A stretch of 29,976 bases of DNA, from positions 1-29,976 of IMG/VR virus record IMGVR_UViG_3300018429_000061, one strand, 5' to 3'. Source of the DNA: a virus. The notes beneath the pieces were generated by a model. It was not told the origin of the DNA, did not search any database, and saw only the letters and a program-made list of their open reading frames with translations. Positions 1-29,976 of this stretch are shown piece by piece. How positions within the stretch are numbered: the stretch's first letter is position 1; every line of letters begins with the position of its first letter. A program made the translations under genes and the position numbers.

Positions 1-462
1 ATGACCACTGACCGAGCCGAGATCAGCCGTCGCCTGCGCGCCGCTCGCGCGCTGGCGGTACCGACTGCCGACGAGCTGGAGGCCCGCCGCCTAGCCGGCC
101 GGCGAGCCGATGCGACGCTCACCGTGGAGGAGCTCGCCGAACGCGCCCTGGTCAAGGCGAACGGGATCACCGCGAACCTCATCGGCGAGACCGAGCGGGC
201 AAACCGCGACGCACGCCCGATGGAGCTGACGGTGATCGCCCAGGCGTGCGGGCTGTCCGACCAGTTCTTCAATGCGCTCGACGCCTTCATGCCCGCCAAG
301 CTCGAGAGCCGCCTCGAGCGCGTAGAGCTAGCGCTCGAGGGGCTCCTTCCGCTGAGCGGCGCTGAAGACGACGTCAGGCGAACTCTTGGCGACCTACCGA
401 GTGACCGAAGCGAGTCGCCAAGCGAAGCAGCAACTCGCGCGTCTCGCAAGCCTCCCCACTGA
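1..462 (+). CDS. Repressor-like helix-turn-helix protein
   Basis: A 153-aa protein that begins with ATG at the first base of the window, so an upstream start cannot be excluded. Residues ~38-90 read as a divergent XRE/lambda-repressor-type HTH (LTVEELAERALVKANGITAN, then a conserved ERANRDARPMELTVIAQ stretch followed by a short helix). This arrangement resembles phage immunity-repressor-like proteins of actinobacteria. Residues ~98-115 form an amphipathic helix (KLESRLERVELALEGLL) that could mediate dimerisation. The tail is disordered and Ser/Arg-rich. It is one of only three rightward genes; everything beyond 1206 except 3877-4617 runs the other way. The sequence shows the HTH and the orientation. 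A role in lysis/lysogeny control is inferred, and no integrase is visible to support it. Confidence 0.75.
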   Translation: MTTDRAEISRRLRAARALAVPTADELEARRLAGRRADATLTVEELAERALVKANGITANLIGETERANRDARPMELTVIAQACGLSDQFFNALDAFMPAKLESRLERVELALEGLLPLSGAEDDVRRTLGDLPSDRSESPSEAATRASRKPPH

Positions 463-616
463 GAGCGAGGTCGCGGAGTTGGGCCGACGCCCGGCTCCGC
501 ATTTCCTCCTCAGCGATGTACGCGGCTGGGGGCGCTTGCAGTGCTTGCGCGGCTCCACTTGACACCGCGCTACCCAGCCGAACGATGTTCGTTCGGCCGG
601 GCGACTGTTCCTCCAT
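374..616 (-). CDS. Possible small leftward protein overlapping the repressor-like gene
   Basis: An 80-aa ORF (81 aa if the TTG just upstream is used) with no recognised domain. Its 3' end runs antisense to the last ~90 nt of the repressor-like gene. Support is a purine-rich Shine-Dalgarno-like tract (GAGGAG) about 9 nt upstream of the ATG and a reasonable, Ala/Arg/Glu-rich helical composition. If real, it would be convergent with the repressor-like gene and divergent from the XRE gene at 926. It may equally be a chance ORF in GC-rich DNA; no homology is evident to me. Confidence 0.35.
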   Translation of the reverse strand: MEEQSPGRTNIVRLGSAVSSGAAQALQAPPAAYIAEEEMRSRASAQLRDLALSGEACETRELLLRLATRFGHSVGRQEFA

Positions 617-619
617 CAA

Positions 620-925
620 ATGCTGCTCCTCTCCTCCGCGAGTCCTCTCGGACCCCCCGCCGCCGCGACCATACGCCCGCCCCCGCTGTCTGTGTAAGAG
701 CCAACCGTCGAGCTAGCCGCGCAGACCGGGATTTTCGATGTTTCTATCTAAAACGCTCGACAACGACGAACGCCCCGGCCGCCAACTTTGGAGGGAAGGC
801 AGACCGGGGCGCTGTTCGCCCCCCGCTAATGGAGGGAGGCGGGGATCGAGCAGACTACCATGCCGCTGTCAAGGGCTTGGAAGCCCTAGACGACGGAGGG
901 CCTGCTGGCATGAATCGAACCCTCC
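620..925. promoter_or_regulatory. Intergenic region rich in inverted repeats, likely control region
   Basis: I see no convincing gene here. Several symmetrical elements are visible. CGCCCCGG (771-778) pairs with CCGGGGCG (804-811). CCCCGC (821-826) pairs with GCGGGG (839-844). AGGGCT (872-877) pairs with AGCCCT (882-887). ACGGAGGG (893-900) pairs with CCCTCCGT (920-927), which runs into the start codon of the next gene. GCAGACCGGG occurs twice (721-730 and 799-808). An AT-rich patch near 731-755 stands out against the GC-rich surroundings and could be a promoter. A TTGACA lies on the minus strand at 872-867, but no good -10 follows it. The dense symmetry suggests operators for the adjacent HTH proteins; this is inference. 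Confidence 0.45.
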
Positions 926-1147
926 GTGGACCCCCTCGACACCTTCGCCGGCAACCTGCGCCGGCTGCGCGACGAGCGCGGTCTCACGCAGGAGCGGCTC
1001 GCGCTCGAGGCCGGCTTGGAGCTGACCGACGTCGGTCGCATCGAGCGTCGCGAGCGTGAGCCGAAGCTCGGGACGATGACGAAGCTCGCCGCCGGCCTCG
1101 GGGTCAACATCTGCGAGCTGTTCGCCGGCTTCCCCCAGAACGACTAG
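926..1147 (+). CDS. Small XRE-family transcriptional regulator
   Basis: A 73-aa protein that is almost entirely one HTH_3/XRE domain. Residues ~9-64 contain the usual pattern: GNLRRLRDERGLTQERLA for helices 1-2, a recognition helix LTDVGRIERREREPKLGT, and LAAGLGVNICELF at the end. The domain matches the family's normal length, so the protein is complete. The GTG at 926 is the start that preserves the usual short N-terminus before GNLRRLR. It has no Shine-Dalgarno sequence and lies in the right arm of an inverted repeat (893-900/920-927). It probably acts as a Cro/cI-like regulator of the divergent or surrounding promoters. The domain call is firm and its regulon is not visible. Confidence 0.85.
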   Translation: MDPLDTFAGNLRRLRDERGLTQERLALEAGLELTDVGRIERREREPKLGTMTKLAAGLGVNICELFAGFPQND

Positions 1148-1176
1148 AGCCCTCGCCGCGAGGGCGAGGGCTCTAG
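1144..1176. terminator. Perfect 14-bp hairpin after the XRE gene
   Basis: The sequence CTAGAGCCCTCGCC (1144-1157) pairs perfectly with GGCGAGGGCTCTAG (1163-1176) around a 5-nt loop, and the left arm contains the TAG stop of the XRE gene. No U-tract follows on either strand. It is therefore a strong hairpin rather than a textbook intrinsic terminator. It probably ends rightward transcription and may also block leftward transcription entering from the structural operon. A smaller inverted repeat, AGTCGA/TCGACT (1192-1197/1202-1207), overlaps the stop of the convergent gene. Confidence 0.6.
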
Positions 1177-1205
1177 TACGGCTTGAGGTCAAGTCGAACG
1201 CTCGA

Positions 1206-1547
1206 CTAGACGTTTAGGTGTGACCTGCCGGCTCGGCGGAAGTGGTGATCGGCCATCGCTGCGTGGATCGCCGCTTGCTCCAGGTCGTGGAGGCCGTCAG
1301 ACCTTCCGGCGGCGATGCGCTTCTCGGACTCCAGCAGCGCGTACACAACGCAGTCGGCGGTCTCCTCGTGCGCCTCGCGGATCATGTCCTTGTCGAGGAA
1401 ATCGTCGTCGCCGTAGCGCTCCCGGCCCAGCTCGAGGCGACGGAGGACCATCCGGTCGAGCGCGCCGATCGTGACGTCGTAGAGGGCCTGGACCCGAAGG
1501 CCCAGGTGATCCCTCCAGCTCTCCTCATACGACGGGTTGCGCGCCAT
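1206..1547 (-). CDS. Hypothetical protein, possibly MazG-like NTP-pyrophosphatase fold
   Basis: A 113-aa, helix-rich, soluble protein at the 3' end of the leftward block. Residues ~56-76 contain KDMIREAHEETADCVVYALL, an E..EE..D..Y helical pattern like the metal-binding helices of all-alpha NTP pyrophosphatases (MazG/dUTPase-2 type). Only one such helix is obvious, so the enzymatic call is weak. It starts with ATG 2 nt after the stop of the 31-aa membrane ORF and is therefore probably translated from the lysis operon transcript. It could house-clean nucleotides, or be an unrelated late protein. Confidence 0.6.
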   Translation of the reverse strand: MARNPSYEESWRDHLGLRVQALYDVTIGALDRMVLRRLELGRERYGDDDFLDKDMIREAHEETADCVVYALLESEKRIAAGRSDGLHDLEQAAIHAAMADHHFRRAGRSHLNV

Positions 1548-1549
1548 CG

Positions 1550-1645
1550 CTACGGACTCGCCAGCTCCGGGCCGACGAGCAGGCCGACGGCGAAGGCGAC
1601 GAGGACGAGCGCGCCGATCGCCACCGTGTAGCCGAGCGACCTCAT
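1550..1645 (-). CDS. 31-aa single-pass membrane peptide
   Basis: A 31-aa ORF whose ATG overlaps the TGA of the holin-like gene (ATGA). The sequence is one hydrophobic helix (residues ~6-25, VAIGALVLVAFAVGLLVG) after a short positively charged N-terminus (MRSLGY). The overlap with the upstream stop and the 2-nt gap to the next gene argue that it is a genuine translated link in the operon. Its place in the lysis cassette suggests a second holin, pinholin or antiholin, but a structural role cannot be excluded. It is below the length most gene finders report. Confidence 0.55.
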   Translation of the reverse strand: MRSLGYTVAIGALVLVAFAVGLLVGPELASP

Positions 1646-1986
1646 CGCGGGTTCACCACGCCGAGCGGCGTCTCGCTGTCGAGCTTCGGCAGCGCGGTTG
1701 GCGTGACGTGTCGGCGCACGACGCCGGCCGCGATCGTCACCACGCCCGCGGCGGCGAGCAGCACAACGGCGAGCGTCGGCGAGCTGCTGGCGGCGAGGGC
1801 CGTCAGCGCGGCGCCGAGCTGCGCCAAGACGAGCAGCAGCGCGAACGCGACGATCGGCTCGCGGCGCAGCCACGGGATCTCGACCGTCTCCCACGGCGCC
1901 GTCTCCGGCGTGCCCGTCCCGACGTCGGGGTTGGCGGCGTCGGCCAGCTCGCCAGCGTCTACGTGCTCAGATGGATCGGTGGTCAT
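1642..1986 (-). CDS. Holin candidate with two transmembrane segments
   Basis: A 114-aa protein. The first ~40 residues are acidic and soluble (MTTDPSEHVDAGELADAANP). A dibasic turn (WLRREP) follows, then two hydrophobic helices at ~47-67 (VAFALLLVLAQLGAALTALA) and ~71-91 (TLAVVLLAAAGVVTIAAGVV), and a short charged tail. The size and two-TM hairpin fit class II phage holins. Its ATG overlaps the TGA of the amidase gene (ATGA), so the two are translationally coupled, as is usual for holin/endolysin pairs. It would form the inner-membrane lesion that releases the amidase. The function is inferred from topology and position, with no family signature. Confidence 0.65.
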   Translation of the reverse strand: MTTDPSEHVDAGELADAANPDVGTGTPETAPWETVEIPWLRREPIVAFALLLVLAQLGAALTALAASSSPTLAVVLLAAAGVVTIAAGVVRRHVTPTALPKLDSETPLGVVNPR

Positions 1987-2843
1987 CGTGAAGCTCCCTT
2001 CGCGTGGTACATGTCGATGAACAGGCCCGGGCACGCGGTCGCGTTGCCGGGGAACTCCTTGTGACCGAGCAGCGGCAGCCGGCGAAGGTCGACCGGCGAG
2101 CGGTGCGCCGCCGGCAGCGCCTTCGTGTGCGCGTTGGCGAGCAGCCAGGCGAGCGAGCGCTCCTGCGCCGGGGTCGGCCGGTCGCCGGTCGTGGCGGGGC
2201 AGCAGATCCCGACGTTGCCGGAGTTGGCTCCGCCGACGTGCGCGCCCTTGCGACCGATCGGGTTGCCGAGGCCGATCGTGCCGTCGTCGGCGATCATGTA
2301 GTCGTAGGACAGGCCGCCCCAGCCCTGGCCGGCGTGGAAGCCGTGGTCGCGGCGCATCTCGACCGCCAGCTCTCCTGCGTTCGCTGCCCGCGCGCCCGCG
2401 GTGTAGTGGCTGGCGCAGATGAACGGCGTGCCCTTCGAGCCGAACACCCACTGGAAGGCCAGGCCGAGCTGAGCGGCGGTGATGATCCGCGGCTTGGCCG
2501 TGCCTGCGCGGCGCTTCTTCGCCCGACGCTTCGCTGCCGGGGTGCGCGTCGACGGACGCCGGACGTTGATCTGCGCGGCGATCGTCGGCGGGTGGCCGGC
2601 AGGCAGGCCGATCGCGTGACGGACGATCTGCCACGCGAGCAGGAGATCCGCGTCAAAAGGGCCGACGCGGTCGACACGCGCCGCCGGGGCGGTGAAGCGA
2701 CCGTGGCGTAGGTGCGCGGGGACGTGCTTCAGACGGGCGTTGATCGCGTCGCGGAAGGCATCGACATCCGCGCCGCGGGCGGTGCGGAACAGCCGGCGAT
2801 GCGGCGCTGGGTTCGCGTGGTACTGCAGGGGCTTCTTCGCCAT
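1983..2843 (-). CDS. Endolysin: N-acetylmuramoyl-L-alanine amidase
   Basis: A 286-aa protein. Residues ~120-280 form an Amidase_2/PGRP-type zinc amidase that cleaves the amide bond between MurNAc and L-Ala of peptidoglycan. The visible zinc ligands are H146 in the SHYTAG motif, and H261 and C271 in GHKEFPGNATACPG. WGGLSYDYMIADDG (175-188) matches the conserved substrate strand. Residues 1-90 form a separate N-terminal region with a repeat-like FDADLLLAWQIVRHAIGL segment, joined by a Lys/Arg/Ala linker (~95-118); it may bind cell wall. There is no signal peptide, so release needs a holin. The start is supported by a perfect AGGAGGT upstream of the ATG. It is coupled to the downstream holin candidate. 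The amidase call is firm and the N-terminal role is inferred. Confidence 0.9.
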   Translation of the reverse strand: MAKKPLQYHANPAPHRRLFRTARGADVDAFRDAINARLKHVPAHLRHGRFTAPAARVDRVGPFDADLLLAWQIVRHAIGLPAGHPPTIAAQINVRRPSTRTPAAKRRAKKRRAGTAKPRIITAAQLGLAFQWVFGSKGTPFICASHYTAGARAANAGELAVEMRRDHGFHAGQGWGGLSYDYMIADDGTIGLGNPIGRKGAHVGGANSGNVGICCPATTGDRPTPAQERSLAWLLANAHTKALPAAHRSPVDLRRLPLLGHKEFPGNATACPGLFIDMYHAKGASR

Positions 2844-2923
2844 GACGGCGACCTCCTACGGTCGAGGTGAGAGCTGCGAAGTCGAGGACCGGCGCTAAGA
2901 CACCGGGAACGGCTGGAGAACGG

Positions 2924-3556
2924 CTAGGGCACTCGGATCGGTGCCAGGTCTACTGGAGGCAGGTTCACCTCGGGGAGAAGCTGCGGCAGCAGCCCTTGGT
3001 CGCCGTCGAGGTCGACAGGCGGCACGTCGACTTCCACGATCGACGAACCGCGCTCGGGCGCTGGTGAAGGCGTCTGCGGGGTAGGCGTGCCGCTGTCCGG
3101 CGGGTCGTCATCGCCGTCGCTGCCGTCGAGATCGGGAGGCGCCGGCGAGACGGGCGCGCGCGGCGGCCGGTCGGCTACCTGCTCCGGCGCGCGGTCGTCG
3201 TCGTGCTGCCGGCGGTCGCGGCGCTCGGAAGGCTCGCGCCTGCTCTGCTCACGGCGAGCCTGTCGACGATCGGCCAGCAGGACGGCACGACAGGCAGCGA
3301 CGCGGCGACACAACGGCGTGACGCGACGGTCGAGCTGCTCGACGCGCCGCTCGATGCGGCGGTCTCGCTTCGCGCCCTCCTGGCTCTGAGCGGAGCGGTC
3401 GCGGCGCTCGGTCGCGAACTGGTCGCCTACCCACTGTGCAGCGGCGAGCACGATCACGGCTGTCGCGACCGCTGTCAGGCCGAACACGCCGCCAACGGTC
3501 TTGCCGGTCGCGGGCTTGTCCAGCCACGTCTTCGCGTTGCGTCGGAGCTTGCTCAT
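2924..3556 (-). CDS. Single-TM protein with charged coiled-coil and proline-rich tail
   Basis: A 210-aa protein of unrecognised family. After a basic N-terminus there is one transmembrane helix (residues ~21-42, VGGVFGLTAVATAVIVLAAAQW). A very charged Arg/Gln/Asp/Glu segment (~48-125) with coiled-coil character follows, then a Pro/Asp/Ser-rich low-complexity stretch (~128-170) and a hydrophobic, proline-spaced C-terminus (LLPQLLPEVNLPPVDLAPI). It lies 7 nt after the XhlA-like gene and upstream of the endolysin, inside the lysis cassette. The topology recalls lysis accessory proteins or spanin-like proteins that reach from the membrane into the wall, but no lipobox or second partner is visible. 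The low-complexity middle could also indicate a rapidly evolving surface protein. Confidence 0.65.
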   Translation of the reverse strand: MSKLRRNAKTWLDKPATGKTVGGVFGLTAVATAVIVLAAAQWVGDQFATERRDRSAQSQEGAKRDRRIERRVEQLDRRVTPLCRRVAACRAVLLADRRQARREQSRREPSERRDRRQHDDDRAPEQVADRPPRAPVSPAPPDLDGSDGDDDPPDSGTPTPQTPSPAPERGSSIVEVDVPPVDLDGDQGLLPQLLPEVNLPPVDLAPIRVP

Positions 3557-3563
3557 CGCACCC

Positions 3564-3827
3564 TCATTTCGTCGGGGCCGGGACGGAGTTGTGTAGGTCG
3601 ACCAGGCCCGTGATGACGGCGGCGAGCACGAGCGCTGCAGCGCCGATGGCGGCCACGATGATCTGGCCGCGCGTCGCCGATCCGGTCAGCGCAGCGATCC
3701 GCTCGTTCACCTGGCGCTTGGTGGGCCGGTTGCGCAACGCGCGCTGCGTCCGCCGATGCCGCGCGTCTATCTCGCGGAACTTCTCGTCGATCCGCTCGTC
3801 GTCCCATTCCTGCCGTTGGGGAGTCAT
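3564..3827 (-). CDS. XhlA-like small membrane protein (holin accessory)
   Basis: An 87-aa protein with a soluble, charged, helical N-terminal half (DDERIDEKFREIDARHRRT) and one C-terminal transmembrane helix at ~54-76 (IIVAAIGAAALVLAAVITGLV). That order, coiled coil then C-terminal TM, is the layout of hemolysin XhlA-type proteins found in Gram-positive phage lysis modules. It is the first leftward gene after the inserted rightward gene at 3877. A Shine-Dalgarno sequence (AGGAGGG) sits ~12 nt upstream. It may act with the two-TM holin candidate. The topology is clear and the family assignment is tentative. Confidence 0.65.
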   Translation of the reverse strand: MTPQRQEWDDERIDEKFREIDARHRRTQRALRNRPTKRQVNERIAALTGSATRGQIIVAAIGAAALVLAAVITGLVDLHNSVPAPTK

Positions 3828-3859
3828 GCACTTGGTGAACCCTCCTGGGGATAGAAAGC

Positions 3860-3876
3860 GGCGTTACACTGCCCTC
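3860..3876 (+). promoter_or_regulatory. Possible -10 element for a leaderless rightward transcript
   Basis: TACACT (3865-3870) ends 6 nt before the ATG at 3877, which is where a -10 box would place transcription start at or next to the start codon. No Shine-Dalgarno sequence precedes that ATG. Actinobacteria commonly use leaderless transcripts. No good -35 is visible at 16-18 nt spacing, so the promoter is tentative. Confidence 0.35.
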
Positions 3877-4617
3877 ATGCGAGGAGGGGTCATCGCCGTG
3901 GGGGCTGTAGTCGCGTTCTTCGCGTTGGCGGGGACGGCACAAGCGGCACCGTCCATCGTTGGAGTCGACGGGGCGACGATCCAGCACTATCAGCGCTGGG
4001 TCGACTCAGCACTAGCCCCGAGCCCCGACGTGAAGGTGACCGTCTATCCAGACACCACCTGTCCAGGCGAGCCAGTTATCCCGAAGTCGGTTCAAGGCGA
4101 TCTTCTCGGCGGGGTGCCAGAGGAGTGCACCTTGCAGAGCACGAGCACGATCTATCTCTACGTCAATCCTTCGATGGAGATGTCCTACAAGCGGGGCGTC
4201 TTCCTGCACGCTATGGGCCACATCTTCGACGCTCAGCTACTCGAAGGAACATGGATACGCGACTGGATGTTCGAGTTGCTGAGCAAGTCGATAGACCTGC
4301 CGGCCGACGACCCCGACCTGCTCGATGAGTGGATCGCTGAGGGGTGGGCAATGTGCGCCCGGCATCGCCGGCTCAGCGGCTATCTACTCGATGAGGACTT
4401 CCGGTACAGCGACACCGGCCCATACGACTACCGACCGAACGCGCGCCTTCACCGACGCATGTGCGTGCTGATCAGGGTCGCTGCGTCCGCCGACCGAACT
4501 CAGTCTGGTTACACCAAAGCGCTGAAGCCGATCAGGCGCTGTGAGCATCTGCGGCGCAAGCCACATCGGCCGGCGTGGGTCCGGCGCGAGCACTGTCTGA
4601 GGCGGATCGGATACTGA
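3877..4617 (+). CDS. Secreted protein with degenerate HxxxH metalloprotease-like motif (moron)
   Basis: A 246-aa protein on the strand opposite to its neighbours. It has a signal peptide: MRGG, a hydrophobic core over ~5-19, and an AQA-A cleavage site after residue 23. The mature part contains HAMGHIFD (H111, H115) and, 40 residues on, AEGWAMCA with E155. This spacing resembles gluzincin-like proteins (HExxH ... E), where H, H and E bind zinc, but the catalytic Glu after the first His is Ala112 here. Six or more Cys residues suggest disulfides. It ends 1 nt before the convergent fibre gene. Codons ending in A/T are commoner than in neighbours, suggesting separate acquisition. As an independently expressed gene inside late genes it fits a moron, perhaps made by a lysogen. 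It is probably catalytically inactive unless another residue substitutes. Confidence 0.7.
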   Translation: MRGGVIAVGAVVAFFALAGTAQAAPSIVGVDGATIQHYQRWVDSALAPSPDVKVTVYPDTTCPGEPVIPKSVQGDLLGGVPEECTLQSTSTIYLYVNPSMEMSYKRGVFLHAMGHIFDAQLLEGTWIRDWMFELLSKSIDLPADDPDLLDEWIAEGWAMCARHRRLSGYLLDEDFRYSDTGPYDYRPNARLHRRMCVLIRVAASADRTQSGYTKALKPIRRCEHLRRKPHRPAWVRREHCLRRIGY

Positions 4618-4618
4618 G

Positions 4619-5686
4619 CTACTGCGGAAGCCGAGCCGCCGTCGCCCATAGGCGGCGGTCGGTAACGCTGACCTGACCGGACGTGCTCTTGTAGCGAACC
4701 GCCACGGTGTAGGTACCCGCTGGCAGCCCGAAAATCTCGCAGGCACCACCAGGCGTGATGCCAAGCTGAGTCGATCCAGAAGCGGAGGAGTTCTCCGTGA
4801 ACACTGAGCCGCCTAGCTCGATCTTGTGGCCTGAGTCTTGCATGAACGAAGCGAGCGCAACTCCGGTCGTCGGGAAGGCGCTCGGGGTGAAGCCGACGTT
4901 CGACGCGATCAAGCCGCCAGGGTAAGTGCAGAGTTGCACGACCGATGTGCCCTGCGCTACGGCGGCTTGCGTCGCCGGAGAAGCAGCGATATCGACCGGC
5001 ACCCTCAGCTGATCCGAACCGATAAAGATCGCCGCGCGAGCCGCGTCGGACACAGAGCCAATCCAGCTCTGAGCGATGAAGCGCACAAGCAGGATGTCGT
5101 CAGCACCAATGACGATGCCGGTCACCTCGTCGGCAGCGTCGTTCAGGTTGCCATAGGCAGTGTTGGTACGTGTTCCCGTGCCCGAGTTGCGGACGTAGTC
5201 TCCGCGCTTGGACCCGATCGCCCCGACCTCCGTGGCCAACGCAGCAGCCAGGTCACCGACGACTATGTCGGCACCAGCGGGAAACCGCGAGTCATTCCCC
5301 GGCGCCGCCTGTGCCGCTCCCGTGCCGAGCGTTCGGCGGGAGGCAGTGCCGGCAGCAGCGTCGGAGGCAAGGGCAAGCTTGGACTCGGCGATAGCGGCAC
5401 CAGCGGCGACTTTGGCGTTCGTCACTGCCAAGTCGGGCAGGGTGATTTCCGTCCAGCCGGTGCCGTGGTCGCGGTAGAGCTTCTCGGTGTCGGTCGCGAA
5501 GTAGTAGCGGCCCTCCTTGCCGGGAGAGCCGGGCGTAGAGGTTGGCCGGCTCGCGAACGATCCTTGCGAGTCGATGGCGATGATGTCGTCGAGCCGCTCG
5601 GACTGTGCCTGGCTGACGGTGTCGGCCTCGGCCGCCAGGTCGCTGCCCTCGAGGAACGGGATCGCGTGCTTGGTGGTGGTGTCCAC
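4619..5686 (-). CDS. Tail fibre / receptor-binding protein
   Basis: A 355-aa protein at the distal end of the tail module, right after the gpI-like gene, which is where P2-like phages place the fibre gene. The N-terminal ~75 residues should attach to the baseplate (GKEGRYYFATDTEKLYRD recalls phage fibre 'overlay' motifs). Residues ~110-140 contain a short repeat common in phage fibres (RRTLGTGAAQAAPGNDSRF). The C-terminal ~180 residues are beta-rich (LRVPVDIAAS, GLPAGTYTVAVRYKSTSG), consistent with a jelly-roll-like receptor-binding tip. Base composition is less GC-extreme than in the baseplate genes, as expected for exchanged host-range modules. The receptor is unknown. Confidence 0.75.
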   Translation of the reverse strand: MDTTTKHAIPFLEGSDLAAEADTVSQAQSERLDDIIAIDSQGSFASRPTSTPGSPGKEGRYYFATDTEKLYRDHGTGWTEITLPDLAVTNAKVAAGAAIAESKLALASDAAAGTASRRTLGTGAAQAAPGNDSRFPAGADIVVGDLAAALATEVGAIGSKRGDYVRNSGTGTRTNTAYGNLNDAADEVTGIVIGADDILLVRFIAQSWIGSVSDAARAAIFIGSDQLRVPVDIAASPATQAAVAQGTSVVQLCTYPGGLIASNVGFTPSAFPTTGVALASFMQDSGHKIELGGSVFTENSSASGSTQLGITPGGACEIFGLPAGTYTVAVRYKSTSGQVSVTDRRLWATAARLPQ

Positions 5687-5697
5687 GGGTTCTCCTT

Positions 5698-6297
5698 CTA
5701 GGCGGTGAGGTAGTCGTCGACCGTGCCGGTCTGGTCGTCGATCGTGTCGGCGAGCTCGTCCACGATCGGGCCGTCAGAGACGACGTAGGTCAGGAGCAGT
5801 CCGACTGGCTTCTCGGCGCGGATGTCACGCTCGACGGCGTCGGGGTCGGGGGTCTCAGCCGTGCGGGTGACGACGGTGTAGTGGTACGCCTCGCCCTCGA
5901 CGCGCTCGATCACGACGACCTTGCGGGTGCCGGTCAGCCTGCGTTGGGCGGCGGCGATCGTCGCCTCGACGGTCCCGCGAGCGAAGCCGGAGGGTGTGCG
6001 GATGCGGTCGCGCGCCTCGGCCTCGGTGATCCCAACAGGGAGACCGACGCCGACGAGCTGCGCGAGCCACGGCAGCGCCCACACCGGGCAGAGGTCGACG
6101 TCGTAGAGGATCGCCCAGCCGGGGCCGTTCTCGGTGTCGGCGATCAGCTCCTCGAGCGGCTGGTGCGCGACGCCGAGCGCATAGAGCAGCGTGCGGAGCG
6201 CGTAGCCGTGATCGGCGTCGGCGTAGGCGACGGGCGTCATGCCCTCGTACAGGCGCTCTCCCCACGTCTGACGGTCCTCTAGCTCGATGACTGGCAT
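5698..6297 (-). CDS. Baseplate/tail protein I (gpI-like)
   Basis: A 199-aa protein in the gpJ-gpI-fibre order typical of P2-type baseplates. The sequence shows the usual early ALRTLLYALGVAHQPLEELI helix and a WALPWLAQLVGVGLP segment. An EARDRIRTPSGFARGTVEAI-like helix leads into a beta domain (~120-175) that ends in an acidic tail. GpI links the baseplate wedge (gpJ) to the tail fibre. Its ATG overlaps the gpJ-like stop by 1 nt, so the two are coupled. The family call rests on position plus these motifs. Confidence 0.8.
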   Translation of the reverse strand: MPVIELEDRQTWGERLYEGMTPVAYADADHGYALRTLLYALGVAHQPLEELIADTENGPGWAILYDVDLCPVWALPWLAQLVGVGLPVGITEAEARDRIRTPSGFARGTVEATIAAAQRRLTGTRKVVVIERVEGEAYHYTVVTRTAETPDPDAVERDIRAEKPVGLLLTYVVSDGPIVDELADTIDDQTGTVDDYLTA

Positions 6298-7469
6298 CAG
6301 GCCGGCGTGACGGTCGGGGTGAACGTGCCGGGCTGCGGGAGCGGCGCTACGCCGTCGAGGGTGAGGTCGACGGCATCGACGGGGTCGCCGGCCGCGGCGA
6401 TCTCGACGGACACGACGCGGTCGACGCCGGGCACCTGATCGAGTAGCGAGACTAGCTCGTTGATGTAGACCTTTGTCTGCCGGCGCAGGATCGCGGCGGC
6501 CGGCGAGAGGTAGGCGGTCAGCGCGGCCTCGGTCGCGGCCTCGACGGCGGCGGTCTCGTAGCCGGCGGCGGCGATGACCTCATAGTCGGCGTCGACCTCG
6601 GTGTAGCTGGCCGCGATGACGAAGATGAGGAAGTTGATCTCGCGGTAGGTGTCGAGGAGATCCTTGCCCTCGTCCATGACCTCTGTCGGCAACGGCTGCC
6701 CGTCCTGGTCAGCGACCGCGACCGTCAGGCAGCGCTCGACGTCGTCCTCCTCGGTGTCGGCGTTGTAGTTGTCGATCGCCCAGGCGTGCGCGATGCCGGC
6801 GATGTCGAGGACGATCGCCTCGGCGTCCTCGGGCCGGATCACGCGCGCGGCCATTAGCCGCAGCCGGCGCGCGAGGCGGTCGAGGTAGGCGTCTTGGGTC
6901 TCGCCGTCCACGCCGCCGCTGGTCACGCCGACGACGGCGATGCTCTCGACCCAGGCGAGTGCGTCGATCAGCTCGACGGTGCCGGAGAGGCCGGAGCCGC
7001 GGTCGCCCTCCTCGAGGCAGCGGAGCTGGACCGCGCCGGCCTCGGTCGTGTCCTCGCCGTTCGGGACGGTGACGTCCTCGACGACGGCGAAGCCGATCGC
7101 CTGGCCGTCGAGTGCCGTGAGCGCGACCTGTGTGCCGGCCGCGATGATGTGGCCGTCAGTGTCGCCGAGCGTCCACGTCGTGTTCGCGTAGGCCGGCGCT
7201 GGCTCCAGGGCCGGGACGCCGACAAGGGCGCCCATGCGGCGGAAGTCGGCCTCGCCCTTGCGCTGGGCGAGCCTGCGGGCGACGGACGCCTCCTGGGCGT
7301 TGTCCTCGATGATGACCGTCTCGAGGTTGCCCTCGCGCGGCTGCCATCCGGGGATCTCGGACTGCACGAAGTCGAACGAGTCTTGAGCGATCTCGGTCGG
7401 CTCGGTGGACAGCTCCTCGTCGAGCGCGTCTCCGGCTCCGAGGTCGATGTAGCCGGTCTCGTCAGCCAT
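6297..7469 (-). CDS. Baseplate J-like protein (gpJ / gp47 family)
   Basis: A 390-aa baseplate wedge protein. The N-terminus (~1-65) has the family's PGWQPREGNLETVIIEDNAQ motif. The middle includes GTQVALTALDGQAIGFAVVE and a GVTSGGVDGETQDAYLDRL segment, hallmarks of Baseplate_J proteins (gpJ of P2, gp47 of Mu, gp6 of T4). The C-terminal ~130 residues (LTAYLSPAAAILRRQTKVYI, then VDRVVSVEI) are the arm that contacts gpI. It overlaps the gp25-like gene by 8 nt and is coupled to the gpI-like gene. It forms the wedge ring that triggers sheath contraction. Length and domain order are normal. Confidence 0.9.
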   Translation of the reverse strand: MADETGYIDLGAGDALDEELSTEPTEIAQDSFDFVQSEIPGWQPREGNLETVIIEDNAQEASVARRLAQRKGEADFRRMGALVGVPALEPAPAYANTTWTLGDTDGHIIAAGTQVALTALDGQAIGFAVVEDVTVPNGEDTTEAGAVQLRCLEEGDRGSGLSGTVELIDALAWVESIAVVGVTSGGVDGETQDAYLDRLARRLRLMAARVIRPEDAEAIVLDIAGIAHAWAIDNYNADTEEDDVERCLTVAVADQDGQPLPTEVMDEGKDLLDTYREINFLIFVIAASYTEVDADYEVIAAAGYETAAVEAATEAALTAYLSPAAAILRRQTKVYINELVSLLDQVPGVDRVVSVEIAAAGDPVDAVDLTLDGVAPLPQPGTFTPTVTPA

Positions 7470-7779
7470 CGGCGGGTGCTCCCTTCAACTCGATCAGGAC
7501 ATGGCGCACCAGCTCGTCGAAGCGGTCGGGTGCCTCGGTGATGACCACCCCGGCGCGGTCCTCCCACTTCTCGACGGCGACGCGGATCTTCTCGGTGTCG
7601 ATCCGCCCCTCGGTAAACGTCGGGTCGGGGATACCGAAGTCAGGAACGGCGAGCCGGTCGCCCTTCAGGTAGCGGACGATCGTCCCGACACACGTCCAGA
7701 CGTCGTCGTCGGAGTTCTGGTCGACGACGACCGCGCGGCCGTCCTCGAATCGGAAGGGGTGTGCGAAGTGCGGGATCAC
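7462..7779 (-). CDS. Baseplate wedge protein gp25/gpW family
   Basis: A 105-aa protein of the GPW_gp25 family, which joins the first sheath ring to the baseplate wedge. The motif VPDFGIPDPTF (about 44-54) and a following helix-strand unit (IRVAVEKWEDRAGVVITEA) are characteristic. Its GTG start overlaps the TGA of the upstream gpV-like gene (GTGA), and its 3' end overlaps the gpJ-like gene. The length is usual for the family. The older 'lysozyme' annotation of gp25 does not apply, since no catalytic features are seen. Confidence 0.85.
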   Translation of the reverse strand: MIPHFAHPFRFEDGRAVVVDQNSDDDVWTCVGTIVRYLKGDRLAVPDFGIPDPTFTEGRIDTEKIRVAVEKWEDRAGVVITEAPDRFDELVRHVLIELKGAPADG

Positions 7780-9386
7780 GCTGCCCCCAATCGGGTGAAC
7801 TCGAGCGATGTCTCAGCGATCGCCGCGCCGCCGCGAACGTCCATGTTGGCGCCGAACTCGTGGACCGCCCAAAGCTCGATCTGGTCGTTGACAGCCAGCG
7901 GTAGTTGGCCGCCGAAGTTCACGATCGCGACGGCGCGCGTGTTAGCGGTCGGGCCACCCTCGGAGTAGAGGGCGCCGGTCCCGTTGAGTCGGACTGCTCC
8001 GCCTCGGTTGCCGCCAGCGTTCTGACCGAACGAGATGCGGGCGGTGATGAGGTACAGGCCCGCCTTGCGGACGACCAGGCGGTCGTTGGCGTTATCGAAA
8101 TGCGTGGCCCCGCCGGGCGCGTACTTGTCCCACGCCGTGCCGTCGAAGGTGACCTTCGTGTAGGTGTTGTTGGCGACCGACTGGTTAGACGACTTCGTCA
8201 TCTTCGCCGTGGGCCGCAGCTCGTTGGCGTTAGCCATGTCGAACACCAGCGCCGTCGTGCCGTGAGTGATCGTCCCGTTCGTCGTCAGCATCCAGAGCGT
8301 GTCGGCGTTGACGGTTCCCTCGGAGACCGAGACGATCGACCCTGACTGGAACTCCGACGCGCCGTCCGCGTCGGTAGCTCGCGCGGGTGAAGCGCCGACG
8401 ACGTAGATGCCGTTCTGCGATCCGGTGGTCTGGTCCTTGACTAGCACCCGGTCACCCGTGGCGAGAGAGACGCCGTCGAGCGTGTCGCCGTTGTTTAGCG
8501 CGGTCGAGATCGTGATGTTCGCCGTGGTCGCAGCGCGGGCGCGGTAGATGCCCTCCCCCGCTGCCCCGTTCGTCCCGTTCGCGCCTGCGGCTCCCGCCGC
8601 GCCCGTGGCGCCGAGGTCGCCGGTGCGCGAGAAGTCGAGGCGGATCGGGTCGTCATCTGACAGCGCTCCGTTGCCGGCGATCCACGTCACAGGGTTCCAT
8701 CCGCCCCATGCCCCGACGTCGGTGTAGGCGACGGCGACCTCGTAGACGTGGAAGACGGACGGGTCGACCTCGCTGCGCACGGTCACGAACCCGCGCAGCG
8801 TCGAAGTCGACGACGACCACTCCGCCAGCAGCGCGCCGACGTCGATGCCGTTGGCCTCCAGCTCGCTGAAGAAGAGGACCGTCGCGGCCGTGGGATCAGA
8901 GTCGTTGAGCCGAAGGTAGCCCGCGCCGGGGTTGGCGAGCGTCGTGTCGTCGCTGAACAGGTACGCGATGCCGGCGCTCTGACCCATCGGCCCTCCGGCG
9001 CCGGTCGCGCCCGTCGCCCCGGTAGCTCCCGTCGCCCCAGTTGCGCCCGTGGCACCTGTCGCCCCGGCCGGGCCTTCCGGTCCCTCGGGTCCAGGCGGGC
9101 CGGGCGTGCCGCTGTCAGCGCCGGGCCAGTCGGCGAGCCAGGGCTCGTCGTCCTCGGTGAAGACGACGAGGCCGACATCGCCGGCTGTCGGGTAGGTGCC
9201 GCTGCGTGCGTGCCAGCGGCAGGTGTGGGCGTGCTGGCCGTTGTCGAAGCCGGGTAGCCGGACGTTGATCTCGTCGTCGGGCGAGTCGGCGGTGTTGATG
9301 ACCTGCGCGAGCCAGCCAGCCGGCGTGGGCAGGCCGTCCTCGACCGAGGGCTGCTCGGGCGCGCTGAGTTCGTCGAGGCCGCTCAC
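7776..9386 (-). CDS. gpV-like baseplate protein fused to collagen-like repeats and a C1q-like head
   Basis: A 536-aa protein starting at the GTG that overlaps the hub stop (GTGA). Residues ~20-90 are an OB-fold-like baseplate assembly V domain (WLAQVINTADSPDDEINVRL, then PTAGDVGLVVFTEDDEPWL). Residues ~93-135 are a Gly-X-Y collagen-like run (GPPGPEGPEGPAGA followed by repeated GAT). Residues ~140-250 are a globular beta domain, and 256-279 are a second collagen-like run. Residues ~281-385 are a widespread phage fibre domain (NNGDTLDGVSLATGDRVLVK). Residues ~398-536 resemble a C1q/TNF-like jelly roll (AGLYLITARISF, AVNDQIELWAV). It sits where P2 gpV (spike) is encoded, but the architecture suggests a trimeric side fibre anchored to the hub. 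The collagen runs are certain; the OB and C1q assignments are by pattern. Confidence 0.8.
   Translation of the reverse strand: MSGLDELSAPEQPSVEDGLPTPAGWLAQVINTADSPDDEINVRLPGFDNGQHAHTCRWHARSGTYPTAGDVGLVVFTEDDEPWLADWPGADSGTPGPPGPEGPEGPAGATGATGATGATGATGATGATGAGGPMGQSAGIAYLFSDDTTLANPGAGYLRLNDSDPTAATVLFFSELEANGIDVGALLAEWSSSTSTLRGFVTVRSEVDPSVFHVYEVAVAYTDVGAWGGWNPVTWIAGNGALSDDDPIRLDFSRTGDLGATGAAGAAGANGTNGAAGEGIYRARAATTANITISTALNNGDTLDGVSLATGDRVLVKDQTTGSQNGIYVVGASPARATDADGASEFQSGSIVSVSEGTVNADTLWMLTTNGTITHGTTALVFDMANANELRPTAKMTKSSNQSVANNTYTKVTFDGTAWDKYAPGGATHFDNANDRLVVRKAGLYLITARISFGQNAGGNRGGAVRLNGTGALYSEGGPTANTRAVAIVNFGGQLPLAVNDQIELWAVHEFGANMDVRGGAAIAETSLEFTRLGAA
8565..8636 (-). repeat. Second collagen-like (Gly-X-Y) coding repeat
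   Basis: These bases encode residues ~256-279 of the gpV-like fusion (GDLGATGAAGAAGANGTNGA and a few more), about eight Gly-X-Y triplets. It is shorter than the first run and richer in Ala and Asn. The 9-nt periodicity is imperfect at the DNA level because synonymous codons vary. Confidence 0.75.
8980..9110 (-). repeat. First collagen-like (Gly-X-Y) coding repeat
   Basis: About fourteen Gly-X-Y triplets occur here, at residues ~93-135 of the gpV-like fusion. Pro-rich triplets come first (GPPGPEGPEGPAG), then a run of Gly-Ala-Thr. Thr-containing triplets are common in bacterial and phage collagens, which lack hydroxyproline. Synonymous codon variation within the run suggests selection on the protein rather than recent slippage. 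Confidence 0.85.
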
Positions 9387-11200
9387 AGGTACTCGGCCGG
9401 GTTGACGGGCACGCCCTTGCGGTGGACGCCGAAGTGGAGATGCGGGCCGGTGGAGCTGCCGGTGTTGCCCGACTTCGCGATCTGCTGGCCGCGCGAGACC
9501 TTCTGGCCGGTGCGGACGCCGATCGTCGACAGGTGGGCGTAGAAGGTCGTCAGGCCGCCGTCGTGCTGGATCTCGACGTAGTTGCCGTAGCCGCCGTTGG
9601 GGCCGGCGACGGTGACCTTGCCCGACAGCGCGGCGCGGACGGTCGTGCCCTCCGGTACGCCGATGTCGATGCCGTCGTGGTTGGTCGACCCGATCCCGCC
9701 TGGCGACGACCTGGCGCCGAAGCCGGACGTGACGGTGCCGCCGTCGATGGGGTTGAGCATCCCGTCGCCGTCGCTGCCTATCCCGCCGCGGCCCTCGCTG
9801 CGGCGGACCTCGACGGTCTCGTTCGCAGGCTCGGGCTTTTCGTCGAGCAGCGCACGGCCGCGGCGCAGGGTGATGACGGTGTCGAGGCCGAAGAGGTTGC
9901 GGCTTACGCTGACGACGAGCCAGCGGCCGTTGGCCTGCGGGCCGCATTGCTCGAGGACGACGACCGTGCCTGGCGGCGCCTGCCAGAGCTTCGCCCTGCA
10001 GGTGACGGTCGCCTCGTCGGACGTGCGGCCTACGTCGATGTCGAAGTCGATGTTGTCGACGCCGGAGCTGGCCTCGCTGAAGGTCATCCGGGGGCGTGAC
10101 CGCATCAGGTCTTCCTCGGCGACGAAGAAGAACTTGTCGCCGACGACGAACCGGCGCCAGCCGACCTCCTCGGCGAGCCGGCCGGTCGCCTTCCACGTCG
10201 ACTCCTTGCGGCCGCGCTTGAACCAATACGGCTTCTTGCGCGTGCTGCCGCTGCTGCCGCCGGCGCCTCCGTAGGCATCGACGAGCGCGACGGCCTCGTC
10301 GGCCCAACGGGTCCACGTCGACACGTTGAAGCCGGTACCGCCCCACACAGCGCGGCATATCTCCGCGGGCGTGGCGTCGGGGTTGCGGCGGGCGTACTCG
10401 AGCGCGCCCATGTCGATCGCGGCGCCCTTGAGCAGGAAGTGCTCGACTTGCGCCTCGGGGTCCATGAGGTCGGTTCCGCGAGCGAACTGAGTCTGGAGCT
10501 GCAGCATCCCCTTCGAGAGGCCGTCGCTGGAGTTCGGTGGGTTGCTGAAGCCCGTCTCGTTGATGCCGGCCATCGCGGTTGCGATGAACACGACGCGCGG
10601 CGCGTCGTGGCTCTCGCAGACGTCGAAGGCGCGCTCGGCGAGGTCGAGCTGCGAGCGGGTCGCCGGGGTCTTGCTGTGGCGGATGTAGAGCTTTGCGCCC
10701 TTGGCGATGCCGGGCGCGCGACGGTCGTCCTTGGCCTTGCGCGTCTCGCGCTGCTTGGCCTTGCCGATCTTCTGCTTGACGTGCAGCTCCGGGCAGACGA
10801 GACGGAACCGCGGCTTCTTGATCTCGTTGAGCAGCGCCTTGACGAACTCGGCGCGGGTCGCCTTGCCGCGCATCGTCTTGCGGGCGCCCTTGGCGCGCTT
10901 GAGGACCGCGACGAGGTACTGCTCGAAGACGAGGATCAGATCGTCGCCCTGCTTGCGGATCTGCGCTAGCTCCCACTTCTCGCCGAGGGCGACCATCTGC
11001 ACGCGCGACTTGAACAACGCGGAGCGCAGCAGCTCGCGATCGGAGTCGCGGATCGTCAGCTCGAGCGTCGGCGCGGCCTCGATCGTCGTCTCGACCGACC
11101 CGGCCGTCACGGCGTCGGAGACACGGGCGTCGAGCTTCTTGCCGTCGAGCTTGAACGCAGGCAGCTTGATATCGGCGCTGAGCGCCGCAGGGTCACTCAT
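9383..11200 (-). CDS. Tail hub protein with inserted transglycosylase-like domain and C-terminal M23 peptidase
   Basis: A 605-aa baseplate hub of the gpD/gp27/XkdQ type. Residues ~1-135 carry the hub beta domains (IEAAPTLELTIRDSDRELL, EKWELAQIRKQGDDLILVFE). Residues ~195-315 look like an inserted lysozyme/SLT-like domain (TAMAGINETGFSNPP with candidate catalytic E215, then GLSKGMLQLQ). Hub sequence resumes at ~365-455 (EATVTCRAKLWQAPPGTVVV, DTVITLRRGRALL). Residues ~485-605 are an M23 zinc endopeptidase with H508 and D512 (NHDGIDIG), H556, and H587/H589 (PHLHFGV). The protein would cut glycan strands and peptide crosslinks during injection. A GAAAGGAG Shine-Dalgarno precedes the ATG. The hub and M23 calls are firm; the SLT-like part is moderate. 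Confidence 0.88.
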   Translation of the reverse strand: MSDPAALSADIKLPAFKLDGKKLDARVSDAVTAGSVETTIEAAPTLELTIRDSDRELLRSALFKSRVQMVALGEKWELAQIRKQGDDLILVFEQYLVAVLKRAKGARKTMRGKATRAEFVKALLNEIKKPRFRLVCPELHVKQKIGKAKQRETRKAKDDRRAPGIAKGAKLYIRHSKTPATRSQLDLAERAFDVCESHDAPRVVFIATAMAGINETGFSNPPNSSDGLSKGMLQLQTQFARGTDLMDPEAQVEHFLLKGAAIDMGALEYARRNPDATPAEICRAVWGGTGFNVSTWTRWADEAVALVDAYGGAGGSSGSTRKKPYWFKRGRKESTWKATGRLAEEVGWRRFVVGDKFFFVAEEDLMRSRPRMTFSEASSGVDNIDFDIDVGRTSDEATVTCRAKLWQAPPGTVVVLEQCGPQANGRWLVVSVSRNLFGLDTVITLRRGRALLDEKPEPANETVEVRRSEGRGGIGSDGDGMLNPIDGGTVTSGFGARSSPGGIGSTNHDGIDIGVPEGTTVRAALSGKVTVAGPNGGYGNYVEIQHDGGLTTFYAHLSTIGVRTGQKVSRGQQIAKSGNTGSSTGPHLHFGVHRKGVPVNPAEYL

Positions 11201-11217
11201 GGGGGCGCTCCTTTCGG

Positions 11218-11844
11218 TCAGCGCTCGGGGAGCTGGATCTGCAAGTTCGTCGGCAACTTGCGACGCGGATCGCGGAGGTTGTTGAGGTCCGCGATCTCCT
11301 TCCAGCGGTCGGCCTTGCCGAGCTTGCGCGCGGCGATCTTCATCAGCGTGTCGCCGGGCCGGATGTTGTAGCGGGCGCCTGGACCGATAGGCCCCTGCTC
11401 GCGCGCGCGCTGTGATGCGGTGATGACGTCGCCCTCGACGAACTCCATCAGCGAGAGCGTGGCCGCCTGGCGGACGAGGACGCCGTCGTCGTTGCGGTAG
11501 GCGTCGCCCCAGTCGATGTCCTCGATCACCCAGACGCGGTCGGTGTGATGGACCGGGCCGGCGATCGCGACGGTCGGCGGGCGCGTGTTGCCCTTCTTGC
11601 GCGCCATGTTCTCGAGGCGGTCGAACTTCTGCTGCTGGGACGTGTCGGTGCGGAAGCCGTCGAGCAGGATCGGCAGCGCCATCCGGAGCGCGTCGCCGGC
11701 AGGCCAGTCGGTCATCGGCACCCGCTTGGGGCGCGTGACGGCCTCCCAGCCGCCGTAGCCGGTCGGCTTCGCTGGCCCCTCGCCGAGCAGCGCGACGACG
11801 ACGACACCGCGGCGGCGGTCGCGGATGCGGATCTCGGGCCTCAC
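11218..11844 (-). CDS. LysM-containing baseplate/tail protein
   Basis: A 208-aa protein between the tape measure and the hub, the position of XkdP/gp53-like LysM proteins in contractile tails. Residues ~160-205 form a LysM domain (YNIRPGDTLMKIAARKLGKA, then WKEIADLNNLRDPR, then LQIQLP). LysM here is structural, linking tube and hub, or binds peptidoglycan. The upstream part has a WVIEDIDWGDAYRNDDG strand pair typical of the family. The GTG start overlaps the tape-measure stop (GTGA). The call is strong on domain and position. Confidence 0.85.
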   Translation of the reverse strand: MRPEIRIRDRRRGVVVVALLGEGPAKPTGYGGWEAVTRPKRVPMTDWPAGDALRMALPILLDGFRTDTSQQQKFDRLENMARKKGNTRPPTVAIAGPVHHTDRVWVIEDIDWGDAYRNDDGVLVRQAATLSLMEFVEGDVITASQRAREQGPIGPGARYNIRPGDTLMKIAARKLGKADRWKEIADLNNLRDPRRKLPTNLQIQLPER

Positions 11845-14282
11845 TTCCGCGACTCCCGGCTCCGCTTGGCGACTCCGACGCTCTCTCCGACCTTGCGGCT
11901 GTCCATGTGGATGTCGGCGTGGAACACGACCGTGTCAGGTAGGCCCGCTGCCGGAGCTGCAGCGCCGCCGGCTCCGGCCATCGCGACACCGAGCGGCTGC
12001 ACCACGACGCCCTGCGGGGTGATCGTGTTTAGCTCGGGGCCGCGCTCGCCGGTGATGAACGAGCCCAAGCCGGTGACCATGCCGCCCAACGCGAGCTGGG
12101 GAATGTCCGGGGTGCCGATGCTGATGCCGCCGAACTTGCCGGGGCCGGGCGGGTCGAAGCCGGGGATCTTGAACTCGATCCCGTTCCACTTCTCGATGAC
12201 CCAGTTGAGCGCCGACTTGAACGCCGACTTGAGGCCGTCGAACGCGCCCCGTGCCGCACCGGCGAGCTTGCCGGGCAGCCCCTTCCAAAAGCCGATGAAC
12301 GACGTGACCTTGCCCTTGATGTAGTCGAAGGCGAGCCGCGCGCCGGCCTTGACGACGTTCCACGCCAGGCGGAGTACCAGGCCGATCAGCTTGCCCGCGC
12401 GGTTGATCGTCGTCAGCACGACGGCGAACCCCCACTTGACCAGGCCCCGGATGATCTGAAGCGCACCGGAGAAGATCCGCTTGACGGCGTTCCACATGCC
12501 CTTGACGTCGCCGCGGAACAGCGCGTCGAAGAAGCCGATGATGCCGGTGATGACCTTGAACGCGCCGGTGAAGACGTCCTTGATCCCGCTCCACGCGGTC
12601 TTGACGGTGTCGAGCAGGAACCGGCCGAGGAAGACCCAGACCGGACGCAGGAACTTGACGACGTTGAGCATCGCCGTGGTCATCCACTTCGCGTACTTCA
12701 TGTAGGCCGTCGCGACCCACTTCACCGCGCCCTGGATGCCGCGCGTGTTGTCGCGGACCTTCTTCGCCAGCTCGACGATCTTCGGGATCGCGACGTCGGT
12801 GATCCACTCCCACGCCTTCGGGGCCTTGTCGATCAGCCAGCCGACTGCCTTGGCCGCAGCGGCGCGCACGGCGTCCCAGGCGCCCGTGACGATCTTGCGG
12901 AATGTCGTGCTGCGCTTCCACAGCAGGACGAGGCCGACCGCGAGCGCGGCAATGCCGACGATGATCCCGATCAGCGGGAGGCTCGCAACGCCGATCGCGC
13001 CGGCCACGGCGCCCAGCGCCGTGATGAACCCGCCCACGATCCAGATCAGCGGGCCGATCACGGCGAGCAGCCCGGCGAATCCGAGGATCGCCATCTGCAG
13101 CCCAGGAGGTAGCGACTGGAACAGCGGAGCTGCCGCGTTGACGACGTCGGTCAGCGACACCGCGAGGTCGGTCAGCGGCGGCAGTAGGACGGTTCCGAGG
13201 ATGATGCCGGCCGTCTCCAGCGAGCCCTTCAGGGCCTCGATCTTCCCCTTGAGGTTGTCGTTCTTCTTCGCCGCGACGTCGCCCGCGTAGCCGGTCAGGC
13301 CGAGCTGCTTCGCCCACTTGCGCAGGCGCTTGGGGCCGGCGTCGTAGAGAGACGTCAGCGTGCGGACGCCATCGGTGCCGGCGAGCGTCGCGAGAGTCGC
13401 GGTGCGCTGCGCTGCGGTCATCCCGCCGAGCTTGCCCCGCAGCATCCCCGAAATCTGGCCCATGCTTTTCATCTCGCCGTTGGCGTTGAGGAAGTCGAGG
13501 CCGAGCTTCTTCGACAACTTGGCCTGCTTCTCGGTCGGCTTGACGAGTTGGATCAGCGCGGTCTTCAGCGACGTGCCGGCGTCCGATCCCTCGATGCCGA
13601 TCTTGCCGAGCGCGGTCAGCGCGAGCATGGTCTCGTCGAAGTTCATGCCGACCGACTTCGCGACCGACCCGGACTGGTTGAGGGCTGCCGCGAAGTCGGA
13701 GACGTTCGCCTTGGTGATGTTGGCCGCCACCGCGAGCTCGTCGGCGACCTTCATCGCGGCCTTGCCCTCGAGGCCAAACAGGTTGAGCGCCGTGGAGGTC
13801 GTGCCCGCTGCGGCGGCAAGCTCCATCTCGCCGGCCGCGGCGAGGCCGAGGGAGGCGTCGAGCCCGCCGCCGAGGATCTGGCCGGTGGTCAGCCCGGCCT
13901 TGGCGAGCTCGACCTGAGCCATCGCGGCGTCCTTGGCCGAGAAGACGGTGTCGGCGCCGGCCTTGAGCGCCTGGCCGCGGAACTTCTCGATCGCCGCGCC
14001 GCCGCCGCCGGTGACCGCCTCGAGGTTGGACATCTGCTGCTCGAAGTCGGCGGCGAGCTTGACCGACGCGAAGCCCGCGCCGAGGATCGGCAGGGTGACA
14101 AACTTGCTCATCTGCGTGCCGAAGTCCGACAGCTTCCCGCCGGTGTCGCGCAGATCCCTGCCGATCCCCTTCGCGGTGCCACGGAAGCCCTCCAGGCTCT
14201 CCTTGGACTTCTTCGCGTCGCGCTGAAAGCGCCGGGAGTCCCGTAGACGGACGCGCACGTCGATGTCTGAGGTGCGGCCCAT
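11841..14282 (-). CDS. Tail tape measure protein
   Basis: An 813-aa protein, the longest gene in the window. Residues ~1-330 are a TP901-type tape-measure core (KLAADFEQQMSNLEAVTGGG, LTALGKIGIEGSDAGTSLKT). Residues ~395-455 are strongly hydrophobic with several predicted membrane-spanning helices (GFAGLLAVIGPLIWIVGGFI), as expected for a protein ejected into the host membrane. Repetitive Trp/Lys-rich helices follow (~465-720). The C-terminus (~720-813) has Gly/Pro-rich and LALGGMVTGLGSFITGERGP sequence common at tape-measure ends. By the usual rule of ~0.15 nm per residue the tail would be ~120 nm. It follows the tail chaperone pair, the canonical order, with an AAGGGGGG ribosome-binding site. 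Confidence 0.93.
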   Translation of the reverse strand: MGRTSDIDVRVRLRDSRRFQRDAKKSKESLEGFRGTAKGIGRDLRDTGGKLSDFGTQMSKFVTLPILGAGFASVKLAADFEQQMSNLEAVTGGGGAAIEKFRGQALKAGADTVFSAKDAAMAQVELAKAGLTTGQILGGGLDASLGLAAAGEMELAAAAGTTSTALNLFGLEGKAAMKVADELAVAANITKANVSDFAAALNQSGSVAKSVGMNFDETMLALTALGKIGIEGSDAGTSLKTALIQLVKPTEKQAKLSKKLGLDFLNANGEMKSMGQISGMLRGKLGGMTAAQRTATLATLAGTDGVRTLTSLYDAGPKRLRKWAKQLGLTGYAGDVAAKKNDNLKGKIEALKGSLETAGIILGTVLLPPLTDLAVSLTDVVNAAAPLFQSLPPGLQMAILGFAGLLAVIGPLIWIVGGFITALGAVAGAIGVASLPLIGIIVGIAALAVGLVLLWKRSTTFRKIVTGAWDAVRAAAAKAVGWLIDKAPKAWEWITDVAIPKIVELAKKVRDNTRGIQGAVKWVATAYMKYAKWMTTAMLNVVKFLRPVWVFLGRFLLDTVKTAWSGIKDVFTGAFKVITGIIGFFDALFRGDVKGMWNAVKRIFSGALQIIRGLVKWGFAVVLTTINRAGKLIGLVLRLAWNVVKAGARLAFDYIKGKVTSFIGFWKGLPGKLAGAARGAFDGLKSAFKSALNWVIEKWNGIEFKIPGFDPPGPGKFGGISIGTPDIPQLALGGMVTGLGSFITGERGPELNTITPQGVVVQPLGVAMAGAGGAAAPAAGLPDTVVFHADIHMDSRKVGESVGVAKRSRESRK

Positions 14283-14287
14283 CTAGA

Positions 14288-14497
14288 TCACCCCCCTTGG
14301 GATTTGATCTGTGCGTTGGCGATCCGCACCGCGAGGTCTTGCCTCTCGTCGGCGCGGATCTTGAGGACGCGATCGACGAGCGCCTGCTGGATCAGCAGCT
14401 CGTCCGGGTCGTCGGTCGCCAAGATGGCGGCCCCGTCAAGTCCGGCCGACTGCGCGAGCGCAGCCAGCCGGACCTCGGGCCGCCTCGTTATTCCCCC
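14288..14497 (-). CDS. Tail assembly chaperone C-terminal extension read by -1 frameshift
   Basis: Open in the -1 frame relative to the upstream chaperone ORF, this segment encodes ~68 further residues. It includes DDPDELLIQQALVDRVLKIR and RQDLAVRIANAQIKSQ, a coding-quality helical sequence of the kind found in the second tail-chaperone ORF. It has no plausible start codon or Shine-Dalgarno near its beginning. A GGGGGAA tract (minus strand, 14497-14491) sits directly before the zero-frame TAA (14490-14488). A -1 slip of the Gly-GGG tRNA on it would join the frames into a ~252-aa GT-type fusion. Such fusions recruit the tape measure during tail assembly. The slip site is not a perfect XXXYYYZ heptamer, so the exact position is inferred. 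Confidence 0.7.
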   Translation of the reverse strand, partial: GGITRRPEVRLAALAQSAGLDGAAILATDDPDELLIQQALVDRVLKIRADERQDLAVRIANAQIKSQGG

Positions 14498-15045
14498 AGT
14501 AGCTCCTGGTCGATCTCGCCGACCTTGCCTTGCAGCCAGTTGATGACCGCTCCGGCCTGATCGACGACAGCGAGATCGTGAACGCCCTCCGGCGAGAACA
14601 GGCCGAAGACCTCCTCGCGTGCTGTCTCAGCGGTGAAGCCGAGCAGCTCGGGCAGCGTCGCCGTCGAGAACGTCGTCGGCTCGTCTGCTGACGGGTCGAG
14701 CGCCTCGGCTTTCGCGTCGTCGCCCTCACGGAGGAGGATCGCGTCACAGGTGCGGATCAGGACATCGGCGGCGATGTTCATCGCCGCGTCGTCGTCCTTG
14801 GACTTCTGCATCCGCTCGGCGAGCTTGGTGATCGTGTTGCCCTTGACCGCCTTGTAGCGGACCAGCAGCACGTTGCCCTCGCCGAGCGTCTCCTCGTAGC
14901 CCGGCACCTTCAGCGTCAGCGTGTTGCGCTTGCCGATCGCCTCGCGTGCCTCTCGCACCTTCGCGAGCGTGGTCGACACGGCCGGGCGCGACGCGCCCGG
15001 CTCGGTCGGCTCGGTGGGCGTCGGGCCGTTTCCGGCCGGCGTCAC
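14488..15045 (-). CDS. Tail assembly chaperone (G-type short product)
   Basis: A 185-aa protein between the tube and tape-measure genes, the invariant place of tail assembly chaperones. The first ~30 residues are Pro/Thr-rich and flexible. A beta-containing segment (NTLTLKVPGYEETLGEGNVL) and helical chaperone-like regions follow (KLAERMQKSKDDDAAMNIAA), and the protein ends EIDQELLGE before TAA. The GTG start overlaps the tube stop (GTGA). A fraction of ribosomes is predicted to slip -1 at the terminal GGGGGAA and add the extension annotated at 14288-14497. It is not part of the finished virion in related systems. Confidence 0.85.
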   Translation of the reverse strand: MTPAGNGPTPTEPTEPGASRPAVSTTLAKVREAREAIGKRNTLTLKVPGYEETLGEGNVLLVRYKAVKGNTITKLAERMQKSKDDDAAMNIAADVLIRTCDAILLREGDDAKAEALDPSADEPTTFSTATLPELLGFTAETAREEVFGLFSPEGVHDLAVVDQAGAVINWLQGKVGEIDQELLGE

Positions 15046-15467
15046 GCGATCACCCCGTTCGGGACGATCTCGCACTCGATGAACGACTCGTCGTTGCCCT
15101 TGTGGTCGTAGTCGGGCGGCGTGACCGCCTTCAGGGTGCCGGTGTACGTCCACCGCCTCCCGCGTCGGTTGCCGTCCTTGTCGAGCGGCTGGTTGTTGAC
15201 GGTCACGTCCGCCTTGCCGCGCCGGGCGAACAGCCACGGCAGGTCGTTGGCGATGCCGTCCAGGTCGAACAGCTTCTTGATGGTGAGGTTCTCCATCGTC
15301 TGAGGACCGCCAAGCGATACCTCCGGCCCCATGCCACCGAGCCGGGTCTTGGTCTCCTCGGAGTCGCCGGCCCCGCCGGATCGACCCTCCCACACCCCGA
15401 AGTCGCGGCCGTCGATAGTGACGGTGACCTCGAAGGTGTCCTCGCGTGCGATGTTGGGTGCAGACAT
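15042..15467 (-). CDS. Tail tube protein
   Basis: A 141-aa beta-rich protein directly downstream of the sheath gene, matching the sheath-tube order of contractile tails. Features include the N-terminal TFEVTVTIDGRDFGVWEGRS hairpin, LGGPQTMENLTIKKLFD (the region that forms the inter-ring loop in tube proteins) and a C-terminal SFIECEIVPNG strand. The length fits small contractile-tail tubes of the XkdM type. It polymerises into the inner tube around the tape measure. Confidence 0.85.
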   Translation of the reverse strand: MSAPNIAREDTFEVTVTIDGRDFGVWEGRSGGAGDSEETKTRLGGMGPEVSLGGPQTMENLTIKKLFDLDGIANDLPWLFARRGKADVTVNNQPLDKDGNRRGRRWTYTGTLKAVTPPDYDHKGNDESFIECEIVPNGVIA

Positions 15468-15485
15468 GGTTCAGTGCCCTTTCTC

Positions 15486-16946
15486 TTAGGCGGGGATCGG
15501 GTCGGTGATGGGCAACTTCGCGATCTCCAACCGCACCCACTCAGCCATCGGGCTCATGCGGACGAAGACGAGGCCGCGGACGATGCCCTCGGCCAACTGG
15601 TCGTCGGGGTTGGCGTCGACGCTGGTCGCGTCGACACGCGCCGCGTCCTCGACGGTGGCGCCGTAAAGCGACCCCGGCCCCCAGAACGGCAGGACCGCCT
15701 CGGCGAGCAAGTCGCCCTCGAACTTCGAGAGCTTGCGGCGCTGTCCGTCGAACTCCTTGAGGACGAACCGCTCGGCGACGACGAGGCCGCGAGCGACGAT
15801 CGCCATGTACAGGCGGGAGTGCGCCCACTGCCACCAGTTCGGGTCGGACTCCTTGAGCGCCAGCGACCTGTAGCCGTAGGCACGGACGGTGCCCTGCTTG
15901 CGGCGGAACAGGTTGCAGCCGAGGGCGTTCAGGGCCTCGTGAGTCGGCTCGTCGAACTGGACCGCGACATCGAGCCCATCGGGCAGGATGCCGTTGTCGC
16001 CGGCCGCCGGAGCGTTCGGCGAGTTGGACCGATCCGACAGGGCGATCAGGCCCGCCTCGACGGCGGACCCTGGCGTGGTGATCGTCGTGCCCGGCACCGA
16101 GCCGGCGCCCGTGATCCAGTTCCCCCAGTAGGAGGCCGGCCGCAACTCGGCCGTCTCGAGCGCTGCGCGCAGCGCGACGAGGTCCGCCTCGATTGCGGCG
16201 GGGTCGGTCGTGTTCGGGCCATCGACCATCGGCACGCGATTGCCGGCCTTCGCGGCACGGATCACGTTGACGCGACCGTTGACCGAGGTCAGGCCGGGCG
16301 CGGCGAGCTGGCCGGGACCGAGATCCGGCTCGAACGCGGTCAGCGCGTCGTCCCAGTTCCCGTCGTCGATCGCGGCGTGGTCGTCAGCACCGCCGACCAG
16401 CGCCGTGGCCGCCACGACCGTCGGGTCGCCGTCGCCAGCGACAGCGTCCGTGACGGTGACATGCACGGCCTTGTTCTCACCCCATGCGACCGCGGCCGCA
16501 ACATCGGCGAGGTCGGGGGAGCGCTCCAGCTCCCCGTCATCGACGTGGGAGATCACCAGGACGAACGAGCCGACCGCGACGCCAGCGACGACCGCAACGC
16601 GCAGGCTGTTGCCGTACTCGCCGACATCGACCGCCGTGATCGTGAGAGTCGCGTCCTCACCGGCGTCCTCGAGGTCGACAGTCGCCGCCGCAGCGTCGTC
16701 GCCGACGACACGGTTTACGTAGGCGCGCGACCCGCCCACCGCGAAGTACCGCTCGAGCGAGTCGAGCAGCAGCGAATAGGCGACACGCCCGCCGAGCCGG
16801 CGCTTGGCCCGCTCGAACGACGTGTACAGGACCGGCGTGGTCGGGCCGCGCTCTGCCGGCCCGACGAAGAACGCCGTCCCGGTGTCGGTGAGTACCTGCC
16901 TACCCGACGCGGTCTCGACGAGTGTGTGATCGGTTCCGGGGCGCAT
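15486..16946 (-). CDS. Tail sheath protein
   Basis: A 486-aa sheath subunit, and the gene that identifies the tail as contractile. The N-terminus has the family pattern TGTAFFVGPAERGPTTPVLY and LLDSLERYFAVGGSRAYVNR. A variable middle domain (~85-230) is followed by the conserved C-terminal sheath domain: NALGCNLFRRKQGTVRAYGY, then DPNWWQWAHSRLYMAIVARG, and a terminal VFVRMSPMAEWVRLEIAKLP strand used for handshake contacts between subunits. Its ATG shares one base with the preceding TAA. The call is firm. Confidence 0.95.
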   Translation of the reverse strand: MRPGTDHTLVETASGRQVLTDTGTAFFVGPAERGPTTPVLYTSFERAKRRLGGRVAYSLLLDSLERYFAVGGSRAYVNRVVGDDAAAATVDLEDAGEDATLTITAVDVGEYGNSLRVAVVAGVAVGSFVLVISHVDDGELERSPDLADVAAAVAWGENKAVHVTVTDAVAGDGDPTVVAATALVGGADDHAAIDDGNWDDALTAFEPDLGPGQLAAPGLTSVNGRVNVIRAAKAGNRVPMVDGPNTTDPAAIEADLVALRAALETAELRPASYWGNWITGAGSVPGTTITTPGSAVEAGLIALSDRSNSPNAPAAGDNGILPDGLDVAVQFDEPTHEALNALGCNLFRRKQGTVRAYGYRSLALKESDPNWWQWAHSRLYMAIVARGLVVAERFVLKEFDGQRRKLSKFEGDLLAEAVLPFWGPGSLYGATVEDAARVDATSVDANPDDQLAEGIVRGLVFVRMSPMAEWVRLEIAKLPITDPIPA

Positions 16947-17143
16947 TACTTGCCCTCCTCCTTCGCCGCGGCGCGCGGCTTCGCACGAGGCGGAATCGAC
17001 ACGAGCTGCTGCCCGGCGATCAGCCCCGCATTGACGGTGTCCTTCTGGGCCTCGGCGTTGAGGTCCACCTTGTCGCCGGGCGCCAGCGGGCGCCCGTTGC
17101 CGAGCGTCGTTGCGTGACGGCCGACGTACTTGAACTGGCTCAT
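16946..17143 (-). CDS. Small conserved-type phage protein upstream of the sheath
   Basis: A 65-aa protein with N-terminal beta character (FKYVGRHATTLGNGRPLAPG, VDLNAEAQKDTVNAGLIAGQ) and a basic Lys/Ala tail. Small proteins of this type commonly precede sheath genes in contractile-tailed phages. The function is unknown; it may be a minor tail or head-decoration factor. The start is supported by AAGGAG upstream of the ATG. It is coupled to the sheath gene. Confidence 0.65.
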   Translation of the reverse strand: MSQFKYVGRHATTLGNGRPLAPGDKVDLNAEAQKDTVNAGLIAGQQLVSIPPRAKPRAAAKEEGK

Positions 17144-17147
17144 GGCT

Positions 17148-17783
17148 CTACTCCTTGGTCACTTCGACTTGGACATCGGTCGCCACCACTGCGTCGGGCG
17201 GCTCGTCGGTCGGGTCGTCTGGTGGATCGGCCGGGGCCGGCGGCGAGCCGTCCTCGGGCCACGGGCCAGTCAGGCCCGCCTTCCACGTCACGACGTCGTT
17301 CAGCTCGGACGAGAAAGAGTTGATGCCGCCGAACAGCGTCCGGTTGCTCTCGACGGGCACGTCGTCGAACGACTCGCCGAGCCAGTCGGCGATCTCGACG
17401 TCGTCGGCCAGGTGGCGGCGCTGCAGCAGCGCGCCGCGCACGGCGGCGCCGTAGAGCTGCGCGAGCAGCCTCGATCCCTGCCGCTCGATGCCGGAGACGA
17501 GGACCGCGACCGAGAGGTTGTAGGCGGCCAGGTAGCGGCCCGAGCTGTCCTTGGTCGGCTCGCCGATCGTGCCGGGCGAGATGACGACCGCACACGGCAA
17601 CTGGTCCTCGGGCAAGCGGTCCAGCTCGCTGACGGTGATGATCGACCGCAGCTCCAGCTTGCCGACGTCGAGGCCGTGCTGGCGCTCGACCTCGGCGAGG
17701 TAGGCGGGCATCCACGCGCGGAGGCGATCGACGGCGGCCGCCTCCAGCAGGCCGGCGTGATTGAGGGGTCCGTAGATGCTCAT
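17148..17783 (-). CDS. Probable tail terminator / neck protein
   Basis: A 211-aa protein between the tail-completion and sheath genes, the usual position of the tail terminator in contractile phages. The N-terminal ~160 residues alternate helices and strands (VDRLRAWMPAYLAEVERQHG, LPCAVVISPGTIGEPTKDSS, YLAAYNLSVAVLVSGIERQG) in a pattern like gpU/gp37-type terminators. The C-terminal ~35 residues are Pro/Asp-rich and low complexity. The ATG overlaps the upstream TGA (ATGA). The role is inferred mainly from synteny. Confidence 0.6.
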   Translation of the reverse strand: MSIYGPLNHAGLLEAAAVDRLRAWMPAYLAEVERQHGLDVGKLELRSIITVSELDRLPEDQLPCAVVISPGTIGEPTKDSSGRYLAAYNLSVAVLVSGIERQGSRLLAQLYGAAVRGALLQRRHLADDVEIADWLGESFDDVPVESNRTLFGGINSFSSELNDVVTWKAGLTGPWPEDGSPPAPADPPDDPTDEPPDAVVATDVQVEVTKE

Positions 17784-18208
17784 GGCGTCATGTGCCTCCT
17801 GAGAAGTCGGAAGATGCGTTTGCGGTCCTGGGTGGAGATCCCGATGACGGCTCGCCTCTGCTGCTGAAAGCGGGCGACGTAGCGCTTCGTGCCAACCCGG
17901 ACCTGGAACTTCGCGACGCGCTTGACGGCGCCCTCGCCGCCGGTGAGGCTCGCCTCGAGGTCGCCCATCGCGCGCAGCACTTCGGGACTGAGGCCCTGGC
18001 GTGCCTTGCGCTCCAGGGTCGACGTCGCCAGCGCGGGCCACGGCTCTCCGAACTCGCCGCCGCCGGCCTCGAAGTTGCGGGCTATGCCCTCCTCGATGAT
18101 GTCGCCGATGTCGGTGAGTACCGGCCGGAGATTCACCGCGCGGTCGCCGAGCTGGTCGATGACCTTGATCGCCGCGCGGTCGCCCTTGATGTCGAGGTCG
18201 AACCTCAC
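17780..18208 (-). CDS. Tail completion protein (phage virion morphogenesis / gpS-like)
   Basis: A 142-aa protein. The segment GEPWPALATSTLERKARQG is the signature of the Phage_tail_S/virion morphogenesis family (P2 gpS, Mu gpG), which completes the tail end so that it can join the head. The N-terminus has a helix pair (LTDIGDIIEEGIARNFEAGG), and the C-terminus is basic (DRKRIFRLLRRH). It lies between the connector and the probable tail terminator with overlapping stops and starts on both sides. It is the same overall size as family members. Confidence 0.75.
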   Translation of the reverse strand: MRFDLDIKGDRAAIKVIDQLGDRAVNLRPVLTDIGDIIEEGIARNFEAGGGEFGEPWPALATSTLERKARQGLSPEVLRAMGDLEASLTGGEGAVKRVAKFQVRVGTKRYVARFQQQRRAVIGISTQDRKRIFRLLRRHMTP

Positions 18209-18624
18209 CCCTCGTCTTCCTCATCCGGCTCGGGTTCGGGTACGCGGCGGAGGAAGAGACGCTTGTTGACCTGCGCGACGAGCGTCCTGACGGCCTCGCC
18301 GTAGTCGAGACGAAGCGACTGGTAGGTCGTGCGATCGGTCGTGTTGCCGGCCTGCTCAGGCGTGAAGCCCAGCTCGATGAGCATCCCCGTGCGCAACGCG
18401 ACGCAGTTGCGGTAGGCCTCGTGGAGATCGTCGTCGACCGTCCCGCCGACGCGCATATGCACGTCGGCGGTGGCGGTAGCGATCAGGCTCGTGACCTGAG
18501 CGGCGGTCGGCCGGGTGTTCGCGGTGAACGTGCCCGACTCCTCGCCGCCCGCGCCGTCGCTCGCGCGGGTGCGGGCGTGGAGGATCGCCCCGACTTGGGC
18601 GACTGTCGGCGCGGTGATGGGCAT
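18205..18624 (-). CDS. Head-tail connector/adaptor protein
   Basis: A 139-aa protein with a helical core: TAAQVTSLIATATADVHMRV, DDDLHEAYRNCVALRTGMLI and TTYQSLRLDYGEAVRTLVAQ. It ends in a Glu/Asp/Pro-rich tail. The helical bundle and the position after capsid genes and before tail completion fit gp6/gp15-type head completion proteins, which attach to the portal. The ATG is 3 nt downstream of the preceding stop. No specific motif proves the role. Confidence 0.65.
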   Translation of the reverse strand: MPITAPTVAQVGAILHARTRASDGAGGEESGTFTANTRPTAAQVTSLIATATADVHMRVGGTVDDDLHEAYRNCVALRTGMLIELGFTPEQAGNTTDRTTYQSLRLDYGEAVRTLVAQVNKRLFLRRVPEPEPDEEDEG

Positions 18625-18627
18625 CGC

Positions 18628-18924
18628 CTAGTCGCCGGAGCTGCGAGCGTCGAGGATCGCGGTGACGACCTCGTCCTTGTTCGCCAGCTTGTCGGGGTCG
18701 GTGACGCCCTCGTCGCGGGCGATGCCGTCGAGGATCGGCCGCGTGAGGGCCTTCAGCTCGTCGGCGGTCTGGGCGACGTGGCCGGGGTCGCTCGCGGGCG
18801 CAGGCGCCGGCGCCACGTCGTCGAAGCCTGGTGGGATCGGCTGGCCGGGCGCGGCGACGAGCACCGTGCGGCCGTACTGGTCCTGCCCGTAGATGCGTCG
18901 GTCAGCGATTCGCTTCTCGGCCAT
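18628..18924 (-). CDS. Possible internally started small head protein (HeH/Rho-N-like domain)
   Basis: The last 98 codons of the glycosyltransferase ORF look like a stand-alone head-module protein. A short basic N-terminus (MAEKRIADRRIYGQDQYGR) leads to a Pro/Ala linker and then a helix-extension-helix pattern, ELKALTRPILDGIARDEGV followed by NKDEVVTAILDA. Such small HeH/Rho_N-like proteins are common next to major capsid genes. An internal ATG (18924-18922) has a GAAAGAGAG purine tract ~8 nt upstream. It may be translated separately as well as being part of the 344-aa fusion; proteomics would be needed to separate these. Confidence 0.5.
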   Translation of the reverse strand: MAEKRIADRRIYGQDQYGRTVLVAAPGQPIPPGFDDVAPAPAPASDPGHVAQTADELKALTRPILDGIARDEGVTDPDKLANKDEVVTAILDARSSGD

Positions 18925-19662
18925 TGCGATGTCTCTCTTTCGTGTTCGAGTTGCGGGCCGCGCCCGGAGGGCGCTGACGGCTCTGTTCACGCGCCCGCGG
19001 CGAACGGGGTGATCGGCCTTGTAGTAGGCGCGCTTTGCGGCGAGACGGTCCTCGTCGCGCAAGTTCGGGTGATGCTCGATGCAGACCTGATCGACGAGCG
19101 GCAGCAGCGATTCGCCGCGGCCGTCGTAGGGCTCGATGCGGATGCCGGCGGCGATGTAGTGGCCGGGGCAGATGCACTCGAGGTCCGGTGTCCAGGGAAA
19201 GACGCGCAGCGCCGGCCGGGGCGTCGGGCGGTAGTCCCCTTTGGGGAAGTTCGCCCGCACGCCTGGCAGGTCGTTCGGGCCGATTGACTGGAGCAGCACG
19301 TTCACCGGCCCCGGCGGGATCGACGAGAAGGTGCCGGCGACGCGCTCGTCGGCGTCGAGGACGAAGAGGTGGTCGCCGTCAACCGCGCCGCAGCCGTGGA
19401 ACATCGCGGTGCGCTTGGCGCCCTGGTCGTCCCATAGGGCCGACGTGGGGTGAAAGATCGCCCCAGCCTCCGACGCCACGGTAGCCGTGGCGTCGGTCGA
19501 GCCGGGTTGCTTCGCTGCTGCGAACGCGGGGCCGTTGTTGCCTGCTCGCCAGGCCCCGTCGAACACATGGACTTCGCCTACTCCGGCGGCGAGCGCTGAC
19601 CGGATCGCGTCGTGGAGAAGGCCCTCCTCGTTGTAGGCAGCGACTACGCAGAGGAGGGCCAT
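18628..19662 (-). CDS. Family-2 glycosyltransferase embedded in the head operon, with C-terminal head-type domain
   Basis: A 344-aa ORF directly after the major capsid gene. Residues ~1-185 resemble a GT-A fold family-2 glycosyltransferase: CVVAAYNEEGLLHDAIRSAL at the nucleotide-sugar site, then DGAW, and LFVLDADERV (~98-107) as the DxD-like metal site. Residues ~186-246 hold ICPGHYIAAGIRIEPYDGRG-like and basic helical sequence. The remaining ~98 residues match a small HeH-type head protein with no stop between them. The enzyme would transfer a sugar from an activated donor. The target is not shown by the sequence; the gene order makes virion glycosylation (capsid or tail) the leading inference, over modification of DNA or host wall. 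The Shine-Dalgarno is weak. Confidence 0.75.
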   Translation of the reverse strand: MALLCVVAAYNEEGLLHDAIRSALAAGVGEVHVFDGAWRAGNNGPAFAAAKQPGSTDATATVASEAGAIFHPTSALWDDQGAKRTAMFHGCGAVDGDHLFVLDADERVAGTFSSIPPGPVNVLLQSIGPNDLPGVRANFPKGDYRPTPRPALRVFPWTPDLECICPGHYIAAGIRIEPYDGRGESLLPLVDQVCIEHHPNLRDEDRLAAKRAYYKADHPVRRGRVNRAVSALRARPATRTRKRDIAMAEKRIADRRIYGQDQYGRTVLVAAPGQPIPPGFDDVAPAPAPASDPGHVAQTADELKALTRPILDGIARDEGVTDPDKLANKDEVVTAILDARSSGD

Positions 19663-19668
19663 TTCCGG

Positions 19669-21051
19669 TTAGGAGGTCGGCACGCTGATCTCGCAGAACG
19701 CCTCGGGCGTCGGCACGATCAGACCGGCCTGGAACTCCGCGAGGATCGCCACCAAGTTGCGGGTGAAGAAATCCTCGTGGGAGTCGGACACCAGCACGTT
19801 GACCGCCTCACGGATGAGGAACTCAGCCGAGCGCCAGTCGCCGACCATCGGGTTGCCGTGCGGGAACTGCGGACCCGTGACGACGGGACGGCCCCACAGG
19901 GTCGTCTCGCCGGCCTGGGACGGCGGGCCGAACATGTACTGCCCGGTGTCGGCCGTGGCGCCAGAGGCGTCGCGGTGGAGCCGGATGTCCTCCCAGTCCT
20001 GGGAGTTGATCCCCGTCGCAGTGACGCGGAAGAACGCCAGCTCGACCTTGGTCATCCCGCGAAGGATGTCCTCCATCAGGACGCCGTCGTTGTCCTGGTG
20101 CTGGACGCCCGGCTGGTTGTAGATGCCGGTCAGGTTGTCCCCGATGCCGTCGCCGGTGAGGATCTCGTCCTCAACGACGTCGTCGAGGCCCCAGCGCAGC
20201 CGGCCCTCGATCGTGGAACGCAGCCGCGGCACGTCGCCGAGCGACTTGCGGGTCGCCGCGACCCAGTGCGCGAGCGTCTGCACCGGGGCGTCACGCTTCT
20301 CGTAGGAGAGGCGAGACTGCGGCTTGCGGCCACCCTGCGCCGCGGTGACGCCACCGCCGATCGGCGCGTCGGTCGACGCCTCGGGCACGACCGCCGCGTT
20401 GTTGACGTAGCCCGTCTCGACGATGTAGTCGATCGAGTCGGAGTCCGTCGTGCCGACCGTGATGAGATCACGGACGAGGTGCGGCCGGAAGCGCGGCTCG
20501 ACGAGCCCGCGATGCTCCGGCTCGATGAACGCGCGGACGTTGTCCGCACCCTCGCCATCGGTGACGATGACCGACGCCGAGCGCCCGCCGGAGAGCTGGT
20601 GGGCCAGCTCATCGCGAGACATCATCTCGCCGAGCTGCATCCGCCCGAAGCGCGTCGAGGACTTGAACGCCCCCGAAGCCTTCAGCTCCTTGTACTGCTC
20701 CGAGGCGACGACGCGCGCGCCGAACGACTCGACGGAGTGCAGGCCGTCCTTGATCCGCTCGCGGACCTCGCGGAGCGGTCCCGGCCCCTCGGACCCGCGC
20801 TCGCCCTGCATCGCCCAGAGCGACTCGCGGACGCCCTTCATCTTCTCGACCTCGTCGGCGAGCTCGCCGTGACGGCGATGCGCCTCGTGGGCCTTCTGGA
20901 AGGGCTCCGAGGTCTCGTCGGTGATGTCGACGTCGGAGTCCGCCAGCTTGCCCCGGAGATCGTCGAACTCGGTCCACGCCTCCTTGGCCTCGGTGGTCTT
21001 GCTCTCGATCTGCGCGTCAAGCGTGCGCAGCTTGTCCTTCAGTGCAGCCAT
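19669..21051 (-). CDS. HK97-fold major capsid protein
   Basis: A 460-aa protein. Residues ~1-130 are a long charged coiled coil (KDKLRTLDAQIESKTTEAKE, HRRHGELADEVEKMKG) that acts as an internal scaffolding delta domain and is normally removed by the prohead protease. The remainder has HK97-type landmarks: VPEASTDAPIGG in the E-loop region, VAATRKSLGDVPRLRSTIEG for the spine helix, LTGDGIGDNLTGIYNQPGV, and the C-terminal FFTRNLVAILAEFQAGLIVP strand. It is preceded by the S49 protease gene and forms the icosahedral shell. The cleavage site is not identifiable by eye. The call is firm. Confidence 0.95.
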   Translation of the reverse strand: MAALKDKLRTLDAQIESKTTEAKEAWTEFDDLRGKLADSDVDITDETSEPFQKAHEAHRRHGELADEVEKMKGVRESLWAMQGERGSEGPGPLREVRERIKDGLHSVESFGARVVASEQYKELKASGAFKSSTRFGRMQLGEMMSRDELAHQLSGGRSASVIVTDGEGADNVRAFIEPEHRGLVEPRFRPHLVRDLITVGTTDSDSIDYIVETGYVNNAAVVPEASTDAPIGGGVTAAQGGRKPQSRLSYEKRDAPVQTLAHWVAATRKSLGDVPRLRSTIEGRLRWGLDDVVEDEILTGDGIGDNLTGIYNQPGVQHQDNDGVLMEDILRGMTKVELAFFRVTATGINSQDWEDIRLHRDASGATADTGQYMFGPPSQAGETTLWGRPVVTGPQFPHGNPMVGDWRSAEFLIREAVNVLVSDSHEDFFTRNLVAILAEFQAGLIVPTPEAFCEISVPTS

Positions 21052-21062
21052 GCTGTCCTCCT

Positions 21063-22109
21063 TCAGAGGTGACGCGGACGCGCCAGTTGGAGCGCGCGGA
21101 TGTCACGCGCTCGGGTTTGCTCCGACGCGGTGACCGCGCCTTGATCGACTGACGCCCTTCGGGAGCTGCGACGGCCACTAGCTAGTCGCTGGACCGTCTC
21201 CTCGAAGGTCGCCACGCGGTCGGCCATGCCAGCCGCCACCGCCTTCTTGGCGGTGACCACGCGGCCCTCGCCAAAGTCTTTGCGGGCCGTCGAGGCGGAA
21301 ACGCCTCGGCCCTTCGCCACGGCGGCCAGGAACATGCCGTGGAACTCGTCCACGCTCTCCTGCATCGCCTCGCGAGCCTCTTCACTCAGTGGCTCGTATG
21401 GGTTGGTCTCGGCCTTGTACTTGCCGGCCTTCACGATCGTCGTCGTGATCCCGATCCGCTCGTCCATCTTCGAGTACTCCTCGTGGAGCGAGAAGACGCC
21501 GATCGAGCCAACCTCGCCGGACGGGGTGACGACGACCTCGTCCGCGGCCGACGCGATCCAGTAGGCGGCCGAGGCCGCCATCGTGTTCGCGATCGCGACG
21601 ATCGGCTTCGACCCGCGCGCCGCGAGGATCTCGGCGGCCGTCTCGGCGATCAGGTCAGTCGACCCGCCGGGCGAGTCGATGTCGATCAGGATCGAACCGA
21701 CGTCCTCGGAGTCGACCGCATCGCGGAACGCGCGGCGGAAGCTCTCCAGCCCGGTGCCGCCTCCGCCGAACAGCATGTTCATCAGCGACGGCCGCGGGGT
21801 GATGACGCCGCGCAGCGTGATGACGGCCACGCCGCCCGCTGTCGGGCGCTCGCTGCGGCCGGCGGCGAACTGCTCGCCGAGCGCGGCGAGGTCGCCGAGG
21901 CCCGCGCCGGTCGACGCTCGAGCGAGCGCGGGCAGCAGCTCCTCGCGCACCGCCCAGTACGGGTGGAACGGGATCGGGGTGTTCGCGCTGATCGCGCGGT
22001 CCTCGACTTGGATTGTGGGACCGACAACAGGAAGGTCCGCGGCAGCACGGGCCTCCTCGACGGTCAGCAGGCCGTCGGCGAGCGCCGCGGCCGGATTGGT
22101 ATCGCTCAC
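21063..22109 (-). CDS. S49-family prohead protease
   Basis: A 348-aa serine peptidase of the SppA/SohB type used by many phages to mature the capsid. Core residues ~90-310 show ILIDIDSPGGS (~140-150), the nucleophile motif TMAASAAYWIAS with S180, and the general-base lysine in IVKAGKYKAE (K230), a Ser/Lys dyad. GSIGVFSLHEEYSKM is the conserved strand between them. The first ~80 residues are a non-catalytic leader, and the last ~40 are basic and probably disordered. It is located portal-protease-capsid, the standard order. It would remove the capsid delta domain and itself during maturation. Confidence 0.93.
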   Translation of the reverse strand: MSDTNPAAALADGLLTVEEARAAADLPVVGPTIQVEDRAISANTPIPFHPYWAVREELLPALARASTGAGLGDLAALGEQFAAGRSERPTAGGVAVITLRGVITPRPSLMNMLFGGGGTGLESFRRAFRDAVDSEDVGSILIDIDSPGGSTDLIAETAAEILAARGSKPIVAIANTMAASAAYWIASAADEVVVTPSGEVGSIGVFSLHEEYSKMDERIGITTTIVKAGKYKAETNPYEPLSEEAREAMQESVDEFHGMFLAAVAKGRGVSASTARKDFGEGRVVTAKKAVAAGMADRVATFEETVQRLASGRRSSRRASVDQGAVTASEQTRARDIRALQLARPRHL

Positions 22110-22114
22110 GGCGG

Positions 22115-23401
22115 TTACTCCTTGCTAGAGGTCTGCTGCGGCGAGGGCGCCGAGCTGAGGTTGTTCGTCGGGATCAGCGGCTTGTCAGCCCAGTCCACGT
22201 CGTACTTCGGGAGGTTCTGGACCTGGCGGGCCTCGTTGAGCGTCATCAGACCCATGCCGACCGCGAGCTTCAGCGCGGCGATCTCCTTGGTCTTGTCGCC
22301 CTTCAAGACCTCGGCGAGGTCGAACTCGACGAACAAGCCCGAGAAGGCTGGCTCGGTGTCGATGAGCTGCGCTTGGATCGTCTCCTCGATCAGCGTCAGC
22401 CACGGGCCGAGGACCGTCGTGTAGAGCATCCGGTGCAGCTCGGCGATGTTCGAGTACGTCGCGTTGTCGAGGATGCCGAGCAACGGCTGCGGCACCTTGT
22501 AGACCGCGCCGATCTCCTCGCGCGTCAGCTTGCGCTGGTTGATGAGGTCGGCCTCGTGCGCGTTGGCGCCGGCGAGCTCCTTGTACTCGACGCCGTTGGG
22601 AAGGATCGCCGGCACGCCCGCGTTGGCGCCGCCGCTGTGCTGGTGGATGAAGTCGGCGCGCATCTCCTCGCGCTCGGTCGGCTCGAGCGTCACGCCCTCC
22701 GGCAGCTCAAGCGCGCCGGGCAGCCGAGCAGAGTTCTCGAGGTAGCCCTCCTGGTAGCGCTGCGCCGCGCGCTCGATGCGGACCGTCACGCCGAGCTGCT
22801 GAAGCGGCGACACCCCGATCTGGCCGTCCGGCGGCTCCCAGCGAAAATGCACCACGTCGTCGGGATCGACGGTCACGCGCTCGTCGAACTGCGTCGTCGC
22901 CCAGTACTCGACCGGGCCGCCCTTGCGGGCGTGCGCGGTCAGGTGCCGCCAGTCCAGCGGCCAGAGGCGCGTGGGCGGGCCGTGGCGCTCGTCGCGGGAC
23001 TTCGCCAGCACCCCGTTGCCGTGCAGCAGCATCGGGAAGATCGACCACTGCTTGAGCTGGCCGGGCGTGCAGCGAGGGGCCGGCGTGCCGAGCAGGTCGA
23101 CGAGACGGTGCTCATGGACGCGCTCGCGCTCGCCCTTGGAGTTGCGGCGATAGACCTTCAGCGGCAAGCGCGAGACCTGCTGCGTCAGGACGTCGCACGC
23201 CGCCGCGACGTAGGGCTGCGTGCGGTAGAGGTCGTTGTAGGAGACCGTCTTGCCGTCGAGCATCAGCAGCGACGACGTCCCGAAGTTCGACATCGGCACC
23301 GAGTTGCGCGCGAGTGACTGCCGCCCGGAGGGCGTGAGCTGCTTCGGCGAGTTCGGGTCGCCCTTGAGAAGGTGGCCCTCGCTCGTGACGAGAACCGTCA
23401 T
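22115..23401 (-). CDS. Portal protein (HK97 family)
   Basis: A 428-aa portal subunit. Family patterns visible include DVLTQQVSRLPLKVYRRNSK near the N-terminus, HGNGVLAKSRDERHGPPTRL, HFRWEPPDGQIGVSPLQQLG (portal core), LEPTEREEMRADFIHQHSGG, and the helix AVYKVPQPLLGILDNATYSN before the channel. Twelve copies form the DNA channel and dock the terminase. It overlaps the upstream membrane protein gene (ATGA) and ends 5 nt before the protease start. The length is normal and the call is firm. Confidence 0.95.
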   Translation of the reverse strand: MTVLVTSEGHLLKGDPNSPKQLTPSGRQSLARNSVPMSNFGTSSLLMLDGKTVSYNDLYRTQPYVAAACDVLTQQVSRLPLKVYRRNSKGERERVHEHRLVDLLGTPAPRCTPGQLKQWSIFPMLLHGNGVLAKSRDERHGPPTRLWPLDWRHLTAHARKGGPVEYWATTQFDERVTVDPDDVVHFRWEPPDGQIGVSPLQQLGVTVRIERAAQRYQEGYLENSARLPGALELPEGVTLEPTEREEMRADFIHQHSGGANAGVPAILPNGVEYKELAGANAHEADLINQRKLTREEIGAVYKVPQPLLGILDNATYSNIAELHRMLYTTVLGPWLTLIEETIQAQLIDTEPAFSGLFVEFDLAEVLKGDKTKEIAALKLAVGMGLMTLNEARQVQNLPKYDVDWADKPLIPTNNLSSAPSPQQTSSKE

Positions 23402-23715
23402 TCGACGTTACCTCCCGGCCTGGCCGGGGGCCGGTTGCTCGCGCCCGCGTTCGCGTCCCGCTCCGGTAGCCGCTGCACCATCACGACGTGCCGCCTCGGG
23501 ATCTCGAACGTGCCGGAGACGGGCTGCTCGCCGTCGCCCAGCAGCTTCGCGGAGTCCAGGTAGACGTACCGCAGGCCACGACGTCCGTAGCCGCGCAGCG
23601 AGTCGCCCTGCGACGTGGTGACGACGACGTCTCCCAGCCTGCGCGCGCGGACCCTGTCGGTTGTGGCGAGCCCGATGCTGACGAGCAGCAGGGCGAGGAG
23701 GATGAGGTCGATCAC
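23398..23715 (-). CDS. Small membrane-anchored protein between TerL and portal
   Basis: A 105-aa protein starting at a GTG that overlaps the terminase TGA (GTGA). It has an N-terminal hydrophobic helix (IDLILLALLLVSIGLA) followed by a basic anchor (RVRARR). A compact beta-rich domain follows (GDSLRGYGRRGLRYVYLDSA, then TFEIPRRHVVMVQRL), and then a Pro/Gly tail. Similar TM-plus-beta proteins are found at this spot in actinobacterial phages, but I know of no defined function. It is coupled on both sides, so it is probably made with the packaging and portal proteins. Confidence 0.7.
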   Translation of the reverse strand: MIDLILLALLLVSIGLATTDRVRARRLGDVVVTTSQGDSLRGYGRRGLRYVYLDSAKLLGDGEQPVSGTFEIPRRHVVMVQRLPERDANAGASNRPPARPGGNVE

Positions 23716-25394
23716 AGTGCCTCGATTCGGTGGTTGAACTTGGGCGGCTGCGGCGCAGTCGCGACGCGGCGGGCCATTGCGGTTGCGATCGCGCAGTCGA
23801 TGTACTCGACGTCGTCGCCGTCCTGGTGGCCGTGCTTGCGCTGGCCGCGGTTCTCGATCGGGGCGTCGAAGCGCCACCGCTCGCCCTTCACGGTCTTGGC
23901 GCGGGCGGCGAGGATCTGGTCGGTCAGCTCGTCGTCGCAGGGGTGCTCGACCTCCCGCTCGCCGATCGCGCCCGCGAGGCCCATCGAGGCGTCGGCCATC
24001 GGCGACGGGTCTTGGCTGTGCTCGATGACCTTGAGCCCGTGGTCGCGCTCGAGGTCGGTCGCCACCGCCTCGCCGTCAGCGTTGCGGTCGAAGACGACGC
24101 CGAGGATCTCGAAGCCGGCCTCCTTGAACGCGACGACGGCGGCGATCACGTCCTCGCGCGGGGTGCGCGTGCCGTCCCGCGGCGGGATCAGCACGGTCGG
24201 CTTGCCGATCCTCACGCGCTTGTACCGCCACCAGCCCTTGCGGCCCTTGATGTCGAGCTTCTCGCGGTCGTGCGGCTCGATCGGTACGACGGCTGTCGTG
24301 TCCCACACCCAGCCGATGTCGAGGCCGATGTAAATGCCGGCGCCGGGCGTCAGCGTCAGGCCCTCGACACCGCAGCGCCGCCAGTTGAGCGGGCTCACCG
24401 CGGCGTCCTCGCCGTGCATCCAGACGCCGCAGGCGAAGCGTGCCCACCGCGAGCTGGTCATCGACGGCGACCGCTTGCGGCCGCGGAGCTTCTGAAGGGT
24501 GTTGTTCGAGAGCGGGTTGACCTCCTTGACGAGCTTCAGATCCTCAAGATCGTCGGCGTCGTCAAGCGCCCACTCGTGCAGGCAAAAGTCGCGGGTGCGG
24601 ACGGTCGCGTACTTGCCTTCGCGCCTGAAGCCGCGCATCCGGTGGGCGTCGCGACGGATGCGACCGAGCGCCGACTTGTGCGACTCGCCCGCGGTCGAGA
24701 TCGTGATGATCTGCCCGTCGCGCGGGCCGAGGCCGTCAGCGAGGACGCCGTAAAGCGCGCCGTTGTCCTTGTGGCGATGCAGCTCGTCGACCAGGGCGAG
24801 GGTCGGGATGACGCCGTCGCCGGTGTCCTTGTCGCCGGAGATGACGCGAACGAAGCCCGAGTCGCGGCGGCTGCGGATCTCCTTGCTGCCCTTGCGGAGC
24901 AGGACGCGCTTTCGGAGCGCGGCGGCCTGCGGGAGCAGCTTGCCGTTCTTGCCCTTGCGCTCGACGAAGCCGCACGCCTGGTCGTAGAGGATGCGCGCTT
25001 GCGGCACCGCCGACGCCGCGATGTAGCACGCGGCGTCCGGCGTGTAGATCAGGTGGTAGAGCGCGAGCGCCGCGAGCAGCGTCGTCTTGCCGTTCTTCTT
25101 TGGCAGCAGGACGAGCGTCTCGGTGACGCCGTTGAAGTACGCCTCGAGGATCGTCCGTTGGAACGGCTCAAGGCGGAACGCCTTGCCGTTGTCGAGGACG
25201 AGGAACTTCTTGCAGAACGCCTCGAAGTGGTCGAGCGTGCCCGGCACGAGGTTGCGCTTCTGGCGACGGGCCTTCGGCGCGGCGGCGGCGAGCAGCCAGC
25301 CGAACAGCAGGAGGTGGATGCGGAGGGTCAGGAAGCGCGGCCGGCGGCGGCTACAGCTTGAAGTCGTCGTCCCCCTCGTCGTCGTCGATGCCAT
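23712..25394 (-). CDS. terL: Terminase large subunit
   Basis: A 560-aa packaging motor. The ATPase domain has the Walker A-like LVLLPKKNGKTT (around residue 101) and Walker B IPTLALVDELH (D203/E204). The nuclease domain begins with IYIGLDIGWVWDTTAVV (D358) and includes GVVFDRNADGEAV (D435), metal-binding acidic residues of the RNase H-like fold. PFRLEPFQ-like KAFRLEPFQRTIL precedes the ATPase. The chosen ATG (25394) lies inside the 3' end of the small-subunit gene and has GGAGG immediately upstream. The N-terminal ~45 residues are Ser/Thr/Arg-rich and atypical, so a downstream GTG near 25246 is possible. It cuts and translocates DNA into the prohead. Confidence 0.92.
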   Translation of the reverse strand: MASTTTRGTTTSSCSRRRPRFLTLRIHLLLFGWLLAAAAPKARRQKRNLVPGTLDHFEAFCKKFLVLDNGKAFRLEPFQRTILEAYFNGVTETLVLLPKKNGKTTLLAALALYHLIYTPDAACYIAASAVPQARILYDQACGFVERKGKNGKLLPQAAALRKRVLLRKGSKEIRSRRDSGFVRVISGDKDTGDGVIPTLALVDELHRHKDNGALYGVLADGLGPRDGQIITISTAGESHKSALGRIRRDAHRMRGFRREGKYATVRTRDFCLHEWALDDADDLEDLKLVKEVNPLSNNTLQKLRGRKRSPSMTSSRWARFACGVWMHGEDAAVSPLNWRRCGVEGLTLTPGAGIYIGLDIGWVWDTTAVVPIEPHDREKLDIKGRKGWWRYKRVRIGKPTVLIPPRDGTRTPREDVIAAVVAFKEAGFEILGVVFDRNADGEAVATDLERDHGLKVIEHSQDPSPMADASMGLAGAIGEREVEHPCDDELTDQILAARAKTVKGERWRFDAPIENRGQRKHGHQDGDDVEYIDCAIATAMARRVATAPQPPKFNHRIEAL

Positions 25395-25734
25395 GCGCCC
25401 TCCGAGATGCCGGTGTGAGTACGAGCACCTCCGCGAGCGCGCGGGCCTCGCGCTCGTAGTCGCGCGCCAGGCTGGCCCCTGGGTGCGCGAAGACGCGGCC
25501 GCTTTCCGGGTGCGTGGTGAACCCGACGCGCTCGGCCTCCACGCGGTACGTGTGCGCAAGTCGCAGGTAGTTCACGTAGTGCTCAAGCCGCGGGCGCAGC
25601 TCGGGCGTCCAGGTCTTCTGGTCCTTGAGGATCTTGAGCGTCGACTTCCAGAGTTCGAGCCACTCCGGGTTGCCGGCCTGCTGCTCCTCGATCAAGACAT
25701 CCGGCGGGATCTCAGCGGGAGGCGTTCGGGGCAT
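25351..25734 (-). CDS. terS: Terminase small subunit (P27-like)
   Basis: A 127-aa protein immediately upstream of TerL. It is mostly helical: EWLELWKSTLKILKDQKTWT, HYVNYLRLAHTYRVEAERVG, and DYEREARALAEVLVLTPASR. It ends in an acidic DDDEGDDDFKL tail. This matches the helical core and acidic C-terminus of P27-family small terminases that recognise packaging sites and recruit TerL. The ATG has GAGGT ~8 nt upstream. Its last 44 nt overlap the TerL start in another frame. Confidence 0.8.
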   Translation of the reverse strand: MPRTPPAEIPPDVLIEEQQAGNPEWLELWKSTLKILKDQKTWTPELRPRLEHYVNYLRLAHTYRVEAERVGFTTHPESGRVFAHPGASLARDYEREARALAEVLVLTPASRRAHGIDDDEGDDDFKL

Positions 25735-25740
25735 TTTCGG

Positions 25741-25979
25741 TACCTCGCGGGGTGCAGCCGGGAGGCGCCAGCGCGTGCGTATGTGCGCGCGTCAGAGACT
25801 ATGTGCCGGCTGAAAAGGTTTGGCGGGAACTATTTTTCACAGCGAGGGGGGCGCCAGCGTCCAATGGCTCTGGACCCGTGATGAGACGACCCCCCTCCCC
25901 CCGTCGCCGTCTGAGGCTCCAGCGGCTCTACGGGCCTTACAACGCCCCTGACAGGCGCTAGGCGGACAGCGGATCGGCT
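25741..25979. other. Intergenic region upstream of terminase, candidate packaging site
   Basis: No gene is convincing in these 239 nt. Visible structure comprises a C6-T-C6 tract at 25890-25902 flanked by CGAC/GTCG (25887-25890/25903-25906), and a 10-bp direct repeat GGCGCCAGCG at 25764-25773 and 25850-25859. There is an AT-rich patch (TATTTTTCA near 25831-25839) in otherwise GC-rich DNA, and a palindrome ATCGGCT/AGCCGAT (25973-25979/25982-25988) at the stop of the upstream gene. A site for TerS binding, a cos site or the packaging-operon promoter is plausible because packaging sites often lie beside terS; the sequence does not prove any of these. Confidence 0.4.
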
Positions 25980-26363
25980 CTAGCCGATGGCGTAGATCAG
26001 CACGTCGACCACCAGGCCGCCCTGCTCGATCGTCAGCACCATCTCGGTGCCGATGGCTGCGAAGTCCTCGCCGGTGGGCCGGTCGGCGAGCGTGGCCCGG
26101 TCGAAGAGATCCTTGTCGATGGTCAGCGTCGGGGCCATCCCGCTGAGCCCGGTGTCGAGCGTGCAGCACCATGCCGATCCGGTCAGGCCGAACCGTCCGC
26201 CTGCACGCTTGACCGACTTGAGCTGCCCGGCGTAGCTCGCAACGTCGCGCTCGGCTAGCGCGGTGCGCTGCTTGACCGTCACCTCGACCATGCAGCCCTC
26301 ATGGTCACGCAGCGTGTCGAGCGCACTATCGAAGGTCATCGGCGCGGCAGCGTTGGTCGTCAT
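25980..26363 (-). CDS. Hypothetical protein upstream of terminase
   Basis: A 127-aa soluble protein of unrecognised family. The sequence is predominantly beta (GCMVEVTVKQRTALAERDVA, GGRFGLTGSAWCCTLDTGLS, TEMVLTIEQGGLVVDVLIYA), suggesting a small barrel or sandwich. It has a good Shine-Dalgarno (GGGAGG, 6 nt before ATG) and starts 3 nt after the preceding 57-aa ORF. Its TAG stop sits inside a 16-bp near-palindrome (25973-25988). Confidence 0.7.
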   Translation of the reverse strand: MTTNAAAPMTFDSALDTLRDHEGCMVEVTVKQRTALAERDVASYAGQLKSVKRAGGRFGLTGSAWCCTLDTGLSGMAPTLTIDKDLFDRATLADRPTGEDFAAIGTEMVLTIEQGGLVVDVLIYAIG

Positions 26364-26366
26364 CGT

Positions 26367-26540
26367 CTACCTCCCGGTCGGCGAGTGCCAGTGAGATCGG
26401 AGAGCGTCAGTGTCGCCCTGGACTCGCGCAGTGCCGCAGCATTGCGCTGAAGCCGTGCGCCCAGCTCCAGCGGCCGGTACGCCAGCCTGCGCTACTCGCC
26501 TGATGCCCTTCGCGAAGGTAGCCGCGTCCATGCCGACCAT
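26367..26540 (-). CDS. Possible 57-aa protein filling the gap after the kinase
   Basis: A 57-aa ORF that begins 1 nt after the kinase stop and ends 3 nt before the next gene, which suggests a coupled operon member. It starts MVGMDAATFAKGIRRVAQAG, with a second possible ATG three codons in. It is basic, contains a Cys-Cys pair and is otherwise featureless. There is no strong Shine-Dalgarno, so translation would depend on coupling. The tight fit to both neighbours is the main support. Confidence 0.5.
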   Translation of the reverse strand: MVGMDAATFAKGIRRVAQAGVPAAGAGRTASAQCCGTARVQGDTDALRSHWHSPTGR

Positions 26541-26541
26541 C

Positions 26542-27057
26542 CTATGCCAGCTTCCAGTTGGTCAGGGTCGCGCGCAGCTCAGCTGCGTCGGTCGCGTGGG
26601 TGAAGCGCTCGAAGCCCTCGCGCAACGGGTCGATCGCCTCGTAGTCGCGGTACATCGAAGCGAGCTTGCCCTTCGGTACGCGGTCGCCCTCCGGGCGGGC
26701 GGCGTTGCGCTCGAGTACCTGCTCCCACGTCAGCGGGAAGATGACGAGGCTGATCGGCGCGCGGCAGCGTTGGGCGTAGCGCTTGAGGCTGGCGCGCGCG
26801 GCTGCGCTGATCGCCGTCGAGTCGAAGAGGACGACAGCGGCCGAGAACTCCAGCGCGTCGCGGGTCTGGTCGTAGGCCAGGTTGAAGGCGTCCCGCGTGA
26901 CGCGCTGGTCGCGTGGGCCAGTGCCGACGATCGCGCGGCACGCATCGACCGAGATGTGGATCACGCGGCCGGCGATGTTCTGCTCGGCGGCGGTCGACTT
27001 GCCAGAGCCCGGCATCCCGCATAGAGCGACGAGCGCCGGGCGCGGCGGTGTCAGCAT
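26542..27057 (-). CDS. P-loop polynucleotide/small-molecule kinase-like protein
   Basis: A 171-aa P-loop kinase. Walker A is GMPGSGKST (~14-22). A DSTAISAAARASLKRYA segment (~79-95) matches the D.T....R..L pattern of T4 polynucleotide-kinase-like and zeta-toxin-like kinases, and VPKGKLASMYRDYEAID is the lid-type helix. The fold would transfer the ATP gamma phosphate to a 5'-OH nucleic-acid end or a small substrate. It lies just upstream of the packaging genes and downstream of the HNH gene, so end repair of DNA or RNA is a reasonable idea. No phosphatase or ligase partner is visible in the window. The start overlaps the upstream gene by 7 nt. Confidence 0.8.
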   Translation of the reverse strand: MLTPPRPALVALCGMPGSGKSTAAEQNIAGRVIHISVDACRAIVGTGPRDQRVTRDAFNLAYDQTRDALEFSAAVVLFDSTAISAAARASLKRYAQRCRAPISLVIFPLTWEQVLERNAARPEGDRVPKGKLASMYRDYEAIDPLREGFERFTHATDAAELRATLTNWKLA

Positions 27058-27233
27058 CGACGGTCGAGGGTGACGGACGGGACCGGCGTGCTCGCAGCGG
27101 CGGCACGGGCAGCCCTCGCGAGCGCGGCCTGCTCCGGGGCGGTCGTGCGAGCGGCACGCGCGACTTGTGCCATCCCCTCAGTGAGAGTGGCGCCCTGTCG
27201 GTTCGGGGCCTCCTGTCGGATCGTCTTGTTCAT
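27051..27233 (-). CDS. Small Ala/Arg-rich hypothetical protein
   Basis: A 60-aa protein (MNKTIRQEAPNRQGATLTEG start) that continues as an Ala/Arg/Thr-rich, probably helical segment. No domain is recognised. Translation is supported by GAAGGGAG upstream of the ATG, a 4-nt overlap with the HNH gene and a 7-nt overlap with the kinase gene. The composition would suit a small nucleic-acid-binding or disordered adaptor protein, but nothing shows this. Confidence 0.6.
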   Translation of the reverse strand: MNKTIRQEAPNRQGATLTEGMAQVARAARTTAPEQAALARAARAAAASTPVPSVTLDRRC

Positions 27234-27535
27234 GCACTCGCTCCCTTCGATCGGTTGCAGCTCGCATGGGTGAGTCGCAGGTTCCACTCGTCGTCGGTAC
27301 CGCCAGCGCCGAGAGGCGTGATGTGGTCGACGTCGATCGCGTCCGCCAGGCCGATGCGCTTCTCGCAGAGCGGACAGTCGACGCCGCCCGCGAGCGCGCT
27401 CTCGATCATCCGGGCGCGGCGATCCTTGTGCCGGCGCTGCGACGTGGCCCGGCTCGACGGGCTGCGCTTCGCCGGGTGAAGCTCGCAGCGCGACCCGTTC
27501 GACGGGGCGCCACACACGGTGCAGGCACGTTGCAT
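27230..27535 (-). CDS. HNH endonuclease
   Basis: A 101-aa nuclease with the betabetaalpha-metal HNH core in its second half. C54/C57 (CPLC) bind structural zinc with C93, DVDH (H71) starts the catalytic motif, and WNLRLTHASCNRSKG supplies N85, H90 and N94, giving an HNN-type site. The N-terminus has an additional CTVCG...CELH cluster (C5, C8, C17, H20). Small HNH proteins next to terminase genes are known in cos-type phages to work with TerL in cleaving DNA during packaging. That role is likely here, although several small genes intervene. It could instead be a homing nuclease. Confidence 0.85.
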   Translation of the reverse strand: MQRACTVCGAPSNGSRCELHPAKRSPSSRATSQRRHKDRRARMIESALAGGVDCPLCEKRIGLADAIDVDHITPLGAGGTDDEWNLRLTHASCNRSKGASA

Positions 27536-27538
27536 CAG

Positions 27539-28138
27539 CTACTCCTCGCCAGGGCAGTCGTCGGAGCCATGCTCGGTCAGGCAGCGTGGGCACTCGGCCC
27601 GGTCGTGCGCCAGGCCGTCGATGTCAACGGTCGCAAGCGACTCGTTGCCGGCGTACTCCCAGCCCATGCGAGCGCGGCGGGCGAACAGCTCAAGGTGTGG
27701 GCCGGGCGAGACGCGCTCGACCATGTCGAGGAACGCCTCCGGTTTCTGCGAGTGCCGACGCTGACGGGGCCAGTGGAACGCGCTCTGGCCGACCTGCTCG
27801 TTAGCGGCCAGCGATCCGCGCCTGGCGAAGAGGACGAACTCCGTCGAGATGCGGTAGGTGCCGCCGAGGCCCGAGCCGGTGATCGGCTTGCACCACGTCA
27901 GCAGCGTCGAGGGCTTGAAGCCCCACGCTCGAGCGACGCGATAGGCGTCCTCGACATAGCGGTTGATCGTCCAGAGGTAGAGGTGCGAGTCGGGCGCCGC
28001 CCAGTGCCGCACGTTCAGCGCGGCGATCTCGTCAACGCTCAACGTCGGGTACGGCAGCGGCCGAGAGTCGCCGCCCTTCCATCCGTTGCCGCCCTTGATC
28101 GTCCAAGGCGGATCGGCCACAACGCATCGGAACAGCAT
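27539..28138 (-). CDS. MT-A70-family adenine N6-methyltransferase
   Basis: A 199-aa protein with the catalytic DPPW motif at residues 9-12. YPTLSVDEIAAL and HLYLWTINRYVEDAYRVARA are the conserved MT-A70 segments, and RRHSQKPEAFLDMVERVSPG with LELFARR forms the AdoMet-binding end. It methylates adenine N6 in DNA (bacterial members) using S-adenosylmethionine. The last ~20 residues add a CPRC...H...C cluster that may bind zinc. No cognate restriction enzyme is visible, so it is probably an orphan modification enzyme that protects phage DNA from host restriction. The start is supported by GGAGG 8 nt upstream. Confidence 0.9.
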   Translation of the reverse strand: MLFRCVVADPPWTIKGGNGWKGGDSRPLPYPTLSVDEIAALNVRHWAAPDSHLYLWTINRYVEDAYRVARAWGFKPSTLLTWCKPITGSGLGGTYRISTEFVLFARRGSLAANEQVGQSAFHWPRQRRHSQKPEAFLDMVERVSPGPHLELFARRARMGWEYAGNESLATVDIDGLAHDRAECPRCLTEHGSDDCPGEE

Positions 28139-28514
28139 TCGTCGCCTCCACCGTCGAGATGGAGCCCGACCCCTGACGGACCAGAAGCGCGGCCTCTCCC
28201 AAGGCCGAGAAGGTAAGACCGCGAGAGCCGATCCCCGCGGTGGCCAGTCGCTACCCGGCGCTTGTATCCCAGTCGCCTGCGGCTAGCTTCAGGCGAGGGG
28301 CCGAACGCAGAGGAAGGTCGACCCGCCGAGGCGGTCGCTTCTTGCGCGGCAGCCGGGCGCGTCCCGGCACGTTGAAGTTCTGCCGCCGACCACGCAGCAC
28401 CGGCCCAGGAAGCAGAAAGCCGCTCAGACCCGTGCTGGGGGAGCGGCCGAGGAACTGCGGGCGTAGTTCGCCCAGGGCATGAAGGTACGGAATCGTGCGG
28501 ATGGAAGACCGAGA
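28139..28514. other. 376-nt gap without a confident gene
   Basis: No tRNA or classical terminator was found. On the minus strand an open frame runs from the TGA of the 56-aa gene (28515) to a TAG at 28251. Its only conventional start is GTG at 28400, giving 49 aa (rich in Arg/Pro, containing RQNFNVPGRARLPRKKRPPR), and it has no Shine-Dalgarno. GC at third positions is only moderately high, so coding is uncertain. The region separates the accessory/early genes from the methyltransferase and may hold a promoter for the leftward operon, but no clear -35/-10 pair is visible. Confidence 0.4.
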
Positions 28515-28685
28515 TCAGGCCCCAGGGCCACGGCTGCGAGCCGCCCACGCCGCTATCCGACGCGCAATCTCGGCCTGCGACCAGTAGGCGACGAACTCGC
28601 GACGGAAGTGCGGGTTGCGCCAAAGGACCGCCGCGCTGAACCCGGCGAGCAACAGGACAAAGGCGACGCCGACGATGTCAGGCAT
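28515..28685 (-). CDS. 56-aa single-pass membrane protein
   Basis: It starts MPDIVGVAFVLLLAGFSAAV, an immediate hydrophobic helix of about 18 residues, followed by WRNPHFRREFVAYWS and a basic helical tail. Its ATG lies within the last codons of the preceding gene (8-nt overlap) with GGAAG ~9 nt upstream. Function unknown. The frame stays open for 87 codons beyond its TGA (see findings). Confidence 0.5.
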   Translation of the reverse strand: MPDIVGVAFVLLLAGFSAAVLWRNPHFRREFVAYWSQAEIARRIAAWAARSRGPGA

Positions 28686-28905
28686 TCTCAAACTTCCGGT
28701 AGGTGACGATGGCGGTCCAGTAGTCGTCCCCGGAGACTTCCTGCATCGCGGCGTGCGACACCGACAGGATCTCGAAGCCGTCCTTCTCCAGCTTGCGGAT
28801 CTCCGTGTCGACGGAGTTCTCCAAGGCGATGATGCCGCTGCCGGCCGCGACGTCGAGGACAGTAGTGCCGGTGATGTGAGGAGAGGGTGATTCGTCGTCA
28901 GCCAT
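28678..28905 (-). CDS. Hypothetical 75-aa protein
   Basis: A small soluble protein: an N-terminal beta segment (TGTTVLDVAAGSGIIALENS), a helix (VDTEIRKLEKDGFEILSVSH) and a final strand (YWTAIVTYRKFEN). The 'KLEKDGFEILSV...' pattern is like small alpha/beta DUF4177-type proteins, but I cannot assign a family. It overlaps the next gene by 8 nt. The Shine-Dalgarno is weak. Confidence 0.6.
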   Translation of the reverse strand: MADDESPSPHITGTTVLDVAAGSGIIALENSVDTEIRKLEKDGFEILSVSHAAMQEVSGDDYWTAIVTYRKFENA

Positions 28906-28914
28906 GCTCGAATC

Positions 28915-29088
28915 CTATGACCGATAGCGGCGCGCTCGCAGGCCGTCGCGCTCGTCGAGTTCGTTCTCCCACGGGAACACGCGCTTGACCTTGCGGTGTT
29001 CGCTGTCATGGGCGCGCTGGTCCGCGCAGCGCTTGCACTGGCAGGTGTAGAGACCCGTGCAACGGCGAGGACGGCGCCGCCGGCTCAC
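28915..29088 (-). CDS. Small Cys-rich, probably zinc-binding protein
   Basis: A 57-aa protein. The GTG start overlaps the stop of the HTH protein (GTGA), which I prefer to the longer in-frame ATG at 29112 because of that coupling. A very basic N-terminus (VSRRRRPRRC) precedes CTGLYTCQCKRC, a cluster of four Cys, and then ADQRAHDSEH with two His. A zinc-knuckle-like nucleic-acid-binding protein is likely. Function unknown. Confidence 0.6.
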   Translation of the reverse strand: MSRRRRPRRCTGLYTCQCKRCADQRAHDSEHRKVKRVFPWENELDERDGLRARRYRS

Positions 29089-29735
29089 GCCGCCTTGCCC
29101 TTCTTCAGCCAATCGCTGATCGTCGACTTCGGGCGCCCGACCGCGCGAGCGACTTCGTCTAGCGAATATCCCTCGGCGCGTAGCGACGCCGCGTAGGACC
29201 GATCGTCTTCCATTCCCTCCTGTAGCCGACCCGTCTCAGGGTGGCGTCGGGCAAGGCGTCGGGTGGAACGAACCGAAGCCTCGCCACACCAGCCGCCCGC
29301 CTCCGACTCGATCGACGCGACCTCGACCGGGTGCAGGCCCTCGTACTCGTCGATGATCCGCGCGTCGCGCTTCAGCACGTCGTCGGGCGAGATCTTCACG
29401 GTGTCGCCCGCGAGCGTGCCACCGGCGACGCGGCCAAGGTGCGGCCTGGCCCGCTTGTCGGCCCGGACCTCGTACTCGGCCACCAGGCGCAGCCGCTCCA
29501 CCCCGTTCGGAGCGTCGTTCCATCGCTCGAGGAAGCACGTCAGCAGCGGGTCGCGGTCGGGATGGAAGCGGCCCGGCTTGCGGTCCAGCACCGCGCCTTT
29601 CGGCGGCTTGCTCTCCTGCTTGCCGTGCGACGTGCGCGGCTCGATGGACAGCGACTCGCCCTCCATCAGCATCCGAAGACGGCCGACGAGCTTGTCGTAG
29701 CGGAGGGCGAACTGATCGGCCGGCGACTCAGACAC
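29085..29735 (-). CDS. DNA-binding protein with C-terminal HTH
   Basis: A 216-aa protein. The C-terminal ~35 residues form a homeodomain-like/Hin-type HTH (YAASLRAEGYSLDEVARAVG then RPKSTISDWLKKG). The central region (~60-115) is helical (DPLLTCFLERWNDAPNGVER, LRLVAEYEVRADKR). Tail HTHs of this sort occur in resolvases, small terminases and phage regulators. No serine-recombinase catalytic motif is present, so it is not a recombinase. It could be an early regulator or a second DNA-recognition protein. It overlaps the upstream coiled-coil gene by 8 nt. Confidence 0.7.
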   Translation of the reverse strand: MSESPADQFALRYDKLVGRLRMLMEGESLSIEPRTSHGKQESKPPKGAVLDRKPGRFHPDRDPLLTCFLERWNDAPNGVERLRLVAEYEVRADKRARPHLGRVAGGTLAGDTVKISPDDVLKRDARIIDEYEGLHPVEVASIESEAGGWCGEASVRSTRRLARRHPETGRLQEGMEDDRSYAASLRAEGYSLDEVARAVGRPKSTISDWLKKGKAA

Positions 29736-29976
29736 GTCCGCTGGCGCCTTTCTCGCGCGGGTCCAGGGCCGCGTCCACGATCGACTGCAGCGTGTCCGGG
29801 TCGAGATCCCCGCCCGTGTCGATCCGATAGCGGATGTTCGACAGCGCCTTCCGATACCGCTTCGCCTCGTTGCGCAGGCGGGTGTTCTCGGTCTTCGAGC
29901 CGGCCGACTCCAGGGCGCGGACCTCAGCGCGCAGCCGCTCGCACTTGTCGCGTGTGAGACGCAGCTCCGACCTCAT
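29728..29976 (-). CDS. Small coiled-coil protein
   Basis: An 82-aa protein starting at the last base of the window, so an upstream start cannot be excluded. Residues ~1-48 form a charged coiled coil (LRLTRDKCERLRAEVRALES, ENTRLRNEAKRYRKAL). A segment DLDPDTLQSIVDAALDPREK follows. It overlaps the HTH gene by 8 nt. No function is recognised; it is probably an oligomeric partner of a neighbouring protein. Confidence 0.6.
   Translation of the reverse strand: MRSELRLTRDKCERLRAEVRALESAGSKTENTRLRNEAKRYRKALSNIRYRIDTGGDLDPDTLQSIVDAALDPREKGASGRV

Follow-up and report, generated by a model that had tools for sequence, protein, structure and literature searches.

Does this phage join a glycosyltransferase (GT) to one of its own head proteins, and is the virus particle what such an enzyme would glycosylate? 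The question is raised by one open reading frame (ORF) in a single IMG/VR virus record, IMGVR_UViG_3300018429_000061, which in its entirety (29,976 bases) forms the window, that is, the whole stretch of DNA analyzed here. Its late genes lie on the minus strand in the order terminase, portal, S49 protease, HK97-type capsid, and GT/small-protein ORF, followed by a 139 aa gene, a PF05069 tail-completion protein, sheath, tape measure, and baseplate J; judged by this late gene set, the window belongs to an uncultured, contractile-tailed phage. Querying viral contigs with its capsid and terminase revealed no close relatives. The features of the locus are as follows.

19669..21051, minus strand: major capsid protein gene, HK97 type (PF05065, E 2e-33; phrog_10 major head protein, 9e-37).
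18628..19662, minus strand: continuous ORF of 344 aa, GT plus small head-type protein (ATG start, open throughout).
18979..19662, minus strand: GT part, residues 1 to about 228, GT-A fold by prediction (PF13641, family profile, AF2, Foldseek).
18925..19014, minus strand: junction, codons 217-246, non-coding-like by codon score, carrying the putative ribosome-binding site (RBS) of the small protein.
18933..18941, minus strand: Shine-Dalgarno-like GAAAGAGAG, 8 nt before the internal ATG at 18924 (duplex, -4.9 kcal/mol).
18628..18924, minus strand: small head-type protein, 98 aa from the ATG at 18924, readable alone (codon usage normal from codon 247).
18640..18765, minus strand: two predicted helices, residues 300-341, HeH/Rho-N-like (AF2, pLDDT about 80-90).
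18205..18624, minus strand: next head gene, 139 aa, starting just past the stop of the small protein, with a poor RBS.

The last of these had no Pfam or phrog family match and, by its position, is probably the head-tail adaptor. The reading that we favor, at a probability of roughly one half, is that the head-operon GT adds sugar to a head protein of the virion, and that the small head protein is also made from an internal start.

The ORF is real and matches its description in the earlier note, which had not given its strand: AAYNEE is found at residues 8-13 and DADE at residues 103-106, and the ATG lies 6 nt past the capsid stop. Compared with the Pfam GT2 models, residues 1-246 alone matched PF13641 (E 7.8e-6), and the curated cut-offs were narrowly missed (PF13641, 26.5 versus 27 bits; PF00535, 23.2 versus 23.3 bits). 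Searches with the window's own protein yielded no relatives, with only chance-level tblastn matches in 50,697 phage records and nothing in pattern scans of viral and genome contigs. The family was opened by a DNA pattern derived from DG..-STD.T-W..[EQ]..KR, which matched seven IMG/VR contigs; alignments of these seven served to enlarge the contig set, and a profile of 15 phage relatives, with the window left out, scored the window at 87 bits (E 6e-26, Z=1000) over residues 2-223. Although the set was seeded with the window's own motif, the match extends beyond the seeding pattern to the N-terminus, DADE, and the late H, R and YY region. In the alignment, the GT part carries DG / STDxT / WxxQxxKR / DADE / late H and YY, with the DxD-type DADE invariant across the family. 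No Pfam GT match was obtained at 1e-3 in three of the contigs (L015, L016, and L017), indicating that annotation mostly overlooks the family.

The AF2 model of the ORF has a confident GT-A core (pLDDT about 90), and all Foldseek hits at E<1e-3 were GT-A. By family and predicted fold, residues 1 to about 228 are a genuine phage glycosyltransferase of the GT-A/GT2 type. The best solved-structure (PDB) matches were the peptide S-glycosyltransferases SunS/ThuS (E 2e-8), which are GT2 enzymes with a protein acceptor. However, they share only 11-13% identity with the window GT, the window has no lanthipeptide-type bacteriocin context, and a likeness between a modeled fold and SunS/ThuS leaves the acceptor unfixed.

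As had been noted earlier, the frame runs open for 344 codons from the GT into the C-terminal part. Codon usage backs frame 0 up to roughly codon 215 and once more from roughly codon 247 onward, whereas at codons 216-246 no frame is coding-like and the codon score falls below all 566 control windows; no coding signature was found across this fusion junction. At the base composition of the window, a run of 16-31 non-coding codons has a 57-75% chance of containing no stop, so that an uninterrupted frame is by itself weak evidence that the fusion is functional. The internal Shine-Dalgarno sequence is only moderate, 18.5% of internal starts being as good, and the GT start ATG lacks Shine-Dalgarno pairing (+0.4 kcal/mol). 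The junction resembles intergenic DNA bearing the RBS of the small protein, which probably keeps its own start. A perfect 6-bp hairpin (GCGCCC-TCC-GGGCGC; 18960-18974) also lies in the junction, 36 nt upstream of the internal ATG.

Residues 247-344 form a separate small head-type part ending in two predicted helices (residues 300-318 and 329-341). These helices are consistent with the HeH/Rho-N-like tail proposed from the sequence at first reading, but a Pfam scan of the C-terminal part matched no model; phrog_970, a family of unknown function, matches this part weakly (E 0.0016).

Both fused and separate arrangements occur among relatives. The earlier note had held that a stop between the two parts in relatives would mark the fusion as an artefact; such a stop is present in three contigs (L017, L019, and L037), and the frame is continuous in two others (L015 and L016). 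Separate small genes occupy the matching slot in the former three. In L017, the TAG that ends the GT overlaps the GTG at which a 143 aa small protein begins, and the small protein of L019 ends, by eye, in a HeH-resembling stretch. The fused tail of L016 is homologous to the separate small protein of L017 (47% over 118 aa, 3e-34), with no stop before it. The joins of L015 and L016 each carry an RBS and an in-frame GTG, and the L016 site (-12.0) is the strongest start of its ORF. These two contigs (IMG/VR 3300009285_000361 and 2626541855_000006, respectively) share with the window a capsid, a GT with a small C-terminal domain in frame, and an adaptor, but their C-terminal domains have no detectable relation to that of the window: homology to the fused tails was tested and not found, and the window's own small domain is present in none of the five contigs. 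The AF2 model of the L016 tail (pTM 0.36) was too weak for a structure search.

These findings bear on a simpler account, namely that the locus consists of two ordinary genes whose GT stop is missing through an assembly or sequencing error or a recent stop loss, leaving a fusion without function. The non-coding-like junction, the ease with which such a stretch stays open, and the stop in three relatives all point in this direction, as does a TGA in the +1 frame at ORF nt 674, close to where the relatives end. On the other hand, neither codon usage nor the profile shows a clear preference for the +1 frame, or in the case of the profile for any other frame, at the GT end, and the frame is continuous in L015 and L016 too, suggesting that loss of the stop is tolerated or kept. 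Overall, we regard this account as rather unlikely, though the strongest of the competitors.

Under the favored reading of a head-operon GT with an internally started small protein, we infer the following course of events. Within the head operon, the GT gene follows the capsid gene and precedes that of a small head protein; having no RBS of its own and a start 6 nt past the capsid stop, the GT would probably be made at a low level through translational coupling to the capsid. By position, the enzyme would modify a virion head protein, the likeliest being the major capsid protein, whose gene lies immediately upstream. The small head protein would be made mainly from its own start at ATG 18924. 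Since no stop separates the two parts, some full-length GT-head protein would be expected as a second product, if the frame is as read, and could carry the enzyme to the growing head.

A working GT-head fusion that tethers the enzyme is possible on the basis of the sequence, and the arrangement found in three contigs, one frame for both parts plus an internal start, could be a way to couple the enzyme to head assembly. A more ambitious version, a recurrent design in which a virion GT and a small head protein share one frame with an internal RBS, so that free head protein is produced along with a few enzyme-tagged copies that bring the enzyme onto the growing head and couple glycosylation to assembly, seems doubtful to us. 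The literature searched yielded no description of a GT-head fusion that has an internal start. The proposal in the earlier note that the fusion places the enzyme on the assembling head is weakened by the intergenic-like junction with its RBS and by the relatives, three of which keep the genes separate and two of which are fused, both with an RBS and a start at the join.

The target of the enzyme was considered from its genomic position. Six phage contigs other than the window place a member of this GT family behind the capsid gene, directly in L015, L017, L019, L037, and L057, and with an IS605 TnpB gene in between in L016. In four of them (L015, L017, L019, and L057), a head-tail adaptor (phrog_442) follows the GT, directly or past one small gene. 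The recurrence in other phages of this slot between capsid and connectors favors a virion target. Further family members lie among tail genes, before the presumed tail tube gene (assigned by position and size only), so that the target need not be the capsid. In L006, the closest contig by portal (48%), the slot holds a small gene and no GT; the GT thus looks like an optional insert ahead of the small post-capsid gene.

Several of these neighborhoods have features of their own. The inserted gene in L016 (4832-5938) encodes an OrfB-type TnpB with a Cas12f-like TNB domain and separates the capsid gene from the GT-head ORF. In L027 (1079-3961), a capsid-like gene is followed by genes for a small protein whose tail resembles Rho_N, a 187 aa protein that by eye resembles the GroES co-chaperonin (no Pfam match), and a 634 aa GT of this family. 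Among tail genes, the GT stands behind a fused domain that by eye resembles a SAM methyltransferase in L021, L022, and L028, and beside a protein that by eye resembles a sulfotransferase in L029 and L030; a Pfam check confirmed neither assignment. L024 (5986-8709) has three to four tandem GT-like genes within its structural operon.

To our knowledge, demonstrations of virion glycosylation are limited to a few phages. Its performance by phage enzymes, to which the earlier note had appealed for some actinobacteriophages, is established for mycobacteriophages, according to passages in PMC12363180 and PMC12619734 that both cite Freeman et al. 2023. In cluster J mycobacteriophages (Omega, Thibault, and others), 8-10 genes, several GTs among them, are inserted between capsid and connectors (PMC3706429). 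Superphikiman gp21, from the same cluster, lies in the corresponding interval, directly before a small head-tail connector gene, and scores 74 bits against the family profile, compared with 87 bits for the window, both over the whole domain. Unlike the contractile-tailed phage of the window, Superphikiman is a siphophage with several GTs and a methyltransferase, and there gp21 forms a gene of its own, terminated by a stop. The passages on Che8, Corndog, and Myrna likewise describe phage-encoded GTs, with a proposed role in adding sugar to the capsid or tail tube. However, Che8 gp108-110 are encoded at the genome's right end and did not match the family profile even with all filters off; that a phage whose virion glycans are proven has enzymes outside this family counts against the virion-glycosylation reading. 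Taken with its position, the sequence nevertheless suggests that the GT most likely decorates the virus particle, as already outlined in mycobacterium phages. The recurrence of a GT family, for the most part undetected by Pfam, right after the capsid in distantly related phages suggests that virion glycosylation may be more widespread, and capsid-adjacent placement could provide a positional rule for finding it.

GT2 enzymes have a broad acceptor range, and wall-teichoic-acid and polysaccharide GTs were also among the Foldseek hits, which would suit an enzyme acting outside the virion, on phage DNA, the host cell wall, or a surface polysaccharide. Glycosylation of phage DNA is known, as cited in a passage of PMC12619734. 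We nonetheless judge such a target quite unlikely: in the window and in six relatives the GT neighbors the capsid gene, other members lie among tail genes, and no base-hypermodification or sugar-nucleotide gene was present among the scanned proteins of the window, a contig that may be incomplete. The virion reading thus retains the parts of the earlier interpretation that concern a genuine GT in the head operon and a recurrent slot, but not the obligate fusion. Such a fusion, in which the small head domain exists solely as a C-terminal extension of the GT and serves to fix the enzyme to the head, is very improbable, because the frame, though open in the window, L015, and L016, carries an internal RBS at the join in all three, the window linker is non-coding-like, relatives have free small proteins, and a structural protein would have to be produced with no RBS dedicated to it.

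Elsewhere in the window, outside the structural operon, genes for an AAA_33-type kinase (26542-27057) and an MT-A70-type methyltransferase (27539-28138) were observed. A long ORF at 7776-10976 contains collagen-like GXX repeats (GATGATG...) and is probably a fibre or spike gene whose true start lies later.
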